A stretch of 64,000 nt of DNA, taken from Thermincola carboxydiphila. GTDB taxonomy: Bacteria; Bacillota; Thermincolia; Thermincolales; UBA2595. Shown here in pieces: positions 1 to 64,000 of the stretch. Every line of letters starts with the position of its first letter. Within the stretch, counting starts at the first letter, position 1. The notes below the pieces were generated by a model that made no database searches, had not been told where the DNA came from, and was given only the letters and a program-made list of their open reading frames with translations. The stretch spans positions 62,001-126,000 of the forward strand of contig JAENYP010000008.1 in assembly GCA_016841725.1 (NCBI GenBank), written 5' to 3'. The translations under genes and the position numbers were made by a program.

Positions 1-145
1 GCACAAAAGCTCCGGTCTCAATAATATTATATACCTTTCCCCTGAGGGTATCACCTCTCCTGACATTCTCTGCCGGCCTGGAATTGCGAAACACTTCTTT
101 CAATTCAAGTCTTTCCCGAGTCCCCAGCTTCTTTCTTCCGTCCAA
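1..145 (-). CDS. S1 RNA-binding-domain protein, 3' part outside window
   Basis: This is the first 48 or so codons of a minus-strand gene that runs off the left edge. The visible end reads GKVYNIIETGAFV, the typical first strand of an S1 (OB-fold) RNA-binding domain, after about 35 charged residues. The proposed start is a TTG at 143-145, nine bases after AAAGGA; an in-frame TAG closes the frame a little further upstream. It follows rsfS by about 50 bases and may share its transcript. Only part of one domain is visible, so the protein could be any S1-domain RNA-binding factor; the start is also uncertain. Confidence 0.45.
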   Translation of the reverse strand, partial: MDGRKKLGTRERLELKEVFRNSRPAENVRRGDTLRGKVYNIIETGAFV

Positions 146-195
146 TATTTTCAATCCTTTCAACTTCAATTTAACACTCTACTAAAAAAAGGCGG

Positions 196-540
196 TTAAA
201 GATCAACCACCCTGGCGTCTCCCCATAAGCGCTCCAGATTATAAAACTCCCGGTCGCTTTCCTGAAAAATGTGAACAACCACTGTACCGAAATCAATCAG
301 CACCCAATGAGCATCCCTAAACCCTTCCATCCTCAGTTTGGTAATACCGTGTTCTTCAAGCTTCTGCTCCGTATTCTCAGCTATTGCTTTAACCTGTGTT
401 GATGAAAGGCCGGTACAAATAATAAAATAATTAGAGACAACAGAAATTTCCTCAATATCAAGTATTACCACATCTTTCGCCTTTTTGTCTTTTACCGCAT
501 CAGCAGCAAGCAAGGCAATCTGTTTTGGTGATAGGGTCAA
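196..540 (-). CDS. rsfS: Ribosome silencing factor RsfS
   Basis: This 114-residue protein matches the RsfS/YbeB/DUF143 family in full length. Family members bind ribosomal protein L14 on the 50S subunit and block joining of the 30S subunit when nutrients are scarce. The family core is visible as VVILDIEEISVVSNYFIICTG (about residues 24-44) and the block around WVLIDFGTVVVHIF (about 79-92). Translation starts at a TTG preceded by a GGGGGGAAG ribosome-binding site. It lies about 50 bases downstream of yqeK; the pairing with yqeK and nadD is common in Firmicutes. Confidence 0.95.
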   Translation of the reverse strand: MTLSPKQIALLAADAVKDKKAKDVVILDIEEISVVSNYFIICTGLSSTQVKAIAENTEQKLEEHGITKLRMEGFRDAHWVLIDFGTVVVHIFQESDREFYNLERLWGDARVVDL

Positions 541-593
541 ATCGGCTTCCCCCCCGGTTAAAATTTCTGTTTATTTACTTATATATTCGTGTC

Positions 594-1193
594 CTAATCT
601 CTTTGTTCCTTCAAGGTAACCCCTGATTCCTTAATTTTCCTGACGAGGACGTTCCGCGCTTCAATACTGGCGGGATGTATGGTCAGACCCCTTTCAATGA
701 CATAATTAATGGTTGAATCGAGCCCGCCCAGCACCGCCAGATCCAGGTTTTTAAATGCCAATTCCCGCAGCTCGGCAATACCCGGAAAATCCCTGCCTGG
801 CTCAATCATATCAGCGAGGAACAAAATTTCATCAGGTATTGTCATGTTTTTCCGCCCTGTCGTATGATACCTGACCGGATCCAGGATTTCACCATCAGTG
901 ATGTTAAAACGCTCGGCAGCAATTTCTGCACCAACCCTGCCGTGCAGGAGAGCCGGTACCGCTCTTTCGGTCTCATCGGGTTCTATGTTGTATCTACGGC
1001 AGTTTTCCAGAAGGAGCGAGTCATCAAAGTCCCTGGCAATATCATGAAGCAGTGCTGCAATTTCCGCTTTAGCGCTATCCACTCCATAAAGACCCGCAAG
1101 TTTTACTGCAGTTTGGGCCACACCCAGTGTATGCCTGTAGCGCAAGTCGGATAATGAACTACTTATATAGTTCTCAATCTCCTTTTTCAACAT
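594..1193 (-). CDS. yqeK: HD-domain hydrolase YqeK (probable Ap4A hydrolase)
   Basis: This is a 199-residue HD-superfamily phosphohydrolase of the YqeK family, whose characterised members cleave diadenosine tetraphosphate symmetrically to two ADP. Metal-binding residues are visible: H21 in RYRHTLG, H50-D51 in AALLHDIARD, H84 in ALLHGRVG and an Asp in FLADMIEP. A longer frame opens at 1265, but the ATG at 1193 has a GGGGGAG ribosome-binding site at proper spacing and gives the normal family N-terminus. The gene sits between the RRM gene and rsfS and is probably cotranscribed with rsfS. Confidence 0.9.
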   Translation of the reverse strand: MLKKEIENYISSSLSDLRYRHTLGVAQTAVKLAGLYGVDSAKAEIAALLHDIARDFDDSLLLENCRRYNIEPDETERAVPALLHGRVGAEIAAERFNITDGEILDPVRYHTTGRKNMTIPDEILFLADMIEPGRDFPGIAELRELAFKNLDLAVLGGLDSTINYVIERGLTIHPASIEARNVLVRKIKESGVTLKEQRD

Positions 1194-1265
1194 TCTTTCT
1201 CCCCCAAAACAGTAAAATATAAAAAACAAACCTCCCTGCACTTTACAGAGGAGGCTTCCGGTCAT

Positions 1266-1520
1266 TTATTCATTGGCTCTGGGCTTTGCCTCATTTACAG
1301 TAAGGGCTCTGCCCTGGAAATCAGCGCCGTTCAGTCTCTCAATCATTTTATCGGCATCCTCGTCAGTTACCTCCACAAAGCCAAAGCCTCTGGACCGACC
1401 CGTTTCACGGTCTGTGATAATTCGGCTGCCAACTACTTCTCCGTGCTCCTTGAAAAACTCCTCCAAATCCTCAGGCTTGGTTGCCCATGGCAGATTGCCG
1501 ACATAAAGTGTGCGGACCAC
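1266..1520 (-). CDS. Small single-RRM RNA-binding protein
   Basis: This 84-residue protein is essentially one RNA recognition motif, like the small glycine-rich RNA-binding proteins of bacteria. RNP2 is LYVGNL near the N-terminus and RNP1 is RGFGFVEV in the middle, with the aromatic residues that stack on RNA bases present. Start choice: a GAGGTGAT ribosome-binding site at about 1526-1533 lies six to seven bases before the GTG at 1520, while the ATG at 1529 almost overlaps it, so the GTG is preferred. It stands alone between nadD and yqeK. A role as RNA chaperone or in cold adaptation is inference only. Confidence 0.85.
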   Translation of the reverse strand: MVRTLYVGNLPWATKPEDLEEFFKEHGEVVGSRIITDRETGRSRGFGFVEVTDEDADKMIERLNGADFQGRALTVNEAKPRANE

Positions 1521-1738
1521 CTTGACCATCACCTCTCTTTCTTAATAAGAAACTGCCTGAATGTAATGACACCCAAGGTTCCGAGAAACCCAGGGTGCCG
1601 TTGGAAAACAGACAGCTGTCTGGAATGAATTCTGGAAACGGGAACCTACTTGCCTGAAACTATTTTATTAGGTCGAATCTAGTAAATATTATGTTCAATT
1701 GAGTCCTTTCTATTCAGCATTGGCTTTGGGAATAATTA

Positions 1739-2428
1739 TCACTCTGCTTCATTGCAGCTCCCTATTTGTTTATTTGACAGCCCTTCTCCCTCAGGAAGAT
1801 AAAGCCTGTATTCTTTAATGTATTCCTCCACTTTTTCCGGGACAAGATATTTAATAGGTGCACCACACAGGACTCGCTGGCGAATATCAGTTGAAGAAAT
1901 AAGGATACCGCCGGTTTGGTGGAAATGAATCCTGTCTCGCTCTGTTTTTGTTAACCTGCTTAAGACCTGGTCTATCTCCTTAAAGGAATACCCCGGCCTT
2001 GTTATGGCAATAAATTCACATAATTGGAATACCCGGTCCACATCTTTCCAGCTCAGTATTTCCATGATGGCATCAGCGCCGGTGATAAAAAATATCCGGT
2101 CACCGATACCTTCCCTGTGAAGCTCTTTAAGGGTATCAACCGTATAAGTCGGCCCGGGGCGGTCTACTTCAATCCGGGAGATAGCAAAATGGGGGTTTGA
2201 CCTGATAGCCAGAGCAGTCATCTCCATACGCATGGCTGGACCGGTAATCCCTCTCCTGCTCTTGTGCACCGGGTCACCGGTTGGAATAAAAATGACTTTT
2301 TCCAGACCAAACCTGTGCCTGGAACATTCAGCAATATATAGATGCCCAAAATGTATTGGGTCAAAGGTTCCACCCATGATACCTATTTTTCGCGTGTTGG
2401 CAGTGTCAGCAGCAACCATCCCATACAT
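1739..2428 (-). CDS. nadD: Nicotinate-nucleotide adenylyltransferase
   Basis: NadD joins ATP and nicotinate mononucleotide to form deamido-NAD in NAD biosynthesis. The 229-residue protein carries the nucleotidyltransferase motif GGTFDPIHFGH at about residues 19-29 and the ISSTDIR motif near the C-terminus, both diagnostic of the family. AAGGA seven bases before the ATG supports the start. It begins 12 bases after proA ends, so it closes an apparent operon yhbY-proB-proA-nadD; this grouping behind obgE is common in Firmicutes. The C-terminal tail after the ATP-binding motif is a little longer than usual. Confidence 0.96.
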   Translation of the reverse strand: MYGMVAADTANTRKIGIMGGTFDPIHFGHLYIAECSRHRFGLEKVIFIPTGDPVHKSRRGITGPAMRMEMTALAIRSNPHFAISRIEVDRPGPTYTVDTLKELHREGIGDRIFFITGADAIMEILSWKDVDRVFQLCEFIAITRPGYSFKEIDQVLSRLTKTERDRIHFHQTGGILISSTDIRQRVLCGAPIKYLVPEKVEEYIKEYRLYLPEGEGLSNKQIGSCNEAE

Positions 2429-2440
2429 ATCCTTTTCCTT

Positions 2441-3697
2441 CTATTTCCTTATCTGGCCGTCTCCATACACAACAAACTTAGTAGTGGTCAGTTCGGTGAG
2501 CCCCATCGGTCCCCTGGCATGAAGCTTTTGGGTGCTGATGCCGATTTCGGCTCCAAAACCATACTGGAAGCCGTCTGTAAACCTGGTGGAAGCATTGACA
2601 TTAACTGCAGCCGCATCAACCTCCTGGACAAACCGGCGGGCCTTGTTATAATTGGTGGTAACTATAGCCTCAGTATGTCTGGTACCATACTTATATATGT
2701 GGTCCATGGCAGCATCAATATCAGCGACAATCCTGACAGCCATTATAAGGTCAAGATACTCTGTATAGTAATCTTCTTCAGCAGCATCTTTTACCCAATT
2801 CACCAAGGCCCTGGCAGCAGGACATCCCCTGATTTCCACTCCGTATTCCTGCTTCATAGTCTCCAGCAGGTCAGGAAGCAGAGTTTCGGCCACATCCTGA
2901 TGCACCAGCAGTGTCTCCATGGCATTGCAGACTCCGGGCCGCTGTGTCTTGGAATTTATCACTATCTTTTTGGCCATCTCCAGATCGGCCTCATTGTCAA
3001 CATAAACATGACAGTTACCGACCCCCGTCTCAATTACAGGCACCGTGGCATTTTTCACAACTGTCTGAATAAGACCGGGGCCGCCTCTGGGAATCAGGAT
3101 ATCTATATATTCGTTAAGTTTCAGGAGGACCTCAACAGCCTCCCTGTCAGTTGTCTCAATCAGCCCGATGGTACCCTCGGGCATCCCTGCCCTTACGGCA
3201 GCCTCGGAAATAATCCCCGCAATTGCCTTATTGGAATAAATGGCTTCCGAGCCACCCCGGAGAATGACGGCATTCCCTGTTTTCAGGCAGAGGCCTGCGG
3301 CATCAACGGTGACATTGGGCCTGGCTTCATATATAATGCCAATTACCCCAACGGGAACCCTCATTTTCCCGATCTGCAGACCATTGGGCCGCTTCCGCAT
3401 GGATATTATCTCACCTACAGGATCAGGAAGCATGGCGATTTCCCTTAAACCTGCAGCCATTTCATTAATTCTGCTTTCTGTCAGCAGCAGGCGGTCCAGC
3501 AGCGCTGCCGACAGTCCCTTCGCCCTGCCTTTGGACATATCAATTTTATTAGCTGCCACTATTTCATCTGCCCGGTCCAGGAGTTCTTCAGCCATTACCA
3601 GGAGAGCCTGGTTTTTGACAGCGGTAGATACCGACCCCAGAAGCCTGGCTGCTTGCTTCGCATGTGCCGCTTTCCTGACCACTTCTTCCCTTACCAT
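2441..3697 (-). CDS. proA: Gamma-glutamyl phosphate reductase
   Basis: ProA reduces gamma-glutamyl phosphate to glutamate semialdehyde with NADPH, the second step of proline synthesis. The 418-residue protein has the full length of the family, with the catalytic cysteine in QRPGVCNA (about residue 257) and the block GVIGIIYEARPNVTVDA. It starts 11 bases after proB, so the two proline genes are almost certainly translated from one message, and nadD follows. No truncation or missing catalytic residue was seen. Confidence 0.97.
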   Translation of the reverse strand: MVREEVVRKAAHAKQAARLLGSVSTAVKNQALLVMAEELLDRADEIVAANKIDMSKGRAKGLSAALLDRLLLTESRINEMAAGLREIAMLPDPVGEIISMRKRPNGLQIGKMRVPVGVIGIIYEARPNVTVDAAGLCLKTGNAVILRGGSEAIYSNKAIAGIISEAAVRAGMPEGTIGLIETTDREAVEVLLKLNEYIDILIPRGGPGLIQTVVKNATVPVIETGVGNCHVYVDNEADLEMAKKIVINSKTQRPGVCNAMETLLVHQDVAETLLPDLLETMKQEYGVEIRGCPAARALVNWVKDAAEEDYYTEYLDLIMAVRIVADIDAAMDHIYKYGTRHTEAIVTTNYNKARRFVQEVDAAAVNVNASTRFTDGFQYGFGAEIGISTQKLHARGPMGLTELTTTKFVVYGDGQIRK

Positions 3698-3708
3698 TTG
3701 ATCTCCCC

Positions 3709-4845
3709 CTAAATATTTAATGCAAAATTGTCTCTGTGGATTACCTCATCAAAGTCCTTGTATCCGAGTATTTTGGTAATCTCCCTGGTTTTCTTGCCCT
3801 TAATAATATCTATTTCCAGGGACGAATAATTGACAATTCCCCTGCCGATTTCCTTGTCCTCATGAAATACACTTACGGTATTGCCTATTTCAAAAGTGCC
3901 CTCAACACTGACAATGCCCGATGGGAGAAGGCTTTTTCCCTCCTCCGACAGAGCCCTCCTGGCTCCGCTGTCAATGAGGATTGTCCCCTGAACATTTGAG
4001 CCAAAAGCAATCCAGCGTTTTTTCGAGTGCAGTCTGTTTTCCCGCGGCAGGAACAGTGTCCCGAGATGCTCCCCGTCGATTATTCTTCTCACTATCCTCT
4101 TCTCGCTGCCACCGGCAATAATCATGGGGAAACCAGAATTCATCGCCACCTTTGCAGCCTGCAGCTTGGTAACCATGCCCCCGGTTCCCAGCCTTGAACC
4201 GCTGCCCCCGGCAATATTTTCGATATCCTCATTTATCTCGGTAACAAGGGGAATCAGGGTGGCACCTTTATCAGTTGAAGGGTTACCTGTATAAAGACCG
4301 GCAATGTCTGACAAAATGATAAGGAGTTCTGCTTCTATCAGGCTGGCAACCAAAGCAGATAAGGCATCATTGTCACCAAACTTGATTTCCTCAACTGCAA
4401 TGGTATCATTTTCGTTAATAATGGGGATGGTCTCCATACCCAGGAGAGCATTCAGAGCATTCCGGGCATTCAGGAACCGTTTCCGGTCCATGATATCCTC
4501 CCTGGTAAGCAGCACCTGAGCAACTGTAATCCCGTACTCCGAAAAAAGCTTCTCATACATATGCATCAGGAGACCCTGTCCAATGGCAGCTGCTGCCTGT
4601 TTCTCAGGTATTGTCTTTGGCCTCCGGGACAATCCTATCTTACCGATACCGGCTCCCTGGGCTCCTGATGACACCAGAATTACTTCCATACCCCTGTTCT
4701 GCAAATCAGCCAGTTCCCTGACCAACCGCTCCATCTGAGTGATGTTGAGTCTCCCGTTGGGATAGCTCAGGGTGCTGGAACCTACCTTAATCACAATCCG
4801 TTTTATATTTTTAAAGTCCCGCAGCTCATTTAAATCCAGCGCCAA
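3709..4845 (-). CDS. proB: Glutamate 5-kinase
   Basis: ProB phosphorylates glutamate on its side chain with ATP, the first and usually feedback-controlled step of proline synthesis. The 378-residue protein has an amino-acid-kinase domain (about residues 14-260, with KVGSSTLS near the start, SSGAQGAG and NENDTIA) and a C-terminal PUA domain (about 285-365). Translation begins at a TTG preceded by GGGGAG. It lies 14 bases downstream of yhbY and 11 bases upstream of proA. Confidence 0.97.
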   Translation of the reverse strand: MALDLNELRDFKNIKRIVIKVGSSTLSYPNGRLNITQMERLVRELADLQNRGMEVILVSSGAQGAGIGKIGLSRRPKTIPEKQAAAAIGQGLLMHMYEKLFSEYGITVAQVLLTREDIMDRKRFLNARNALNALLGMETIPIINENDTIAVEEIKFGDNDALSALVASLIEAELLIILSDIAGLYTGNPSTDKGATLIPLVTEINEDIENIAGGSGSRLGTGGMVTKLQAAKVAMNSGFPMIIAGGSEKRIVRRIIDGEHLGTLFLPRENRLHSKKRWIAFGSNVQGTILIDSGARRALSEEGKSLLPSGIVSVEGTFEIGNTVSVFHEDKEIGRGIVNYSSLEIDIIKGKKTREITKILGYKDFDEVIHRDNFALNI

Positions 4846-4859
4846 TTCTCTCCCCCCCG

Positions 4860-5168
4860 TTACGGCAGCTCTATCCTGCGGTTTTCCGGTGACGGTCTGT
4901 ACATTAGGAACGTATGTCCAATAACCTGGACAAGCGCCGCTCCTGTTTCCCGTGCCAGAACCCCGGCTACCTGTTTCGTGTCTTCAAGACAGTTGTTGAG
5001 TACCCTTGCCTTGACCAGTTCACGGGCTTCCAGGGCATCATCTGCCTGCTTTATGATGCCAGGCACAACGCCTCCCTTGCCAATCTGGATTACAGGGTCA
5101 ATAGTACTCCCCAGCCCGCGAAGGTAGCGTTTTTGTTTTCCTGTTAAGTCTGTTTCCTGTTGAACCAA
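4860..5168 (-). CDS. yhbY: Ribosome assembly RNA-binding protein YhbY
   Basis: This is a CRS1-YhbY (CRM) domain protein of 102 residues. Family members bind pre-50S particles and probably help 23S rRNA assembly. The signature LTGKQKRYLRGLG opens the domain and IGKGGV gives the RNA-binding GxxG loop. Start choice: a frame opens at 5186, but the TTG at 5168 sits eight bases after GAGGGGG and gives the normal family length, so it is preferred. It is the first gene after the promoter-like site at 5251-5279 and leads into proB. Confidence 0.92.
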   Translation of the reverse strand: MVQQETDLTGKQKRYLRGLGSTIDPVIQIGKGGVVPGIIKQADDALEARELVKARVLNNCLEDTKQVAGVLARETGAALVQVIGHTFLMYRPSPENRRIELP

Positions 5169-5250
5169 AATAGGGAACCCCCTCAATATAAATTCGGTAC
5201 AATTTCGCTGGTAAGCTGTTAAGCATCTCTATACTGAACTGTTAAGCCAT

Positions 5251-5279
5251 ATTATATCACGTTTAATATTCGGTTGCCA
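5251..5279 (-). promoter_or_regulatory. Probable promoter for yhbY-proB-proA-nadD
   Basis: On the minus strand a perfect TATAAT (5251-5256) lies 17 bases after a weak TGGCAA hexamer (5274-5279), in the gap between obgE and yhbY. Its position fits the start of the yhbY-proB-proA-nadD transcript. The -35 match is poor, so confidence is moderate. Confidence 0.5.
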
Positions 5280-5300
5280 GATTCCTTCTGACAGCGGAGT

Positions 5301-6569
5301 CTAATCCATGAAGTCGAATTCCAGGCTGCCTATTCTGATGGTATCACCGTCCCTGGCTCCAAGTTTCCGCAGTTCTTCATCAACACCCATGGTCTTTAGG
5401 ATACGCAGAAAACGTTTTATTGCCTCTTCATTGCCAAAGTCTGTCATCGCATAATGCCTTTCGACCTCCGGCCCTGCCACGACATATACTTCATTTTCCC
5501 TGGCAGCGGTAAACCTGGGTTCTGCTGACACACGGGTCACCTTTTCAGGTTCAGTTATCTCTGCATCAACAGGAACCGCCCCGGTGAGCGCCTCTGCCAC
5601 CCTGAACAGGAGAGGTTCAACTCCTTCACCGGTCACAGCGGAAACAGGGAAAACTTCAAAGCCTTCACCCAGCTCTGATTTAAAAATCTCGTAATTTTCG
5701 GCAGCCCCGGGAAGATCCATCTTATTGGCGGCAACAACCTGGGGCCTCTTAGCCAGCCTGGGGTTATAAGCTTCCAGTTCGCGGTTGATGGTTCTGAAGT
5801 CTGATATGGGGTCACGGCCTTCGACCCCGGCCATATCGATAAGGTGGACCAGCACCCTGGTACGTTCCACGTGGCGCAGAAATTCATGTCCCAGTCCCGC
5901 ACCCTGGTGAGCTCCTTCAATGAGACCGGGAATGTCTGCAACGACAAAGCTCTGGCCGTCAGGCATCCTGACAACACCCAGATTGGGAACCAGGGTTGTA
6001 AAAGGATAATCAGCTATTTTGGGCTTGGCAGCAGAAATCCTCGATATAATTGTTGATTTGCCCGCATTTGGGAAACCGACCAATCCGACATCAGCAAGCA
6101 GCTTCAATTCCAGCTCAAGCCATCTTTCCTGTCCCGGTTCGCCCTTTTCAGCAATCCGCGGGGCAGTGTTGGCCGCACTGGCAAACCTGGCATTGCCCCG
6201 GCCGCCCCGCCCGCCGGCGGCAACCACAACCTGTTGTCCATGAACGGTCATATCGACAAGCTGTGCCCCTGTTTCGGCATCTTTGACCACCGTTCCTACC
6301 GGGACCCTTACCATCATGTCCTCTGCGCCGCGGCCATGCATACCCTTGCCCTGGCCGTGCTCGCCCCGGTCAGCTTTATAATGCCTCTGGTAACGAAAAT
6401 CAATCAGTGTCCTTAAACCCTCATCTGCAGTAAGAACAACACTTCCTCCATTACCACCGTCACCGCCGCTGGGACCACCCAGGGGGACATATTTTTCCCG
6501 GCGGAAGGCAACAACCCCGTTCCCGCCGTCTCCGCCCTTGACATACACTTTTGCCTTATCATAAAACAA
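5301..6569 (-). CDS. obgE: GTPase Obg
   Basis: ObgE is an essential ribosome-associated GTPase that helps 50S maturation and links growth to stress and, in Bacillus, to sporulation. The 422-residue protein shows the glycine-rich Obg fold (about 1-157), a G domain with GFPNAGKST, DIPGLIEGAH and NKMD, and the C-terminal OCT domain typical of Gram-positives. AGGTGA precedes a TTG at 6569 by five bases and gives the classic start MFYDKAKVYVKGGDGG; the GTG three codons earlier overlaps the ribosome-binding site. It follows spo0B, as in Bacillus. Confidence 0.97.
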   Translation of the reverse strand: MFYDKAKVYVKGGDGGNGVVAFRREKYVPLGGPSGGDGGNGGSVVLTADEGLRTLIDFRYQRHYKADRGEHGQGKGMHGRGAEDMMVRVPVGTVVKDAETGAQLVDMTVHGQQVVVAAGGRGGRGNARFASAANTAPRIAEKGEPGQERWLELELKLLADVGLVGFPNAGKSTIISRISAAKPKIADYPFTTLVPNLGVVRMPDGQSFVVADIPGLIEGAHQGAGLGHEFLRHVERTRVLVHLIDMAGVEGRDPISDFRTINRELEAYNPRLAKRPQVVAANKMDLPGAAENYEIFKSELGEGFEVFPVSAVTGEGVEPLLFRVAEALTGAVPVDAEITEPEKVTRVSAEPRFTAARENEVYVVAGPEVERHYAMTDFGNEEAIKRFLRILKTMGVDEELRKLGARDGDTIRIGSLEFDFMD

Positions 6570-6612
6570 TTTTATCACCTGAATTTCGGTTATTTTTTGA
6601 AAAATGTTACAG

Positions 6613-6652
6613 CGTTCATGAAACTTAATTAACGTTCCTGAAACTTAATTAA
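6613..6652. repeat. 20-bp tandem duplication at the spo0B stop codon
   Basis: Two copies of a 20-base unit with one mismatch (CGTTCATGAAACTTAATTAA and CGTTCCTGAAACTTAATTAA) lie back to back. The second copy contains the spo0B stop codon, so the first copy looks like a recent slippage or duplication product in the spo0B-obgE gap. Confidence 0.85.
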
Positions 6653-7202
6653 TGGGTACTGACAGAGTGATTGCCGTTATCCCGTCTGCCGAAACTCCTG
6701 TCACTATGCGGCCCTGCACCTTTGCTGCAGCTTCCTCCATAAAAGTAATCCCGGCAACCAAGGCCAGGCTGTCTGCTCCTTTCCGGACCCGGAAACCGGC
6801 CTGAAAAACATATTCCCCGTTCTTTTCGGTAATCTCAAAATCGATGCTGCCACCGGAACAGGGCTCTGCCTGACTGAGGCGGGCTGCCAGGGCAAGCATC
6901 TCTCTGATTATTTCAGCAACAGTCATTTCATGCCGCAGACCTTTCTCAAGCCCTGTCCCGATGTTTTTGACAATATCGACACCCTGCTTCCCGGCTGCCA
7001 CTTCCGCCAGGAGCACTGCCGATACTACCCCCGGCGCCCCCAGCCTTGCCAAAGCCCCGGCCCGGTCCATGTCTGCGGCAACCTCTTTTATATACTGAGC
7101 TGCCCGGTCATACTTTTGCAGCTGCAGCAGGCCCAGAATAACCTGAAGATGATTCATAAAATCATGCCTCTGCACTCTCAAAACCTCAATCATATCGTTC
7201 AC
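6645..7202 (-). CDS. spo0B: Spo0B-like sporulation phosphotransferase
   Basis: The 185-residue protein resembles Spo0B, which in Bacillus passes phosphate from Spo0F to Spo0A. The N-terminal four-helix-bundle (SPOB_a) segment reads VQRHDFMNHLQVILGLLQL, with the phosphorylatable His at about residue 13, followed by a degenerate ATPase-like half lacking clear ATP-binding boxes. Its place directly before obgE matches Bacillus. Start choice: CGGAGG eight bases before the GTG at 7202 supports it; the ATG at 7220 has no ribosome-binding site. A related sensor kinase is the alternative, but the size and context favour Spo0B. Confidence 0.8.
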   Translation of the reverse strand: MNDMIEVLRVQRHDFMNHLQVILGLLQLQKYDRAAQYIKEVAADMDRAGALARLGAPGVVSAVLLAEVAAGKQGVDIVKNIGTGLEKGLRHEMTVAEIIREMLALAARLSQAEPCSGGSIDFEITEKNGEYVFQAGFRVRKGADSLALVAGITFMEEAAAKVQGRIVTGVSADGITAITLSVPIN

Positions 7203-7308
7203 TATGGGAAACCTCCGCATTACAAATTATCTTTTCATGTATTCTCCCAATGTTTATTTTTTCCTGCTCCGGGCCGAAAATACACCTCTGTAATTCCTGC
7301 TTCTGCAT

Positions 7309-7539
7309 TTAACTAAGAACATTTTTTATCATATCGGAAACGGGGCCGAAAATCATTTCTATCCCCATGGTAGGATTGGGAAGAGGCAGTCCCAGCGCCT
7401 GGGCAAATGTCAGCGCCATCGCCCCCAGCATCAATACACCAAAAGCAGCCAGTTCCCGCCATTGACGGTTTTTTACCATTACTGGTGCTTCCAGAGCAAT
7501 TATCCCCATAAATACCATCATCAATATCAAGATGAGCAA
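7309..7539 (-). CDS. Small membrane protein of the germination operon
   Basis: This 76-residue protein has two hydrophobic segments (about residues 1-20 and 30-50) joined by a basic loop, MVKNRQWRE. It starts at a TTG seven bases after GAGGAGG and lies 17 bases after gerAC, so it is probably cotranscribed with the ger genes. Small two-helix proteins are known as partners in some germinant receptor operons (the GerD or 'D subunit' type). Assigning it that role here rests on position and topology, not on a recognised motif. Confidence 0.7.
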   Translation of the reverse strand: MLILILMMVFMGIIALEAPVMVKNRQWRELAAFGVLMLGAMALTFAQALGLPLPNPTMGIEMIFGPVSDMIKNVLS

Positions 7540-7556
7540 CTGGATTCCTCCTCACA

Positions 7557-8765
7557 CTACCGAATCTGAAACGGGTCCGCAATTATCGATGTCCTCCTTA
7601 TTTTGGCATCCACTTTTACCGTGACCGGCATCTCCGGATATATCTCATACCAATCCTGCTCCACCTCTCTCCAGTAGTCGGGATACTTTTGATGCACTAT
7701 TTTGCCGAACCCAAAGACATCTGATTTGAATTTTTTCTGAGCTGTTTCAAGGGATTTTTCGGCAATTGACTTTACCTTTTGGCTGAACTCCCTGTTCATC
7801 TCTTTGATGACATCCGGGCTGCCTACAGCCGTATCTCCCTGAACCTCCACCACATCACCCTCGGCATCAATCTTTATTTCCATTTCCAGGCGGCCTTCCT
7901 TAAACACCGGTTTGATTTCACTTGAGGCCTGTGATATCAGCACAGCAATTTGGGACGGGCTGCCGTTTCCGGATTTATGTTCCAGAGTAATAGCGCCTCT
8001 CTGGGTTTCCCCGATGATATAAAGAAAACCCGTTACCTCCTCAGGCGCCATAAATCCGGCCAGCCTGTTCTTGCGAAATAATGCCAGTCCCTCCAGCACA
8101 ATTGTCTGCCCGGCCTCTTTCTCTTCCCGTTTTCTTCCTGTGGCTTCACGCGGGTTGATTGTCCTGATAACCGGCAGCACCGCATCCCAGCCGGGGGTTA
8201 CCAGGGCATCACTAAACCTCCTCAGGTCCACCGCCAGAGTATCTGAAATAGCGGGCGTTGACTTCACCAGTATTTCCGAAATCTCCTCAGAGAGCATATT
8301 TTCAAATTCAGGCAATACTTTCATGGCGTCCCCGGCATCCCCGCGGCTGACGAACATCCAGGTCCGCAGCCTGATATCCTTATGGCGCTGAAGGTAATCT
8401 AAGATATCCTGAACCCCGGCACGGGCAGAATCTTCACCGATAATTACCATTTCATTGTGATAGATCCTCAAGTTCCGGGGACTCCTGCGGTAAATCTTGC
8501 GCATGGCTTCATATAAGGTGTCCCCCACCTCGCTGACCAGCCAGTCCGCATTGGTCTCCGCAGTTGCCTTGGCCTGCTGCCCTCCCAGTTGGGATGGCCG
8601 GGCAACCAGGACGCTCAATTTGGATTTTTCCTTCCCGTCAAGGATCATGCGGTCAATCCCAATGGCTGTCACGATGGCCAGGTCCTCTACTTCCCTCCTG
8701 CTCCAGCAGCCGGGGCAGAGAGACACACTCAGAACCAGAATAAAGGCAATTACCTTTTTTTTCAC
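7557..8765 (-). CDS. gerAC: Germinant receptor C subunit, GerAC family lipoprotein
   Basis: The 402-residue protein is a Ger(x)C-family lipoprotein, the outer component of a spore germinant receptor in the inner spore membrane. A lipoprotein signal ends in LCPGC with the lipidated Cys at about residue 20, and the following WSRREVEDLAIVTAIGIDR block is typical of the family. The start GTG overlaps the gerAB stop (GTGA), which indicates translational coupling. It belongs to the gerAA-gerAB-gerAC operon and is probably expressed in the forespore. Confidence 0.93.
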   Translation of the reverse strand: MKKKVIAFILVLSVSLCPGCWSRREVEDLAIVTAIGIDRMILDGKEKSKLSVLVARPSQLGGQQAKATAETNADWLVSEVGDTLYEAMRKIYRRSPRNLRIYHNEMVIIGEDSARAGVQDILDYLQRHKDIRLRTWMFVSRGDAGDAMKVLPEFENMLSEEISEILVKSTPAISDTLAVDLRRFSDALVTPGWDAVLPVIRTINPREATGRKREEKEAGQTIVLEGLALFRKNRLAGFMAPEEVTGFLYIIGETQRGAITLEHKSGNGSPSQIAVLISQASSEIKPVFKEGRLEMEIKIDAEGDVVEVQGDTAVGSPDVIKEMNREFSQKVKSIAEKSLETAQKKFKSDVFGFGKIVHQKYPDYWREVEQDWYEIYPEMPVTVKVDAKIRRTSIIADPFQIR

Positions 8766-9862
8766 TGTTTTTGCCCTCCTCTTTTCCGGATCAGCGCCAC
8801 AGCCAGTAATCCCAAGGGAATAATCAATTCAAAAAAATAAGCATAGGGCGCAAAGACTGTCGCTAAAAAATCGACCAGTTCCCGGGAATTTTCAAACAAA
8901 GCCGCGGAATAGAGCAGAATAAATATTCCCACAGGGTAAACCAGAGGCCGGTAGTCTTTAATATTCAGCCACTGGGCAGTCCCCAGCACTGCAGCCAGGT
9001 AAAATGCTGCCACCTTGACTGCTACTCCGGCCACCCAGACAATAATAACAACTGCCTCCAGGCGCTCCAGAAAATGGCCCAGGCTGACATAGCGGGCCAG
9101 TTCCAGTACCGGGAAAACCATGTTCTGCGTCAGCAGCGGGCCAAATACCGCTATACTGGTAGCCGCTGTCAGGGTCAGAAAAAAACCAATTACAAAGACC
9201 GCGGTTATTAGCGTTTTACCTGCTTCCCGAGGCTGATTCAAAAAGGGTAAAAACATCAGCATCAGCAAAATCTCCCCCCTCCAGGCACCGGGCACCATTG
9301 AGCCCCAAATCACCGGCTTAACCCCGTTTTCCATTAGAGGCAGAAAATTATCAAAACTGATATTTTCAGTTAGTAAGAATACGATAAAACTGAAAGCCGC
9401 TATAAACAGCGGGAACAGGAACTGGTTCATCCTGCAGAGGACTTCCATCCCGTTATATACCGCGTATGCTGCCACCAGGACAACTATGCTGTTAAAAACC
9501 AGCAGCGGGGTTTCCGGCAGGAACGCAGTTACCAGGAAGTCCCCGAATTCCCTGACTATAATTGCATTCGTATGCATAAAAAAAAATATATACAGCAATC
9601 CAATCAGTTTACCGCCAAATCTGCCCACTAATTCGGGGGCATATTCCACCACAGATTTATCCGGATAATATAAACCCAGCTTCGTACATACCAGAGCCAC
9701 AATTATCCCAAAAAGGGTACCTCCAACAGCCACTGATATCCAGCCGTCCCGGGATGCAAACTTGGCAGTTATGGAAGGCACAAACAGGAACCCTGTCACT
9801 GTTACAGTAGTAACCAGGAGAAACAGCATCTGGATGCTGGATACTTTCTCGTCTTTTTTCAT
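8762..9862 (-). CDS. gerAB: Germinant receptor B subunit, GerAB family permease
   Basis: This 366-residue polytopic protein of the amino acid-polyamine-organocation (APC) type is the GerAB subunit, which in characterised receptors binds the germinant within the membrane. About ten hydrophobic segments are visible; the block FEREFGDFLVTAFLPETPLLV-like region (IIVREFGDFLVTAFLPETP) is typical. A longer frame opens at 10066, but the ATG at 9862 overlaps the gerAA stop as ATGA and gives the family N-terminus MKKDEKVSSIQMLFLL. It is intact, unlike the second gerAB copy upstream at 11577-12677. Confidence 0.93.
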   Translation of the reverse strand: MKKDEKVSSIQMLFLLVTTVTVTGFLFVPSITAKFASRDGWISVAVGGTLFGIIVALVCTKLGLYYPDKSVVEYAPELVGRFGGKLIGLLYIFFFMHTNAIIVREFGDFLVTAFLPETPLLVFNSIVVLVAAYAVYNGMEVLCRMNQFLFPLFIAAFSFIVFLLTENISFDNFLPLMENGVKPVIWGSMVPGAWRGEILLMLMFLPFLNQPREAGKTLITAVFVIGFFLTLTAATSIAVFGPLLTQNMVFPVLELARYVSLGHFLERLEAVVIIVWVAGVAVKVAAFYLAAVLGTAQWLNIKDYRPLVYPVGIFILLYSAALFENSRELVDFLATVFAPYAYFFELIIPLGLLAVALIRKRGGQKQ

Positions 9863-11472
9863 TTGCCGCTCCCTCCACCGGGACGCCTTCGTGGCGGCCT
9901 GGGCTTCTGCATATAGTCCTGCCGGGCCGGTTCCTTGCTGCCCGTCATTCTTGGACGGGTGAACATGCTCCACCAGGGCATGCGAAAAAACATGTCTTTC
10001 AGGTCCCTCCAGGATGTTGGCGCCAGTGGTGATATATAAGGAACCCCGAAGGACCTGAGGGAACACAGGTGTATCAACAGGGCCAGCAGCCCTGCCATGA
10101 CGCCGAAAAGTCCCAGGGCGGCAGCCAGCGCCATCAGCGGGAACCTGAGAATGCGCAGGGAAAAGGCTCCGAAATATGACGGCAGGCTGAAAGACGATAT
10201 TGCCGTAAGGGCTACTATGATAACCATGGCAGGTGAAACCAGCCCTGCCGAAACCGCCGCATCCCCAATTACCAGGGCGCCCACAATACTTACCGCCTGG
10301 CCGACAGCCTTGGGCAGGCGCACCCCTGCTTCCCGGAGCACTTCAAAAGTTGTCTCCATAAGCATAGCCTCCACAAAGGCAGGGAATGGCACCCCTTCCC
10401 TGGCAGCGGCAATAGAAATCAGCAGAGGGGTCGGGAGCATCTCCTGGTGATAGGTGGTAATTGCAATATACAGGGGCGGCGCCAACAGCGCAATATTCAG
10501 GGTGACAAACCTGATAAACCTGATAAAACTGGCAAAAGGCCACCTCAGGTAGTAATCCTCACTGGCCTGGAGGAGCTGCGGAAAAGTAACCGGCACCAGC
10601 AGCGCAAAAGGGGTGGTATCAACCAGGATAACTACCTGGCCCTCCAACAGCCCCCCGGCAACCTTGTCAGGCCGTTCAGTTGCCTGCACAGTAGGGAAAA
10701 CAGTCATCGGGGCATCCTCGATGTATTCCTCGATATAACCGCTTTCCAGGATTCCGTCAATATCAATCCTCTGCAGCCGGTTTCTTACTTCATCAACTAT
10801 CTTGTTATTAACTATACCCTCAAGATATCCGATACTGACCGCAGTTTTGGTGATTGCCCCGATTTTCATGGTCTCAAATTTCAGGCGTGATGACTTGATG
10901 CGCCTCCTTATCAGGGTATAGTTTGTCTGCAGATTTTCGGTAAAACCCTCCCTGGGGCCGCGGACAACATTTTCCGTTGCCGGCTCGGTAACCGCTCGCT
11001 GTACCCAGTCCTGAGTAGACAAGGCAAACGCCTTGCTGACTCCGTCAACAAACAAGACTGTCTCACCACTTAACACTGAGTTCACCGCATCCAACAGGTT
11101 ATCCTGAAGCTTAACCTCAGTAAAGGCAATTATCCTGCGACTCAGGTAGCCGGCAGGATCGCTGACGGAAGCTGAGGAATTGAGACTGGCGACGTCATAC
11201 ATCAGCGTTTTGACCAGGTCCTCGGTTAGCATTTCCTTGTTGACAAGCCCGTCAATGTACACCATGGCAATTTTAACTCCACCACCGATGGCTGCCTCAA
11301 ATTCCCGGAAGATGATATCTGTACACCTGTCAAATACGGCTTTAAGGTGTCTCATGTTTTTGTCCAGGTCAGTAGAGACAGTCTCCTTGGACTCACCACG
11401 TCCAATAGCCTGGGACTCGTTGTGAGGCTTCACAAAAGCCTTTTTGATAATTTTTTTCCATTTCTTGAACAT
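9859..11472 (-). CDS. gerAA: Germinant receptor A subunit, GerAA family
   Basis: The 537-residue protein is the A subunit of a gerA-type germinant receptor. It has a large soluble N-terminal region (to about residue 310), a set of hydrophobic segments (about 320-490), and a short basic, proline-rich tail. The conserved block YISRRIIAFTEVKLQ-like sequence and SLPSYFGAFSLRILRFP near the end mark the family. Start choice: AGGGTGG six bases before the ATG at 11472 supports it; the ATG at 11511 has no ribosome-binding site. It overlaps gerAB by four bases. The subunits assemble with GerAB and GerAC and act as a germinant-gated channel in known systems. Confidence 0.93.
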   Translation of the reverse strand: MFKKWKKIIKKAFVKPHNESQAIGRGESKETVSTDLDKNMRHLKAVFDRCTDIIFREFEAAIGGGVKIAMVYIDGLVNKEMLTEDLVKTLMYDVASLNSSASVSDPAGYLSRRIIAFTEVKLQDNLLDAVNSVLSGETVLFVDGVSKAFALSTQDWVQRAVTEPATENVVRGPREGFTENLQTNYTLIRRRIKSSRLKFETMKIGAITKTAVSIGYLEGIVNNKIVDEVRNRLQRIDIDGILESGYIEEYIEDAPMTVFPTVQATERPDKVAGGLLEGQVVILVDTTPFALLVPVTFPQLLQASEDYYLRWPFASFIRFIRFVTLNIALLAPPLYIAITTYHQEMLPTPLLISIAAAREGVPFPAFVEAMLMETTFEVLREAGVRLPKAVGQAVSIVGALVIGDAAVSAGLVSPAMVIIVALTAISSFSLPSYFGAFSLRILRFPLMALAAALGLFGVMAGLLALLIHLCSLRSFGVPYISPLAPTSWRDLKDMFFRMPWWSMFTRPRMTGSKEPARQDYMQKPRPPRRRPGGGSGK

Positions 11473-11517
11473 TTTGAACCACCCTAAGTTAACCGTGTTT
11501 TTATCTGACATCAATCT

Positions 11518-11579
11518 GCTGTCGGTGTGCTGTCGGTGTGCTGTCAGTGTGCTGTCAGTGTGCTGTCAGTGTGCTGTCA
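11518..11579. repeat. 11-bp tandem repeat, about 5.6 units
   Basis: Five full units of GCTGTCRGTGT and a partial sixth run from 11518 to 11579. The first two units have G and the next three have A at position 7. The array fills the gap between gerAA and the interrupted second gerAB, and the last unit supplies that gene's TGA stop codon (11577-11579). With an 11-base period, changes in copy number would alter the gerAA leader rather than a protein. Confidence 0.92.
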
Positions 11580-12677
11580 ATTTGCCGTACCAACCGCACT
11601 TCTCCTCCGAAACAACCACAGAACCGTGATATATACCGGTATTCCCAGCTGGATTATTGACGCATAAACCGCATATACCTCCGGTCTGAAAAAATTCCTG
11701 AGCTGTTGGTAATTATCGAACAGGAGCACAGACAGGTTTACTGCAATTATCATCAGGGGCAGCAGTACTGCCCTGTGGTCACCCAGCCTAAACAGGTAGC
11801 CGGTGCTTATGGAACCTGCATAGAGGAATAAGACAATTTTGAGAAAATTGGAGGCCACCCAGATTATCAGGAAAAATCCCTCAACACGTTCAATAAATTC
11901 AACCAGCGAAATCTCCCCAATAAGGGTCAGATAGGGATAGATTCTCATAACTGCTATCCTGTTTCCAATTCCCAGGATAATACAAAAAATAGTGAATACC
12001 AGCAGCAGTCCACTTGCCAGTACACTTAGCGGTAAAAAAGTATATTTCTTCACACTGCTGTTAAGATGTGGAATCAGCAAAAACCATATGGCCACATCAG
12101 CAAAAAAAGCCCAGTGGGTGACGCCGCCGCGGACAATAGGGGACACTCCTTTCGCTACAATAGGGAAGATATTTCCCGGTTCGCCAAGATTAAGGGATGC
12201 CAGGTTCAGTAATACAATCCCTCCTATAATAAGGGGGAATACAAACTGAGCCACCCTTGCGGTAACCTCAATCCCCATATATGCCAGCCAGTACGCCAAA
12301 ACAGCCATGACAACAATAAAAACTATCAATGGGGTTCCCTCATAAAAGGAAGTGACCATCAGTTCGGCAAAGTCCCTCAGGGTTATACTGGCCAAATGCA
12401 CCGAAAAAACCGTGAAAATAAGGGCCACAACCTTTGCTGAAACCCCTGCACCCAAATCCTCCATAAAGCCAAGAACCGTCCGCCCCCGGAACAGACCGGC
12501 CAGTTTTGCCAGTAGAAATGCATTAATAGCGCCCATTGCCGTAGCCAGCACAGCAGCTATCCAGACATCCTGATACCTGTCGCCGACAGTAATAATCGGC
12601 ACACTTCAGATAATCGGGGGGATTAACACCAACACCATCAGGATAAATGCCTGCTGGCTGCTTATTTTTTCTTCCAC
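11577..12677 (-). pseudogene. Second GerAB-family permease with in-frame TGA at codon 24
   Basis: Read through one stop, this is a complete 366-codon GerAB-family permease with about ten membrane segments and typical blocks such as ITLRDFAELMVTSFYEGTP. Translation signals are intact: GGAGGTGA lies five bases before a GTG at 12677, giving an N-terminus VEEKISSQQAFILMVLV. Codon 24 is TGA (12606-12608), inside the first membrane helix; the same frame then continues for 342 codons. A GTG just after the stop could restart translation but would lose the first helix. TGA is a normal stop in the neighbouring gerAA and gerAB. A recent nonsense mutation is the simplest reading; a sequencing error or recoding cannot be excluded. 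Confidence 0.85.
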
Positions 12678-12724
12678 TGCCCTCACCTCCCAACTCTGTC
12701 TGCCGGTATCAATCCTTTACCGGT

Positions 12725-12952
12725 CTACCCGTACCGGTGTAAAACACCCTCACCTGCCGGCGGGTAATCAAATATGATATTATCACAGACCAGGCGGCAG
12801 GCGCCGCACTCGAGGCAGGGTCCTTCCTCATGAAACACTAACTCACCGTCTGATAAGGTAAACAACCCTACCGGGCAGACATATATGCAATTTGTGCCGG
12901 TACAGATTTCGGTACACCTGCTCTTGTCATTTATCCTGATACCTGTTACCAA
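12725..12952 (-). CDS. fixX: FixX-type ferredoxin
   Basis: This 75-residue ferredoxin-like protein pairs with the FixC-type flavoprotein just upstream, passing electrons between flavoprotein and quinone in the Fix/ETF system. CLECGACRLVC provides the second cluster motif; the first is the altered CTEICTGTNCIYVCP, as usual in FixX, which often carries a single [4Fe-4S] cluster. Start choice: AGGAG eight bases before the TTG at 12952 is preferred over GTG codons that abut it. No fixA or fixB electron-transfer flavoprotein genes are next to it in this window. Confidence 0.9.
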   Translation of the reverse strand: MVTGIRINDKSRCTEICTGTNCIYVCPVGLFTLSDGELVFHEEGPCLECGACRLVCDNIIFDYPPAGEGVLHRYG

Positions 12953-13003
12953 AAACACCACTCCTGCATTGATTAACTTGTTATCTTATACTTGCCAGCC
13001 GCC

Positions 13004-14320
13004 CTACCTGAACACCCGCACTGCCTTAAGGGCATCTGTAAGAAGTTTTCCAAGGGGCTGCTTGTTTAGTACAACATGCCTGATAAACTTGCGTTTCACT
13101 CTACTTGACACCGGGTATACCATAGACAGGTGTGTGGATACAGAATTAACCAACCCTATGTAATCTGCAAACAGAGTCGGGTTTTTCTGAAACAACCCCG
13201 GCACTTCCCGGTTAGCCCTCATGTCTTTTAAGATAAAACTCTTTTCCAGTTTTTTTCGGTAACCACGTAAGACTCTACGTGAATAGTCCCTTCTGTTTAT
13301 GGCTTCAAGAGCAGTATCAGCCGCAAATTTGCCTGAATACATGGCCAGGTTTATCCCATGTGTTCCATTAACCAGACCTCCGGAGTCACCTGTTATCACC
13401 ATCCCGTCAAAGACCAGTGGCGGCATTGCATTAAAGCCGCCTTCGGGTATCATATGGGCCAGGTACTCCACTGTGGTTCCGCCCCTCAATAGGGGTTCCA
13501 CCATCGGGTGCCCCTTCAGGGTTGCTATAAGCTCACTTATTTTTAGTTTTTTACAGGTCAGGGTTTTTACTCCCACCCCTACATTGATGCCCACATGTTC
13601 TTTGAAAGTATAGATAGAACCGGTACCCGGGAGCCCTGCCGTAGCTTCTCCCAGAAGCCCGATAACAGCCCCCCGGTTCCCGGTAAGATTAAACCTTTCG
13701 TTGATTACTTCCTCCGGAAAGGCAATAATTTCTTTGACATATAATGACATGTCTGAGGCGCCGGTCTTTTTGATAAGTCCTGCCCGCTCCGCCAGTATTG
13801 GGTTGGCTCCCTGGGCCAGAATTACCATTCCTGCCCGGATATCACCCTGTCTGGAACCGCTGGCCCTGACCCCGGAAACCCGGCCATTTTCACATATGAG
13901 GTCTTCGGCTTTACAGGAGTTCAGGAGTTCGGCGCCGGCTGATACGGCTTTTTCTGCATACCACCTGTCAAAGACCGCCCGCATTATCGATAACCTGTTA
14001 TATGGCTCATTGTCCATCTCCAGGCTGGTAAAACCTAGTTTAACTGCAGACCTTTCTGCCATCAACCAGTACTGCTGGTCTACCAGAACACGCTCAAAAG
14101 GTGCCTCTTCCCAAAAATCGGGCAGGAGTTCCCGGGTAGGCAGTGAGTAAACAGCGCCCCCGCTGATACTCTTTGACCCGGGATATGGACCGCGCTCCAG
14201 CAGGAGCACCTCAATACCCGCTTTGGCCAGGAAATAGGCTGCTGTAATCCCAGCCATCCCAGCCCCGATAACAATGACCTGATAATATTTTTCCCCTGTA
14301 TTCCTGAAATTTTTAGCCAT
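13004..14320 (-). CDS. fixC: FixC-type electron-transfer flavoprotein:quinone oxidoreductase
   Basis: This 438-residue FAD-dependent oxidoreductase is of the FixC/ETF-QO group, which moves electrons between electron-transfer flavoprotein and the quinone pool. The N-terminal Rossmann motif VIGAGMAGITAAYFLAKAG (about residues 18-36) binds FAD, ERGPYPGSKSISGG is the family signature, and a later block MVITGDSGGLVNGTHGINLAM closes the FAD site. fixX follows 51 bases downstream. It sits just past the rpmA terminator and so has its own promoter, which I could not identify. The pair is inserted between rpmA and the sporulation genes, a break in the usual Firmicute order. Confidence 0.92.
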   Translation of the reverse strand: MAKNFRNTGEKYYQVIVIGAGMAGITAAYFLAKAGIEVLLLERGPYPGSKSISGGAVYSLPTRELLPDFWEEAPFERVLVDQQYWLMAERSAVKLGFTSLEMDNEPYNRLSIMRAVFDRWYAEKAVSAGAELLNSCKAEDLICENGRVSGVRASGSRQGDIRAGMVILAQGANPILAERAGLIKKTGASDMSLYVKEIIAFPEEVINERFNLTGNRGAVIGLLGEATAGLPGTGSIYTFKEHVGINVGVGVKTLTCKKLKISELIATLKGHPMVEPLLRGGTTVEYLAHMIPEGGFNAMPPLVFDGMVITGDSGGLVNGTHGINLAMYSGKFAADTALEAINRRDYSRRVLRGYRKKLEKSFILKDMRANREVPGLFQKNPTLFADYIGLVNSVSTHLSMVYPVSSRVKRKFIRHVVLNKQPLGKLLTDALKAVRVFR

Positions 14321-14363
14321 ACAGTTATTATTTCACTGAATATATCCCTTATCCCAAAAAACA

Positions 14364-14396
14364 AGAAAAAAAAGGCGCCTCATATGAGGTGCCTTA
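14364..14396 (-). terminator. Rho-independent terminator after rpmA
   Basis: On the minus strand the stem AAGGCACCTC / GAGGCGCCTT with an ATAT loop is followed by a run of T. It lies 11 bases past the rpmA stop and ends the rplU-prp-rpmA transcript. Confidence 0.92.
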
Positions 14397-14406
14397 AGCA
14401 GCATTA

Positions 14407-14703
14407 TTATGATACAACAGCTTCAGCCCTGCTGTATACACTGACCTGTTTCTTGTCTTTGCCTTTTCTTTCAAACTTGACTACACCGTCAATTAATGCA
14501 AACAGTGTATCATCTTTTCCTATTCCTACATTATTGCCCGGATGAATCTTGGTACCGCGCTGGCGGATAATAATGTTCCCGGCGGCAACAACAGTCCCTT
14601 CACCGCGTTTCACCCCAAGGTACTGGGGGTTGGAATCACGGCCGTTACGGGAACTGCCCACTCCTTTTTTATGGGCAAATAACTGGAGATTAATTTTAAT
14701 CAC
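14407..14703 (-). CDS. rpmA: 50S ribosomal protein L27
   Basis: L27 is a 50S protein whose N-terminus reaches the peptidyl transferase centre. The 98-residue product carries the Firmicute N-terminal extension MIKINLQLF before [15 protein letters not shown]; the site after LQLF is cut by the protease Prp, encoded by the overlapping gene upstream. Start choice: the GTG at 14703 lies eight bases after GGAGG, while the GTG nine bases earlier is inside the ribosome-binding site. It overlaps prp by four bases (GTGA). Confidence 0.97.
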
Positions 14704-15038
14704 GAGGTCCACCTCCTCCTAAATACTCTTACATATCCTTTATAGTTTACTTGCAGATTCTTTAGTCCCATAACCATCGTCTCCAGAATGGCCTGGGCTT
14801 GCAGCTGCTCTTTTTTACTCAGTTCATCAGGCAGCTTGCAGCTTAATGTGCCTGAATCGTCAATGTCATAGGCAAGGCCTTTCCTGATAAAACGCGCCAG
14901 GCCCAACAGTGTGGTCTGAGCCAGCATAGAAACGGCAGCACACATGATATCCTCCCCTGGAGGCCGGTATCCGGCGTGCCCCTTGACAGTATAACCATTT
15001 ATTGTTCCATTTGAACGGTCAATAGAAACAATTATCAT
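14700..15038 (-). CDS. prp: L27-processing cysteine protease Prp
   Basis: Prp (YsxB) removes the N-terminal extension of L27 in Firmicutes, a step needed for a working ribosome. The 112-residue protein keeps the catalytic His in [19 protein letters not shown] and the catalytic Cys eleven residues further on in the same block. It lies between rplU and rpmA, the family's standard position. The ATG at 15038 is taken as start; a TTG nine bases earlier is possible. The presence of both the L27 LQLF site and intact Prp residues supports the processing role. Confidence 0.93.
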
Positions 15039-15049
15039 AGCCCTCAACC

Positions 15050-15361
15050 CTAGGCCTCAATTTTTTCTACAGTTACCTTTGTATATGGCTGACGATGGCC
15101 GGTTTTCCGACGGTAGTTCTTCTTGGGCTTATACTTAAAGACAATAATTTTCTTAGCCTTACCTTGGCTCACAACCTTTAATACAGCTTTCGCTCCGTCA
15201 ACAAAAGGAGTGCCTACCTTCAGGTCTTCTCCTTCACCTACGGCCAGCACATCGGTGATTTCAACGATTTCGCCCTCTCCGGCTGCCAACTTCTCAACAA
15301 AAAGGACATCACCTTCCTTCACACGATACTGCTTGCCTCCTGTAGCAATAACGGCGTACAT
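15050..15361 (-). CDS. rplU: 50S ribosomal protein L21
   Basis: L21 is a structural protein of the 50S subunit. The 103-residue product starts [14 protein letters not shown] and ends in the basic [11 protein letters not shown] region typical of the family. An upstream extension of the frame to 15463 lies within the leader RNA and is not translated: GGGAGGTG precedes the ATG at 15361 at correct spacing. It heads the rplU-prp-rpmA operon under the promoter at 15494-15522. Confidence 0.97.
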
Positions 15362-15488
15362 ACATACACCTCCCTCATTTAGACTCGCCAGGCCGGGCAC
15401 GGTTTTACGTTTCTGGACAGCATGAAACTGTCCGCCCTTGCTGTGCGGTTTCGGCAAACTCATTAAAGCCGCAGACTCTGCCTACGTT
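15362..15488 (-). ncRNA. Probable L21-type ribosomal leader RNA
   Basis: About 125 transcribed bases separate the promoter from rplU. Firmicute rplU genes often carry an L21 leader at this place, thought to mediate feedback by the ribosomal protein. GC-rich pairing segments are visible (for example GCAGAGTCTGC near the 5' end and TGCTGTCC further on). I infer the class from position and size; a covariance search with the L21_leader model would settle it. Confidence 0.6.
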
Positions 15489-15493
15489 AATAT

Positions 15494-15522
15494 ATTTTAT
15501 AGTACCATCCCGTCTTTGTCAA
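15494..15522 (-). promoter_or_regulatory. Promoter of rplU-prp-rpmA
   Basis: On the minus strand a perfect TTGACA (15517-15522) and TAAAAT (15494-15499) are separated by 17 bases, a strong housekeeping promoter placed about 130 bases before rplU. Confidence 0.88.
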
Positions 15523-15670
15523 GTAAGGTTTTAGTCCAATGTTTTTAGTCCAAAACCCGGTTTGAAAAGCCTGATTCACGTCCCCTACCCACTTTACATA
15601 AAATATTTACTACAGCTTGAAGGGAGAATAACAATGAATACGAGTACTTCATATGTTTCAGAGAGCGCCT

Positions 15671-15982
15671 TTAAACACCGTTTCTGGCTTCAGCCTGAAT
15701 TGACTTAATACCTGCAGTTTCCCTGCTGCTTTCCACCACTTCATTTACTTTTTGCGGTAAGCCTGGCTCCTTCTGAGCGCTGTCACCGGAGGATACGGGC
15801 TCGTCCGGGTCTCCGGAAACCACTCCCGCATTATCGCTGCTGTTACGGCTGCTGCCGTCCTGTGCAGCCCCGCTTCCGTTCAGTCTTTCGTTCTCTATTA
15901 GGGCAGTCCGGTCTGCACACCCTGTTATCCCAACGGCTACGATTGAGCCAGCCAGCAGTAGCCATAAAAACAATTTCAGCAT
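15671..15982 (-). CDS. Small lipoprotein of unknown function
   Basis: The product is about 103 residues with a lipoprotein signal: a hydrophobic stretch LFLWLLLAGSIVAVG followed by the lipobox ITGC. The mature part is polar and low in complexity, rich in Ser, Gly, Asp and Glu, with no recognised domain. The ATG at 15982 is taken as start because GGGTGAT lies ten bases before it; nearby GTG and TTG codons are possible. It lies between rplU and a palindromic repeat, in a stretch that interrupts the usual rng-rplU neighbourhood. A surface or spore-envelope role is possible but not shown. Confidence 0.6.
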   Translation of the reverse strand: MLKLFLWLLLAGSIVAVGITGCADRTALIENERLNGSGAAQDGSSRNSSDNAGVVSGDPDEPVSSGDSAQKEPGLPQKVNEVVESSRETAGIKSIQAEARNGV

Positions 15983-16164
15983 TTTCAACACTATCACCCC
16001 TATCCTATTTATTCAGACGAATTATAAGGCTAAAAGTTCCCGGCGGCGGGAAAAACTAATCTCCAGGATTTTTATCGGGTAGACGCAGCAATATTAATAA
16101 TGTAGAATAGATAACAGCAGAAAAAATTTCCATCACTAAACCCAGCTACCTGGAAAACGACATG

Positions 16165-16272
16165 TAGTAAGCTCTCGGAAATGACCGAGAATGGAATATG
16201 GTAAGCTATTGCACCGATTTTCCGCACTGACGCCGGAGAAATCTCACCATATTCCACGGTCATTTCCGGAGC
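16165..16272. repeat. Palindromic element family 2, short copy
   Basis: A 108-base imperfect palindrome fills the gap between the divergent lipoprotein and hydrolase genes. The outer arms CGGAAATGACCG and CGGTCATTTCCG pair, followed by inner arms TGGAATATGGT and ACCATATTCCA. The centre carries GCACCGATTTTCCGCACTG, shared with the longer copy at 49911-50084. Both copies begin with TAGTA and end at CCGGAGC, which probably marks the element boundaries. The rest of the 15983-16314 gap shows no gene. Confidence 0.85.
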
Positions 16273-16314
16273 TTCGAATCCATATCCCAGGGACCGAGAC
16301 AAAGGAGGGTAATT

Positions 16315-16977
16315 ATGCATACCGGGGAACTGAAGATACCAACAGAAGGCAGGCCTATTGAAGCATTTTTCATGTGCAGAGAAGAGAAACCGGAAAGAGC
16401 CTTTTTAATTCTCCCGGGGAAGGGCTATACGATTAACCACTTTGTCCTGGATTTCCTGTGGCGAATGGCTGCTGAATGCGGGTTTTATTCCTTAAAAGCT
16501 GAATATAGAGGTTATACTTACAGGCACCTGGGCGAACCCTATGACCACCATTATGCTGCAGCCGATGCAGGTTATGTATTGGATTACCTTAATGAAATGG
16601 GTTACCAACCGGATAAGATAACCGTATGCGGTAAATCCCTTGGTACCATTGCCGTGGGGAGTCTGGTGGCAGAGAGGGGCGTTGTGTTTGAAAGAGCAGT
16701 CCTGTTAACTCCCGTGCTGTATATGAAAAAAGAAAAGGGAGTATTCTCCCAGTGGGCGGAGTTTAACAATAAGATCAGCAAACCTTACCTAATCTTTGGC
16801 AGTTGTGATCCGTTCTGTGACCGGGATACCGCCTGCCAGGTGTTCCCCAAAGGACTGATCGAATGTTACCCGGGAGCGGACCACGGTCTGTTTATTGATA
16901 ATGACTACCTCAGCACTATAGAAATACAGAGAAAAATAATCGAAAACGTAAAGCAGTTCCTCAGTGAACCGCTTTAG
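16315..16977 (+). CDS. Alpha/beta hydrolase of unknown substrate
   Basis: The 220-residue protein is a compact alpha/beta hydrolase. The nucleophile elbow reads CGKSLG (Ser at about residue 108), the acid is probably an Asp in SCDPFCD (about 165-170) and the catalytic His is in PGADHGL (about 191). GGAGGG precedes the ATG. It is one of only three plus-strand genes here and is followed by a strong terminator, so it is probably a single-gene transcript. The small size suggests an esterase or dienelactone-hydrolase-like enzyme, but nothing points to a substrate. Confidence 0.8.
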   Translation: MHTGELKIPTEGRPIEAFFMCREEKPERAFLILPGKGYTINHFVLDFLWRMAAECGFYSLKAEYRGYTYRHLGEPYDHHYAAADAGYVLDYLNEMGYQPDKITVCGKSLGTIAVGSLVAERGVVFERAVLLTPVLYMKKEKGVFSQWAEFNNKISKPYLIFGSCDPFCDRDTACQVFPKGLIECYPGADHGLFIDNDYLSTIEIQRKIIENVKQFLSEPL

Positions 16978-16980
16978 TGA

Positions 16981-17006
16981 AAAAGGTTCGCCGCGGCGAA
17001 CCTTTT
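16981..17006 (+). terminator. Rho-independent terminator after the hydrolase gene
   Basis: A 12-base-pair stem, AAAAGGTTCGCC with GGCGAACCTTTT, begins a few bases after the hydrolase stop. The ends are A-rich and T-rich, so it could work in both directions. Confidence 0.85.
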
Positions 17007-17095
17007 AGGCTTTCCAGGGTATATAATCAATTTATTTAACTAACAATATCCCTGAAATAATAAACAGAACAATTTTTCTTTAAGTAGGTGTCAAA

Positions 17096-17536
17096 ATGAA
17101 AGATAAATTCTTCCTGGGGTTATCTGCCGGCCTGGCAGGTTCATTGGCCATGTTAGTCTTATTGTGGCTGCTGAACCTGATTCCAGGGGTAAGTATAAAA
17201 TTACTTCATGAGATAGCTGCCTTATTTATCACAGGCGAATCCGGAACTTTGGAAAACGGTATCACAGGGACCATAGTGCACTTTATTTGTGGTTCAATTA
17301 TTGGTCTGGCAATGCTTGCCCTGTTCCAGATTATTGGATTTAGTTTCCCGCTGCTCAAAGGCGCAGGCATGGGAGCATTCACCTGGTTTTTACTCTGTGG
17401 CATTTTAGCCAGACTATTAAGCCTGCAGATGATTGACACCTTTGTTGACAGCATGCTGCTCCTGCTGGTACATATAGCCTATGGAATGACCGCAGGCTGG
17501 TTCCTGGTCAAATACCGGCCCAGAGAAATGGCTTAA
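17096..17536 (+). CDS. Four-helix membrane protein of unknown function
   Basis: The 146-residue protein has four hydrophobic segments (about residues 7-28, 57-80, 87-108 and 115-137) and short polar loops, resembling in layout the YqhR type of Firmicute membrane proteins. AGGTG precedes the ATG by six bases. It is on the plus strand, converging with rng, whose stop lies eight bases away on the other strand; no separate terminator was seen between them. No functional motif was recognised. Confidence 0.7.
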   Translation: MKDKFFLGLSAGLAGSLAMLVLLWLLNLIPGVSIKLLHEIAALFITGESGTLENGITGTIVHFICGSIIGLAMLALFQIIGFSFPLLKGAGMGAFTWFLLCGILARLLSLQMIDTFVDSMLLLLVHIAYGMTAGWFLVKYRPREMA

Positions 17537-17544
17537 CACGGTGG

Positions 17545-19236
17545 TCACTTGCCTACATCAACCATTTTGGCCTTGCAGTATGTCCGGTACACTTTAGTTA
17601 TCTCAACAGGCACAGTTTCCCCAATCAGGGAATTGGCCCCCTCTATGTCCACGATAAACCCGTTAACCCTGCCAATACCATCATAGATGTTTGAGGTATG
17701 GGGTTCCTCCACCTTAACCTCAAGAATCTGCCCCGGTCTCACCGGAACCCCGATAGCTTCAATTTCCGATTGGGAATGCAGGGCCCGGATATTTATCACT
17801 TCCTGGTGATAGTGTTCACAGCCCCTGACAATGATGTGTTTCCGCGTCTTTGCTTCCATCTCCCTGAGATTGGCCCCGCTCCCGCCGATAAGCAGAGAAG
17901 CTACCGAAGGGTGGACCTCCACCAGGACAGCTTCGGCGCTAGTATGCTGAGCCAGTTTAATAATCTCGTTCTTGGCCCTGATACTGATGGTTTCCTCAGA
18001 CAGCACCCTGCCTTTACCCTCACAATAAGGACATTGTTTCAGCAGTACATTCTCCAAGCCCTGGCGAACCTTTTTCCTGGTCATTTCCACAAGTCCCAAC
18101 TGGGTTAGACCCAGGACATTGGTCTTGGTCTTATCCTTCCTGACCTCGTCCTCCAGTTTTCGAACAACCTGGTTCTGGTGTTCCAGACTGGGCATATCAA
18201 TAAAATCTATAATAATTATGCCACCGATGTTCCTCAGCCTGAGGTGCCTGGCAATCTCAGTACAGGCCTCAAGGTTTGTCTTCAGAACAGTATCTGCGAG
18301 ATCTGTACTGCCCACATATTTTCCTGTATTAACATCAATAGCCGTCAGGGCTTCGGTACGGTCGATCACAATATGTCCCCCGCTTTTTAACCATACCCTT
18401 GGCTTAAGGACTTTCTCAATCTCTTCTTCTATGCCGTATTTTTCAAAAAGGTTTTCCTGTTCGTAAAGGGTGACCCTGTTTTTCAAATCAGGTGAAATAA
18501 GCTCCATGAGTTCCAATACCTTTTCATATTCATAACGGGAATCAATAATCAGGTTATCTATATCCTCAGTAAAAAGGTCTCTCAGTATCCTCTGGATAAG
18601 TTCCAAATCCTTGTGAATCAGGTTCGGAACAGGTCCGTGAAAAGCCCGGTTCTGAATTTTTTTCCAGAGCCTGGTAAGCAGGGAAATATCCTGCTGGAAA
18701 TCCTCTTCAGAGAGACCCTCAGCAATTGTCCGTACAATCAATCCCATGCCCGCTGGTTTAACCCTTTCCGCAACAGAGCGAAGGCGCTCCCTTTCTGCTT
18801 CATTTTCAATCCGTCGCGAAATACCGACATAATCAACGGTAGGCATAAGTACCAAAAACCTTCCCGGAAGCGTCATATGTGTGGTTACCCGAGCCCCCTT
18901 GGTGCCGATAGGTTCTTTGGCTATCTGGACCAGGATCTCCTGCCCGGCTTTAAGGACATCAACTATATTCAACTTAACCCCAGGGTCAGCTTCATAACCG
19001 GAGATTCCCGATGCCAGGGCGTCTTCAACAAACAGAAAGGCATTCTTTTCCAGACCGATGTCAACAAAAGCCGCCTGCATCCCAGGCAGAACATTTTCAA
19101 CCTTCCCCTTGTAAATATTGCCCACAAGCCTTTGGTTAAGAGAACGCTCTATATATATTTCAACTGCGACCTTGTCTTCCATTACGGCAACCCGGGTTTC
19201 TTCCTCCCGGACATTTACCAGTATCTCCTTAAGCAA
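17545..19236 (-). CDS. rng: Ribonuclease G/E family endoribonuclease
   Basis: This 563-residue enzyme belongs to the RNase E/G family, which cuts single-stranded AU-rich RNA and matures rRNA. An S1 domain lies near the N-terminus (about residues 30-110); catalytic Asp motifs are IDVNTGKYVG and IIIDFIDM; the zinc-link CPYCEGKG is intact. Start choice: GGAGGTGA five bases before the TTG at 19236 gives the family start MLKEILVNVREEETRVAV, although the frame extends upstream. It overlaps the preceding gene by eight bases. Its place close to rplU is normal for the group. Confidence 0.95.
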   Translation of the reverse strand: MLKEILVNVREEETRVAVMEDKVAVEIYIERSLNQRLVGNIYKGKVENVLPGMQAAFVDIGLEKNAFLFVEDALASGISGYEADPGVKLNIVDVLKAGQEILVQIAKEPIGTKGARVTTHMTLPGRFLVLMPTVDYVGISRRIENEAERERLRSVAERVKPAGMGLIVRTIAEGLSEEDFQQDISLLTRLWKKIQNRAFHGPVPNLIHKDLELIQRILRDLFTEDIDNLIIDSRYEYEKVLELMELISPDLKNRVTLYEQENLFEKYGIEEEIEKVLKPRVWLKSGGHIVIDRTEALTAIDVNTGKYVGSTDLADTVLKTNLEACTEIARHLRLRNIGGIIIIDFIDMPSLEHQNQVVRKLEDEVRKDKTKTNVLGLTQLGLVEMTRKKVRQGLENVLLKQCPYCEGKGRVLSEETISIRAKNEIIKLAQHTSAEAVLVEVHPSVASLLIGGSGANLREMEAKTRKHIIVRGCEHYHQEVINIRALHSQSEIEAIGVPVRPGQILEVKVEEPHTSNIYDGIGRVNGFIVDIEGANSLIGETVPVEITKVYRTYCKAKMVDVGK

Positions 19237-19981
19237 AGCTGTCACCTCCTCCTTCATCCCTGCCCTCTGTATCTCCATTCATGCTGCCCATGTCCATGGG
19301 AGTCAGCAGCCTGCAATTATGTTCCGTATAGAGGCCTACCCGGTTAATCTGCGGCAGGTCGGCATCAAATTCGTTTCCCAGGTAATCCGCAAATGTCCGA
19401 ACCACCTCTTCGGGACGGACATTACCCTCACTTCCGGCTACAGTCAGAATTGAAAAATCGATTCTATCCCCAATGACAGTTCCTGTGAGTTTCTTTATTC
19501 CCGGCCGGATATTCCGGGGCCGGGGACCTTTCTTGGTCCGTTTCATTATCATCACTTCAGAAGAATCCATAAACCGGGATATCCCCTCTGTGAGGGACTC
19601 TGTATCAAGAGGACCGTTCACCGGTACAGTAACTCTATATTCCGCCCTATTTACCATAGCCATCAGTGCAGGAGAATTATCAGGCACAGCCATAGCCCCT
19701 GAGATTTGAATTCCTGCCGGGAGGGCCGCTGAAATTAGGGACATGACTTCACCTGCAGCCATCGTCTCCCTAAGTTCGATATCAATATACTCCCTGTCAC
19801 TGGTTACTCCTACTGCCAGTGCAGAAGCAAAGTTCATTTTGGGGTGTGGATTGAAGCCCTCTGAAAAAGCAATGGGAATTCCCGCCCGGCGGATTGCCCT
19901 CTCAAATGCCTTAACCATATCAAGGTGTGACAGAAACCTCACCCGGTCTCTTTTGGAAAACTCCATTCTAATCCGGGGCAT
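19229..19981 (-). CDS. Radical-SAM-linked protein, TIGR03936/DUF2344 family
   Basis: The 250-residue protein starts MPRIRMEFSKRDRVRFLSHLDM, the signature of the DUF2344/TIGR03936 family, which is either a separate protein next to, or fused to, a TIGR03960-type radical SAM protein. The partner gene lies directly upstream and overlaps it by 14 bases, which supports a joint function. Family members occur next to rng and rplU in many Firmicutes. Its biochemical role is unknown; a part in RNA or ribosome modification is only suggested by the context. Confidence 0.88.
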   Translation of the reverse strand: MPRIRMEFSKRDRVRFLSHLDMVKAFERAIRRAGIPIAFSEGFNPHPKMNFASALAVGVTSDREYIDIELRETMAAGEVMSLISAALPAGIQISGAMAVPDNSPALMAMVNRAEYRVTVPVNGPLDTESLTEGISRFMDSSEVMIMKRTKKGPRPRNIRPGIKKLTGTVIGDRIDFSILTVAGSEGNVRPEEVVRTFADYLGNEFDADLPQINRVGLYTEHNCRLLTPMDMGSMNGDTEGRDEGGGDSFA

Positions 19982-21842
19982 TATTCTTTGCCCCCTTTAA
20001 GTCAAGCGCTGCCGGAAGACTCTGGCACACCCCGCAGAGAGTGCACTCTTCATGCCTGCAGTCAGCTGTTATCTCCTCACTGAATGCCCTTTTATACTCT
20101 GAAAGCAGAAATTCTTTGGTAACACCTGCATCGATGTGATCCCACGGAAGGGTCTCATCCAAAGCAAAACCTCTCTGACTATAGAACCCCGGATCCACAC
20201 CGGTCTCCCGGAACGCCTCCTGCCAGGTATCATACTTGAAGTGCTCGTTCCAGCTATCAAACTTGCAGCCACAGGCCCATGCCCGCTCCAGGGCTGCTGC
20301 CACCTTACGGCTGCCTCTGGAAAATACAGCTTCAATCGTACTCAGACGGGCATCATGCCAGTTGAATACAAGCCTGCGGTGTTTTAATTTCCTGGCAAGG
20401 TATTGCTGCTTTTCCTGCAGGGCCTCCATACTGTCCTGGGCTACCCACTGGAACGGGGTATGGGGTTTTGGTACAAACGATGAAGCGCTTACGGTAATTC
20501 TGAGTCTCCCGGCCCGGTTTCCCAGAATATCCCGGCCGCGGTCCACCACCTTAAAAGCCAGGTCGGCGATGCCATCAAGGTCCTCATAAGTTTCTGCAGG
20601 CAGGCCAATCATAAAGTACAGCTTAACTGAGGTCCAGCCTGCCTCAAAAGCTCCGGTGACTGCTTCCATAAGGTTATCTTCAGTTACCCCTTTGTTGATA
20701 ACATCACGCATACGCTGGGTCCCTGCCTCGGGAGCAAAAGTAAGAGTGGTTTTCCTGACCCGTTGCACCTCTTTTGCCAGGTCAACGGAAAAGGAATCAG
20801 CCCTTAGTGAAGGCAGGGACACCCCTACCCCCTCTGAACCAAACTTGTCCATCAGTGAAGTCAGGACACCCTGAACACAGCTATAGTCGCTAGTACTCAG
20901 AGAAGTCAGGGATATCTCATCATAGCCTGTGTTTTTAACCAGGTTCTCGGCCTGGGTAACTATCGTTTCCGGCCTTTTCTCCCGGACCGGCCGGTAAATC
21001 ATTCCAGCCTGGCAGAAGCGGCAGCCCCTGCTGCACCCCCTGAGCACCTCCAGCATAATCCGGTCATGGACAATCTCCATAAAAGGTACTATCGGGCTGG
21101 TAGGAAAATCTACCCCATCCAGGTCCCTGACCACTCGCTTGGTCACCCTGGAAGGAACGAAAGACACTTGAGGGACCACCCCTTTGATGGTCCCGTCATC
21201 ATGATAACTAACTTCATAAAACTCAGGGACATATACTCCCGATACTCCGGCCAGCTCTTTAAGCAGGTCACTCCTTTTACGCGGTGTGGCGCCCTGCTTC
21301 CATTTCCTGATTATCCCGATAATATCATGGATAGCTTCCTCGCCTTCCCCCAACAGAAAGGCATCAATAAACGGCGCCAGTGGTTCCGGATTATATGCAG
21401 TGGGACCCCCGGCCAAAACCAGCGGCCAACTGTCACCCCGCTGTGCTGCCCTCAGGGGGATCCCTGCCAGGTCCAGCATGTTCAGCAGGTTGGTATAACT
21501 CATCTCATACTGCAGGGTAAAAGCAATGGCATCAAAATCTGCCAGAGGCCTGACAGATTCGAGAGAAAACAGCGGCAGGCCATGCTGCCTCAACTGTTCC
21601 TCCATATCCACCCATGGCGCAAAAACCCGCTCCATTAGAGTATCTTCCCTGGTATTGACGATGTGGTACAATATGCGCAGACCCAGGTGAGACATCCCTA
21701 CTTCGTAAACATCGGGAAAAGCAAAAACCATCCTGACAGGTGTATCATCCCAGTCCTTATGGACAGAATTCCATTCATTCCCCTGGTATCGGGCCGGTTT
21801 CTGTACCTTGGGCAAAATCCTGTTTTCAATAAATTGTTTCAT
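19968..21842 (-). CDS. Radical SAM protein, TIGR03960 family
   Basis: This 624-residue protein has an N-terminal B12-binding-like region (about 1-200) and a radical SAM domain with the cluster motif CSRGCRFCQAG (about residues 255-265), where Cys residues are spaced CxxxCxxC. A Cys-rich tail (CRHEECTLCGVC) near the end could hold a second cluster. GGGAGG ten bases before the ATG at 21842 supports the start MKQFIENRILPKV. It heads the transcript TIGR03960-TIGR03936-rng under a promoter at 21880-21907. The reaction is not known. Confidence 0.9.
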   Translation of the reverse strand: MKQFIENRILPKVQKPARYQGNEWNSVHKDWDDTPVRMVFAFPDVYEVGMSHLGLRILYHIVNTREDTLMERVFAPWVDMEEQLRQHGLPLFSLESVRPLADFDAIAFTLQYEMSYTNLLNMLDLAGIPLRAAQRGDSWPLVLAGGPTAYNPEPLAPFIDAFLLGEGEEAIHDIIGIIRKWKQGATPRKRSDLLKELAGVSGVYVPEFYEVSYHDDGTIKGVVPQVSFVPSRVTKRVVRDLDGVDFPTSPIVPFMEIVHDRIMLEVLRGCSRGCRFCQAGMIYRPVREKRPETIVTQAENLVKNTGYDEISLTSLSTSDYSCVQGVLTSLMDKFGSEGVGVSLPSLRADSFSVDLAKEVQRVRKTTLTFAPEAGTQRMRDVINKGVTEDNLMEAVTGAFEAGWTSVKLYFMIGLPAETYEDLDGIADLAFKVVDRGRDILGNRAGRLRITVSASSFVPKPHTPFQWVAQDSMEALQEKQQYLARKLKHRRLVFNWHDARLSTIEAVFSRGSRKVAAALERAWACGCKFDSWNEHFKYDTWQEAFRETGVDPGFYSQRGFALDETLPWDHIDAGVTKEFLLSEYKRAFSEEITADCRHEECTLCGVCQSLPAALDLKGAKNNAPD

Positions 21843-21879
21843 CTGGCGGTTTCCTCCCAGTTTTGATATTACATTAGGT

Positions 21880-21907
21880 ATTATACCCAAAGGATGGTAT
21901 TATTCAA
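21880..21907 (-). promoter_or_regulatory. Promoter of the radical SAM-rng operon
   Basis: A perfect TATAAT (21880-21885) lies 16 bases after TTGAAT (21902-21907) on the minus strand, about 40 bases before the ATG. A TGGG just before the -10 gives partial extended -10 character. Confidence 0.7.
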
Positions 21908-21931
21908 TTCTACAACTGAAAACAAATTCCT

Positions 21932-22816
21932 TTATTTTTTCTTCCCTGCGATTAACCCGAGAGGTGTCTCCGGCCCCCTCCTGATCATTTCATCGATAAT
22001 CTCTCCTTCGGTAAAAGTTCCCTTAACCAGGTGATCTTTTCCAACAACAACTACTAAATGGTATTTTCTGGGGACAAAGTTCTTCACAACATCCTTCAGA
22101 CGCGAAGACTCCAGGGCAGCCACCTGACGGACCAAAAGTATGCCTTCCCGTAAAAGTTCCTCTTTTTTGCGGGTAAGGAATTTCATAAATATAAACATAA
22201 CTGACCCCTTTTCCTTTGATGCCGAATAAATCAGAAAAAGTGACACTATCAGACAGCTGGCATCCTCTCCACCGCTGCTGAACCAAAGCCAGGCTCCTGC
22301 TGCTGCCATAACTGTGCCCAACGCCTGGGATAAAGCTGCAGCATTTTCGGTGGCCCTTTTTACCCCTTGGTGCAGTGAAAGAAATGCCCGCAGAACCCGG
22401 CCACCGTCCAAAGGAAATGCGGGCAGCAGGTTAAATACCCCCAGCATGATGTTCCACTGAATGAAAAATCCCAGCCAATCCCCGTTTCCTATCCCCAACC
22501 TATAGAGCAGGTAACCCAGGAACGCCAAAAAAGCATTGGTCAATGGTCCTGCCGCGGCCACATAAGTTTCGGTCACAGGCGCTGATTCGATATCTCCCTC
22601 AAGCCTGGCAACTCCTCCAAAGGGAAGAAGCTCAACTTCTCTTATCGTTAATCCATAACCCGCAGCTACTACCACATGTCCCATCTCATGAAGGAATACG
22701 ATACTGAAAATTATCAGGGCCTGGCCGAGAATACCAAAATACCAATATACAATAAATAACAGGATGAAAAAGATATTCAGCCGGAAATCCACTCCGAAAA
22801 CAGTTAATAGTCTCAT
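21932..22816 (-). CDS. spoIVFB: Site-2 protease SpoIVFB (M50 family)
   Basis: SpoIVFB is the intramembrane metalloprotease that activates pro-sigma-K in the mother cell during sporulation. The 294-residue protein has the zinc motif HEMGH in the second helix region (about residues 44-48) and the third ligand motif FPLDGGR (about 135-141). A CBS-like C-terminal tail (about 220-290) is present, as in related M50 proteases. The ATG at 22816 gives the family start MRLLTVFGVDFRLN; the frame upstream overlaps spoIVFA. It lies 13 bases after spoIVFA. Confidence 0.92.
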   Translation of the reverse strand: MRLLTVFGVDFRLNIFFILLFIVYWYFGILGQALIIFSIVFLHEMGHVVVAAGYGLTIREVELLPFGGVARLEGDIESAPVTETYVAAAGPLTNAFLAFLGYLLYRLGIGNGDWLGFFIQWNIMLGVFNLLPAFPLDGGRVLRAFLSLHQGVKRATENAAALSQALGTVMAAAGAWLWFSSGGEDASCLIVSLFLIYSASKEKGSVMFIFMKFLTRKKEELLREGILLVRQVAALESSRLKDVVKNFVPRKYHLVVVVGKDHLVKGTFTEGEIIDEMIRRGPETPLGLIAGKKK

Positions 22817-22829
22817 ACCGGCCCGGTTA

Positions 22830-23591
22830 TCACGGGATGGAGCTGCTGCCGGTTTCCAGGGCGCTGAGAGGGTCCACCGGCCGGCCGTCAATAATCACTT
22901 CAAAATGGAGATGAGGCACCCCCTCACCCTGGATTCCTGTTTTGGCAATGATATCACCGGCTTTAACAGTCTGCCCCGCACTTACAGAGATTTCAGAGAG
23001 GTTGGCATACCGGACCATTTCCCCTGTATCGTTTTTCACCAGGATATATTTTCCCAGCCCGGCGCTTTCCGATATTTTCTCCACCATTCCCCCGGCAGCG
23101 GCCTTCACTTCAGTGCCTGAGGGGACCCCGATATCTATACCCTCATGGAATACCTGAGCTTTTTCCTCACCTTCACTTACCCAGCCATATTCGCGGACAA
23201 CGTTTCCTGATACAGGCAGCAGCAGTTGTTTATCGGTACTTTTGGTTACTGCCCGACTAGGAGCCGAAATATCATCAATTACCGGCCATTCCAGGTTTCC
23301 TACATGAGAAGCAAGCTGAATAACCCTGTAGAAAACCGGCTGCACATCAGTTTCATAGGTAAGCAGGTATCGGATACCGTTTTTGAGCGCTCCGGTAAAA
23401 GGTATTTCCATCCTGAACAAACCCAGAACTAATAAACAGACAGCCCCCGAAACAAAGAGCTGCAGGACCCATTTTGACATCCGAAATTTCTTCTTTCCTA
23501 AGGCCGCTCCTGAAACAGGCTTGTAATCCTGATAAATATAGTCAAGATCTGAGCGTTCCTCCGGGCGTTTGCTACCGATATTAATTTTCAT
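22830..23591 (-). CDS. spoIVFA: SpoIVFA-like membrane protein with M23 peptidase domain
   Basis: The 253-residue protein has a short cytoplasmic N-terminus, one membrane segment (about residues 48-66) and a LytM/M23 domain in the C-terminal half. The zinc ligands of active M23 peptidases are kept: HEGID and HLHFEV, unlike many SpoIVFA proteins, which are degenerate. In Bacillus SpoIVFA holds SpoIVFB inactive. GGAGGGG six bases before the ATG at 23591 fixes the start. Position before spoIVFB supports the assignment; whether it also cuts peptidoglycan is open. Confidence 0.9.
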   Translation of the reverse strand: MKINIGSKRPEERSDLDYIYQDYKPVSGAALGKKKFRMSKWVLQLFVSGAVCLLVLGLFRMEIPFTGALKNGIRYLLTYETDVQPVFYRVIQLASHVGNLEWPVIDDISAPSRAVTKSTDKQLLLPVSGNVVREYGWVSEGEEKAQVFHEGIDIGVPSGTEVKAAAGGMVEKISESAGLGKYILVKNDTGEMVRYANLSEISVSAGQTVKAGDIIAKTGIQGEGVPHLHFEVIIDGRPVDPLSALETGSSSIP

Positions 23592-23681
23592 TGGCTTCCC
23601 CTCCGGCTGGCTATTTCTTACATAATGTATATTTAGAGCCTCGCCAAAGTATGACAAGCAGTTGTCTCAGAAAATTATAAA

Positions 23682-23711
23682 GGGAGAGTCACCTGATTTG
23701 GTGACTCTCCC
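23682..23711 (-). terminator. Rho-independent terminator after rodA
   Basis: A 12-base-pair stem, GGGAGAGTCACC with GGTGACTCTCCC, followed by a T-rich stretch, ends the transcript that includes rodA. The spoIVF pair downstream therefore has its own promoter. Confidence 0.9.
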
Positions 23712-23739
23712 GCCTCTGACAAGCATTGATAAAGATACA

Positions 23740-24876
23740 TCAAAACGTGAGTACCTGCCGCCTGAGGTAAACATCCAATAATATTCCGACACCCATCATA
23801 TTAGCCAGCATAGAGCTGCCCCCATAACTGAAAAAAGGCAGGGGGATACCGGTTATAGGCATGATTCCGGCCGCCATACCAATATTGACCAGAAGGTGAA
23901 ATACAATCATGGAAACTATGCCGGTTGCCAGCAGGGTTCCCAGCAGGTCCTTTGATTTCATGGCAATCCGGATCCCTCGGAAAACGAACATATAAAACAG
24001 AGCCAAAAGCACAATAACACCTGCAAAGCCCAGTTCTTCCCCAACCACAGAAAAAATAAAGTCATTTTTTTGTTCGGGAAGAAAGTTAAGCCTGGTCTGT
24101 GTCCCCTGATAGAGGCCTTTTCCCCAGAGCCCCCCGGAACCAAGGGATACCATAGACTGGATAACATGATAACCGGTATCCTTGGGGTCCTTGTACGGGT
24201 CCACAAAAATAGTGAGGCGGTCAAGCTGATACGGTTTCAGAGGTTTTTCAAAACCGAAGGCCAGTTGTGCCGTGAGAATGCCGCCCACCAGCAAAGCACC
24301 GATTAACACCAGCACCATAAGGTGTGAAGGCTTGGCTCCGGCCACAAACATCATGCCAAAGTAAATCCCTATAAAAACCAGTCCGGTTCCCAGATCAGGC
24401 TGCAGAATAATCAGCATCATAGGGACACCAAAGAAAATAAATGTAGGAATAAGGTCGCGAAACTTGGTCAGTTTTCCCTCCTTGCCTGCCAGGTAAACCG
24501 CAAAGGTAACAATCATGGCGATTTTGGCAAATTCTGAAGGCTGAAGGTTAAAAGACCCTATAGATATCCAGGACTGAGCGCCTTTCTGTTCCTCTCCGAA
24601 AAATCTTACAAACACGAGCAGCATAACATTCATGGCATAAATAAACTTGGCATACTTGGCAAACCGCACATAGTCGATTTTAAGGATAATACCAATTCCT
24701 ACCAACCCCAAAACAAAGGAAAGAGCCTGCTTCTTCACATATATATCAGCATCTCCGCCCCTGGTCATAGTAGCATGTGTTGCACTGCTCAAAATAATCA
24801 ATCCATAAACAACAATCAGTATTATTGTAATGAGGAGAGTAAAATCAAAGTTTCTTATCGCTCTGCGGTCAATCAA
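23740..24876 (-). CDS. rodA: Peptidoglycan polymerase RodA (SEDS family)
   Basis: RodA polymerises lipid II into glycan strands in the elongation machinery, working with a class B PBP and MreBCD. The 378-residue protein has about ten hydrophobic segments. The signature around PITGIPLPFFSYGGSSMLANM near the C-terminus is typical of SEDS proteins, and a periplasmic loop carries the conserved block DPYKDPKDTGYHVIQS. It follows minE and precedes a terminator, so it probably ends the long mre-mrdA-min cluster, though minE has its own terminator. Confidence 0.95.
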   Translation of the reverse strand: MIDRRAIRNFDFTLLITIILIVVYGLIILSSATHATMTRGGDADIYVKKQALSFVLGLVGIGIILKIDYVRFAKYAKFIYAMNVMLLVFVRFFGEEQKGAQSWISIGSFNLQPSEFAKIAMIVTFAVYLAGKEGKLTKFRDLIPTFIFFGVPMMLIILQPDLGTGLVFIGIYFGMMFVAGAKPSHLMVLVLIGALLVGGILTAQLAFGFEKPLKPYQLDRLTIFVDPYKDPKDTGYHVIQSMVSLGSGGLWGKGLYQGTQTRLNFLPEQKNDFIFSVVGEELGFAGVIVLLALFYMFVFRGIRIAMKSKDLLGTLLATGIVSMIVFHLLVNIGMAAGIMPITGIPLPFFSYGGSSMLANMMGVGILLDVYLRRQVLTF

Positions 24877-24973
24877 TTAATGATCCCCTCTTTCGTCGAA
24901 TGCTACTAACATTATATATCATATACCCAGCTCAAATCCACCCCTCATTATTATGCTTTCCTTCCTTTCAGCA

Positions 24974-25006
24974 CAAAAAAAATTGGGCCTGTGCCCAATT
25001 TTTTTA
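24974..25006 (-). terminator. Rho-independent terminator after minE
   Basis: The stem AAAATTGGGC / GCCCAATTTT with an ACAG-type loop and a T run lies a few bases past the minE stop. The rodA gene downstream may therefore depend on read-through or on a promoter in 24877-24973. Confidence 0.9.
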
Positions 25007-25010
25007 TCAT

Positions 25011-25298
25011 TTAACCGATCTTTTCCTTCCGGTTGGATGTCCTCTTCATCCTCAGGACAGGAATATTGGCAACCAGCGCCACTGTATTATTGGAGCTGTC
25101 CAGATTAACTTCGAGAGCATTTTCATCAATCTCCATATAATTGGAAATGACCTTTATCAGATCTTCCTTCAAGTCTTCAATCAGCTGAGGAGACATGTCT
25201 GCCCGATCATGGACCAGCACCAGGCGCAGCCTTTCCTTGGCAACATTTTTACTTGAACTGTTATCTTTCCCGAACACCCGTAATAGAAAATCCAGCAA
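25011..25298 (-). CDS. minE: Cell division topological specificity factor MinE
   Basis: MinE drives MinD oscillation by stimulating its ATPase, so the Z-ring forms at midcell. The 95-residue protein has the N-terminal membrane-targeting and anti-MinCD segment (about 1-35, with ERLRLVLVHDRA) and the dimerising C-terminal domain. Endospore formers such as Bacillus use DivIVA instead; MinE with spore genes is found in several Clostridia. It lies 28 bases after minD. Confidence 0.95.
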   Translation of the reverse strand: MLDFLLRVFGKDNSSSKNVAKERLRLVLVHDRADMSPQLIEDLKEDLIKVISNYMEIDENALEVNLDSSNNTVALVANIPVLRMKRTSNRKEKIG

Positions 25299-25326
25299 TT
25301 CCCGTTCCCCCTCTCTACTATTTGGA

Positions 25327-26121
25327 CTACTTAAATCCGATAAGCTTTTTGAGCTTGTACATTAATCCTGTTTCCGCTTCCAAGTCCATTAAGGGTACAT
25401 CCTCACCGGTTATTCTTCTTGCCACATTTCGATAAGCCTGTCCAGCGCGGGAATTGTTATCGAGAACAGCCGGTTCACCTTTATTAGTAGTAATTACAAT
25501 CATTTCATCTTCCGGAACGACTCCCAGGAGGTCAATAGCCAGGATGTCGATTATATCATCAATGCTCATCATGTCTCCTCTTTTTACCATGAGAGGCCTC
25601 AACCGGTTAACGATAAGTTTCGGGTTGTGTAATTCAGCCGCTTCCAATAAACCAATAATCCTGTCAGCATCACGGACAGCCGATACTTCCGGGGTAGTTA
25701 CCACAATAGCCTTCTCGGCGCCGGCGATGGCGTTCTTAAAACCTTGTTCAATTCCGGCGGGACAGTCAATTATTACATAATCAAATTCCTTTTTCAGTTG
25801 GGCACATAGTTCACGAATCTGATCAGGAGTCACCGAAGTCTTATCCTTAGTCTGAGCGGCAGGCAGAAGGTGCAGCCCTTCAAATCGCTTATCCTTAATC
25901 AGGGCCTGCTTTAACCTGCAATTCCCGTGAGTCACGTCAACAATATCATAAACTATCCTGTTTTCCAGCCCCAAAACAACATCCAGGTTCCGCAGACCTA
26001 TATCCGTATCCACCAGGACTACCTTAAGACCCGAAGCGGCCAGTCCGGTTCCAATATTAGCCGTAGTGGTGGTTTTGCCAACTCCTCCTTTTCCAGAGGT
26101 TATTACAATGACTTCTCCCAT
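25327..26121 (-). CDS. minD: Septum site-determining ATPase MinD
   Basis: MinD is a ParA-type ATPase that binds the membrane as an ATP dimer and recruits MinC. The 264-residue protein has the deviant Walker A motif KGGVGKTTT (about residues 11-19), the switch block VDTDIGLRNLD, and the C-terminal amphipathic membrane anchor YKLKKLIGFK. It lies between minC and minE with short gaps. Confidence 0.97.
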   Translation of the reverse strand: MGEVIVITSGKGGVGKTTTTANIGTGLAASGLKVVLVDTDIGLRNLDVVLGLENRIVYDIVDVTHGNCRLKQALIKDKRFEGLHLLPAAQTKDKTSVTPDQIRELCAQLKKEFDYVIIDCPAGIEQGFKNAIAGAEKAIVVTTPEVSAVRDADRIIGLLEAAELHNPKLIVNRLRPLMVKRGDMMSIDDIIDILAIDLLGVVPEDEMIVITTNKGEPAVLDNNSRAGQAYRNVARRITGEDVPLMDLEAETGLMYKLKKLIGFK

Positions 26122-26146
26122 GTTTTATCCTCCTCTTCCCTAATCT

Positions 26147-26860
26147 TTAGCCTATTTTTGTTTGCCTGTCCTGTCCCATCTGATATACTTCAATCACCAC
26201 AACGCCATCTTTTATTCTGGCTATTTCCGGATACTCCGGCGTTAGGTAATCACCATCAGGCGCTCTGGTAATATGATTTGCTATCCGCAGCTGCATCGGC
26301 TGAAGCTTAAATGCCGCAACAGTTGCATTTTCATTCCCCAATGCCCCGGCGTGAACTACACCACGTAATGCGCCCATGACCACAATATTTCCTGAAGCGA
26401 CTATTTCTGAACCCGGGTTAACATCACCCATTACAACTACATTGCCGTCAAACCGGACACTCTGGCCGGACCTTACGGTCCTTTGTATCAGAATTGTGTT
26501 ATCATCAGCAAAAGCCTCCTGCCACGGGCCCCTGTTTTTTATCACTCTGGAATCTGTTTTCGTCTGCCCGGCAGGTTCGTTTTCCTCAGCAATAATCTCA
26601 TCTGCTTCTGGAATTGCTGTCCCTGGAAGGAATTCCCCACTTTCATCCTGAGCCGGCTCCCGATCAGCCTTTTTGCGTTTCTGTCTGCCCTTTTTGATTT
26701 CCTGTGCCGGAACCGTTTCCCTTGCCTTAACAGTTTCGCCTTCTTTACCTTTCTCCTGTTCGGTATCCACAGAATCCGTATTGATATCAGGGTCATTAAC
26801 TCCATTTGTTTCGTTTTTAAAAAATAATTTCTTACCTTTAGAACTTTTGGTCTTCTTCAC
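26147..26860 (-). CDS. minC: Septum site-determining protein MinC with atypical N-terminus
   Basis: MinC inhibits FtsZ at the poles. The C-terminal half (about residues 115-225) has the MinC beta-helix with repeats such as VRFDGNVVVMGDVNPG and GNIVVMGALRGVVHAG and binds MinD. The N-terminal 105 residues, where the FtsZ-inhibiting domain should be, are highly charged and of low complexity, rich in Lys and Glu, and look disordered. The protein is 237 residues, a normal overall length, so the domain is replaced rather than simply lost. minD follows 25 bases downstream. Confidence 0.88.
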   Translation of the reverse strand: MKKTKSSKGKKLFFKNETNGVNDPDINTDSVDTEQEKGKEGETVKARETVPAQEIKKGRQKRKKADREPAQDESGEFLPGTAIPEADEIIAEENEPAGQTKTDSRVIKNRGPWQEAFADDNTILIQRTVRSGQSVRFDGNVVVMGDVNPGSEIVASGNIVVMGALRGVVHAGALGNENATVAAFKLQPMQLRIANHITRAPDGDYLTPEYPEIARIKDGVVVIEVYQMGQDRQTKIG

Positions 26861-26951
26861 TTTGGTTCTCCTCCTGAGCTAAAAAAGCTCAAAATATCCT
26901 GAATCATTGGATTTAAATTCTACAAAAGGTAGTCAAATCCTTCTGTATCAA

Positions 26952-26983
26952 CAAAAAAAACGAGGTCTTTTTACCCCGCTTTT
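26952..26983 (-). terminator. Rho-independent terminator after mrdA
   Basis: The stem AAAGCGGGG / CCTCGTTTT (with one G-T pair) followed by T residues lies about 25 bases past the mrdA stop, separating the mre-mrdA message from minC. Confidence 0.75.
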
Positions 26984-27010
26984 CTCGAATATTTAGACAA
27001 AAACAGCCCC

Positions 27011-29041
27011 TTACTCTTCTGAAACTCCACCCTGTGGTATCTGGTTTTTGTCAATCCTGAAATACTCTGCCAGGAGGTCCCTGGCAACTAAACCTGCCGA
27101 ACTGCCTCCATGCCCGGCATATTCGATAATACCTGCTACAGCAACCTCAGGTTTGTCATAAGGAGCATAGGCGACAAAAAGTCCGTGGGTAGGTTTGTCA
27201 TTTCCATTTTTGTCTTTTCCGGTCTCTGCAGACCCCGTTTTTCCGGCAACTTCGACGGGAAACTCTCTGAAAATACCGTAAGCTGTACCGCCAGGCTCGG
27301 TAACAGCCTTCATACCTCGCCTGACAGCGGCCAGTGTTTCGGGACTGACATCAACTTTACCGACTTCCTTTTTATCATATTTTTTGACAATATCACCCTT
27401 GTAGTCAACAACACTGTCCACCAAATAAGGCTGATACCTGATACCACCGTTGGCTATTGCAGCAACATAATTGGCAAGTTGGAGGGGAGTATAAAGGTTG
27501 TAACCCTGGCCGATGGACATGATGATTGTCTCATATTCACGCCACTCAACAGACCAGTATGCCTCGTTATTGTATTCCCTCTTTTTCCACTTCAGCTCGT
27601 TTTCCTTTTGTTTAAGCAGCCGGTTCTCTTCACTTTCGGACTTGGCATTACTAATCTTTTCAGCATATTCATCCTCAATCTCCTGGTACATCTTTTCATA
27701 CTTCTCCTGTAATGACGGTTCATTTAGCTGCCTTTTCCATTCCGGACCCGGTATCAGCCCGGAAGCCTCATTAGGCAGATCAATCCCGGTTTTCTGCCCC
27801 AGGCCGAATTCGCGGACATATTTAGCCAGGTTTTCAACCCCTGCTTTCAACCCCATCTGGTAGAAGTAAACATTGCAGGAAGTCTGGATTGCTTTAATCA
27901 GGTTGACTGTACCGTGACCAGATGGTTTCCAGCAACCATATGAACGACCATAGAGGTATACCGAACCCGGGTCAAATATTGTATCATTGATTGTTGCCTT
28001 ACCGGACTCCAAGACTGCCGAAGCAGTAATCATCTTAAATGTAGATCCGGGAGGATAAGCCATCATGGCCCTGTTATTGAAGGCCGGAAACGGGTTGGTT
28101 TTTTTACCGCCAAACAGCGCCTCACTCTGCTCAGGAGTAATTTTCCCATTAAACAAATTGGGGTCAAAACCCGGTTTACTTGCCATTGCCAGTACTTTCC
28201 CCGAGTTCACGTCAAGCATAACAACTGCTCCGGCCTTGGCATTAGGGTATTCACCCTGCTGCAGTGAAGCCATGGTCCGGTCAAGGGACTCTTCAGCAAC
28301 CTTCTGCAGCCTATAATCAATATTCAAAATAAGATTATTGCCTGGAACAGGCTGTTCTTTGGCCAGCTCCCTGACAGGGTGCTGGGACTTATCAACTTCT
28401 ACCAGAAGGTTGCCATCCTGCCCCCGCAGAAACTCCTCATACATATTCTCAAGCCCCGCCTGGCCGTACCGGTCCCCCATGCTGTAGCCATCATCCTTAT
28501 GCCGTTCCAGCTGTTTCTCGGTAATCTCCCTGACATACCCGAGGATATGTGGCATAAAGTCCTGATATACATATTCCCGCATCGGTTCCACGGCTATTTC
28601 CACCCCAGGCAGTTCCGCCCTGTTTTCCTCAATTTTGGTAACTACCTCCAAAGGTACGTCTTTGGCAATTCTGATGGGTTCAAACTTCCTAATGCCCGGG
28701 TCTTTGATTTTTTCCTTAATTTCGTTTTCATTAATTTCCAAAATTGGTGCCAGGCTTGCCGCAACCTTATCAAGGTTCTGGTCCTGGATGCCGAGCCAGC
28801 TCACAGACACACTGTATACCGGACGGTCTTTGGCAAGGATAACCTTCCCGGTACTGTCGAGAACTTCTCCTCTCTTCGCAGGAATGGTAATGGGTCTTAT
28901 CCTGTTTTGCTCCGAAAGGGTTGTAAACCGCTCTGTCTGTACCAATTGAACGTAAGCAATCCTTGAAATCAGGATGGCAAAAATAATCGTCACAAGGGCC
29001 AAAAATACCTTCAATTTTTTGACCAGAATTTTTTCAGTCAT
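27011..29041 (-). CDS. mrdA: Penicillin-binding protein 2 (class B transpeptidase)
   Basis: This class B PBP cross-links peptidoglycan during elongation with RodA. The 676-residue protein has one N-terminal membrane anchor (about 10-32), a dimerisation domain, and a transpeptidase domain with GSTFK (Ser near residue 335) and KTGSAE (about 605). A segment of roughly 55 residues (about 440-500), very rich in Glu and Lys, is inserted in the transpeptidase domain and is predicted by eye to form a coiled coil. It lies 25 bases after mreD. Confidence 0.95.
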   Translation of the reverse strand: MTEKILVKKLKVFLALVTIIFAILISRIAYVQLVQTERFTTLSEQNRIRPITIPAKRGEVLDSTGKVILAKDRPVYSVSVSWLGIQDQNLDKVAASLAPILEINENEIKEKIKDPGIRKFEPIRIAKDVPLEVVTKIEENRAELPGVEIAVEPMREYVYQDFMPHILGYVREITEKQLERHKDDGYSMGDRYGQAGLENMYEEFLRGQDGNLLVEVDKSQHPVRELAKEQPVPGNNLILNIDYRLQKVAEESLDRTMASLQQGEYPNAKAGAVVMLDVNSGKVLAMASKPGFDPNLFNGKITPEQSEALFGGKKTNPFPAFNNRAMMAYPPGSTFKMITASAVLESGKATINDTIFDPGSVYLYGRSYGCWKPSGHGTVNLIKAIQTSCNVYFYQMGLKAGVENLAKYVREFGLGQKTGIDLPNEASGLIPGPEWKRQLNEPSLQEKYEKMYQEIEDEYAEKISNAKSESEENRLLKQKENELKWKKREYNNEAYWSVEWREYETIIMSIGQGYNLYTPLQLANYVAAIANGGIRYQPYLVDSVVDYKGDIVKKYDKKEVGKVDVSPETLAAVRRGMKAVTEPGGTAYGIFREFPVEVAGKTGSAETGKDKNGNDKPTHGLFVAYAPYDKPEVAVAGIIEYAGHGGSSAGLVARDLLAEYFRIDKNQIPQGGVSEE

Positions 29042-29066
29042 CCAGAGCCCCCCGATTAAATGATTA

Positions 29067-29567
29067 TTACCTTTCTGTTACTTTCAGCAGCCCCTTAGTT
29101 GACGAACTATAGAACTTACCATATATAAAAGGTGTCAGGCAGCTATTATAGATGGCAGCAGATATCATAACACTCCTGAGAGCGCCCAAATACCCCCCTG
29201 ACATTCCTTCATACTGCCTTAACAGGTAAAGTACACTTTCACTCAGTAGTGTAGCCACAAATATTATCGCCATGGGAATTAAGATGTTTTCCTTGTAAAT
29301 CTTCTTTTCCAGCATTCCAAAACTAAATCCCACAACTATCTTGGCAAGGGCATTCATTCCCAGGTTCTGACCAAACAATAAATCCTGCATCAGTCCCCCG
29401 ATGGCTCCGGCTGTGGCGCCCTCCTTCGAACCGTGCAGCAGGGCATAGAATACTGTCATTATCAATACAAAATCAGGTTTAACACCGGCAACAGTGAGAT
29501 GGGAGAAAATCGTGGACTGAAGAATCAAACCAATGAGAAACAAAATGGAAATTACCAGGTAACGCAT
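29067..29567 (-). CDS. mreD: Rod shape-determining protein MreD
   Basis: MreD is an integral membrane protein of the elongation machinery. The 166-residue product has about five hydrophobic segments and the family motif HGSKEGATAGAIGGLMQDLL (about residues 45-64). It starts directly after mreC with no gap and precedes mrdA. Confidence 0.93.
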   Translation of the reverse strand: MRYLVISILFLIGLILQSTIFSHLTVAGVKPDFVLIMTVFYALLHGSKEGATAGAIGGLMQDLLFGQNLGMNALAKIVVGFSFGMLEKKIYKENILIPMAIIFVATLLSESVLYLLRQYEGMSGGYLGALRSVMISAAIYNSCLTPFIYGKFYSSSTKGLLKVTER

Positions 29568-30434
29568 TTACGCCCCCTCCCTGTCAACAGGAGCAGTTTC
29601 ATTTACTGCCGGAGCATTTCTGATAACCAGCACCTCTTCGAGTTCATTGAAATCCACAAAAGGCCTGACAGTGGCATATTTCACCAGACCGTTTGACTCC
29701 AACTCAATCCCGATTACCGTTCCAATAGGCAGCCCTTTGGGAAAAATCCCGCCAAGACCTGATGAAATAACAGTCTGTTTGGCAATAACCGGAGCTTCCT
29801 TGGAAAGATGAATCATTTTCAGCATTCCGGAATCATCGGCTTTTCCCTCAATGACTCCCGGCACCCGGTTAATTTGGATCAGACTTCCCACAGCGCTGCT
29901 GCTGTCTATAATCAGCAAGACCTCGGCAGAGTTAGCGGATACATTAATAACACGCCCCACTAACCCCTTACTGGTTACCACGGCCATGTTTTTCGCCAAA
30001 CCGTCACTTTCTCCTCTGTTGATGGTAATTGTGCGGAACCAGTTTGACGGATTTCTGGCCACAACTGAGGCGGATACCGTATTGTAATCCCGGGCTACGG
30101 TGTCCTTGAACTGCAGTAACTCCCTCAACCTCAGGTTCTGGTACTCGTATTCCCTGAGCAGGTTATTTTCCGCTTCCAGGCTTGATATCCGTTCCCGAAG
30201 CTCTTCATTTTCATTTTTGATACTTCCAATGGAAAGAACAGACCCGACTGTATCAGAGATACCGTTAACAATACCGGTAACCCCGTGTTCAACCGGGGTT
30301 ACCACATCCTTGATTACTCTCTCAACAGGGCTGAGACCCGTCCTGTCCTGACCCGTATAGGTTATCAGGACAAGGGCCAGTACAATCAGGCTGAGAAAAC
30401 CAAGGACATACCTGTTTAGAATGTACCGGAACAA
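29568..30434 (-). CDS. mreC: Rod shape-determining protein MreC
   Basis: MreC is a single-pass protein that links cytoplasmic MreB to the periplasmic transpeptidase. The 288-residue product has a membrane anchor (about 10-27), a coiled-coil segment (about 70-100, rich in Glu and Leu) and a C-terminal beta-rich domain with motifs such as GLVGRVINVS and SGLGGIFPKGLPIG typical of the family. It lies 15 bases after mreB. Confidence 0.95.
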   Translation of the reverse strand: MFRYILNRYVLGFLSLIVLALVLITYTGQDRTGLSPVERVIKDVVTPVEHGVTGIVNGISDTVGSVLSIGSIKNENEELRERISSLEAENNLLREYEYQNLRLRELLQFKDTVARDYNTVSASVVARNPSNWFRTITINRGESDGLAKNMAVVTSKGLVGRVINVSANSAEVLLIIDSSSAVGSLIQINRVPGVIEGKADDSGMLKMIHLSKEAPVIAKQTVISSGLGGIFPKGLPIGTVIGIELESNGLVKYATVRPFVDFNELEEVLVIRNAPAVNETAPVDREGA

Positions 30435-30449
30435 AACAACCCCGCCTTT

Positions 30450-31487
30450 CTAGCCGATTTTTTTCGGGGTAATTAAAACTCTCTTGAGAACATCCAGGTT
30501 TTCTAAAACCTTCCCTGTCCCGACAGCCACACAGAACAAAGGCTCATCGGCAACATAAACTGGCATGCCGGTTTCTTCACTGACCAGTTGATCAAGGCCC
30601 CTCAACAGAGAGCCGCCTCCGGCCATGACTATCCCCCTGTCCATAACGTCAGATGCCAATTCCGGCGGTGTCTTTTCCAGAGTCACTTTAATGGCTTCCA
30701 GGATGCTGCTAACCGGTTCCGATAAGGCTTTATGAACCTCATCAGATGTAATCTCAACTGTTTTGGGCAGCCCTGTAAGCAGGTCACGCCCACGGACCTC
30801 ATAAAGCTCTTTCTGCGGGAACCGGTATGCTGTGCCAATTTTTATTTTAATTTCTTCAGATGTACGTTCTCCCACCATCAAATTATATGTCCTCTTAATG
30901 TGCTGCATGATGGCTTCATCCATTTCATCACCGGCAATACGCACCGAGCGGCTGGTTACAATCCCCCCCAGGGAGATAACCGCAACCTCGCTGGTACCAC
31001 CCCCGATATCCACTATCATATTTCCGGTAGGCTCATGAACCGGCAGACCGGCTCCAATGGCCGCTGCCATCGGTTCTTCTATCAGATATGCCTCCCTGGC
31101 CCCTGCCTGTATGGTAGCCTCCCTGACAGCGCGTTCTTCAACTGCCGTTACTCCTGAAGGCACACATACGACAACCCTGGGTCTGATCAGGTGAGGCCTT
31201 TTTTTCAAGGCTTTGGTAATAAAATAGCGCAGCATACTCTGAGTAGTGTCAAAATCAGCGATAACCCCGTCTTTCATAGGCCTGATAGCAACTATATTGC
31301 CCGGAGTACGACCAATCATCTGCTTGGCCTCTTCACCGACAGCAAGGACATGTCCCGTATCTCTCTGGATAGCAACAACAGACGGTTCGTTAACAACTAT
31401 CCCCTTGCCCTTAATATAAACAGATGAATTGGCAGTGCCTAAATCTATACCCATATCTTTGGAAAAAATCCCAAATAATCCCAACAT
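30450..31487 (-). CDS. mreB: Rod shape-determining actin homologue MreB
   Basis: MreB filaments guide lateral wall synthesis. The 345-residue protein has the actin-fold phosphate motifs [10 protein letters not shown] near the N-terminus and [16 protein letters not shown] (about 160-175), the family block [16 protein letters not shown], and [14 protein letters not shown] near the end. It starts the mreB-mreC-mreD-mrdA run, 35 bases after radC. Confidence 0.97.
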
Positions 31488-31522
31488 TTACTGTGCTCCT
31501 TTCGGCTTCATTGGCTGCCCAT

Positions 31523-32242
31523 CTAGATAATACCCTGCTCCTTAAGGCTTGTGTAACCCTTTTCTCCGATAATAATGTGGTCAATGACTTCGATACCGAT
31601 TAACTTTCCTGCCTCCACAAGCCGGCGGGTTATTTCAACATCCTCTGCACTGGGGCTCGGGTCCCCGCTGGGGTGATTATGAGCCAGGACCAGCGCTGCG
31701 GCACTTCTTTTTATAGAGTTCTTAAACAGTTCCCGGGGATGAACCAGAGATGAATTGAGATTTCCCACAGAAACAGTTTCTATCGTAATTACGTGATGCT
31801 TTGTATTTAAAAACACTGCTGTGAAATGTTCCCTGTCCAGGTAACGCATTCTCTCTTTAAGGATATTAAATACATCCTGTGGTGATTTAATTACCTTCCT
31901 GGGTCCGGACATTTCAAAAGCCAGTCGTTTCCCGAGTTCAATGGAAGCCTTTAGCTGAGCAGCCTTGGCAGGTCCAATCCCTTTTATGGAATAAAGTTCT
32001 TCAGGAGCGCTTTCAACCAGCCCCAGCAGGCCTCCCGTCTTTGAAAGCAGCATAGCGGCAAGGTCCAGGGCGTTCATGGAATCAGAACCAGTCCTTAAAA
32101 GCACAGCCAGCAGTTCCACGGTACTCAGGGCCTCTACGCCATCCCTGAGCAATCGCTCCCTTGGCCTCAAGTCTTCCGGAAGTTCCTTTATTCTTACCCG
32201 ATATTCCAATGGTTCCATTTTCTGGGTCCTCTCGTCAAACAT
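31523..32242 (-). CDS. radC: JAB-domain protein RadC
   Basis: The 239-residue RadC-family protein has a helix-hairpin-helix region (about 70-95, IKGIGPAKAAQLKAS) and a JAMM metalloprotease-like domain with the zinc motif HNHPSGDPSPSAED (about 180-193). The family occurs beside mreB in Bacillus and many others; its true function is unsettled and its old link to DNA repair is not supported. The ATG at 32242 or one eight codons later could be the start. Confidence 0.93.
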   Translation of the reverse strand: MFDERTQKMEPLEYRVRIKELPEDLRPRERLLRDGVEALSTVELLAVLLRTGSDSMNALDLAAMLLSKTGGLLGLVESAPEELYSIKGIGPAKAAQLKASIELGKRLAFEMSGPRKVIKSPQDVFNILKERMRYLDREHFTAVFLNTKHHVITIETVSVGNLNSSLVHPRELFKNSIKRSAAALVLAHNHPSGDPSPSAEDVEITRRLVEAGKLIGIEVIDHIIIGEKGYTSLKEQGII

Positions 32243-32274
32243 AACATTCTCAGTTAATTCATACCTTGCTCCAG

Positions 32275-32865
32275 TTATTGCAGTACTTCAACCCCAAATT
32301 GTCTGAGCACCTCTGCAAGACTGGAGAGAGGAAGACCGACAACATTAAAATAACATCCTGCTATTCTGTCAACCAGCACGGCGCCCAATCCCTGGATGCC
32401 GTATGAGCCGGCCTTGTCCATTGGCTCACCTGACCTGACATAGGCTTCAATCTGAGCATCTGACAACCGGCGAAAAAAAACCCGGGTTGTCTCACTGGCT
32501 TTTGACAGTCTTCCCGCAGCACAATCAATGACAGAAAAGCCTGTAATAACCAGATGGTCAGTTCCGCTCAAACTCTTCAGGGTATTAATGGCAGCATCAA
32601 TGTCCAAAGGCTTACCCAGAATCTTACCACGGTGAACCACTACCGTATCTGCCCCGATTACAATTCCCTCACTGAGATGGGCAGCAACAGCCATGGCCTT
32701 TCTGTATGCCAGTTCAGCAACTGCTTCAGTGGGAGATATCCCAGGCAAAACTGTCTCATCCACCGGGTTAATCATCACCTCAAAACTGAGGCCTATCTGT
32801 CTAAGCAATTCCTGCCTTCTTGGGGACCGTGAAGCCAGAATCAATTTTTTACTGTTTGGTTCCAT
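32275..32865 (-). CDS. maf: Maf family nucleoside triphosphate pyrophosphatase
   Basis: Maf proteins hydrolyse non-canonical or modified nucleoside triphosphates and, when overexpressed in Bacillus, inhibit septum formation. The 196-residue protein starts with LILASRSPRRQELL (about residues 8-21), has EAVAELAYRKA and VIGADTVVV, and keeps the acidic residue in that last motif. It lies 32 bases before radC in the conserved maf-radC-mreB order. Confidence 0.95.
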   Translation of the reverse strand: MEPNSKKLILASRSPRRQELLRQIGLSFEVMINPVDETVLPGISPTEAVAELAYRKAMAVAAHLSEGIVIGADTVVVHRGKILGKPLDIDAAINTLKSLSGTDHLVITGFSVIDCAAGRLSKASETTRVFFRRLSDAQIEAYVRSGEPMDKAGSYGIQGLGAVLVDRIAGCYFNVVGLPLSSLAEVLRQFGVEVLQ

Positions 32866-33060
32866 TTTCCAACTCTCTTATGGGAAGCTTTTTCAGTAGC
32901 TTTCCCCTACTCTTATAAAAAATTCGTACCTTTTGGGGTTATCCAGCCTGCATTCTAATCACTGTTTTTTCCCTTCTCAGTTTATCATTTTTGACATATG
33001 ATGACAAGCTATTACCTGAACCCAATGCGGCAGAATTCAAAATTTTAAATTTATATTATC

Positions 33061-33378
33061 TCAGCCCGCAAGATATCCGGCTGCAATCCTTCTGGCCCTG
33101 TCAGGTGTCATGTAAAAATAGGTCACTGCCGGTCTGCCTGGAACAGCCACCTGCATCACCGGTTCATGAGAACACATTCCCAGGCAGCCTGTATGATTAA
33201 TCATAACGCCCCGGCTATCGACAAACTGCGTTTTTAGTGCACTCAGGACATTCTGTGCTCCTGCTTTTATCCCACAGGTACCCATACCTATGGTAATACG
33301 TACCTTCTGCCGGTCCCTGGTCATAGCATGTTCGGACAAAATATTCTCCTTTAATTGTTCCAAATCCTGTAACGTCAT
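33061..33378 (-). CDS. HndB-like [2Fe-2S] thioredoxin-fold subunit
   Basis: This 105-residue protein resembles the HndB subunit of NADP-reducing hydrogenases and similar complexes, a thioredoxin-fold ferredoxin. The Cys motifs are GMGTCGIKAG and HTGCLGMC, so three of the four ligands seen in NuoE-type proteins are in place, as in HndB. GGGAGGGG precedes the ATG. It lies 150 bases after the NuoF-like gene, beyond a terminator, so it may be separately or weakly transcribed. No hydrogenase large subunit is next to it. The 32866-33060 gap downstream shows no gene. Confidence 0.85.
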   Translation of the reverse strand: MTLQDLEQLKENILSEHAMTRDRQKVRITIGMGTCGIKAGAQNVLSALKTQFVDSRGVMINHTGCLGMCSHEPVMQVAVPGRPAVTYFYMTPDRARRIAAGYLAG

Positions 33379-33477
33379 TTTCGTTTCCCCTCCCCCATAA
33401 TAGTACAGATTTAAATTAACCTCTTCGACAAATTTGCCTAAACTCCTTTACAAATGCTGCTGCCTAATAGTGCCAAA

Positions 33478-33507
33478 TAAAAAAACGGCCGCCCAAAATG
33501 GCAGCCA
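33478..33507 (-). terminator. Rho-independent terminator after the NuoF-like gene
   Basis: The stem GGCTGCC / GGGCGGCC (one G-T pair, loop ATTTT) followed by T residues lies about 20 bases after the stop codon and separates it from the HndB-like gene. Confidence 0.8.
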
Positions 33508-33527
33508 TCTGCTCCGGTAAAGTCAGA

Positions 33528-35315
33528 CTATCTCTTAATAGCCTTAAAACAGCATTTTTCTATACATTTACCGCATTTGATACATTTATCCGGATCAATC
33601 TCATGGAGTTCCCGCGGTTTTCCTTCAATAGCATCAACAGGACATACCTTGGCACAGGCCCCGCATTTTTTACATTCTTCAGGGACGATTCTGATACTGC
33701 TGAGTTTTTTGCAAACCCCTGCAGGACATACCTTATCCCTGGCATGGGCTATATACTCATCCTCAAAATACTTTAACGTACTCAGCACAGGGTTGGGTGC
33801 CGATTGTCCCAGCCCGCACAGGGACGCTTCCTTGATACCGTGCCCCAGTTCTTTAAGGAGGTCAATATCGTCTATAGTCCCCTTTCCTTCAGTAATCCGC
33901 TCCAGGATCTCCAGCATCCTTTTGGTCCCGACCCGGCACGGAGTACACTTACCACATGACTCATCACAGGTAAATTCAAGGTAAAATTTGGCAATATCAA
34001 CCATGCAATCACTGTCATCCATTACTATGAGGCCGCCCGAACCCATCATTGACCCGGCTTCAAGAAGAGTGTCATACTCAATTGAAGTATCCAGAAGGCC
34101 GGCGGGAATGCATCCTCCCGACGGGCCGCCTGTCTGTGCCGCCTTAAACTTGCGCCCTTCAGGAATACCACCGCCGATGTCGTAAATAACTTCTCTCAGG
34201 GTTATGCCCATGGGTACTTCTATCAGACCGGTATTACCAATTTTGCCGGCAATTGCAAAAACCTTGGTACCCTTGCTCTTTTCCGTGCCAAAACCGGCAT
34301 ACCATTCGGCACCGTTCAATATTATTGCCGGAATGTTGGCCAGTGTTTCGACATTATTAATAAGGGTCGGCTTGCCCCACAAACCTGCCTGTGCAGGAAA
34401 AGGAGGTTTTGGCCTTGGTTCTCCCCTGTTCCCTTCTATTGAGGTGATCAGAGCGGTTTCCTCGCCACAGACAAATGCCCCGGCCCCCAGGCGGAGTTCA
34501 ATATCAAATTCGAAATCTGTTTCAAAAAGGCCCTTGCCCAATACTCCCATTTCCCTTGCCTGGCTGATAGCTGTAGTCAGGCGCTGTACGGCTATAGCAT
34601 ACTCTGCCCTTACATAGATAAAACCCTGACCGGCACCAATAGCATAACCTGCTATCGCCATAGCTTCCAGGACCGAATGCGGGTCTCCCTCCAGTATGCT
34701 CCTGTCCATAAATGCCCCGGGGTCCCCTTCATCTGCATTACAGATTACATATTTAAGCTTTCCGGGGGATTTCCTGGTAAGCTCCCATTTAAGTCCGGTG
34801 GGGAAACCACCGCCCCCTCTGCCCCTCAGCCCGGATTTTTTAATAATATTAATTACTTCCTCCGGGGAATGCTTCGTAAGTACCGTACCCAGGGCCTTAT
34901 ATCCATCCCTCGCTATGTATTCCCGGATATCGTCCGGATTTATGTGCCCACAGTTCTTCAGAGCAATCCGCACCTGTTTTTTAAAGAAATCTATATCATC
35001 AATTTTCTCAGTAACCTCCTGGGTCACCGGGTCCTTAAAAAGAAGTCTCTCTACAGTCTGCCCACCAAGAATATGTTTTTCAATAATTTCTCTGACATCT
35101 TCCACCCGGACTTCGCAATACATGGTCCCCTGGGGAAGAATCACCATCACCGGGCCACGGGCACAGAACCCAAAACACCCGGTATGGACGACCCTTACCT
35201 GTTCCTGCAGGCCTCTTTGTTTGAGCTGTTTTCCAAATTCGGTCTGAACCTCGCGGCTTTCTGCTGATACACAGGCCGTACCACGACAGATAAGAATATG
35301 TGAACTATGGGACAC
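33528..35315 (-). CDS. NADH-binding NuoF/HndC-like iron-sulfur flavoprotein
   Basis: This 595-residue protein combines an N-terminal [2Fe-2S] domain (CRGTAC and CFGFC motifs), the NADH and FMN-binding domain with GRGGGGFPTGLKW (about residues 170-182), the [4Fe-4S] motif ESCGKCTPCR (about 475-485), and a C-terminal pair of [4Fe-4S] ferredoxin motifs. It is the electron-input subunit of NAD-linked hydrogenases, formate dehydrogenases and complex I. A GTG ten bases after GGAGG is the start. Its usual NuoE-like partner lies 30 bases upstream, but no catalytic hydrogenase (HndD/HydA) gene follows here. Confidence 0.95.
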   Translation of the reverse strand: MSHSSHILICRGTACVSAESREVQTEFGKQLKQRGLQEQVRVVHTGCFGFCARGPVMVILPQGTMYCEVRVEDVREIIEKHILGGQTVERLLFKDPVTQEVTEKIDDIDFFKKQVRIALKNCGHINPDDIREYIARDGYKALGTVLTKHSPEEVINIIKKSGLRGRGGGGFPTGLKWELTRKSPGKLKYVICNADEGDPGAFMDRSILEGDPHSVLEAMAIAGYAIGAGQGFIYVRAEYAIAVQRLTTAISQAREMGVLGKGLFETDFEFDIELRLGAGAFVCGEETALITSIEGNRGEPRPKPPFPAQAGLWGKPTLINNVETLANIPAIILNGAEWYAGFGTEKSKGTKVFAIAGKIGNTGLIEVPMGITLREVIYDIGGGIPEGRKFKAAQTGGPSGGCIPAGLLDTSIEYDTLLEAGSMMGSGGLIVMDDSDCMVDIAKFYLEFTCDESCGKCTPCRVGTKRMLEILERITEGKGTIDDIDLLKELGHGIKEASLCGLGQSAPNPVLSTLKYFEDEYIAHARDKVCPAGVCKKLSSIRIVPEECKKCGACAKVCPVDAIEGKPRELHEIDPDKCIKCGKCIEKCCFKAIKR

Positions 35316-35345
35316 TTGTTTACTTCCTCCTTGTACTAGTAATGC

Positions 35346-35819
35346 TTAGTGCATATGTTTGTATTTCTCCAGCAGTTCCCCCATCTGGTCAGCATTAAGC
35401 CTCCCATGGACCTCTTCGTTTATAGTGAGGACAGGCGCCATCCCACAGGCACCGATACACCTGGTAGCTTCCAGGCCAAATTTGCGGTCTTCACTGATTT
35501 CACCAATTTTCAGGCCAAGCTCTTCACCAATCTCCTCCACAATTTGACCAGCGCCCTTGACATAGCAGGCTGTACCCATACAGACAGCGATATTGTGCTC
35601 AGCCCTGGGAGTCATGGTAAACAGGGAATAAAAGGTAACTACTCCATATACATCAGCCAGAGGTACGCCAAGTCCCCTGGATATGTGGTATTGGACCTCT
35701 TCGGGAAGATACCCGTATACCTTCTGGGCTTCATGCAGAACAGGGATCAGGGCCCCTGGTTTGCCCGCATACTGTTCCAGAATCCGGTCGAGCTTCGTGA
35801 GCTTTTCATCATGTTCCAA
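35346..35819 (-). CDS. NuoE/HndA-like [2Fe-2S] subunit
   Basis: The 157-residue protein is the [2Fe-2S] partner of NuoF-like subunits. Helical N-terminal half, then a thioredoxin-like domain with ligands in CMGTACYVKGA and CIGACGMAP. Translation starts at a TTG seven bases after GGAGGAG. It leads into the NuoF-like gene, 30 bases away, and lies just after rex, whose product often controls such genes; no clear Rex operator could be found in 35820-35915. Confidence 0.94.
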   Translation of the reverse strand: MEHDEKLTKLDRILEQYAGKPGALIPVLHEAQKVYGYLPEEVQYHISRGLGVPLADVYGVVTFYSLFTMTPRAEHNIAVCMGTACYVKGAGQIVEEIGEELGLKIGEISEDRKFGLEATRCIGACGMAPVLTINEEVHGRLNADQMGELLEKYKHMH

Positions 35820-35915
35820 TTCAGTTCTCCTCCTGTTCGGAATTGGAGTTCAAATTCTAGTTTACCTTAACCATTCCCCTTCTATGCGCCCAGGCTTATT
35901 TGATGAGTTCTGCAA

Positions 35916-35946
35916 ATAAAAACCCCCCCGTTTCACCGGGGAGGTT
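35916..35946 (-). terminator. Rho-independent terminator after rex
   Basis: On the minus strand the stem AACCTCCCCGG / CGGGGGGGTT (loop TGAAA) with a T run lies about 100 bases past the rex stop, in front of the nuoE-like gene. Confidence 0.88.
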
Positions 35947-36045
35947 TACAAATACCTTTTTCTTATTTAACCTGTTCAGTTCTGAAGAGTCCGGTCCCAT
36001 AGCGCTCAACTTGTTTATATACTCACATTCACTATTATTGTCCGG

Positions 36046-36681
36046 TTATAACATATCCTTAAGACAGAGATGGAATGTCAGTATTTCCAGCCGGGTTGAT
36101 AAGTCAATATCTCTAACCTCAACATCTTCTGGAACTGATAACACAGTCGGGGCAAAATTAAGGATCGCCTTAACTCCGGCATTTATAATTTGGTTTGCAG
36201 CCTCCTGGGCAGCTGATGCAGGAACCGTGAGGATGCCGATTTTGACGTTGTTTTCCATGATTAACTTTTCCAGCTTCTCGGTGCCCAATACCTCAAGGTC
36301 CATCAACCTTTTGCCGATTTTTGAGAGGTCATTGTCAAATACACCAACTATATCAAAACCACGTTCACGAAACCCGCGGTATGAAACCAGTGCAGACCCC
36401 AAATTACCGGCTCCCAGTACTACTACTGGCCATTTGGTATTCAGCCCAAGAATTTTCAGGGTATGTCTAAGCAGGTCCTTGACATTGTAACCCACACCCC
36501 TTGTTCCAAATTCTCCGAAGTATGCCAGGTCTTTTCTGACCTGTGCCGGGCTGACTCCCACACCTTCAGCTATTTCCCCTGATGAAATAGTAATAATACC
36601 TTTTTTGTCAGCTTGTTCAAGAAAGCGTGAATAAACAGATAATCTTACTATTGTAGCCTCAGGGATCTTTAAGTTCTTCAA
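36046..36681 (-). CDS. rex: Redox-sensing transcriptional repressor Rex
   Basis: Rex senses the NADH/NAD+ ratio and represses fermentation and hydrogenase genes when NADH is low. The 211-residue protein has a winged-helix domain (about 1-80, with [21 protein letters not shown]) and a Rossmann domain with [15 protein letters not shown] (about 88-102). It lies upstream of the nuoEF-like genes, which suggests control of them. GGAGGG precedes the ATG; a promoter is at 36718-36746. Confidence 0.96.
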
Positions 36682-36717
36682 TTTATTCCCTCCTTATATG
36701 CCCCCTCCTAAGTGTAA

Positions 36718-36746
36718 ATTATATCATGTCGTAGAAGCTTGGACAA
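36718..36746 (-). promoter_or_regulatory. Promoter of rex
   Basis: A perfect TATAAT (36718-36723) lies 17 bases after TTGTCC (36741-36746) on the minus strand, about 40 bases before the rex start. Confidence 0.75.
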
Positions 36747-36748
36747 TG

Positions 36749-37585
36749 CTAAGTTTTACTGATATTGTTAATTTCCTGCCATAAAAGCAAATAATTATCC
36801 ATAAACTCCAGAAGTTTGTACTGTAACAACACAATCCCGTCAGGGTCTTTAGTTTCCATAAAGATGTTGAGCTGACCATGGAAATTCCCTATCGACTGAT
36901 GGACGTCCCTGAACCTGGTATTCATCAGGTTACTGTTAGAACTTACTTCACTTTCAAGTAACTGTGTTTTCCGATAAACTTCTTCCAGCACGCTTAACCG
37001 GGCGCTGTCCTCCCCAAAACCCATGGCTTCAGAGGATCCTGAAGGAAGTATTGCCAGGCTCTCCTTTAACCATGCCGTATAAGCCTCCAATACGGGACGG
37101 ATTTCTTTTATAAATAATTCTCTTCCTTGCCCGTACTGCAAGTTTTCACCATTTATTACAACTGCACAGGTAAAACTTCCATATCCCTGTTCCTTAAGAG
37201 CCAACTTGAGCTGTTCAGTATCCTTGCGTTCCCTGAAAACACCGACCCATATCCGGTAAGGCGCATTTCTGGTTATATATGGGTTATATCCCAGCTCTTG
37301 CAGCGGTTTAACGGCTGCCTCAGCGCCTCCCCGGTCAGTATAAACACCTGCTTGAAGATAATACACCGGGACAGGATCAAGAAGAAGATGGCTTTTTCCC
37401 TCTCGGGCTGCAACCGGCCTGGAATCACCCGTCATAACTTTCGTTCTTTCAGGATGTTTGCCCTCACTGATTATCGTAATAAACGTTTTCCCCAATAGAT
37501 AGGCTCCGGCGGCAGATACTGCCAATACAGCGAGAAAACACAGCAGAACTCCCATACCGGGCCTGAACCTTATTATCCGGCGCAT
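36749..37585 (-). CDS. SPOR-domain membrane protein
   Basis: The 278-residue protein has an N-terminal membrane anchor (about 10-32), a linker, then a SPOR domain (about 72-145, with VYYLQAGVYTDRGGAEAAVKP and FRERKDTEQLKLALKEQGYG), which binds denuded glycan at septa or in sporulation. A helical C-terminal part (about 155-278) has no recognised domain. GGAGGTGG precedes the ATG. It is close to rex but lies on the far side of the rex promoter. A role in spore cortex or division wall turnover is inferred. Confidence 0.85.
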   Translation of the reverse strand: MRRIIRFRPGMGVLLCFLAVLAVSAAGAYLLGKTFITIISEGKHPERTKVMTGDSRPVAAREGKSHLLLDPVPVYYLQAGVYTDRGGAEAAVKPLQELGYNPYITRNAPYRIWVGVFRERKDTEQLKLALKEQGYGSFTCAVVINGENLQYGQGRELFIKEIRPVLEAYTAWLKESLAILPSGSSEAMGFGEDSARLSVLEEVYRKTQLLESEVSSNSNLMNTRFRDVHQSIGNFHGQLNIFMETKDPDGIVLLQYKLLEFMDNYLLLWQEINNISKT

Positions 37586-37685
37586 ACAGCCACCTCCATC
37601 AGCAGAAACACTTACGGTCCCTAAAATATAATATGGACAGGTTAACAGAAATAGACCTGAAAAAAAATGGGGCCGGCTAATATGA

Positions 37686-37749
37686 GCAGGGGTAGAAATG
37701 TTCCTCCGGCGGGCTACATCTCCACCTTCCGAAACACATCTACCCCTGC
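37686..37749 (-). repeat. Palindromic element family 1, minimal copy
   Basis: On the minus strand a 64-base element begins GCAGGGGTAGATG and ends CATTTCTACCCCTGC, which pair as the outer stem. It then has GGAA, the second stem GGTGG / CCGCC, and a bare loop AGATGTAGC. The other copies (50139-50253, 50317-50493) share the outer stem, the GGAA loop, GTAGC and the second stem, but have large insertions in the loop. It sits in the gap between the SPOR gene and the secreted protein gene; the rest of that gap shows nothing clear. Confidence 0.85.
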
Positions 37750-37818
37750 CCTATAACATTTTTATAGTTCAAAATTATTGACTTTGCCAGCAATCTGGGG
37801 CCGACACATAACCAAGGG

Positions 37819-40800
37819 TTACTTAAAGAAAATCAATCCTCCACCGCCGTCGGCAGCATAGAGGCGGCCATTGGAGATGGCAACAGCTGTGCATTCTCCG
37901 ACAGTTCCGGCTACTTCCCTGAGTACCGGGTTAGCCGGGTCAGTCCAGTCAATTTTCAGCACTCCTGCCTCCGCAAAGGCCACATAAAATACCAGCTTGC
38001 CATTCACCAGGGTATAGTCCATTTTAAAGGCCCCACCTGCCCAATCTTCATATCCCGGTACATACTGGAGCTTGAAACGGTTGACGGCAACCGGACGGTA
38101 ATCATACTGAAGCTGTCCGGTAAGGCTCTTCTTCCATACTTCAGTGGGAGATACCCCGTCCGGAAGGGCTTCGGTAAGGTCTGCCATGCTGTAGCAGACT
38201 ACTCCAAAGCTGTCATAACTGAAATATGCCTTGTCACCGACCACTTTGACATCAGTAGCCTGCCCGTCAGCGGCCCCCACTTTATCATCTTCATACTTGA
38301 TAGGTTCAAATACCTTAACAATTTCCATGTTGTTTATATCAGTAATGTCAACAACTCCAACTCCCCGTGGGCCACAGGCAAGTACAGCATAAGTCCTGCC
38401 GGAATCCGGATCATTCCAAAGGTCTATCCCGGAAGCTGTGCCCAATGGCGGTTTAAGGCTGCCGGCACCAATATTGGCTGCTATAAAACCACTCTCCGGA
38501 TCTGTAGAATCCTTGGTAAAGTCATAAACAGTCAGACCGTTGCTGCCATCTGCCACAAAGGCATAATTACCCCTGATGGCCACATCATATGCATGGTCCT
38601 GGTACTGGATTCCCTTCACGGTGCCCCATTCGGCATTATGCTCGAAACAGTCATTCAGGTCCAGGGGAAGGAGCAACGGGTTCCCAACCTGACCTGTACC
38701 GTTTTCCACTTTAGATACATCGACACGCCTCAACCCCAAGCTGGCGCTCCCTGACCAGGCTAAGTTATTAACCGGGTCAAAAACCACATTGGTTGCATGT
38801 GAAGCAGGGTAAATCTTGATTCCATCCACTGTTTCCGGATATTCGTCCTGGAGGGTATTGGCAACAAGATGCACATCATCTGTGGCATAACCATTATCGT
38901 CAACCAGTTGCCAGGCCGATATGCCATGAGGTCCGTCAGCTACGTAAAGGTACTCGCCGGAAGCCGCAATTCCCTGGCTGTGTCCGATAGAAATAGTCTG
39001 ACCAGGTGTCCCGTCGGGAAAAGCCCCGATTTCATCTGTCGGCGGGAAGTATACCGGTACTGTATATCTTTCTTCCATGGTGGGGGCATCCAGAGCCACG
39101 ATATCTATAAAGTTAAAACCACCTGCGCCGGCACACTCAAGGAGATCAACTTCGCCGACAGTATCAACAGACATATTGTCCATCAGCAGCAGTCTGTTTC
39201 CATGACCGTTAATCTCAGCAGTAACCAGCTCACAGGGAGCTTCATACATCCATTTGGGCATAGACTCATTATCCAGAGCGTCATATGGAGACATATCAAA
39301 TGAAGTCACAAACTCACTGTCAGGCCAGTGGTCTCCCATTATACCGTTGGTATCATTATTGTATGGAGCATTAGCCCCCCTCCATCTGAGGTCCGGACTT
39401 CCGGCATCACTGATTATCATCAGTCCGGCAAAGTGGTCGGTCAGATATACATAATCTTCCCTAACCTGAACATCCACTACACCTGACTCTTTCAGCATCC
39501 CTGCGCCAAAATAAGGCAGCAGGCTCTCTGACTGTTCCCCGGTGGGCTCCTTGGGTCCATTGGCAGGAACTGCCGGAATATATCCGAGATAATTTGCATT
39601 AAACAAAGTATCGGCATTTGCTCCCGAAGATGGGGCTGTATTCTGATAACCGGTAATGTCTACAGCCACCAGCCCGCCCAGGGAATACGCCAGGTAGGCA
39701 ATTGTTCTGCCGTTAAATTCGGCAATATCGATGCCCTGGCACTTGTAATAGAACTTGCCGTAGCGGTCAAAATCAGCCCACGGTGTGGGTGCATCTGCAT
39801 TATTTTTCATTACCTCAAGGATTTCAAAACTGGTCTGCCGGTAATCAGGCATCCCGGTAAATTCGTCGATATATACTTCACCGGTGGTGTCATCTGTATG
39901 TACTGCCTGTTTTACGTCCATATTTACAAACCAGTCTTCAGAAACAGCGGCATCGGTATAAAGGTTGTACCGGCCCACCTGTTCCAGGGTTACCGGGTCA
40001 AAAATTCCCATTCCCAGTGAACCCATACAGGCAAATAGCTTACCTCCATACAGTTTCAGGTCTACCGGGCCTCCCCAGGGGTTTTCCCCGGCATACTGTA
40101 GGGTAAACTGTTCGGCTTCAATTAAAAGGGTTCCGTCTCCGGATCCGTCAAGTACCGGTCCGTTTGATCCCAGCAGATTTTCCAACGCCGTTCTGTGTAT
40201 TCCAAATTCGGGGTCAGCAATGAAAAGTTCAGTCCCGTCTGTTGCCAGTGCGGCAACCGGAGCATTTACACTTGAAATCTCATTATCATATAGTATAGCC
40301 CCACCGCCTTCGGCAAAGGTCAGTCCACTCATATAATAATTGATTCCAACACTAAACTCCTTAACCATATTCTCCGGATCTGTCAGGTCTATAACGGCTA
40401 TTCCCTCGCTGCCCATAGAGATAAGGGCATACCTGACACCATTGTAATTGACTATGTCAATATCATTCACAAATCCCGGAACATAGATGTAATTTACTAC
40501 ACCTGCCGCAGTTTCTACCGGCGCCGAACAGAGTTTACTTCCAATATTAAAAATTGCCCACTCAGTCCCATTGTGGCTGAACTTGGCAACAGCGGTAGTA
40601 GCACCGCCAACCTGGACATTTTCCCCCAGGAAGGGGTCCATATCAGCAGGTTCTACAAAAACAGATATCTTCCGCGAATCCCTGTTGCCATCACTGCCGG
40701 TAACACTCAGTCTGAATGTCAGCTCGGTATCAACGGCAACAGCCAGTGAACTTACATCCACAACAGCCCTGGTAATATCAACAGGAGTAATATCAACCCT

Positions 40801-41559
40801 GGGTCCGCCGACCTGGGTCCAGCTATAAGCGCATCCCTCCACCGTACCTTCAAGTACGGCAGTCAGATTCACAGCAGCAACTGTTCCCTCAACAAAATCT
40901 GTGGTGTCAGCTGTCAGAGACACGATATTGATAGAAGCTGATACCGGGTCAAGGACAAAATCAAGTGTTTCACTGGTGCCGGGATTTACATTTACCGGCT
41001 TGGAAAAAGAATTATAACCGGCAGCCTCAGCAGTTACAGTATAAGTCCCCTGGGATACTTCCAGGGTATATTCCCCGGCAATCCCGGCAGTAACTGACTG
41101 CCCGCTGTCAATCAGCACTGTCGCTCCGGAAATAGGCTGACCGCTGCTGCTGTCAGTCACAGTTCCGGTTATTATCCCGGTGACAGGAGCAGCCTCACTA
41201 AGTGAAATATCGAGTATAATCGTATTCGAATTCTTAATATTGACTGTTCCAGAAAACTTATTATATCCTTCCGCCTGGCAGGTTACCGTATACCTGCCTG
41301 ACGGCAGTTCAGATACCGAATATGCTCCGTTTTCATCAGCGGCAGCAGTAAATATCCCGGAACTGCCGGAAGCGGCGACAACAGCCCCGGCCACAGCAGT
41401 TCCGGAAACGGAATCTGCCACCTTACCGGTAAGTGTCCCCGATGTTGGGCTTGTCCCCTCTTTGTCACCCTTGCCGGCATATACCGGGCCGGTGAAAAGA
41501 GTCATCATAAAAACAAGACACACCAACAGGGATGTGATTTTTTTCGCTTTGGTAGTCAT
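37819..41559 (-). CDS. Large secreted protein with carboxypeptidase-regulatory and LVIVD-like repeats
   Basis: The 1246-residue protein has a signal peptide (about 1-29, ending VYAG), two carboxypeptidase regulatory-like beta domains (about 41-125 and 130-205, each starting with a G-x-V-x-D and P-x-x-G-A-x-V pattern), an Ig/PKD-like domain (about 215-305) and then many repeats such as GIAVIDLTDPENM and GLAVYDF-type blocks typical of LVIVD propellers. It is probably exported and free or wall-attached. GGGAGGC eight bases before the ATG at 41559 sets the start; a longer frame to 41586 lacks one. No S-layer anchor or sortase motif was seen. Its ligand is unknown. Confidence 0.85.
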   Translation of the reverse strand: MTTKAKKITSLLVCLVFMMTLFTGPVYAGKGDKEGTSPTSGTLTGKVADSVSGTAVAGAVVAASGSSGIFTAAADENGAYSVSELPSGRYTVTCQAEGYNKFSGTVNIKNSNTIILDISLSEAAPVTGIITGTVTDSSSGQPISGATVLIDSGQSVTAGIAGEYTLEVSQGTYTVTAEAAGYNSFSKPVNVNPGTSETLDFVLDPVSASINIVSLTADTTDFVEGTVAAVNLTAVLEGTVEGCAYSWTQVGGPRVDITPVDITRAVVDVSSLAVAVDTELTFRLSVTGSDGNRDSRKISVFVEPADMDPFLGENVQVGGATTAVAKFSHNGTEWAIFNIGSKLCSAPVETAAGVVNYIYVPGFVNDIDIVNYNGVRYALISMGSEGIAVIDLTDPENMVKEFSVGINYYMSGLTFAEGGGAILYDNEISSVNAPVAALATDGTELFIADPEFGIHRTALENLLGSNGPVLDGSGDGTLLIEAEQFTLQYAGENPWGGPVDLKLYGGKLFACMGSLGMGIFDPVTLEQVGRYNLYTDAAVSEDWFVNMDVKQAVHTDDTTGEVYIDEFTGMPDYRQTSFEILEVMKNNADAPTPWADFDRYGKFYYKCQGIDIAEFNGRTIAYLAYSLGGLVAVDITGYQNTAPSSGANADTLFNANYLGYIPAVPANGPKEPTGEQSESLLPYFGAGMLKESGVVDVQVREDYVYLTDHFAGLMIISDAGSPDLRWRGANAPYNNDTNGIMGDHWPDSEFVTSFDMSPYDALDNESMPKWMYEAPCELVTAEINGHGNRLLLMDNMSVDTVGEVDLLECAGAGGFNFIDIVALDAPTMEERYTVPVYFPPTDEIGAFPDGTPGQTISIGHSQGIAASGEYLYVADGPHGISAWQLVDDNGYATDDVHLVANTLQDEYPETVDGIKIYPASHATNVVFDPVNNLAWSGSASLGLRRVDVSKVENGTGQVGNPLLLPLDLNDCFEHNAEWGTVKGIQYQDHAYDVAIRGNYAFVADGSNGLTVYDFTKDSTDPESGFIAANIGAGSLKPPLGTASGIDLWNDPDSGRTYAVLACGPRGVGVVDITDINNMEIVKVFEPIKYEDDKVGAADGQATDVKVVGDKAYFSYDSFGVVCYSMADLTEALPDGVSPTEVWKKSLTGQLQYDYRPVAVNRFKLQYVPGYEDWAGGAFKMDYTLVNGKLVFYVAFAEAGVLKIDWTDPANPVLREVAGTVGECTAVAISNGRLYAADGGGGLIFFK

Positions 41560-41721
41560 TAAAAAAGCCTCCCTTAAAAATTTCAATCATGCCTTTTTCT
41601 TTTTTTATCTCTATTTTCTTCCAGTTAAGCCCCAACGTCACCTCCGCAAATAATTTCCCGTCCAAGCTAAATATTCTGCAATAATCATTGTTTTCGAAAG
41701 ATTCTGTAAATACTGGAGTTT

Positions 41722-41742
41722 AAAAAAACCGACACATGTCGG
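41722..41742 (-). terminator. Terminator hairpin in the leader of the secreted protein gene
   Basis: The perfect 6-base-pair stem CCGACA / TGTCGG followed by seven or more T on the minus strand lies about 45 bases after a strong promoter (41791-41819) and about 160 bases before the coding start. It would end a short transcript of about 60 bases unless antiterminated. Confidence 0.82.
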
Positions 41743-41790
41743 TGACTCACAAAATCACAACACTTACTAATAGAATAAGTATTAGTATTA

Positions 41791-41819
41791 ATTATAAAGC
41801 CCTAACCTGCCCTTTTCAA
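41791..41819 (-). promoter_or_regulatory. Strong promoter before the attenuator-like leader
   Basis: TTGAAA (41814-41819) and TATAAT (41791-41796) are 17 bases apart on the minus strand. The remaining 41820-41942 region holds no gene; a small AGTGCT / AGCACT stem lies near 41915-41935. Confidence 0.82.
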
Positions 41820-41942
41820 CCATTTTTTGCACTTTTATTTACCACATAATGTAATACTACTTTTTTAAGAATCTAATGTCTGTAAGTCTCCCGACCTTAA
41901 AATATTTTTCTTAGTGCTGCCTGAAATAAGCACTGTGGTAAC

Positions 41943-41979
41943 AAAAAAGAGACCGGGACACGCCCTAGGACTGCCCGGC
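41943..41979 (-). terminator. Rho-independent terminator overlapping the folC stop
   Basis: The stem CCGGGCA / GTCCCGG, followed by TCTCTTTTTT on the minus strand, begins within the last folC codons. The loop is long and imperfect. Confidence 0.6.
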
Positions 41980-43260
41980 CAACAACTCTCTTGCTTCAGA
42001 CACCATATAAAGTGAGCCGGTGATACATACCAGGTCTTCGGGGCCGGCCATTGCTATCCCTTTTTGCACAGCCTGGTGGATATTTTCAATCAGGTAAACC
42101 TCGTTAACATACTTCCTGACCTCATCAGCTATCTTCTCCCAGTCCCCGGCCCTGGGAGAATTGGGTTTTGTTACCACCACTGCCCTGGCCAGCGGCGCCA
42201 GCATGGCGACAACCTTTTCCCTCTCCTTGTCGCCAAGCATTCCAAAAACCAGGATCAAATCCCGGTAGGAAAACACTTCTATCAGGGCTTTTTGCAGGGT
42301 TGCCGAACCATGAAGGTTATGGGCGCCGTCAAGTACCACCCTGGGATTTTCCCTGACTGTCTCCAGCCGCGCCGGCCACTTAGCCCCGGCAAGACCACGG
42401 GCCACTGTCTCTTCATCAATGATATATCCATGCCCAGCCAGCAGTTCGATTGCCGCCACAGCAGTTGCTGCATTGACCACCTGGTGATGCCCTGCCAGCT
42501 TTACAAAAAGGTTTTTGTAGGCTTTCTTTGCGGTATATATGTCGAATTCCTGACTCTCAGGTGTGCTGGTTTTTGATTGCCAGGAAACTTCCCGGCCTGC
42601 CTCCACAAGAAGGCAGCCCTTTTCCCGGGACGCTTCCCGGATAACTTCCAGGGCATCAGGGTCATCAGCTGCAGTTACCACAGGCACACCCTGCTTGATT
42701 ATTCCTGATTTCACCCCGGCAATCTCTTTCACCGAATTGCCCAGGTAGTCCATGTGGTCCATGGCCACATTAGTGATTACCGATACCAGGGGAATGACCA
42801 CATTGGTAGAATCAATAGCTCCCCCCAGGCCTACCTCCAGGACAAGGAAATCCACCTTCTCACGATAAAAGTACAGGAAACCAAGTGCCGTACTGACCTC
42901 AAATTCGGTGGGATGTTCAAAGCCTTCGGCAACCATTTCCTCCAGGTGAGGCCTGAGGACAGTCATCATTTCAGCTATGCGGCCCCTGCTGATATCGATG
43001 GCATCGATCTTGTACCTTTCACAGTAGGAATGAATATGAGGAGATGTAAACATTCCTGTTTTATAACCTGCAGCTTGCAAAATGCCGGCAATCATCGCAG
43101 CTGTAGAACCCTTTCCGTTGGTCCCGCCCACATGGATAATCCTGAGTTCCCGGTGGGGATCCCCGAGTCTCCTCAGGAGTTCCTCAATCCGGTTCAACCC
43201 GAAGTTAAAGCCGAATTTGGTGAGATTTCGTAAAAATCCAATTGATTCATCAAAGTTCAT
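41965..43260 (-). CDS. folC: Folylpolyglutamate synthase / dihydrofolate synthase
   Basis: FolC adds glutamate to folates and usually also makes dihydrofolate from dihydropteroate. The 431-residue protein has the P-loop GGTNGKGSTAA (about residues 45-55), the Mur-ligase-like block SPHIHSYCERYKIDA, and DGAHNLHGSATL near residue 315. AAAGGA nine bases before the ATG at 43260 supports the start. It follows valS, as often seen in Firmicutes, and probably shares its T-box-controlled transcript. Confidence 0.95.
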   Translation of the reverse strand: MNFDESIGFLRNLTKFGFNFGLNRIEELLRRLGDPHRELRIIHVGGTNGKGSTAAMIAGILQAAGYKTGMFTSPHIHSYCERYKIDAIDISRGRIAEMMTVLRPHLEEMVAEGFEHPTEFEVSTALGFLYFYREKVDFLVLEVGLGGAIDSTNVVIPLVSVITNVAMDHMDYLGNSVKEIAGVKSGIIKQGVPVVTAADDPDALEVIREASREKGCLLVEAGREVSWQSKTSTPESQEFDIYTAKKAYKNLFVKLAGHHQVVNAATAVAAIELLAGHGYIIDEETVARGLAGAKWPARLETVRENPRVVLDGAHNLHGSATLQKALIEVFSYRDLILVFGMLGDKEREKVVAMLAPLARAVVVTKPNSPRAGDWEKIADEVRKYVNEVYLIENIHQAVQKGIAMAGPEDLVCITGSLYMVSEARELLAGQS

Positions 43261-43315
43261 TTTTCCCGTTCCTTTCAACATGCTGTTACTCAGGCTTAGG
43301 GATCTCGGACTCCTG

Positions 43316-45958
43316 TTACTGCAAACTTTTCAACCTTTCCTCCAAAGCACTTTTCTTTTCCATGAATCCGTCCTGTTTGGCCTTTTCTTTTTCAATTACA
43401 TCAGCAGGCGCTTTATCAAGGAATCCCTTATTGGATAGTTTCCCATTAACCCGGATAAGTTCTTTCTCCAAAGCGGCCAGTTCTTTCCGGAGCCTGGCAA
43501 TCTCTTTGTCAATATCAATCAGGCCCTTAAGGGGCATAAATATTTCCAAACCCCCGGTCATAGCTGTCACAGCCTGTTCCGGCTTGGTATTCAAAGAACG
43601 GGCAACCGCCATTTCCGATGCTGCTCCTAACTGTTCAACATATTCCCTGCCGTCATTTAGAGCAGCATAATTCATCTCGGTATTTGCAGCAATAATTATT
43701 TCTGCTTTTCGTGAAGGCGGGACATTCATCTCACCCCTAATGTTCCTTACAGCTTTTACTGTTTCCATGACCACAGTCATTTTTTCCACTGATTCATCAT
43801 CATTTAATGAATCACTGTAAACGGGCCACTCCTGGGTCATAATGGTTGCTCCCTCGTGGGGCAGGTGCTGCCAGATTTCCTCAGTAATAAACGGCATCAT
43901 CGGGTGCAGCAGTTTAAGGGTGTTTGACAGCACGTACCATAGTACATATTGGGCTGTTTTTTTGCTGGCCTCATCTTTTTTCCCATACAAAGCCGGTTTA
44001 ACCAGCTCAATATACCAGTCACAGAACTCGTTCCAGATAAATTCGTATATTATTTTGGCCGCTTCGCCCAGGTCGTATCTCTCCAGGTTCCGGGCAACTT
44101 CCCTGGCAGTTTCATTATAACGGGACAAAATCCACCGGTCTGCCAGGGAATATTCCTGACCGACTTCTTCCGGGCTGAACCCTTCAAGGTTCATCATGAC
44201 AAACCGGGAAGCATTCCATATTTTGTTGGCAAAATTCCGCGTGTTCTCCAGACGCTCAAAGTGGAACCTCAAATCGTTCCCCGGGGTATTGCCTGTAATC
44301 AGCATAAACCTGAGAGTATCGGCACCAAATTTGTCAATGACTTCTATGGGGTCAACACCGTTATTCAGAGACTTACTCATCTTCCTGCCCTGGGAGTCCA
44401 GTATCAGGCCATGGATGAAGACTTCGGCAAAGGGAGGCTCCTTCATAAATTCCAGACCCATAAATATCATCCTGGCCACCCAGAAGAATATGATATCCCT
44501 GCCGGTGACCAGAACCGATGTGGGATAGAAATGTTCCAGTTCAGTGGTTTTTTCCGGCCAGCCCAGGGTGGAGAAGGGCCACAGACCCGAACTGAACCAG
44601 GTATCCAGCACATCAGGGTCCTGTTCCAGCTGTTGGCTGCTGCATTTATTACAACTGGCAGGAACTTCAGTATCACAAATAATCTCGCCACATTCCCGGC
44701 AGTACCATACAGGTATCCGGTGGCCCCACCACAACTGGCGCGATATGCACCAGTCGCGGATGTTTTCCATCCAGTTGAGATAGACCTTGGTAAACCTCTC
44801 CGGGACAAACTTGATCCTGCCCTCTTTGGCTGCCCTGATAGCCGGTTCAGCCAGGGGCTTCATTTTGACGAACCACTGCTTGGAAATCATTGGCTCAACA
44901 GTTGTCGCACACCGGTAACACTGGCCTACCGAATGAGTGTGGTCCTCAACCTTGAGAAGGAAACCGCCTTCCTCCAGTTCCTTGAGAATCTCCCTGCGGC
45001 ATTCGTACCTATCCATGCCCTGATACTTGCCTGCCTCATCATTCATGGTGCCGTCAAGATTCATGACATTGATTTCCGGAAGGTTGTGCCTCTTGCCAAC
45101 CTCAAAGTCGTTGGGGTCATGAGCAGGAGTAATTTTAACTACACCTGTCCCGAACTCGGGGTCAACATAGGCATCGGCAACTACCGGGATTTCCCTGCCC
45201 ACAATGGGAAGGATCACGGTTTTGCCTACCAGGTGACCATATCTTTCATCATCAGGATGGACTGCCACGGCAGTATCACCAAGCATAGTTTCCGGCCGTG
45301 TTGTAGCCAGGTATACATATTCATCACTGTGTTTTACCGGATACCTCAGATGATAAAAATGACCGCCCTGCTCCTCATGTTCCACCTCAATATCCGAAAT
45401 AGTGGTACGGCATTTGGGACACCAGTTTATAATGTAATTATCCTGGTAAATCAACCCCTTGCGGTACAGGTCCACAAAGACCTTCTGAACCGCCTTAGAA
45501 CATCCCTCATCCATGGTAAACCTTTCCCGGTCCCAGTCACAGGAAGAACCGATAACCCTCAACTGACCGGCTATCCTATCATGGTACAGTTCTTTCCATT
45601 CCCAGACACGTTTGAGGAACTTTTCCCGGCCCAGGTCATATTTGGACAGGCCTTCTTTGGCAATCTGCTCTTCAACCTTGGCCTGGGTGGCAATCCCGGC
45701 ATGGTCGGTCCCTGGCATCCAAAGGGCATTATACCCCTGCATCCGCCGCCACCTGGTAAGGATGTCCTGAAGCGTATTATCCATAGCATGTCCCATGTGC
45801 AGGGCCCCGGTGACATTGGGCGGGGGCATCACAATAGTAAACGGTTTCTTATCCTTTTCCACTTCAGCATGGAAAAAACCGTTTGTTTCCCAGAAGTCAT
45901 AAAGTCTCTTTTCAACCTGCTGCGGGTCATAAGTTGTCGGTATGTTTTTCTGTTCCAT
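43316..45958 (-). CDS. valS: Valyl-tRNA synthetase
   Basis: ValS charges tRNA-Val. The 880-residue class I enzyme has the HIGH-type motif [11 protein letters not shown] (about 50-60), KMSKS (in [10 protein letters not shown], about 525), an editing domain between them and a C-terminal coiled coil (about 815-880). It lies downstream of a valine T-box leader, so its expression should rise when tRNA-Val is uncharged. folC follows 55 bases downstream. Confidence 0.97.
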
Positions 45959-45986
45959 TTTTCATCCTCCTCTAAAAGTAACCGGC

Positions 45987-46266
45987 AAAAAATAAAAAAA
46001 CTCCTTTATCCTGTAAGGACGAAAGAAGTTTCCGCGGTACCACCTTAGTTCCGGACACCTTTTGGTTCCGGCTCTCCTGATTTGCTGTAACGGGCTGCCC
46101 GGCGCCGCCTACTAAAAGCTTTCGGCGGCACAACTCCGGAGCGACTTCGAATCCTTTAACCACCAGGGAGCCTTTCAGCCAGGGGCCACCCCTCTCTGTG
46201 AGGTCAGGTAATTCTACTACTCTCCTTCAACGCATATAAAAATAATATCTAATTTAATATGTCTGA
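45987..46266 (-). ncRNA. T-box riboswitch, valine specific
   Basis: The conserved T-box sequence AAGGTGGTACCGCGG lies at 46032-46046 on the minus strand, and a terminator hairpin (arms near AACTTCTTTCGTCC and GGATAAAGGAGTT, then T-rich) ends at about 45987. In the stem I region a GTC codon at 46143-46145 follows GAA, matching a valine specifier. The leader is therefore expected to sense uncharged tRNA-Val and antiterminate valS. Confidence 0.93.
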
Positions 46267-46273
46267 AATATAT

Positions 46274-46301
46274 ATTATAACAAACCGGGCGGTATTGTCA
46301 A
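46274..46301 (-). promoter_or_regulatory. Promoter of the valS T-box leader
   Basis: A perfect TTGACA (46296-46301) and a perfect TATAAT (46274-46279) are 16 bases apart on the minus strand, just before the T-box leader. The 46302-46555 stretch between here and the chemoreceptor holds no gene; I saw no clear promoter for the chemoreceptor. Confidence 0.88.
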
Positions 46302-46555
46302 ACGTATCTTTAAATGGCATGTATCGGGTCCGTTTGGGCAGTTTCCCTTTAACTTCCCGCTTGCCTGTTCCTATTTTATAGTATTTTAATGTAAAGATTT
46401 TTGTTGTTATTTACGATAGTACTACAGATGTGGTTTTTTGACTGTCTGAGTAAAGAAATCTGTCTGATAAGGAGGGATAATAGCAATTCAGGTCTTAATC
46501 TAGTTATTGTGCAGTATTTAAAACATTATCAGGAGTATGGGAAGGTGAAATTATT

Positions 46556-48379
46556 ATGATTGGAAAGCTTGGCAAAAGCATCCAGTGGAAGGTCAACTTT
46601 ACAGCAGTGCTGATAATATGTGTTGCCCTTATAGTATCAACATTTGTGGGTTACCGGAGGGAATCCCGGACACTTCACCATGAACTCGAAGACAAAGGTA
46701 TGATGGTACTGGCGCCCTTTGTCAGTATGGCTCAGGATTCTGTTAACAGCAAAAATTATAACCTCTTAAGAGATGCTTACAAGGAACTTATGGAGTTTGA
46801 TGATGAGGTAAGATACCTGGTACTGGTCGATAAAGCCGGTAAAGCCTATGTTCACAGCAGTCTTGACAGAGAAGGCCGGGTTTTCAATGACCCGGTAGGT
46901 ATAAAGGCAGCCGAAGCCACCGCTCCCCTGGCCCAGTTATACAACCGTGATACAGGGGAATTGATTTACGACGTTTCATATCCGGTAAAGATTGACGGAC
47001 AGCATTGGGGAGCCATGAGGATGGGAATCCCGGTTGAGGTTCTGGAAATAGCCCAAACTGGCGCCCTTAAGTCCGCGGTTCTTGTTGCCGTCATCGTTAT
47101 CGCTGTTTCAGTTTTGCTGATGGCCTTTGTGGTGGGGCGTATCCTGACCCCGGTTAATCATGTAGTTGAAAAGACCCGGCTTATTTCTGAGGGAGATTTT
47201 ACCCAAACTATTGAAGTAAATTCAAATGATGAAATAGGTGCAATGGCCAATGCGTTTAATGAAATGGTCGCCAATATCCGTTCTCTGATTAATCAGGTTA
47301 AAGAGGCTGCTTCACATGTCGCGGAAACGAGCATACATCTGTCGAAAAACTCCGGCGAATCCTCCCTGGTGGTATCACGCGGCGCTGCCGCCGTTCAGGA
47401 AGTTGCTGCCGGAAATGCAAGCCTCTCACAAAGCATCTTTGAAATAGGTAAAGTAGTTGAGCAGTTGGGTGAAACCATCAGGCATATCGCCAGCGGCGCT
47501 CAGGAGCAGGCTTCATCAGTCAACAGGGTATCAACTTCAGTGGCGGAAATGGCGGCGGCAATAGAAGAAGTTGCTGCAAATGCCGGGCAGGTTTCTGAAA
47601 GTGCGATGAAAACATCTACTGTAGCCAAAAACGGCAGCCAGGCAGTTTTGGACACTATCAATGGAATGGGCAGGATAAAGGATAAGGTTTATGAAACTGC
47701 CGAGAAAATTAAGGAACTTGGACAGCGTTCTCAACAAATCGGTGAAATTATTGAAGTCATTGATGAAATTGCTGAACAGACAAACCTGCTGGCCTTAAAT
47801 GCCGCCATCGAAGCTGCAAGGGCCGGGGAACACGGAAAGGGTTTTGCTGTTGTGGCTGATGAAGTAAGAAAACTCGCCGAAAGGTCCGGCTCAGCTACCA
47901 AAGAAATAGTCGTTCTGGTAACAGATATCCGGAAGGGCATTGACCGGGCAGTGAACGCTATGGAAGAGGGAACCCATGAAGTTGAGGCCGGGGTTAACCT
48001 GGCAACAACGGCAGGCAAGGCTCTTGATGAAATTACGGCAACTGTCGGCGAAGTGCTTGACCAGGTGAATGCGATTTCGGCCGGCGCCCAACAGGCAGCT
48101 GCAGGCAGCGGTGAAGTTGTCCAAAGTATTGAAACTGTGGCTGCGGTAACTCAGGAAAATACTGCGGCAACAGAAGAGATGGCTGCAGGCAGTGACCAGG
48201 TAGTATCCTCTGTCAGCGATATTTCTGCAATCTCGGAAAAGAGCGCTTCTGCCGCTAATGAAATTTCGGCTTCCACTGAGGAAATGGCAGCCTCCATAGA
48301 AGAAATTGCCGCCTCATCCAAAATTCTTTCAGAGATGTCTGAGAAACTTGATTTACTTGTGCAGCAGTTCAAGGCTTAA
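46556..48379 (+). CDS. Methyl-accepting chemotaxis protein
   Basis: The 607-residue receptor has one transmembrane segment near the N-terminus (about 12-30), an extracytoplasmic sensing domain of single-cache size (about 31-170), a second membrane segment (about 175-200), a HAMP domain (about 200-255) and a long signalling domain. The hairpin tip [42 protein letters not shown] is intact, so it should bind CheA and CheW. GAAGGTGA precedes the ATG. It is a single gene on the plus strand, meeting a convergent gene at a shared terminator. Its ligand cannot be told from the sequence. Confidence 0.93.
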
Positions 48380-48384
48380 AACAA

Positions 48385-48410
48385 TCCGGGGCTGAATTCT
48401 CAGCCCCGGA
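48385..48410. terminator. Shared terminator for convergent genes
   Basis: A 10-base-pair palindrome, TCCGGGGCTG with CAGCCCCGGA (loop AATTCT), lies between the chemoreceptor (plus) and the small membrane gene (minus). Flanking runs are only moderately A/T-rich, so termination may be in both directions but imperfect. Confidence 0.75.
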
Positions 48411-48813
48411 GATATCTTCTTCTGACCCTTCGCCTCCTCAGAGGCCTCAGGTTAATTCCGGTCACTCCTCCAAATGCCCCGGTAAGTAATATTCCGGACG
48501 AGGAAACCAGGGCAGCCGCCCCAAACTCAGCAGTTGGGAACATTACTGCTTTCAGGACCATGATTACAGTCAGGTAAAATACAGCTACAACTCCTCCGTG
48601 AAGCCAACCAAGAGTACCGCCTGCCATCCCTCCGCTCAGGCCGCCAAGAAAGATGCTTATCAAGGCCACTGCAATTAGCCCCGGCCGCAGGTAAACCACC
48701 TCTGACTCTGTTACGGCCCCATAAACAGCCAGAGCCGCAAGCCCCAGGATGGCACTGGTAAACGCCGTTTTCCCCCCGGCGCTTAGGGATTCCAGAAACG
48801 ACCTCAGATTCAC
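48400..48813 (-). CDS. TIGR04086-type membrane protein
   Basis: The 137-residue protein has four hydrophobic segments and a basic C-terminal tail rich in Arg (LRPLRRRRVRRRYLRG). Glycine-rich blocks such as FLGGLSGGMAGGTLGWLHGG match the TIGR04086/YrzE type of small Firmicute membrane proteins, whose function is not known. It starts 15 bases after the antiporter gene, so the two are probably cotranscribed. Confidence 0.75.
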   Translation of the reverse strand: MNLRSFLESLSAGGKTAFTSAILGLAALAVYGAVTESEVVYLRPGLIAVALISIFLGGLSGGMAGGTLGWLHGGVVAVFYLTVIMVLKAVMFPTAEFGAAALVSSSGILLTGAFGGVTGINLRPLRRRRVRRRYLRG

Positions 48814-48828
48814 ACCCCTACCTCCATC

Positions 48829-49827
48829 CTATATTTTATGTCCTATGATAAGGAACAGGAACAGGCTGTAAAACACCCCTCCTGATAAAAGAGTATATGC
48901 CCTCAGGTAACCCTTAAGGGACAGGAACACATATATCATCGCCGCAGATGCCAGGGCGACCAGGGCACAGGTGAAAGCCGCAGTATTCAGTACCCATGGT
49001 GTCATCACAATACCTATAGCCGGAATAATGGAACTCTGAAACACCATAGCCCCTGTTATATTCCCCAAGGCCAGGGTATCTTTTCCCCTGCTGACCCAGA
49101 TTATGCTGTTGAATTTTTCGGGCAGTTCTGTAGCTATAGGAGTGATCACTACCGAAAGAATAAAAGGAGAGATGTCCATTACAGCTGCCATTTTTTCCAT
49201 TGAGTGGACAAATAATTCTGCTCCTCCTATAATTCCGCCAACCGCTGTTAGTACCTGTAACAGGATAAAGCGGAACCGCGGCACAACCGATGTCCGATTC
49301 AGCAGCAAAGGCTTCAGTTCTTCTCCTGCCACGCATTCCCCACCCGTAATGGTCTTATAGGCATATACGCCATATGCGGCTACCAGCCCGGCTGCCAGAA
49401 TCAGTTTATATGAATGATTACTTAACAAGGCTGCCAGTATTGCTGTGGAATAAATGATCAGAAAGAATTTCAGGTCCCGCTGCATCACTCTGTTGTCAAT
49501 CATCATGGTGGCCCTTCTCCTGCCAAGAAGGGCAAGAATCAGAGCCGCAGTTCCGGTAACAAAAAGGGCCAGGGTACCCAGCATAAAAGGGGCCCCAAGA
49601 ATAGCGCCGACACCTATTTCTGTCGATGCCTGACTGGCTCCCAGTCCGATAGCGATCACCGGAACCAGTGTTTCAGGCAGCGCTGTGCCTACTGCTGCCA
49701 GTATACTGCCTACAGCCCCTTCTGAAAGCTTCATCCGGCGCCCCAGCCATTCTATCCCGTTGGTAAAAAGCTCGGCACTCACCAGGATTATTCCCAGGCC
49801 CATTAATAGCGTGCCGATATTGGCCAT
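48829..49827 (-). CDS. Sodium/calcium exchanger family antiporter
   Basis: The 332-residue protein belongs to the calcium:cation antiporter (CaCA) family with two inverted alpha repeats. The first has GSILAAVGTALPETLVP (about residues 40-56), the second ATELPEKFNSIIW (about 235-247). About ten hydrophobic segments are present. It could exchange Na+ or H+ for Ca2+, but the ion is not settled by sequence. It starts after the palindromic repeats at 49911-50493 and precedes the TIGR04086 gene. Confidence 0.9.
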   Translation of the reverse strand: MANIGTLLMGLGIILVSAELFTNGIEWLGRRMKLSEGAVGSILAAVGTALPETLVPVIAIGLGASQASTEIGVGAILGAPFMLGTLALFVTGTAALILALLGRRRATMMIDNRVMQRDLKFFLIIYSTAILAALLSNHSYKLILAAGLVAAYGVYAYKTITGGECVAGEELKPLLLNRTSVVPRFRFILLQVLTAVGGIIGGAELFVHSMEKMAAVMDISPFILSVVITPIATELPEKFNSIIWVSRGKDTLALGNITGAMVFQSSIIPAIGIVMTPWVLNTAAFTCALVALASAAMIYVFLSLKGYLRAYTLLSGGVFYSLFLFLIIGHKI

Positions 49828-49910
49828 CTCACCACCTCTTTCCGCATATATTAAAATATGCAGAAGATGGCGGTTTAATGCCCTGAAAAAAAGGCCTGCT
49901 TTTTTTCCAA

Positions 49911-50084
49911 TAGTAGACTCCGGAAATGACCGTTAATATCATATGGTGACGCGTTGCACCGATTTTCCGCACTGCCGCCTGCGAGTCTAAGCTGCCACCC
50001 CTCCGGCAGCAAGACTCGTAACGGCGGCAGTGCCAGGAAAATCTTGTACAACACCTCACCATATGCCACGGTCATTTCCGGAGC
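49911..50084. repeat. Palindromic element family 2, expanded copy
   Basis: This 174-base copy shares with 16165-16272 the left end TAGTA, the outer arms CGGAAATGACCG / CGGTCATTTCCG, the core GCACCGATTTTCCGCACTG and the right arm CACCATAT / CCACGG. Its apex is enlarged by about 70 bases forming nested stems: GATTTTCC / GGAAAATC, CACTGCCGCC / GGCGGCAGTG, and GAGTCT with GCTGCC / GGCAGC inside. It lies next to two family 1 copies in the gap before engB. Confidence 0.85.
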
Positions 50085-50138
50085 CTATACATTTTTAAAT
50101 TAGCTGCATGTTTTCGAGCCTTAAAGATATTATTAAGA

Positions 50139-50253
50139 TAGGGGTAGATGTATTCCGGAAGGCGGTGTCTGTCGTCAACCGGTCCAAAGCCGCTTTCAGC
50201 GGGTTTGGGTAACCGGTTGAGACGTAGCCCGCCAGAGGAATACATCTACCCCT
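50139..50253 (+). repeat. Palindromic element family 1, medium copy
   Basis: The outer stem GGGGTAGATGTATTCC pairs with GGAATACATCTACCCC. Inside are GGAA, the stem GGCGG / CCGCC, GTAGC, and an apical insert of about 60 bases with nested stems AACCGGT / ACCGGTT and CCGC / GCGG. The layout matches 37686-37749 and 50317-50493. The whole 49828-50519 gap holds no coding gene; it is filled by these elements and short AT-rich spacers. Confidence 0.88.
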
Positions 50254-50316
50254 AAAAATTTATAGGCAATATGAACTCGCACGCTTAAAGAGAGCTGTTC
50301 TGCTGTACTATAAAAC

Positions 50317-50493
50317 AAGAGAGTGGCAGATATGTTCCGGAAGGATGAGTCTGACGTCCGCTTGTCGGCCATGGCATCTCTTAGCGCTTTAGCGCTTAGA
50401 GATGGCGGTACCCTTGGGGTAAATCCGCAAATGCGGGAGCCGGTAACAAGCGGAGTTGTAGCCATCCTAGAGGAATGTATCTGCCACTCTCTT
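50317..50493 (+). repeat. Palindromic element family 1, large branched copy
   Basis: The outer stem AGAGAGTGGCAGAT pairs with ATCTGCCACTCTCT with G-T pairs further in. It has GGAA, the stem GGATG / CATCC (a compensatory change from the other copies), and GTAGC. The apex, about 110 bases, forms a stem CCGCTTGT / ACAAGCGG enclosing three hairpins: TAGCGC / GCGCTTA, TACCC / GGGTA, and CCGCA / TGCGG. It ends 26 bases from the engB stop. Confidence 0.88.
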
Positions 50494-50519
50494 AATTTAA
50501 GGCAAAACGTCTCTCTTTT

Positions 50520-51104
50520 TCAGATCATTTTTTCACCGATTAATTTCCACAACTCATCCTTGCCCTGGCCGGTTTCTGCAGAAAAGGCAATTACCGGCGT
50601 GTCGGGGAACGGGACAAGGGTTTCCTTGATCAAACGGGTGTGCTTCGGCCAATTTCCCCGTGCTATTTTATCTGCCTTTGTGGTTACCAGGATTGTGGGA
50701 ATGCCGAAATGCTTCAGCCATTCGTGCATCTGGACATCCTCCCTGCTGGGGGCATGCCTGATATCAATCAATTGAATAACTGCCCTAAGGTTGTCCCTGT
50801 TGAGGAGATATTCCTCAATCATTTTACCCCACGCAGCCTTTTCCACCCTGGAGACTTTGGCAAACCCATAACCCGGCAGGTCCACAAAATAAAAACTGTC
50901 ATTTATGTGATAGAAATTCAGGAGCCTGGTCTTACCGGGACTTCCGCTGGTCCTGGCCAGCGCCTTCCGTTTAACCAGCCTGTTAATCAGGGATGATTTA
51001 CCCACATTTGACCGTCCGGCAAAGGCTATTTCGGGCTGTCCGCCCTCCGGGTACTGTTTAGGCCCAACAGCGCTGATTACATATTCGGCAGAAACTATGC
51101 GCAT
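50520..51104 (-). CDS. engB: Ribosome biogenesis GTPase EngB (YsxC)
   Basis: EngB is an essential GTPase in late 50S assembly. The 194-residue protein has G1 [12 protein letters not shown] (about residues 30-41), G3 [10 protein letters not shown] (about 76-85) and the G4 TKADK (about 145). It starts 1 base after lon, the usual Firmicute pairing, so the two are cotranscribed. A palindromic element lies just downstream and may act on its 3' end. Confidence 0.96.
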
Positions 51105-51105
51105 C

Positions 51106-53499
51106 CTAAGCCTTCCTTAGGGCCCGTGCCAAAACCTGATCCATATGCTCCACCAGGACAAATTCCAGCTTGTTTTTAACCTTGTGTGGAATATCTTCCA
51201 GGTCCTTACGGTTTTCTGCAGGCAGGATAACAGTCTTAACCCCTGCCCGGTGGGCTGCCAGTACCTTTTCCTTAACCCCGCCGATAGGGAGTACCCGCCC
51301 GCGCAGCGTAATTTCACCGGTCATGGCTATATCACTGGCTGTCTTTCTATTGGTCAGCGCCGAAGCAATGGCTGTGGCCATGGTAATTCCGGCTGAAGGC
51401 CCGTCTTTGGGTATGGCCCCTTCAGGAACATGGATGTGAATATCGTATTTTTCATAAAACTCCTGCGCGATCCCCAGTTCTTCTGCCTTGGAACGGATAT
51501 AACTGAAACCGGCTTGTGCCGATTCTTTCATGACATCGCCAAGTTTCCCCGTAAGGGTTAGCTTACCGGTCCCCTTCAGGGCGGTTACTTCTATGGCCAG
51601 TACATCGCCGCCTGTTTCTGTCCAGGCCAGTCCTGTAGCTATACCTATCTCATCCTCTTTTTCTGCGACACCGTACCTGAAACGCGGTATCCCCAGGAAC
51701 TGGTTGAGGTTCTGGATAGTTGCCTTGATGCTTTTTGTTTTCCCCTGGACAATATCCCGGGCCGCTTTCCTGCATATAGTTGCAATAGTGCGTTCCAGGT
51801 TACGTACTCCGGCTTCCCTGGTATACTCCCTGATTATCTTGCGAACAGTGTTTTCGGAAATCGAGAGCATTTTGTTTTTCAGCCCGTGTTCCCTGAGCTG
51901 TTTGGGAATCAGGTATCTGGAAGCAATATTAACCTTCTCTTCCTCGGTGTAACCTGAAAGATAAATAACCTCCATCCGGTCCAGCAGCGGACGCGGAATC
52001 GGATGCATTGTATTGGCAGTCGTGATAAACATTACATTCGATAAATCAAATGAGGCCTCTATATAGTGGTCACTAAAAGAGTTGTTCTGCTCAGGGTCAA
52101 GGACCTCCAGCAGGGCAGCCGAAGGATCGCCCCGAAAATCCATACTCATCTTGTCTATTTCATCCAGCAGAAAAACAGGGTTACTGGAACCGGCCTGCCT
52201 GATTCCCTGAATAATCCGGCCAGGTAAAGCCCCCACATAGGTGCGGCGGTGCCCCCTGATTTCGGCCTCGTCACGCACTCCCCCCAGAGACATGCGGACA
52301 AATTTGCGTTCCAGGGCCCGGGCAATAGATTTAGCCAGGGAAGTTTTACCCACCCCGGGCGGCCCCACGAAACATAAGATGGGTCCTTTCATCTTTTTGG
52401 CCAGTTTCCTGATGGCAAGATACTCCAGTATCCTGTCTTTAACTTTATCCAATCCGTAGTGATCTTCATTGAGAATAACTTCAGCCTTGTTAATATCAAG
52501 ACTGTCTTTGGTTCTCTTAGTCCAGGGCAGGACCAGAAGCCAGTCAAGGTAAGTCCTGATAACGCCCGACTCTGCAGCCATCGGAGGCATTTTCTCCAGA
52601 CGCTCTACTTCTTTGAGGGCCTTTTCCTCAACTTCCTTCGGCAGCTTGGCCTTGGCTATTTTATCCCTGTATTCTTCACTTTCAGCTACCTTTTCGTCTT
52701 TTTCACCAAGCTCTTTTTGAATAGCCTTTAGTTGTTCCCTCAGGTAGTATTCTTTTTGGGTCTTCTCCATCTGTTTCCTGACCCTGAGGTTGATTTTCCG
52801 TTCCAGTTCCAGAATCTCAAGCTCTTTTGTCACAATTTCACAAAGAATCTCCAGCCTCACGGCGATGTCGACAGCCTCCAGAACCCGCTGTTTGTCTTCG
52901 ATTTTCAGAGCCAAATGTGATGCTATTATGTCGGCAAGTCTCCCCGGTTCTTCCAGGTTAACAACTGTAACTACCGTTTCCGGAGGGATTCTCTTGCTCA
53001 TTTTGACATAGTGCTCAAACTGGTTAACCAGGCTCCGCATCAAAGCCTCAATCTCTGCCGTAACATTCCCGGTCTCAGGATATTCCGTAACCTCCACCTT
53101 AAAATAAGGTTCATGATCAACATAACTTTCAATTTTCGCCCTTGACAGTCCTTCCACCAGAACCCTTATTGTTCCTCCCGGCAGCTTTAGCAGCTGCTTT
53201 ATTTCAGCCACGGTTCCGATTTCATAGATATCCTCTTCAGCCGGTTCATCGGTTTGGGCCTCTTTCTGGGTAGCCAAAAAAATGATTCTGTCCTGAATCA
53301 TCGTTTCTTCAATAGCCTTGACTGATTTCTCCCGTCCCACATCCAGGTGTATAATCATATACGGGAAGACCAGTATGCCTCGTAAAGGGAGCAGAGGAAG
53401 CCGACGTTTGATTTCTGTTAGTTCTTCCTGCTTTTTTGCCCTGACTTTTCTCGCTTCTGTTACCTCACCGGTTTCTTTAGTCTTACTCTGTTCCGCCAA
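51106..53499 (-). CDS. lon: ATP-dependent protease Lon
   Basis: Lon degrades damaged and some regulatory proteins in the cytosol. The 797-residue protein has the N-terminal substrate domain (about 40-245), an AAA+ module with Walker [10 protein letters not shown] (about 375-383), and a C-terminal protease with the catalytic Ser in KDGPSAG (about 698) and the Lys in [10 protein letters not shown] (about 741). GGAGGTGA eight bases before the TTG at 53499 sets the start; a GTG four codons earlier overlaps it. engB follows. A promoter lies at 53555-53584. Confidence 0.97.
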
Positions 53500-53554
53500 T
53501 TTAAAGGTCACCTCCGAATCAGGTCAGTTTCGACCGCTATAAGATACATTATTT

Positions 53555-53584
53555 ATTATATACCTTTTTTTAGTTTCCCTGCAA
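53555..53584 (-). promoter_or_regulatory. Probable promoter of lon-engB
   Basis: TATAAT (53555-53560) and TTGCAG (53579-53584) are 18 bases apart on the minus strand, about 55 bases before the lon start. The -35 match is moderate. No CIRCE or other heat-shock operator was found nearby. Confidence 0.65.
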
Positions 53585-53601
53585 GCCACTGAAATTAATT
53601 T

Positions 53602-53632
53602 AAAAGCCCCATCACATTTTGGGGCTTTTTTA
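53602..53632 (-). terminator. Rho-independent terminator after lonB
   Basis: The stem AAAAGCCCC / GGGGCTTTT with an 10-base AT-rich loop and flanking T residues lies just past the lonB stop. Confidence 0.9.
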
Positions 53633-53634
53633 AA

Positions 53635-55320
53635 TCAACATAAAGGCGCTGCACTCAACGCATCTGCCTGGAAATAGCCGTCGACTAAAATCTCATCAGG
53701 AGCTATGACGTGTTTCACCACATCTTCCATGGTATCTACACTGATAACTTCTATACCCTCAAGATTTTTAAACATGGATTGGTAGTTTTCCCGTGGGATC
53801 AGGACACGTTTGACCCCTGCCTGTCTGGCAGCCTCCACCTTGGCGACAACACCCCCTATTGGCTTGACAGTACCCCTAATGGATAATTCCCCTGTCATGG
53901 CGACCTTATTGTCCACCGGAATATTTTTTATTGCCGAAAAGATGGCAATTGCTATCCCGATACCGGCAGATGGTCCGTCAATGGGAACCCCGCCGGGAAA
54001 ATTAACATGAATATCATAATCCCGTGTTTCTATCTTAAAACTCTGACGTAGTGTGGTCAGGACATTTTCCACAGAACCCCGCGCCATACTCTTACGCTTC
54101 ATTACCCTTCCGGGTCCGCCGATTTCCTCCTCGTCAACCACCCCGGTAACCGTGAGCCTGCCTTTGCCTTTGGCAGTCTTAGCCACTGTAGCCTCAATTT
54201 CCACAAGAGTACCCATGTTAGGACCGTAAACAGCCAATCCGTTAACAAAGCCAACCTGAGGCGCCGGCGGAATCTTTTTCTCGGGTCTCGGGCTGTACTG
54301 ACCACTGTTGATAACCCACTCAATATCATCAACACTAATTTCTTTCCGTTTGTCTGTCATCGCTATTCCTGCAGCTATCTGGATCATATTCACAGCCTCC
54401 CTGCCATTGGAGGCATATTTTTTAAGCACATCAAGGGCTCCCTCTTCTAATCCGAAATCAATTTTTCGGGCAGCATTTCCGGCAATTTGCTGTATTTCTA
54501 CCGGCATAAGGGGCCGGAAGTAAACCTCCAAGCACCTGGACCTGATAGCAGGGGGAATATCCTGGGGCATCCGTGTGGTTGCCCCCACGAGCCGAAAATC
54601 TGCAGGCAGCCCGTTTCCGAACATATCATGAATGTGTGTGGGTATATTGGTATCCTCTGAACTATAATAGGCGCTTTCCAGGAAGACCTTCCGGTCTTCA
54701 AGCACCTTTAGCAGTTTGTTCATCTGAATAGAATGCAGTTCACCAATTTCATCAATAAAAAGCATGCCTCCATGTGCCTTGGTAACGGCACCCGGTTTGG
54801 GCTGGGGGATACCAGCCTGTCCAAGTGGCCCGGCGCCCTGGTAAATGGGGTCGTGAACTGAACCTATCAGCGGGTCTGCAATTCCCCGCTCGTCAAATCT
54901 TGCTGTTGTAGCATCCAGTTCCACAAATTTAGACTTCTCTCCAAAGGGAGAATCAGGATTACTCCTGGCTTCTTGAAGAATAAGCCGTGCCGCCGCAGTT
55001 TTCCCCACACCGGGAGGGCCGTATACAAGGACATGCTGGGGATTGGGTCCGCACAGCGCCGCCCTCAGGGCTTTTAACCCTTCTTCCTGCCCTATTATTT
55101 CGTCAAACCTGGCCGGCCTCGTCTTTTCAGCCAGGGGTTCAGTCAGGCTCAGTTGGCGCAGCTGCTGCAGCTTATCCATTTCCTTCCTTGACTCTCGTTC
55201 TACAGCAACCTTATTCCCCTTCTGTGCTTTCAGCAGATTTAAGAAATATAGTCCGATGACTATGGCAAAAAACAACTGAACAAAACTCAAAAAGCCTCCG
55301 ATACCACTCAAATAATTCAC
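53635..55320 (-). CDS. lonB: Membrane-anchored ATP-dependent protease LonB
   Basis: LonB is a shorter Lon paralogue of spore formers, in Bacillus made in the forespore. The 561-residue protein has an N-terminal hydrophobic segment (about 8-27), an AAA+ module with Walker [11 protein letters not shown] (about 105-114) and a protease domain with Ser in DGPSAG (about 463) and Lys in GGVVAKVEAA (about 505). It lacks the large Lon N-domain. AAGGAGGG before the GTG at 55320 sets the start; the frame extends to 55401. It lies next to lon as in Bacillus, with its own terminator, and follows an unknown membrane gene. Confidence 0.94.
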   Translation of the reverse strand: MNYLSGIGGFLSFVQLFFAIVIGLYFLNLLKAQKGNKVAVERESRKEMDKLQQLRQLSLTEPLAEKTRPARFDEIIGQEEGLKALRAALCGPNPQHVLVYGPPGVGKTAAARLILQEARSNPDSPFGEKSKFVELDATTARFDERGIADPLIGSVHDPIYQGAGPLGQAGIPQPKPGAVTKAHGGMLFIDEIGELHSIQMNKLLKVLEDRKVFLESAYYSSEDTNIPTHIHDMFGNGLPADFRLVGATTRMPQDIPPAIRSRCLEVYFRPLMPVEIQQIAGNAARKIDFGLEEGALDVLKKYASNGREAVNMIQIAAGIAMTDKRKEISVDDIEWVINSGQYSPRPEKKIPPAPQVGFVNGLAVYGPNMGTLVEIEATVAKTAKGKGRLTVTGVVDEEEIGGPGRVMKRKSMARGSVENVLTTLRQSFKIETRDYDIHVNFPGGVPIDGPSAGIGIAIAIFSAIKNIPVDNKVAMTGELSIRGTVKPIGGVVAKVEAARQAGVKRVLIPRENYQSMFKNLEGIEVISVDTMEDVVKHVIAPDEILVDGYFQADALSAAPLC

Positions 55321-55382
55321 GGTATACCCTCCTTGGTCGGTATGCAACTCAGTACCTGTGTACCAGGGATAGTATTGCCTGA

Positions 55383-56372
55383 CTAAGGATGTTTTATCCA
55401 ATGAGGCCCCTTCCCGGAGGCTTGTTTTTGTGGTTCCTCATAGCTGATAATAGCCCTGTATATAAAGTAATTCATCGGTATAAATGCCAAGCGCGTTATG
55501 TAGAAGACAAACTGTCCAAAACCACCCATCAGCTCAATTTCGCCGGCCGGAAATCTCTGTATAATTCCAAAGGAACCCATAGAATAAGTAAAGATGAGGC
55601 CAGCTAACAACAAATTGAGTCCATAGTACCTATTCAGGTAATCAAAAAACCTCGTCCTGTAACGCTGGTGGTATTCTTTAATAACCCAGTAAATTAAGGC
55701 CGTAATCCCAACCTGGGCCGCCTGGCTCAATCCCAGTGACCAGGCATAAATACCCCGGCTCGTGATAATAGCGGAAAGGTTCACCGGTACAGCAGTCAGC
55801 CAGTGAAACAAAATAAGTCCCAGAATAGTACGGGTAGTAGTTACCGAGGGCTTTGCAGCAGGAATTTTGTTTTCAGGAACATTCCCAGGGCTGACACTTC
55901 CCACCGGAGCATATCTGGTGAGACCATATACAAGCACAAATACTGCTGCCGACGTTAAAGTAAGTTCAATTATTCCTCTTACAGAAGCCAGCATCATATA
56001 AGTCTGCCCTAAACCGACAACCATGCCGCCCTTAAGGGGAACAAGATTATTTTTTTGAATTATCCTAAGAACCATGACCAAAAAGTCACTGATCATTAGG
56101 ATAGCAAAATACCACTTTAGGGTATCCAGAAACGGGTTGGGATAATGCTCATATTTCCTGATTGCAGCAATTACTAAAATAAAATTTAGGATTAGCATTG
56201 CTATCATGTACTGTATTGGATCAATGTACATGCGCAGCACATGGGAAACATCCCTCAAGAGTCCGGATTGTGTTTCAGCAATCTGACCCACCAATACTGC
56301 AAAACCCAACAGAATCACAATTATGCCGGTAAGTCTTTCTTTTTGTGATTCAGATAACCGCTCTATTTTCAT
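55383..56372 (-). CDS. Polytopic membrane protein of unknown function
   Basis: The 329-residue protein has about eight hydrophobic segments: four in the first half (starting near residue 13, 51, 82 and 122), then a polar loop (about 150-180) and four more. GGGAGA six bases before the ATG at 56372 fixes the start; the longer frame to 56450 lacks one. It lies 62 bases before lonB with no terminator between, so the two may be cotranscribed. No family was recognised. Confidence 0.7.
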   Translation of the reverse strand: MKIERLSESQKERLTGIIVILLGFAVLVGQIAETQSGLLRDVSHVLRMYIDPIQYMIAMLILNFILVIAAIRKYEHYPNPFLDTLKWYFAILMISDFLVMVLRIIQKNNLVPLKGGMVVGLGQTYMMLASVRGIIELTLTSAAVFVLVYGLTRYAPVGSVSPGNVPENKIPAAKPSVTTTRTILGLILFHWLTAVPVNLSAIITSRGIYAWSLGLSQAAQVGITALIYWVIKEYHQRYRTRFFDYLNRYYGLNLLLAGLIFTYSMGSFGIIQRFPAGEIELMGGFGQFVFYITRLAFIPMNYFIYRAIISYEEPQKQASGKGPHWIKHP

Positions 56373-56497
56373 TGATGTTCTCCCTGAAAACTTTTTACAA
56401 TGTATACGCACAAACCAACATGATTCACCATAATACATGTAAATATTCAACTACAATAGTGATTATTCCTGCCGAAAACATACTATTGCCGTAAAAG

Positions 56498-56547
56498 AAC
56501 TGCCTGGCTGCAGTTCAGAAAAAAGAACTGCCAGACGGCAGTTCTTT
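56498..56547 (-). terminator. Tandem terminator after clpX
   Basis: The first hairpin, AAAGAACTGCC / GGCAGTTCTTT with a run of T, overlaps the clpX stop. A second, GAACTGC / GCAGTTC, follows directly and shares the same arm sequence, which suggests a duplication. Confidence 0.88.
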
Positions 56548-57805
56548 AAGCGCTTTCTTCTTTTTTCTTCTTGCGGTCGACGGTAAGTAAAATAGGCTGT
56601 TCCTTTTTGTCAACCACTTCCCTGGTAATGGTACACCTGGTGATATCATCACGGGATGGCAGCTCATACATAACCTCAAGCATGATATCTTCAATTATCG
56701 CCCTCAGCCCTCTGGCCCCGGTATTTCTTTTCATTGCTTCACGGGCAATGGTCTGCAGGGCATCTTCCTTGAATTCGAGATTAATCCCATCCATTTCAAA
56801 AAATTTCTGGTACTGCTTAACAAGAGCGTTTTTCGGCTGGGTAAGAATCTTGACCAAGGCATCCTCATCAAGGGCTGTCAGAGTAACAATTACCGGCAGA
56901 CGTCCTACAAACTCTGGAATCAGACCATACTTTAAAAGGTCCTCCGGTAAAATATGCTTGAGTAATTCACTGGGGTCTTTTTCCTTTTTGGAATGAACTT
57001 CGGCCCCAAAGCCCATGCTTTTTTTACCGATTCGATGCTGAATTAACTTATCTATGCCATCAAAAGCACCGCCACAGATAAAGAGAATGTTGGTGGTATC
57101 GAGCTGAATAAATTCCTGATGTGGATGTTTGCGTCCTCCCTGTGGGGGAACACTGGCAACTGTCCCTTCAAGTATTTTCAGGAGAGCCTGCTGCACACCT
57201 TCCCCGGATACATCCCTGGTGATGGATGGGTTCTCGGACTTGCGCGCAATTTTGTCGATCTCATCGATGTATACGATACCTTTTTCTGCTTTTTCCACAT
57301 CATAATCAGCCGCCTGAATCAATTTCAACAGGATGTTCTCAACATCCTCACCGACATAGCCTGCCTCAGTAAGTGACGTAGCATCAGCAATGGCAAAAGG
57401 AACATTCAGCAGTCTGGCCAGTGTTTGAGCCAATAATGTCTTTCCACTGCCTGTTGGCCCAAGCATCACTATGTTGCTCTTTTGCAGCTCAACATCATCA
57501 ATCTTGCTTCCCATATTAATTCTTTTGTAGTGATTATATACTGCAACTGACAGTGTTTTCTTCGCAGATTCCTGTCCAATTACATATTGATCAAGAATTG
57601 ACTTAATTTCTTTTGGTTTGGGCAGGTCACCTATCTCTAAACCAATGTCTTCACTGAGTTCTTCTTCAATAATCTCATTGCACAGCTCTATACACTCGTC
57701 GCAAATATACACACCCGGCCCAGCAACCAATTTCTTAACCTGGTCTTGAAGTTTCCCACAAAACGAACACTTCAGCTGGCCTTTTTCATCACTGAATTTG
57801 TACAT
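56546..57805 (-). CDS. clpX: ATP-dependent Clp unfoldase ClpX
   Basis: ClpX unfolds tagged proteins and feeds them to ClpP. The 419-residue protein has the N-terminal zinc-binding domain (CSFCGK and CDEC), an AAA+ domain with Walker A GPTGSGKT (about 115-122) and Walker [10 protein letters not shown], and the pore and IGF-loop regions ([11 protein letters not shown]). GAGGTGA before the ATG at 57805 sets the start; a GTG three codons earlier lies inside the ribosome-binding site. It lies 18 bases after clpP. Confidence 0.97.
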
Positions 57806-57823
57806 AACAATCACCTCTGTTCT

Positions 57824-58408
57824 TTACTTCCGAACAGTAAACACCTCATCAACGACACCGTAATCCTTAGCTTCCTGTGCCGACATGAAGAAATCTCGTT
57901 CGGTATCCTGGGCCACTCTTTCCAGCGGCTGGCCGGTATGATTTGCTAGCAGTTTGTTGAGTGTTTCCCTCATCCTGAGGATTTCCTTAGCATGAATCTC
58001 AATCTCTGTTGCCTGACCCTGCACCCCGCCCATTGGCTGGTGAATCATGATGCGTGCATATGGCAGGGCATAACGCTTGCCTTTTGCTCCTGCTGCCAAC
58101 AAGAAGGCACCCATACTTGCCGCCTGTCCCAGACAAATCGTCGAGACATCAGGCTTAATGTACTGCATGGTATCATAAATGGCCATACCCGCAGTAACCA
58201 CACCGCCCGGCGAATTAAGATAAAGATGGATGTCCTTGTCAGGGTCTTCAGCTTCCAAAAACAACATCTGAGCTATTATAAGATTTGCAATCATGTCATC
58301 TATGGGGCCGCCAATAAAAACTATACGGTCTTTTAACAGGCGTGAATAAATATCATAGGCCCTTTCACCTCTGTTTGTCTGTTCTACTACTATAGGAACC
58401 AAATTCAA
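57824..58408 (-). CDS. clpP: ATP-dependent Clp protease subunit ClpP
   Basis: ClpP forms the double heptameric proteolytic chamber. The 194-residue protein has the catalytic triad Ser in GQAASMGAF (about 97), His in MIHQPMGG (about 122) and Asp near residue 171. GAAGGTGA five bases before the TTG at 58408 gives the classic start [19 protein letters not shown]; the frame extends upstream without a ribosome-binding site. It lies between tig and clpX in the standard tig-clpP-clpX order. Confidence 0.97.
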
Positions 58409-58505
58409 GATTTTCACCTTCTCCTCTTTTTCAATTATACACAATACACTCTTATTGGTAAACAAGGCGGGTTGAAAATTCCGCCTGGTATTTATTGATA
58501 ATATT

Positions 58506-59795
58506 CTATTTTACTACAGCTTTTTCCTCTAATAATTCGACAGTTTTGTCAATAACAATACTCTTCTTAAGCGGTTCCAGGTTGCCTCCGCTCTCCAGCC
58601 ACTGTTTGAACACATCAGGCTCAGAGTTGTAATTTTTGGCCATTTCTGCTACCTTGGTATCAACCTCTTCCTCGGCAGCCTCAATATTTTCCTTAGCCGC
58701 AATCGCTTCCAGAATCAAGTCTACCCTGACCGCTTTTTCAGCTGAGGAGCGATATTCAGATCTGACTGTATCTATATCGTTATTTGTATGCTTTAGGTAA
58801 TCCTCCAATGACAGACCCTGCATTCCCAGCCTTTGTGAAAAACTCTGCAGCATATTGTCGACCTTCTGGTCCACCATTATGTCGGGAACTTCAACAGATG
58901 AGTTCTCTACAACCTTTTCAACCAGTTCATCCTTGACACGTGCAGCTGCCTGCTTGCCGGCTGCCTCTTTTAGTCTATTCATAATATCATTTTTTAATTC
59001 CTCGAGGGTCTCGAATTCACTTACATCCTTGGCAAATTCGTCATCCAGGTCAGCCAGTTCTTTCCTTTTAATGCCTTTTACGGTAACTTTAAATACCGCA
59101 TCCTTACCCGCCAGCTCGGTGGAGTGGTAGTCCTCAGGAAATTTAACGTTTACATCCCTGACCTCACCAACCTTAGCTCCAACCACCTGCTCTTCAAATC
59201 CCGGAATAAAAGTACCTGAGCCCAACTCAAGGGAATAATCGGTACCGGTACCGCCCTGGAATGCCACATCATCAACAAAACCCTCAAAATCGATAACAAC
59301 CGTATCTTTTTCTTCACTGGCCCCTTCTTCGATATTCACCAACTGAGCATGGCGGTTCCTGAGCCTTTCAAGCTCTGCCTCCACATCAGCGTCAGTTATC
59401 AAGTCTTCTTTGCGTTCTACCTCAATACCTATGTATTCGCCCAGTTCAACCTCGGGCTTAACTTCAACAGTTGCCTTGAATATAAAGGGCTTCCCATCTT
59501 CCAACTGCACAATATCAACTTTGGGTTTATCAATTGGTTCAATTTCGGTTTCTTTAATTGCTTCAAAGTATGCCTCCGGAACAACAAAGTCCAGGGCCTC
59601 TTCATTGATGTAATCCTTCCCAACGTGATTCTCCACTAAGACCCGCGGGGCTTTCCCCTTCCTGAACCCGGGAATTGATACCTTCTTAACAATCTTCTTG
59701 TAGGCTTTTTCCATAGCCTCTTCAAGCTTGGACTGTTCGACTTCAATTTCCAGTGCCACCATATTTTTCTCTATCTTTTCCATGTTTACTTTCAT
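58506..59795 (-). CDS. tig: Trigger factor
   Basis: Trigger factor is a ribosome-associated chaperone and prolyl isomerase. The 429-residue protein has the ribosome-binding domain with the signature GFRKGKAPR (about residues 40-48), a FKBP-like domain (about 150-240) and a helical C-terminal domain. AGGAGGAG precedes the ATG. clpP follows about 100 bases downstream. Confidence 0.97.
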
Positions 59796-59887
59796 TTATG
59801 CTCCTCCTGTATCTCTGTAATTATATGAAAACAGACAAAATTTGTGCAGCCTGTAACATGATTTCTGAGGATTCCCCAGATATTTTT

Positions 59888-59929
59888 TATAAAACAACAC
59901 CCCGGTAGGTGAATCTGTATCACTACCGA
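59888..59929 (-). terminator. Terminator after tRNA-Gly
   Basis: The stem CTCGGTAGTGA / TTCACCTACCGGG (one bulge) followed by a T-rich tract lies about 70 bases past the tRNA and before tig. A TATAAT at about 59819-59824, upstream of tig, could serve as its -10, but no good -35 was seen. Confidence 0.7.
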
Positions 59930-59948
59930 GGTCATGATGGAACCATCC

Positions 59949-59986
59949 TTTAAATTCGATGAGACCATTTAAATTCGATGAGACCA
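59949..59986. repeat. 19-bp direct repeat beside tRNA-Gly
   Basis: Two perfect tandem copies of TTTAAATTCGATGAGACCA lie 11 bases beyond the tRNA 3' end. They do not match the tRNA, so they do not look like an integrase attachment site; a slippage duplication is more likely. Confidence 0.9.
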
Positions 59987-59997
59987 CTGTTATGTAA

Positions 59998-60072
59998 TGG
60001 AGCGGAAGACGGGATTCGAACCCGCGACCCTCGCCTTGGCAAGGCGATGCTCTACCACTGAGCTACTTCCGC
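59998..60072 (-). tRNA. tRNA-Gly (anticodon GCC)
   Basis: On the minus strand a 75-base cloverleaf begins GCGGAAG and ends CTTCCGC-T-CCA, so the CCA end is encoded. The D loop has AGTGGTAGA, the anticodon loop reads CTTGCCAAG (anticodon GCC) and the T arm has GGGTTCGAATCCC. Confidence 0.97.
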
Positions 60073-60119
60073 TTATAACCCAGACATTGACAAATCCAGA
60101 CGGTATTACAATGTATATT

Positions 60120-61370
60120 TTAACTACTTAAGTAATCAGTGTCAAGTATTTTTCCAGCAATTTTGACAATTAGTGTAGCTGTCATTATAGCCATTAACGG
60201 GGTCATTGGATACATGTACCTTGTTATTGGTATAAATACCAGGTGAAGTACTGTGGTAAACATGATCAATAAAGCCGGCCAGCGCATTTTCCTGTCAAAA
60301 ATATTGACAAGAGTTGCCGGCCACCCCAGGACAACAAATAACCAGAAGTGCATGGTGACAGCCCAGCCGGAAAAGTACCCCCAAGGTTTTAACCACATGT
60401 ATGAGAGTTTCCCTACAGTAAACCACTGCAGCCACAGGCCCGGTTCATTTTTAAAACCCTGTGTTATCCTTTCCACAGCCACCCGGGTCATATCTGACTC
60501 CGGAATATTTTCTATAATCGACGGCCCCTCCCTATCGTAAGGGTCATAAGGGTCAGTTCCCCTGAGCAAAGGGTTCCCGGACTGGGTGGCAAATACTATG
60601 AACTTGTCAAAGACCATAAAGTTACGGACCCACCATGGAGTCATAATAACCGAAAAAGATATCAGTGTAATCAAGAAGCCAATAATTACCCGGTGGCCCC
60701 CCATCGAAACCCGAGACCGGTACTGGCAAAACCAGGTGATGATGTAAGGAACAACCATAAATGGCGCCACCGAAGGTCTTACCAGTACGGCAAGAGCCAT
60801 CAGGGCCCCGGACAGGGCATGCCATCTGAGACTGTTCTTTTCAAAGGCATTAATAACTGTATAAATATATCCCATGAGCAGAAACACATATAATACCTCG
60901 GTAAGTATCCGGTTATTGGCCATGAAGGCGGGCAGGTATACAGCCGCTATTATGGCAGCCAGAGAACCTGCCGGGATACCCCCGGATTTTCGGGCTATCA
61001 GGTATACCAGGAAAACCGAACCCACACTTATTATTGCCTGGATTGTCCTAACCGCTGTCAGTGGGTCTGTATTGATTACTTCGGCCGCCAGATATATGGC
61101 AGCCAAAAACAAAGGATATCCGGGAGTCACAAATGCACTGGGCTTATCAGAATAGTAGCCCAGAAAACCCTTATCCAGAAACTGCAGTGTCATTTCATGA
61201 TATCCTATTTCATCATGTGACAGCTGCAGCTCAGGTGATGTATACACATAATATAACCTTACTGCCAGTGTTATAAGCAGTATTACCAAAATTAACATTC
61301 GTTCTTTCCCTGAAATCTTTGTTCCGGTAACCGATACCGGCTGCCTCAGCGGCAGGTTCCATCTGTTCAT
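60120..61370 (-). CDS. GT-C fold glycosyltransferase, family 39-like
   Basis: The 416-residue protein is a polytopic glycosyltransferase of the ArnT/PMT type. About eleven hydrophobic segments are visible. The first external loop has DEIGYHEMTLQF (about residues 52-63), the acidic motif that in this family is part of the active site, and a nearby PGYPLFLA. These enzymes use polyprenyl-phosphate sugars. The gene lies about 75 bases after the large phosphatase-like membrane gene; the pair may act together on a cell-surface glycan, but the sugar and acceptor are unknown. Confidence 0.85.
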   Translation of the reverse strand: MNRWNLPLRQPVSVTGTKISGKERMLILVILLITLAVRLYYVYTSPELQLSHDEIGYHEMTLQFLDKGFLGYYSDKPSAFVTPGYPLFLAAIYLAAEVINTDPLTAVRTIQAIISVGSVFLVYLIARKSGGIPAGSLAAIIAAVYLPAFMANNRILTEVLYVFLLMGYIYTVINAFEKNSLRWHALSGALMALAVLVRPSVAPFMVVPYIITWFCQYRSRVSMGGHRVIIGFLITLISFSVIMTPWWVRNFMVFDKFIVFATQSGNPLLRGTDPYDPYDREGPSIIENIPESDMTRVAVERITQGFKNEPGLWLQWFTVGKLSYMWLKPWGYFSGWAVTMHFWLFVVLGWPATLVNIFDRKMRWPALLIMFTTVLHLVFIPITRYMYPMTPLMAIMTATLIVKIAGKILDTDYLSS

Positions 61371-61446
61371 ATACTAATACCCCGCTATTATCTATTTAAT
61401 ACAGACCCCAATGAGCGCCTGATAGACACCCACCATAACACCTGAT

Positions 61447-63717
61447 TTAACCGATTTTGGCCTCTGCTTTGACAATCATCAAAACCAGTGGGATAACAAG
61501 GTAGTTCAGCATAATTGCCGCCGCTATAACCCCGGAATCGTTAAAGACAAATGCCCCCAGAGCGCCAAAGAATATCCCTGCCATTCCGCAGACCATATAT
61601 CTGTTACTTTTTGCAAGTGCAGCCAGTGAAACCTGTTTCCTGGCAGCTATCGCCAACCCCAGCAGAAGCTGCAGGACAAGGATTACATTGAAGGGTGAAT
61701 TTCTCAACAGGTAAAAATTAGCCACCAGCTTTCTCTGTACCGTGTACCAGATTGCTGTAAGGTCTCCCTGCAAAGCATTATCAATAGCGCGGCCGATATG
61801 GGACGAGGACCCTGACATTATGAAGTAATTCACCAGCACCAGTATCCCCACCCCGGTTATCACAGCACCCAGGAGCAGGATAACTGACCTGATTGTCATC
61901 TTCCGGCCTGAGAAAAGATACATGCTCGCCGCAAAGCCAACCACTGCAGCCAGAGACCCCCCGGCATTAGTCCCCACCCCAGGGGCGGCAAAAAACACCA
62001 CCAGCCCGGCAAAGCCCAATCCAATAAGGGGCAAAACCCACCTGTGGGTACAGGAATACAACTGCAGCAAAACAGCCGCACCCAAAATGGAGGCGCCAAT
62101 GACAACACCCATGTACTCATTGCCTATTCCGTAAAAACGTCCCCCGGCAACCAGGTCATAACCCAGTGCAGCCGTTTTCATCAGCCTGGCTCCGGTAAGC
62201 ACATCAACCACACAGGGCACTACGGAAGCAGCGGCTAAGGCAAGAAACATCTTCAGGTTGTGCCTTATGTGAGTCAGTACATATGTAATTAAAATAAGCA
62301 TCAGGATAGAAAAGAAAATAGTCAGCCATTTATTTGCGGCCCCGATTAGCGGAACCAGCAGAATCGCCAATGGGTACAACAATATCGAGGTAAGTAAAAA
62401 TCTCGCCGGGCGTCGGCAGCCCGTAAATCCTGTGATAACCTGAACAAGGGCCAGGATATAAATTATCCAGTGATACCTGACAAAATAATATAATACTCCG
62501 GAGCGCTGTGTCCAGTTAGCCACAAGCCACGACTGCACCTCAGCCACGGTTTCCGTTTGCCTGCCGCTGATAATACCGGTTACCGGCAGTCCGATCATCC
62601 CTCCGAGATTTGCCACACCCAGATGTTTGGCTACAGTTGCGGCAACGTCAAAATTTGCCACCAAGGCTTCCTGTCTGGTGCTGGATGAAACCAATATGCT
62701 TCCTGGTTCTACCGCCCCACCTGCAATCACCAGGGGACTGAGACGGATGCCGTCACGAATAGCCTGTACGTAAGGGAGTGGGGTCACAATCATTATCATG
62801 GTGTTTTTATCAGCTTTGGGAAGCAGCCCTCCAATAAACCGGTCAGCGTTTTTCACAGCTTCGTGCCGGTGAGCGTCAATCATACTCTTCATTTCCTGGA
62901 GGTTGCTGTCATTACTCCTTAAAGTATCGCCCGTTTCTACAACAATCAAGTCACTCTTATCCCAGACTCTTTCCAGCTCTGCCCTCAGTCTGTCATAATC
63001 TGTTCTCCAGCCGTACGGTGAATAGCGATCACGAACAAGCAGTTCCCTGGTCACATTCCCATAATCCACGCGCCCCAGCTCATCCATAGCAATCAGAGCA
63101 GCAGGCCTGTTGGCAGGGCTGCCCGGATCAGTATCACTGTTCCCGATTACAGCTGTCTGCAGCCCCGATTGTTGCAGTATTTGCCCCAACTGACCGGGAA
63201 CCGAGGCAATGTTTTTATTCTGATTGACCTTAAGTAACGCCGGGAGACTGATAGTCAGTATTTCACTGCCGCCTGGGTCATTCCCCGTATTTCTCACATA
63301 GACGTCCACTGCCCTGGAGCCATCAGGCAGGACCTCTTCCCTGTGATAACTTTCCCCCGCCGGCTGCGTCCCGGCAAACCTGTTGCCACTGCCGATGGAA
63401 AGATAAGCGCCGGCATCATTGTAATCTCCGCCGGTATTTATTGTCATCAAACCCAGCCCACCCTGAGAAATAACTTTACTGATATTTTGATAACGGTCAT
63501 CTGACAAGTCTTCAAGTGTTATCCGGTTCAGGAGCACCATTACCACCTTGGGCCGGGGATTCTCTGATGCTGCAGAAGCCAGGGCAGGCCAACAAGCAGC
63601 GGCAGCAGTAAAAAATAATGACAGCAAAAATGCCGCCAGAATTGCCATGGCCAGTGAACTTCTCAGCCGGAACAGTTTGCTTCTTTTTATATAACAGCCC
63701 AGAGAAAGAATTTTCAT
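61447..63717 (-). CDS. Membrane protein with alkaline-phosphatase-like ectodomain
   Basis: The 756-residue protein has a signal anchor (about 20-50), an extracytoplasmic domain (about 55-420) resembling the alkaline phosphatase/phosphoglyceromutase superfamily in layout, and about ten C-terminal membrane segments (about 425-750). VVMVLLNRITLEDL opens the domain and LIVVETGDTLR is a later block; a clean set of metal ligands could not be picked out, so activity is uncertain. AGGA precedes the ATG. It starts the two-gene group with the GT-C enzyme. A role in transferring or removing surface phosphate groups is a guess. Confidence 0.7.
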   Translation of the reverse strand: MKILSLGCYIKRSKLFRLRSSLAMAILAAFLLSLFFTAAAACWPALASAASENPRPKVVMVLLNRITLEDLSDDRYQNISKVISQGGLGLMTINTGGDYNDAGAYLSIGSGNRFAGTQPAGESYHREEVLPDGSRAVDVYVRNTGNDPGGSEILTISLPALLKVNQNKNIASVPGQLGQILQQSGLQTAVIGNSDTDPGSPANRPAALIAMDELGRVDYGNVTRELLVRDRYSPYGWRTDYDRLRAELERVWDKSDLIVVETGDTLRSNDSNLQEMKSMIDAHRHEAVKNADRFIGGLLPKADKNTMIMIVTPLPYVQAIRDGIRLSPLVIAGGAVEPGSILVSSSTRQEALVANFDVAATVAKHLGVANLGGMIGLPVTGIISGRQTETVAEVQSWLVANWTQRSGVLYYFVRYHWIIYILALVQVITGFTGCRRPARFLLTSILLYPLAILLVPLIGAANKWLTIFFSILMLILITYVLTHIRHNLKMFLALAAASVVPCVVDVLTGARLMKTAALGYDLVAGGRFYGIGNEYMGVVIGASILGAAVLLQLYSCTHRWVLPLIGLGFAGLVVFFAAPGVGTNAGGSLAAVVGFAASMYLFSGRKMTIRSVILLLGAVITGVGILVLVNYFIMSGSSSHIGRAIDNALQGDLTAIWYTVQRKLVANFYLLRNSPFNVILVLQLLLGLAIAARKQVSLAALAKSNRYMVCGMAGIFFGALGAFVFNDSGVIAAAIMLNYLVIPLVLMIVKAEAKIG

Positions 63718-63790
63718 ATAATCCTTTTGTTCTCCTTCTTAGCATAGATATGGCATATTATAACATTCCATAGGCAAAGTTTCAAATAAA

Positions 63791-63812
63791 ACAAAAAAAA
63801 GGACTTGCGTCC
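63791..63812 (-). terminator. Terminator after the MoaD/ThiS-like gene
   Basis: The short stem GGAC / GTCC closed by a stable GCAA tetraloop and followed by nine T lies just after the stop codon. Confidence 0.8.
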
Positions 63813-63813
63813 G

Positions 63814-64000
63814 TTAACCTCCTCCGACGGGAGGAAAAATCGATATCTCATCTGTGTCACGCAGTACATATGTCAATGGTTCAAACAAACCGTTAACAAG
63901 TATGATTTTAGCCACATCGATAGATATACCGATGTAGTTTAAAAACTCTTCCAGATTCATTTCCTGGTTCAATATATGTTCAAAATCGTTTTTCCCGAAG
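63814..64000 (-). CDS. MoaD/ThiS-family sulfur carrier, 5' part outside window
   Basis: The last 61 codons of a small ubiquitin-like sulfur carrier are visible. The C-terminus IFPPVGGG, ending in the Gly-Gly that is adenylated and thiocarboxylated, is typical of MoaD (molybdopterin) or similar carriers; ILVNGLFEPLTYVLRDTDEI is the matching beta-grasp core. The gene runs off the right edge. Whether it serves molybdopterin, tungstopterin or another pathway cannot be told here. Confidence 0.88.
   Translation of the reverse strand, partial: FGKNDFEHILNQEMNLEEFLNYIGISIDVAKIILVNGLFEPLTYVLRDTDEISIFPPVGGG

Follow-up and report, generated by a model that had tools for sequence, protein, structure and literature searches.

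Textbook accounts of Min systems describe one MinC made of two domains. The min operon of the spore-forming bacterium Thermincola carboxydiphila raises the question of what a MinC can do when its own gene encodes the MinD-binding half alone, and of where an FtsZ-disrupting half could then come from. An earlier, sequence-only reading of this gene offered two answers, namely that the N-terminal part acts by other means, or that FtsZ inhibition has been given up in this lineage.

According to PMC3618327, MinD and the FtsZ tail are both bound by MinC_C, helix H10 of FtsZ is the target of MinC_N, and the two domains act jointly. MinC_C is a tight dimer, and its RSGQ motif contacts MinD helix 7 (PMC5548801, excerpt).

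Genomic context of the locus

The window, i.e., the whole stretch of 64,000 nucleotides that was analyzed, is part of contig C24 of a 3.88 Mb genome with a completeness of 99.99%. Its minus strand carries a cluster in the order mreB-mreC-mreD-mrdA-minC-minD-minE-rodA, with the following features:

23740–24876, minus strand: rodA, downstream in the same cluster (TIGR02210, above cut-off)
25011–25298, minus strand: minE (PF03776, E 1.4e-27)
25327–26121, minus strand: minD (TIGR01968, E 2.5e-124)
26147–26860, minus strand: minC, C-domain-only (short MinC), 237 aa (Pfam MinC_C only)
26180–26503, minus strand: MinC_C beta-solenoid, residues 120–227 (AlphaFold2 block means 81–97; Foldseek match 4v02, E 3e-11)
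26462–26473, minus strand: RSGQ motif, residues 130–133, predicted MinD-binding site (found in 44/44 operonic short MinCs)
26504–26860, minus strand: charged, disordered N-terminal tail, residues 1–119 (AlphaFold2 pLDDT 50–62)
26915–26943, minus strand: putative sigma-H-like promoter, GAAGGATTT-N11-GTAGAATTT (15/15 positions of RNAGGAWWW-N11-RNNGAATWW)
27011–29041, minus strand: mrdA (penicillin-binding protein 2), directly upstream of minC (TIGR03423, above cut-off)
29067–31487, minus strand: mreD, mreC, and mreB (TIGR03426, TIGR00219, and NF010539, above cut-off)

The window minC is thus linked to minD and minE, and both partners are normal, as had been stated from the sequence. Elsewhere in the window, a T-box leader (Rfam RF00230, 116.6 bits) lies at 46012–46239 on the minus strand, just 5' of an 880-aa frame (43316–45958).

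The short MinC of the min operon

The window gene has an open frame starting with a GTG codon, and AGGAGGAG, read from the sequence a few bases 5' of it (26868–26875), is part of a good ribosome-binding site. With Pfam, MinC_C covers residues 125–223 (E 3.1e-34), and MinC_N is not matched at E values up to 1. A FapA match of the C-domain, under Pfam's cut-off, was disregarded. The NCBIfam minC models cover just the C half of the protein. Since the gene scores above the cut-off of TIGR01222, NCBI's general minC model, annotation alone hides the missing MinC_N.

Structure prediction with AlphaFold2, using a 37-row alignment of the window MinC and named relatives, divides the protein in the same way. 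Block means of pLDDT are 50–60 for residues 1–110 and 62 for residues 111–120, then 91–97 for residues 121–200 and 81–94 for residues 201–230, the confident beta-solenoid starting around residue 121. The first secondary structure element of the model is a short helix at residues 112–117; there is thus no MinC_N fold at residues 1–100, where such a fold had been proposed as the thing to look for. Foldseek returned nine matches at E values up to 0.001 (weaker ones being disregarded), every one of them a MinC (4v02, 1hf2, 6riq, and 5xdm among them). Residues 1–110 contain 23 K+R and 23 D+E. The description of a normal MinD-binding domain preceded by a charged, disordered segment without MinC_N is therefore borne out.

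A frameshift or an assembly error was considered as the cause and rejected: the sole MinC_N of the genome lies on another contig (six-frame search, E up to 10), relatives carry the same short gene, and no N occurs within 700 bases upstream in any of the 44 short loci compared below. A missed, frameshifted MinC_N in the window gene is unlikely.

A second, complete minC in the same genome

The six-frame search of the genome gave one MinC_N match, at C7:51726–51941 (E 1.9e-12), and a MinC_C match at C7:52113–52409 (E 2.1e-33). Genome-wide, there are two strong MinC_C matches, plus three weak ones under the cut-off. The matches on contig C7 correspond to one gene:

Contig C7, L007:8712–9443: complete stand-alone minC, 243 aa in one frame (MinC_N E 4.4e-12, MinC_C E 3.7e-33)

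The 8.7 kb before this gene contain none of the 13 window min/mre cluster genes, and contig C7 ends 105 bases past it. About 50 bases past the gene (L007:9496–9548) begins a sequence resembling a group II intron at its 5' end; Rfam, at the gathering threshold, gave no match in this truncated stretch at the contig end. One minD and one minE score above cut-off in the genome, both inside the window. The search for another minC, which the sequence-only reading had suggested, thus returned a complete gene standing alone, and its presence removes the need to assume a loss of FtsZ inhibition in this organism.

Distribution of the MinC pair

The pair is conserved in the order of the window genome, the Thermincolales. 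Each of the seven genomes with a completeness of 90% or more carries two MinC_C and one MinC_N, which speaks against a lineage-wide loss of FtsZ inhibition. Over all 10 genomes of the order, MinC_C is present in 10 and MinC_N in nine, the genome without MinC_N being 63% complete; the three less complete genomes count one, one, and two MinC_C. Additional MinC_N matches under the cut-off occur in G006 and G004.

In a sample of 299 near-complete genomes, evenly spread over the phylum, MinC_C was found in 248 and MinC_N in 227. Two MinC_C are present in 72 genomes from 25 families, with one MinC_N in 62 of these, two in seven, and none in three. Among the 62, 37 genomes were opened, picked for a listed short frame and a separate MinC_N, and all 37 pairs consist of a short operonic gene and a complete stand-alone gene. 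In G271, also one of the 62, the sole MinC_N match sits in the operonic gene. G148 and G301 have two MinC_C and no MinC_N match, and in G109 a contig end cuts the stand-alone copy. The family f16 is an exception to the stand-alone pattern: in the four genomes opened (L276–L279, 4/4), the complete minC belongs to a minD-minE-minC cluster, apart from the mre cluster type.

Five further genomes (G106, G182, G205, G227, and G248) have one MinC_C gene each and no MinC_N match anywhere in the genome. In G106, G182, and G248 (L098, L099, and L139), this gene is a short operonic minC of 121–127 aa, followed by minD and minE. A short MinC can, therefore, exist without a complete partner. By tally, about 21 of the 299 genomes have MinC_C without a MinC_N match, of which G106, G182, G248, G109, and G148 were opened. 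From lists compared by eye, spoIVA is present in 72/72 genomes with two MinC and in 256/299 overall. Loss of the complete MinC as a consequence of sporulation loss was rejected, as the five genomes with MinC_C only keep spoIVA.

A scan of named genomes covered the best 80 of 276 relatives. By profile, MinC_N is absent at 61 loci, a count that includes two artefacts (L175 and L220) and two unsure cases (L164 and L206), and present at 19. The next gene is minD at 60 of the 61 loci without MinC_N (the contig ends there in L161) and at all 19 with it. Among these best 80 relatives, short operonic MinCs were found in Thermincola, Desulfotruncus, Desulfoscipio, Desulfallas, Sporotomaculum, Pelotomaculum, Desulforamulus, Desulfofundulus, Desulfovirgula, Desulforadius, and Moorella, and complete operonic ones in Heliobacterium chlorum, Heliophilum fasciatum, and Syntrophaceticus schinkii. 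MinC_N was searched for in 24 of the 80 genomes, that of L220 being dropped for an assembly gap. One complete MinC (MinC_N and MinC_C) was found in 22 of the remaining 23, and the short stretches flanking it contain no gene from the 13 of the cluster. In the 23rd, a UBA2595 MAG roughly 1.7 Mb in size, MinC_N was not matched.

Selection on the two forms

For comparison, 102 minC genes were divided into 44 operonic short genes (that of the window, 40 from other genomes with two MinC, and three from MinC_C-only genomes), 38 stand-alone genes, and 20 single operonic complete genes, the latter from genomes hand-chosen among those with one MinC_C match. A gene was classed as operonic when minD lay within the fetched stretch.

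Within the genus, residues 111–237 of the short gene evolve with a dN/dS of 0.05–0.10; with this value and an intact frame, pseudogene status was rejected. RSGQ is present in 44/44 short MinCs, 24/38 stand-alone ones, and 17/20 single operonic ones, and the looser R-x-G-Q in 33/38 stand-alone MinCs. The C-domain is more similar between short MinCs than between stand-alone MinCs in 701 of 703 genome pairs.

The two domains of the complete forms also differ in their conservation. Single operonic MinCs share 57% identity in the C-domain and 29% in the N-domain (N above C in 0/190 pairs), and stand-alone MinCs 44% and 46%, respectively (N above C in 380/666 pairs). At a MinD identity of 0.6–0.7, the values are 0.33 (C) and 0.43 (N) for stand-alone MinCs, against 0.57 and 0.28 for single operonic ones; at 0.8–0.9, they are 0.53 and 0.50, against 0.66 and 0.45, the operonic values coming from three pairs only. 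A looser C-domain and a firmer N-domain than in ordinary MinC would be the mark expected of divided work. This shift appears over long distances only, where long branches (several stand-alone ones are very long) and the differing genome set may bias it; within the genus, the stand-alone gene has a dN/dS of 0.05–0.06 in the C-domain and 0.09–0.19 in the N-domain, as in ordinary MinC.

In trees built on 108 columns, the monophyly of the short operonic genes was not rejected (AU p 0.213 with L220, 0.185 without), and well-supported branches force at least two changes in the tree with L220 and at least three in that without. Monophyly of the stand-alone genes was not rejected with L220 (p 0.884, the better tree), and the well-supported branches of the L220-free tree force at least three changes.

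Origin of the N-terminal tail

In an alignment of nine genomes of the order, three of them trimmed to a common start, the majority fraction is 0.79 for residues 1–15, 0.31 for residues 16–105, 0.60 for residues 106–118, and 0.92 for residues 119–227. The middle of the tail, residues 16–105, is thus free to vary across the order. The basic stretch at residues 1–15 (e.g., MKKTKSSKGKKLFFK) is recognizable in all nine and, judging from this conservation, may serve some minor function. Before the C-domain, the 44 homologues have from 8 to 119 residues, and residues 17–110 show a dN/dS of 0.34–0.57 within the genus. Such variable length and loose constraint, together with a linker-like N-terminus in a related family, give little ground for the suggestion that the N-terminal part acts in place of MinC_N.

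This related family, f27, is Thermacetogenium- and Syntrophaceticus-like, judging by genome names. Its complete operonic MinCs (L263, L270–L273, and L275) have a long interdomain linker, mostly K/R/E-rich; the linker of L274 is shorter. In the near relatives L188, L193, L198, and L211, the linker and the C-domain are kept, with 70–72% identity to those of L275, and MinC_N is absent before the linker, in a stretch free of N. In L198 and L211, a leader like that of L270 and L271 is fused in frame to the linker, with a weak leader match (E 0.2–0.5). In L193, a stop separates the linker from the old leader, and in L188 the frame changes between the two. The genome of L211, the one searched among these four, has one complete stand-alone MinC. 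The deletion evidence excludes L220, L175 (cut by a contig end), L164 (fewer than 300 bases upstream), and L206 (17 N upstream). L220 had been considered as a decaying MinC_N and was rejected, as a run of 251 N spans the place of the domain, and the operonic gene may well be complete.

As this neighboring family lost MinC_N and kept the linker, the tail of the window protein most likely represents the former interdomain linker, which remained when MinC_N was deleted. For the order of the window, this would extend what is seen in f27, no complete operonic relative being present among those examined in the order. In the simplest order of events, a second complete minC would have appeared first; the operonic copy would then have lost its MinC_N, the charged linker becoming the new N-terminus. 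G229, also in f27, has two complete MinCs, one operonic (L263) and one stand-alone (L264), and G034 is alike, its operonic gene being split by contig ends (L265–L267). This arrangement is plausible as an intermediate.

Sigma-H-like sites before both genes

Sigma-H controls minC, minD, and minE in Clostridioides difficile, and minC and minD in Bacillus subtilis (PMC4905992, in its available part). A search pattern, RNAGGAWWW-N11/12-RNNGAATWW, scored over 15 positions, was derived from the sigma-H consensus given in an excerpt of PMC8510167. Putative sites matching 15/15 positions precede both genes of this genome; that of the short minC begins 83 bases ahead of the gene, and that of the stand-alone minC (L007:8632–8660) 80 bases ahead. 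Scores of at least 14 occur before 24/44 short, 21/37 stand-alone, and 13/20 single operonic minC genes. Most control genes scored far lower at this threshold: 0/64 for minD, 0/63 for minE, 0/60 for mreB, 0/62 for mreC, 0/61 for mreD, 0/57 for radC, 0/39 for an M23 gene, 1/62 for mrdA, 1/36 for an M50 gene (M23 and M50 being provisional labels), and 3/57 for maf. Higher controls were rodA and its relatives (6/63), the radical-SAM gene described below, and other frames of at least 200 aa in the stand-alone loci (28/339).

Sigma-H control of minC is already known; what is new here is a sigma-H-like, putative site before both copies. Control by sigma-H was rejected as a divider between stand-alone and operonic minC, since both carry such sites. 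Two side observations came from this search. The -10-like element is often CGAA before stand-alone genes, and GTAGAA before operonic short genes. The TIGR03960 radical-SAM gene (window 19968–21890 and homologues) reaches a score of at least 14 in 14/41 cases, above most of its neighbors.

Proposed division of labor and alternative explanations

We favor, with a probability of about 0.55, a division of labor between the two minC genes, in which the short form rides the MinDE pattern and pairs or competes with the complete MinC. The absence of MinC_N from the window gene, the second complete gene, the conservation of the pair, and the selection on the short gene were computed directly. The min operon, with MinD and MinE, would yield a MinC reduced to the C-terminal domain, which would be recruited by MinD through its RSGQ face, dimerize via the beta-solenoid, and move along the MinDE pattern. 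This behavior is expected because MinC_C dimerizes and RSGQ meets MinD (PMC3618327 and PMC5548801, both in part). The complete MinC, from its separate lone gene, would supply the FtsZ-disrupting N-domain. As both forms share the same dimerizing, MinD-binding domain, they would likely mix, most likely either as heterodimers or in rivalry for MinD sites, and mixing would set the amount of MinC_N activity on the membrane and, presumably, its effect on the Z ring. The conserved RSGQ and the sigma-H-like sites before both genes are likewise computed results; if both promoters are active, the ratio of short to complete MinC would be governed separately by the two.

Pairing may be dispensable on both sides. 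Since R-x-G-Q is kept in 33 of the 38, the stand-alone MinC can probably bind MinD unaided, and G106, G182, and G248, without a MinC_N match, support some independent use of the short MinC. A broader and only tentative form of the proposal is that, in many endospore-forming Bacillota, MinC is a heterodimer of a docking short subunit and an FtsZ-disrupting complete subunit, some lineages having kept docking only.

The main rival to divided labor is that the short MinC acts by itself on the FtsZ tail, the complete MinC being an extra, stronger inhibitor. Overproduced E. coli MinC_C does bind the FtsZ tail and inhibit Z rings, although the same source, in its available part, takes the physiological MinC_C-FtsZ contact to serve most likely for targeting (PMC3618327). 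Genomes G106, G182, and G248, with short operonic MinC, minD, and minE and no MinC_N match, would suit such direct action; however, according to an excerpt of PMC5548801, E. coli cells became only slightly longer when MinC_C was overproduced by itself, and we regard this rival as unlikely. Somewhat more doubtful still is a stage swap, in which vegetative cells would rely on the short MinC, whereas the complete MinC would be produced chiefly when sporulation starts, under the control of sigma-H. It would account for the sigma-H-like sites (at least 14/15 positions) before 21/37 stand-alone genes, for the lack of a detectable sigma-70-like site before the stand-alone copy of this genome (L007:8390–8711), and for spoIVA in every genome with two MinC. 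Yet the operonic minC has an equally good sigma-H-like site, be it short (24/44) or complete (13/20), and spoIVA is found in 256/299 genomes regardless, the five MinC_C-only genomes included.

Two other explanations are highly improbable. That FtsZ inhibition was abandoned in the lineage, or moved to the charged tail, would fit a window gene without MinC_N and a tail conserved at residues 1–15 in the order, but the genome has a complete second minC, which counts against this reading if the gene is expressed, the part before the C-domain is down to eight residues in homologues, and its middle is weakly constrained; a minor role for the charged tail is still conceivable. It is just as hard to credit that the short gene is decaying and persists only for the sake of operon structure, the stand-alone gene being the sole working MinC. 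The 5' ends of short genes are indeed in flux in the neighboring family (the stop of L193, the out-of-frame leader of L188), but the C-domain dN/dS of 0.05–0.10, RSGQ in 44/44, and better conservation than the stand-alone C-domain in 701/703 pairs are at odds with decay, as are the good ribosome-binding site and the gene's own sigma-H-like site.

Relation to known systems and significance

The window protein shares its MinC_C beta-solenoid and RSGQ with canonical MinC (E. coli, B. subtilis, and T. maritima, 1hf2), whose gene adjoins minD in many genomes, as here. Canonical MinC has MinC_N, whereas the window gene lacks it and a second gene supplies it. Structures of MinC_C alone or with MinD (4v02 from A. 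aeolicus, 6riq from P. aeruginosa, and 5xdm from E. coli) show about the same domain as the window protein, which adds a disordered tail; they represent fragments or laboratory constructs, whereas the window protein is the product of a natural min operon gene. With the sigma-H-controlled min genes of C. difficile and B. subtilis (PMC4905992, in part), the window shares a sigma-H-like site just before minC; it differs in that the lineage has two separately located minC genes, both preceded by such a site. Among the titles and abstracts of the matches listed, a set with the subscription literature mostly outside, none was found to describe a gene for the C-domain of MinC alone that accompanies a complete one.

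A MinD-binding half that is naturally encoded by a separate gene offers a test of MinC_C alone, hitherto studied by laboratory truncations. If the heterodimer proposal is true, the subunit ratio would tune inhibition, and some lineages would run a Min system without any MinC_N. Genomes with the short form only make it testable whether MinDE places division without MinC_N, and Min models for spore-formers of this kind need two MinC species.

Follow-up and report, generated by a model that had tools for sequence, protein, structure and literature searches.

Three large palindromes lie one after another in the intergenic gap between an antiporter gene and engB, within the 64,000 nucleotides of Thermincola DNA analysed here (the window), and they raise the question of whether such a cluster arose by insertion or is an array with a function of its own. 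The first-pass annotation had offered both readings: a hot spot for insertion, or an array with a shared function, for example a transcription buffer after engB. Our comparison of related genomes bears out the former and speaks against the latter: the cluster is real and well above chance, is best explained as a hot spot that arose through hairpin targeting, and looks like a natural insertion hot spot, not a purpose-built array. Palindromic repeats are common in bacteria and their movement is rarely caught; filled and empty sites in sister genomes make it testable how the repeats described here move, and what moves them.

Results

Three palindromes between an antiporter gene and engB

G000, the genome to which the window belongs (3.88 Mb, 40 contigs), is assigned to the genus Thermincola, judging from its EngB protein, which shares 90% identity with EngB of a metagenome assembly of Thermincola ferriacetica (G001) and 96% with EngB of a sister species (G002), both of the same genus. 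The gap (49828–50519, 692 bases) lies 3′ of engB and 5′ of the Na/Ca-exchanger gene (Table 1), and this gene order is kept in G001–G004, G006, G009 and L112. One palindrome of family 2 and two of family 1, covering about 470 bases of non-coding DNA, had been described there, and coordinates, inverted repeats and folds all agree with that description: the three together span ~467 bases, with inverted repeats at 49914–49933/50068–50087, 50139–50156/50237–50254 and 50311–50347/50463–50499. Each element folds as one long hairpin (−111.5, −78.3 and −103.1 kcal/mol from first to third), with z-scores against dinucleotide shuffles of −17.8, −12.0 and −11.2, and no shuffle equalled these folds; the entire stretch folded as single-stranded DNA gives a z-score of −19.3. 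The open reading frames that overlap the palindromes (66–89 aa on the minus strand, and parts of 83- and 150-aa frames on the plus strand) are mechanical six-frame products.

The second and third elements belong to one family (79% identity over 42 bases) and the first to a different one. In the middle element ~80 nt separate the TTCC/GGAA arms, and the AT-rich flanks resemble those of other copies; the third has a core of 132 nt that contains an additional inner hairpin; and the first lacks ~130 bp of the centre of the usual family 2 form of about 300–326 bp. No palindrome matched Rfam at gathering score, the window yielding only a T-box and tRNA; the T-box leader (RF00230, 116.6 bits) lies at 46012–46239 on the minus strand. 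A simple scan of 49800–50560, which counted loops of 3–8 only and can be escaped by very long hairpins, found no canonical intrinsic terminator (GC-rich stem-loop plus T run). From its position, it is plausible that the third hairpin ends engB transcription.

Table 1. Palindromes of the gap and the genes on either side, in window coordinates
Feature	Coordinates	Strand	Basis and remarks
Na/Ca-exchanger-type antiporter gene	48829..49827	-	Pfam Na_Ca_ex; downstream of gap
Family 2 palindrome, short form	49914..50087	+	Inverted repeat, fold, family copies
Family 1 palindrome, standard core	50139..50254	+	Inverted repeat, fold; 53 own-genome matches
Family 1 palindrome, longer core	50317..50493	+	Arms AGAGAGTGGCAGAT/ATCTGCCACTCTCT; orthologs in G002, G001
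engB, ribosome-biogenesis GTPase	50520..51104	-	Pfam 50S-ribosome-binding GTPase; orthologs; upstream of gap in transcription direction

Two dispersed families

Both families recur elsewhere in G000 in copy numbers that exclude chance. Searches of the genome with each element, with matches merged by position, gave about 69 places for family 1 and 41 for family 2, fragments counted. Family 1 is also present in G001–G004 and G006–G008, which belong to the same genus or family, and gives weak matches in G009, of the same order; it is absent from G005 and from all of the 31 other sampled genomes of the phylum; a keyword search of the open-access literature found no report of either family in Thermincola. 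The G002 ortholog of the family 2 copy in the gap is likewise of the short form, and at two further loci (L034 and L036) the element is short in G000 and long in G002, which indicates that loss of the centre happened repeatedly.

Neighbour pairs of a family 1 and a family 2 element number 6, against about 1.5–1.8 expected under random placement if intergenic DNA makes up 12–15% of the genome (P 0.004–0.011; P 0.06 if it makes up only 8%). Clustering is above expectation only modestly, and solitary copies are the majority. The densest cluster holds four elements (family 1, 2, 1, 1; L064, L047, L088 and L152) within 800 bp at C25:499780-500579, including one intact family 1 unit with duplicated hairpins; further clusters in G000 are at C14:201251-201765, C24:44658-45102 and C3:17317-17793.

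Insertion at terminator-like hairpins

For 11 loci of family 1 and 7 of family 2, the two flanks were joined and searched against G002 and G001, and the matches were aligned. Empty sites were found in G002 for the family 1 loci L145, L148, L149 and L155, and in G001 for the family 1 loci L148, L149, L150 and others as well as for the family 2 loci L053, L036, L045 and L050. The empty sites show that both families are dispersed insertions and were mobile.

The empty family 1 sites of G002 carry a single terminator-like hairpin, whereas at the filled sites of G000 the element has that hairpin to its left and to its right. L155 is an example, with one hairpin in G002 (GGATTAGGGCAGCCTTAGGCTGCCCTAATCTG) and two in G000, the element lying between them. 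Intact family 1 units, which end in AGRCTGYTGACAAAG...TTTGTCAATAAGCT, are flanked at 13 loci (nine in the window genome and four in G002) by direct repeats of 16–28 aligned bases, nearly all of them hairpins, that abut the ends of the element with an offset of 0–3 bases. These repeats score 14–20, whereas the 99th percentile is 11 when left flanks are paired with the right flanks of other entries (a control that contains some duplicate loci, so that its maximum of 22 is not meaningful). The length of the repeat varies with the hairpin because the repeat is the hairpin. The alignments show intact family 1 units to occupy terminator-like hairpins, with the hairpin directly repeated on both sides; for family 2, insertion was seen, but no consistent target duplication.

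In the gap itself no empty site was found, G001 retaining a remnant. Because both family 1 copies there lack their outermost ends and the flanking hairpin repeats, we infer their mode of insertion from the better preserved copies. The proposal of an insertion hot spot is supported by the empty sites, the terminator hairpins targeted by intact family 1 units and the recurrence of clusters.

Elsewhere in the window (37675–37797, minus strand), a shorter unit of family 1, whose outer end is AGATTGCTGGCAAAGTC, sits in a terminator-like hairpin between two ORFs; the sequences to its two sides, GTCGGCCCC and GCCGGCCCCATTTTTTTT, look like a duplicated hairpin half. At another locus (L154), a plain hairpin in G001 (GGCCGGTATGTTCCGGCC) was considered as the target of a family 1 core before insertion and set aside, since loss of the core by deletion between CCGG repeats explains it equally well, and probably better.

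A preference for hairpins is documented for IS1272, a member of the IS1182 family that finds its targets, hairpins in DNA and frequently those of terminators, by their structure rather than their sequence (PMC4923244, PMC5678879), and family 1 is like it in targeting hairpins. An origin of our elements as MITEs of a transposon of the IS1182 type, for instance IS1272, is nevertheless most improbable. IS1272 leaves its target unduplicated and removes a part of the stem-loop (PMC4923244, PMC5678879), the opposite of what is seen here, where the whole hairpin is duplicated. Moreover, IS1272 has a transposase and family 1 has none: no gene of the corresponding type, DDE_Tnp_1_6 (PF13751), was found in G000–G003, and the IS1182 copies of G004 and G005 show no matching ends.

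Niches and stem evolution of the two families

The genes on either side, called with a simple longest-ORF rule, are convergent for family 1 in 19 cases, tandem in 33 and divergent in 3; for family 2 the numbers are 0, 23 and 5, respectively. In tandem cases, family 2 starts at a median of 8 bp past the upstream stop codon and mostly runs in the same direction (18:5, p 0.01), and family 1 starts at a median of 55 bp past the stop and mostly runs in the opposite direction (22:9, p 0.03). Family 2 is thereby shown to lie mostly directly after stop codons in operons, and the counts of context and orientation together indicate different niches: terminators for family 1 and operon junctions for family 2. 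The window gap houses both families.

The stems of the two families have also evolved differently. In family 1, 37 copies with a core of standard length, from the window genome and its relatives, have outer arms that diverge greatly in sequence while complementarity is kept. Counted on a tree, 68 changes replace one Watson-Crick pair by another, and 28 lead to A-C or other unpaired states. Exchanges of Watson-Crick pairs with G-T states number 38, and those with A-C states 8. Among 17 full-length family 2 copies, 21 changes were between Watson-Crick pairs and 54 to A-C or other unpaired states, and the 20 changes from Watson-Crick to G-T do not exceed the 27 to A-C. The fold of family 1 is thus maintained, and its maintenance seems to be visible on one strand; the arms of family 2, by these counts, are decaying, as inert insertions would. 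The strand preference of family 1 is what a folded RNA or one DNA strand would give, but it is only suggestive, because the raw excess (129 G-T against 9 A-C cells) stems mainly from five pairs that are often G-T and because copies exchange sequence.

These data bear on the possibility that the host keeps the hairpins as strong terminators or 3′-end protectors of the mRNAs of engB and other genes, with selection maintaining the pairing. Family 1 does sit 3′ of genes, its stems co-vary, and the arms of the third element of the gap are common to three Thermincola species. However, the strand on which G-T pairing is kept is the element's own forward strand, which is mostly antisense to the upstream gene, and this speaks against a role in the mRNA of that gene; many of the loci are without the element in related species; the arms of family 2 decay; and the simple scan found no canonical terminator in the gap. 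We consider such a selected function unlikely. A transcription buffer or other function shared by the array is likewise disfavoured, as the two families differ in niche, orientation bias and stem evolution and as the T. ferriacetica assembly retains only a remnant of ~50 nt of the third element.

The gap in related genomes

In G002 the gap contains the full series of three, in unchanged order, and assembly of the cluster therefore did not take place recently in the G000 lineage alone; in G001 it does not. The finding that the first-pass annotation named as an argument against recent insertion, relatives sharing the same series, is thus made in part. The G002 family 2 copy lacks its left end. 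The middle element of G002 has a different 3′ half with an extra inner palindrome, CTGGGGGTCCCCCCGATCCG...CGGATTGGGGGGACC, which is related to inserts in two copies of the window genome (L149 and L152); this third palindromic insert thus lies within family 1 cores at L149, L152 and the G002 gap (L133), as a palindrome inside a palindrome. The third element of G002 has kept its arms, but the core between them is reversed and of a different subtype. In the G001 gap only AGAAAGTGGCAGACATATTCCTTCATCCTTCCGGAACATGTCTGCCACTCTTT is present, that is, the third element without most of its core; we read this remnant from the raw sequences, as a MAFFT alignment of the three gaps misplaces it. The same gap contains different long hairpins in other genera. 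Taken together, the comparison indicates that hairpins have long been present in this gap, that the cluster predates the split of G000 and G002, and that the interiors have kept changing.

An alternative reading of these changes is that the elements are old, with little transposition, and that complementarity and interior changes both come from arm-to-arm copying (template switching) and from exchange between copies. The changed subtype and orientation of the third core between unchanged arms, the replaced 3′ half of the middle element, the family 2 centres deleted in G000 and present in G002, and a palindrome that reaches into unique flank at L045 all fit this reading. Copying, however, creates no insertions with flanking hairpin repeats, and it should be strand-symmetric, unlike the 38 G-T against 8 A-C changes of family 1. 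As the main account it is quite unlikely; it may well act on top of transposition.

Two further observations concern individual loci. The antiporter-engB gap of G006, which belongs to a different genus, contains an unrelated long nested hairpin with the ends GGGGCTGTCCCATAA...TTATGGGACAGCCCC (L135). At the family 2 copy L045 (G000:C37:83903-84228), the end of the upstream gene reappears inverted in the right flank (ATCAGTCAAT / AATGACTGAT). The arms differ mirror-wise from those of L222 in G002, as if the palindrome had been extended into its flank by fold-back copying.

Discussion

We consider it likely that the palindromes are small, non-autonomous, MITE-like elements of Thermincolaceae, terminator-seeking in the case of family 1, that accumulate because their insertion creates new hairpin targets. 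Some trans-acting enzyme would recognize the folded element and an extruded target hairpin and would cut at both feet of that hairpin, which an extruded cruciform would expose; repair or filling-in would then duplicate the hairpin. Each such event would leave two copies of the target hairpin and one large new hairpin, and hence more targets in the same gap, which could account for clusters of elements side by side as well as for nested palindromes. The engB gap would have become a cluster since a terminator hairpin was there and since insertions add hairpin targets; family 2, whose usual niche differs, may have arrived independently; and any effect on engB transcription would be secondary. With hairpin targeting, the grouping of palindromes in gaps between genes would have a simple explanation.

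Our search for the mobilizing gene in G000–G003 found no IS1182-type transposase and no gene between matching ends: 20 regions with the pattern of ends AGRCTGYTGACAAAGTC were inspected, and these contain only units of ~250–330 bp, plain terminators and chance matches. An autonomous partner may have diverged or been lost. Y1 transposase and reverse-transcriptase genes were rejected as candidates, as they are present in G000, G002 and G003 and absent from G001, which has family 1; a look at the Y1 loci found no family 1 or 2 motif there. More tentatively, family 1 might move via a folded single-stranded intermediate (RNA or one DNA strand) that some enzyme inserts where terminator hairpins are extruded; hairpin size, and not a fixed stagger, would then set how long the duplication is. 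This is rather doubtful; if true, it would be a new mode of transposition and would explain both the covariation on one strand and the nested palindromes.

The kind of element is known, and what is unusual is its target and its mode of duplication. Like REP elements, families 1 and 2 are extragenic palindromes with possible single-strand folding, but they are larger than the 20–40 bp of REPs (PMC3733652); they also differ from the REP/RAYT system in that Y1_Tnp genes do not adjoin them and in that G001 has family 1 and no Y1_Tnp. As in MITEs, they are short, non-coding, present in high copy number and bounded by terminal inverted repeats, and intact family 1 units have a target site duplication as well. 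They resemble ERIC-type and other bacterial MITEs as non-autonomous intergenic palindromes of ~100–300 bp, some of which lie inside operons like family 2 (PMC10969869, PMC2229807); whole-hairpin target repeats and strand-biased stem covariation are not known to be reported for these. Whole-hairpin duplication and one-strand covariation set the present MITE-like repeats apart.

BOX, RUP and SPRITE of pneumococci are small folded repeats that are clustered, insert into one another and prefer the 3′ regions of genes (PMC3049150). Our families share with them small size, dispersal, tight folding, a preference for the 3′ side of genes, occurrence in clusters and insertion into one another, and differ in sequence and host. 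RUP has a proposed IS partner, and none was found for families 1 and 2. SPRITE itself resembles a terminator; family 1, by contrast, goes into terminators and has copies of them on its flanks.
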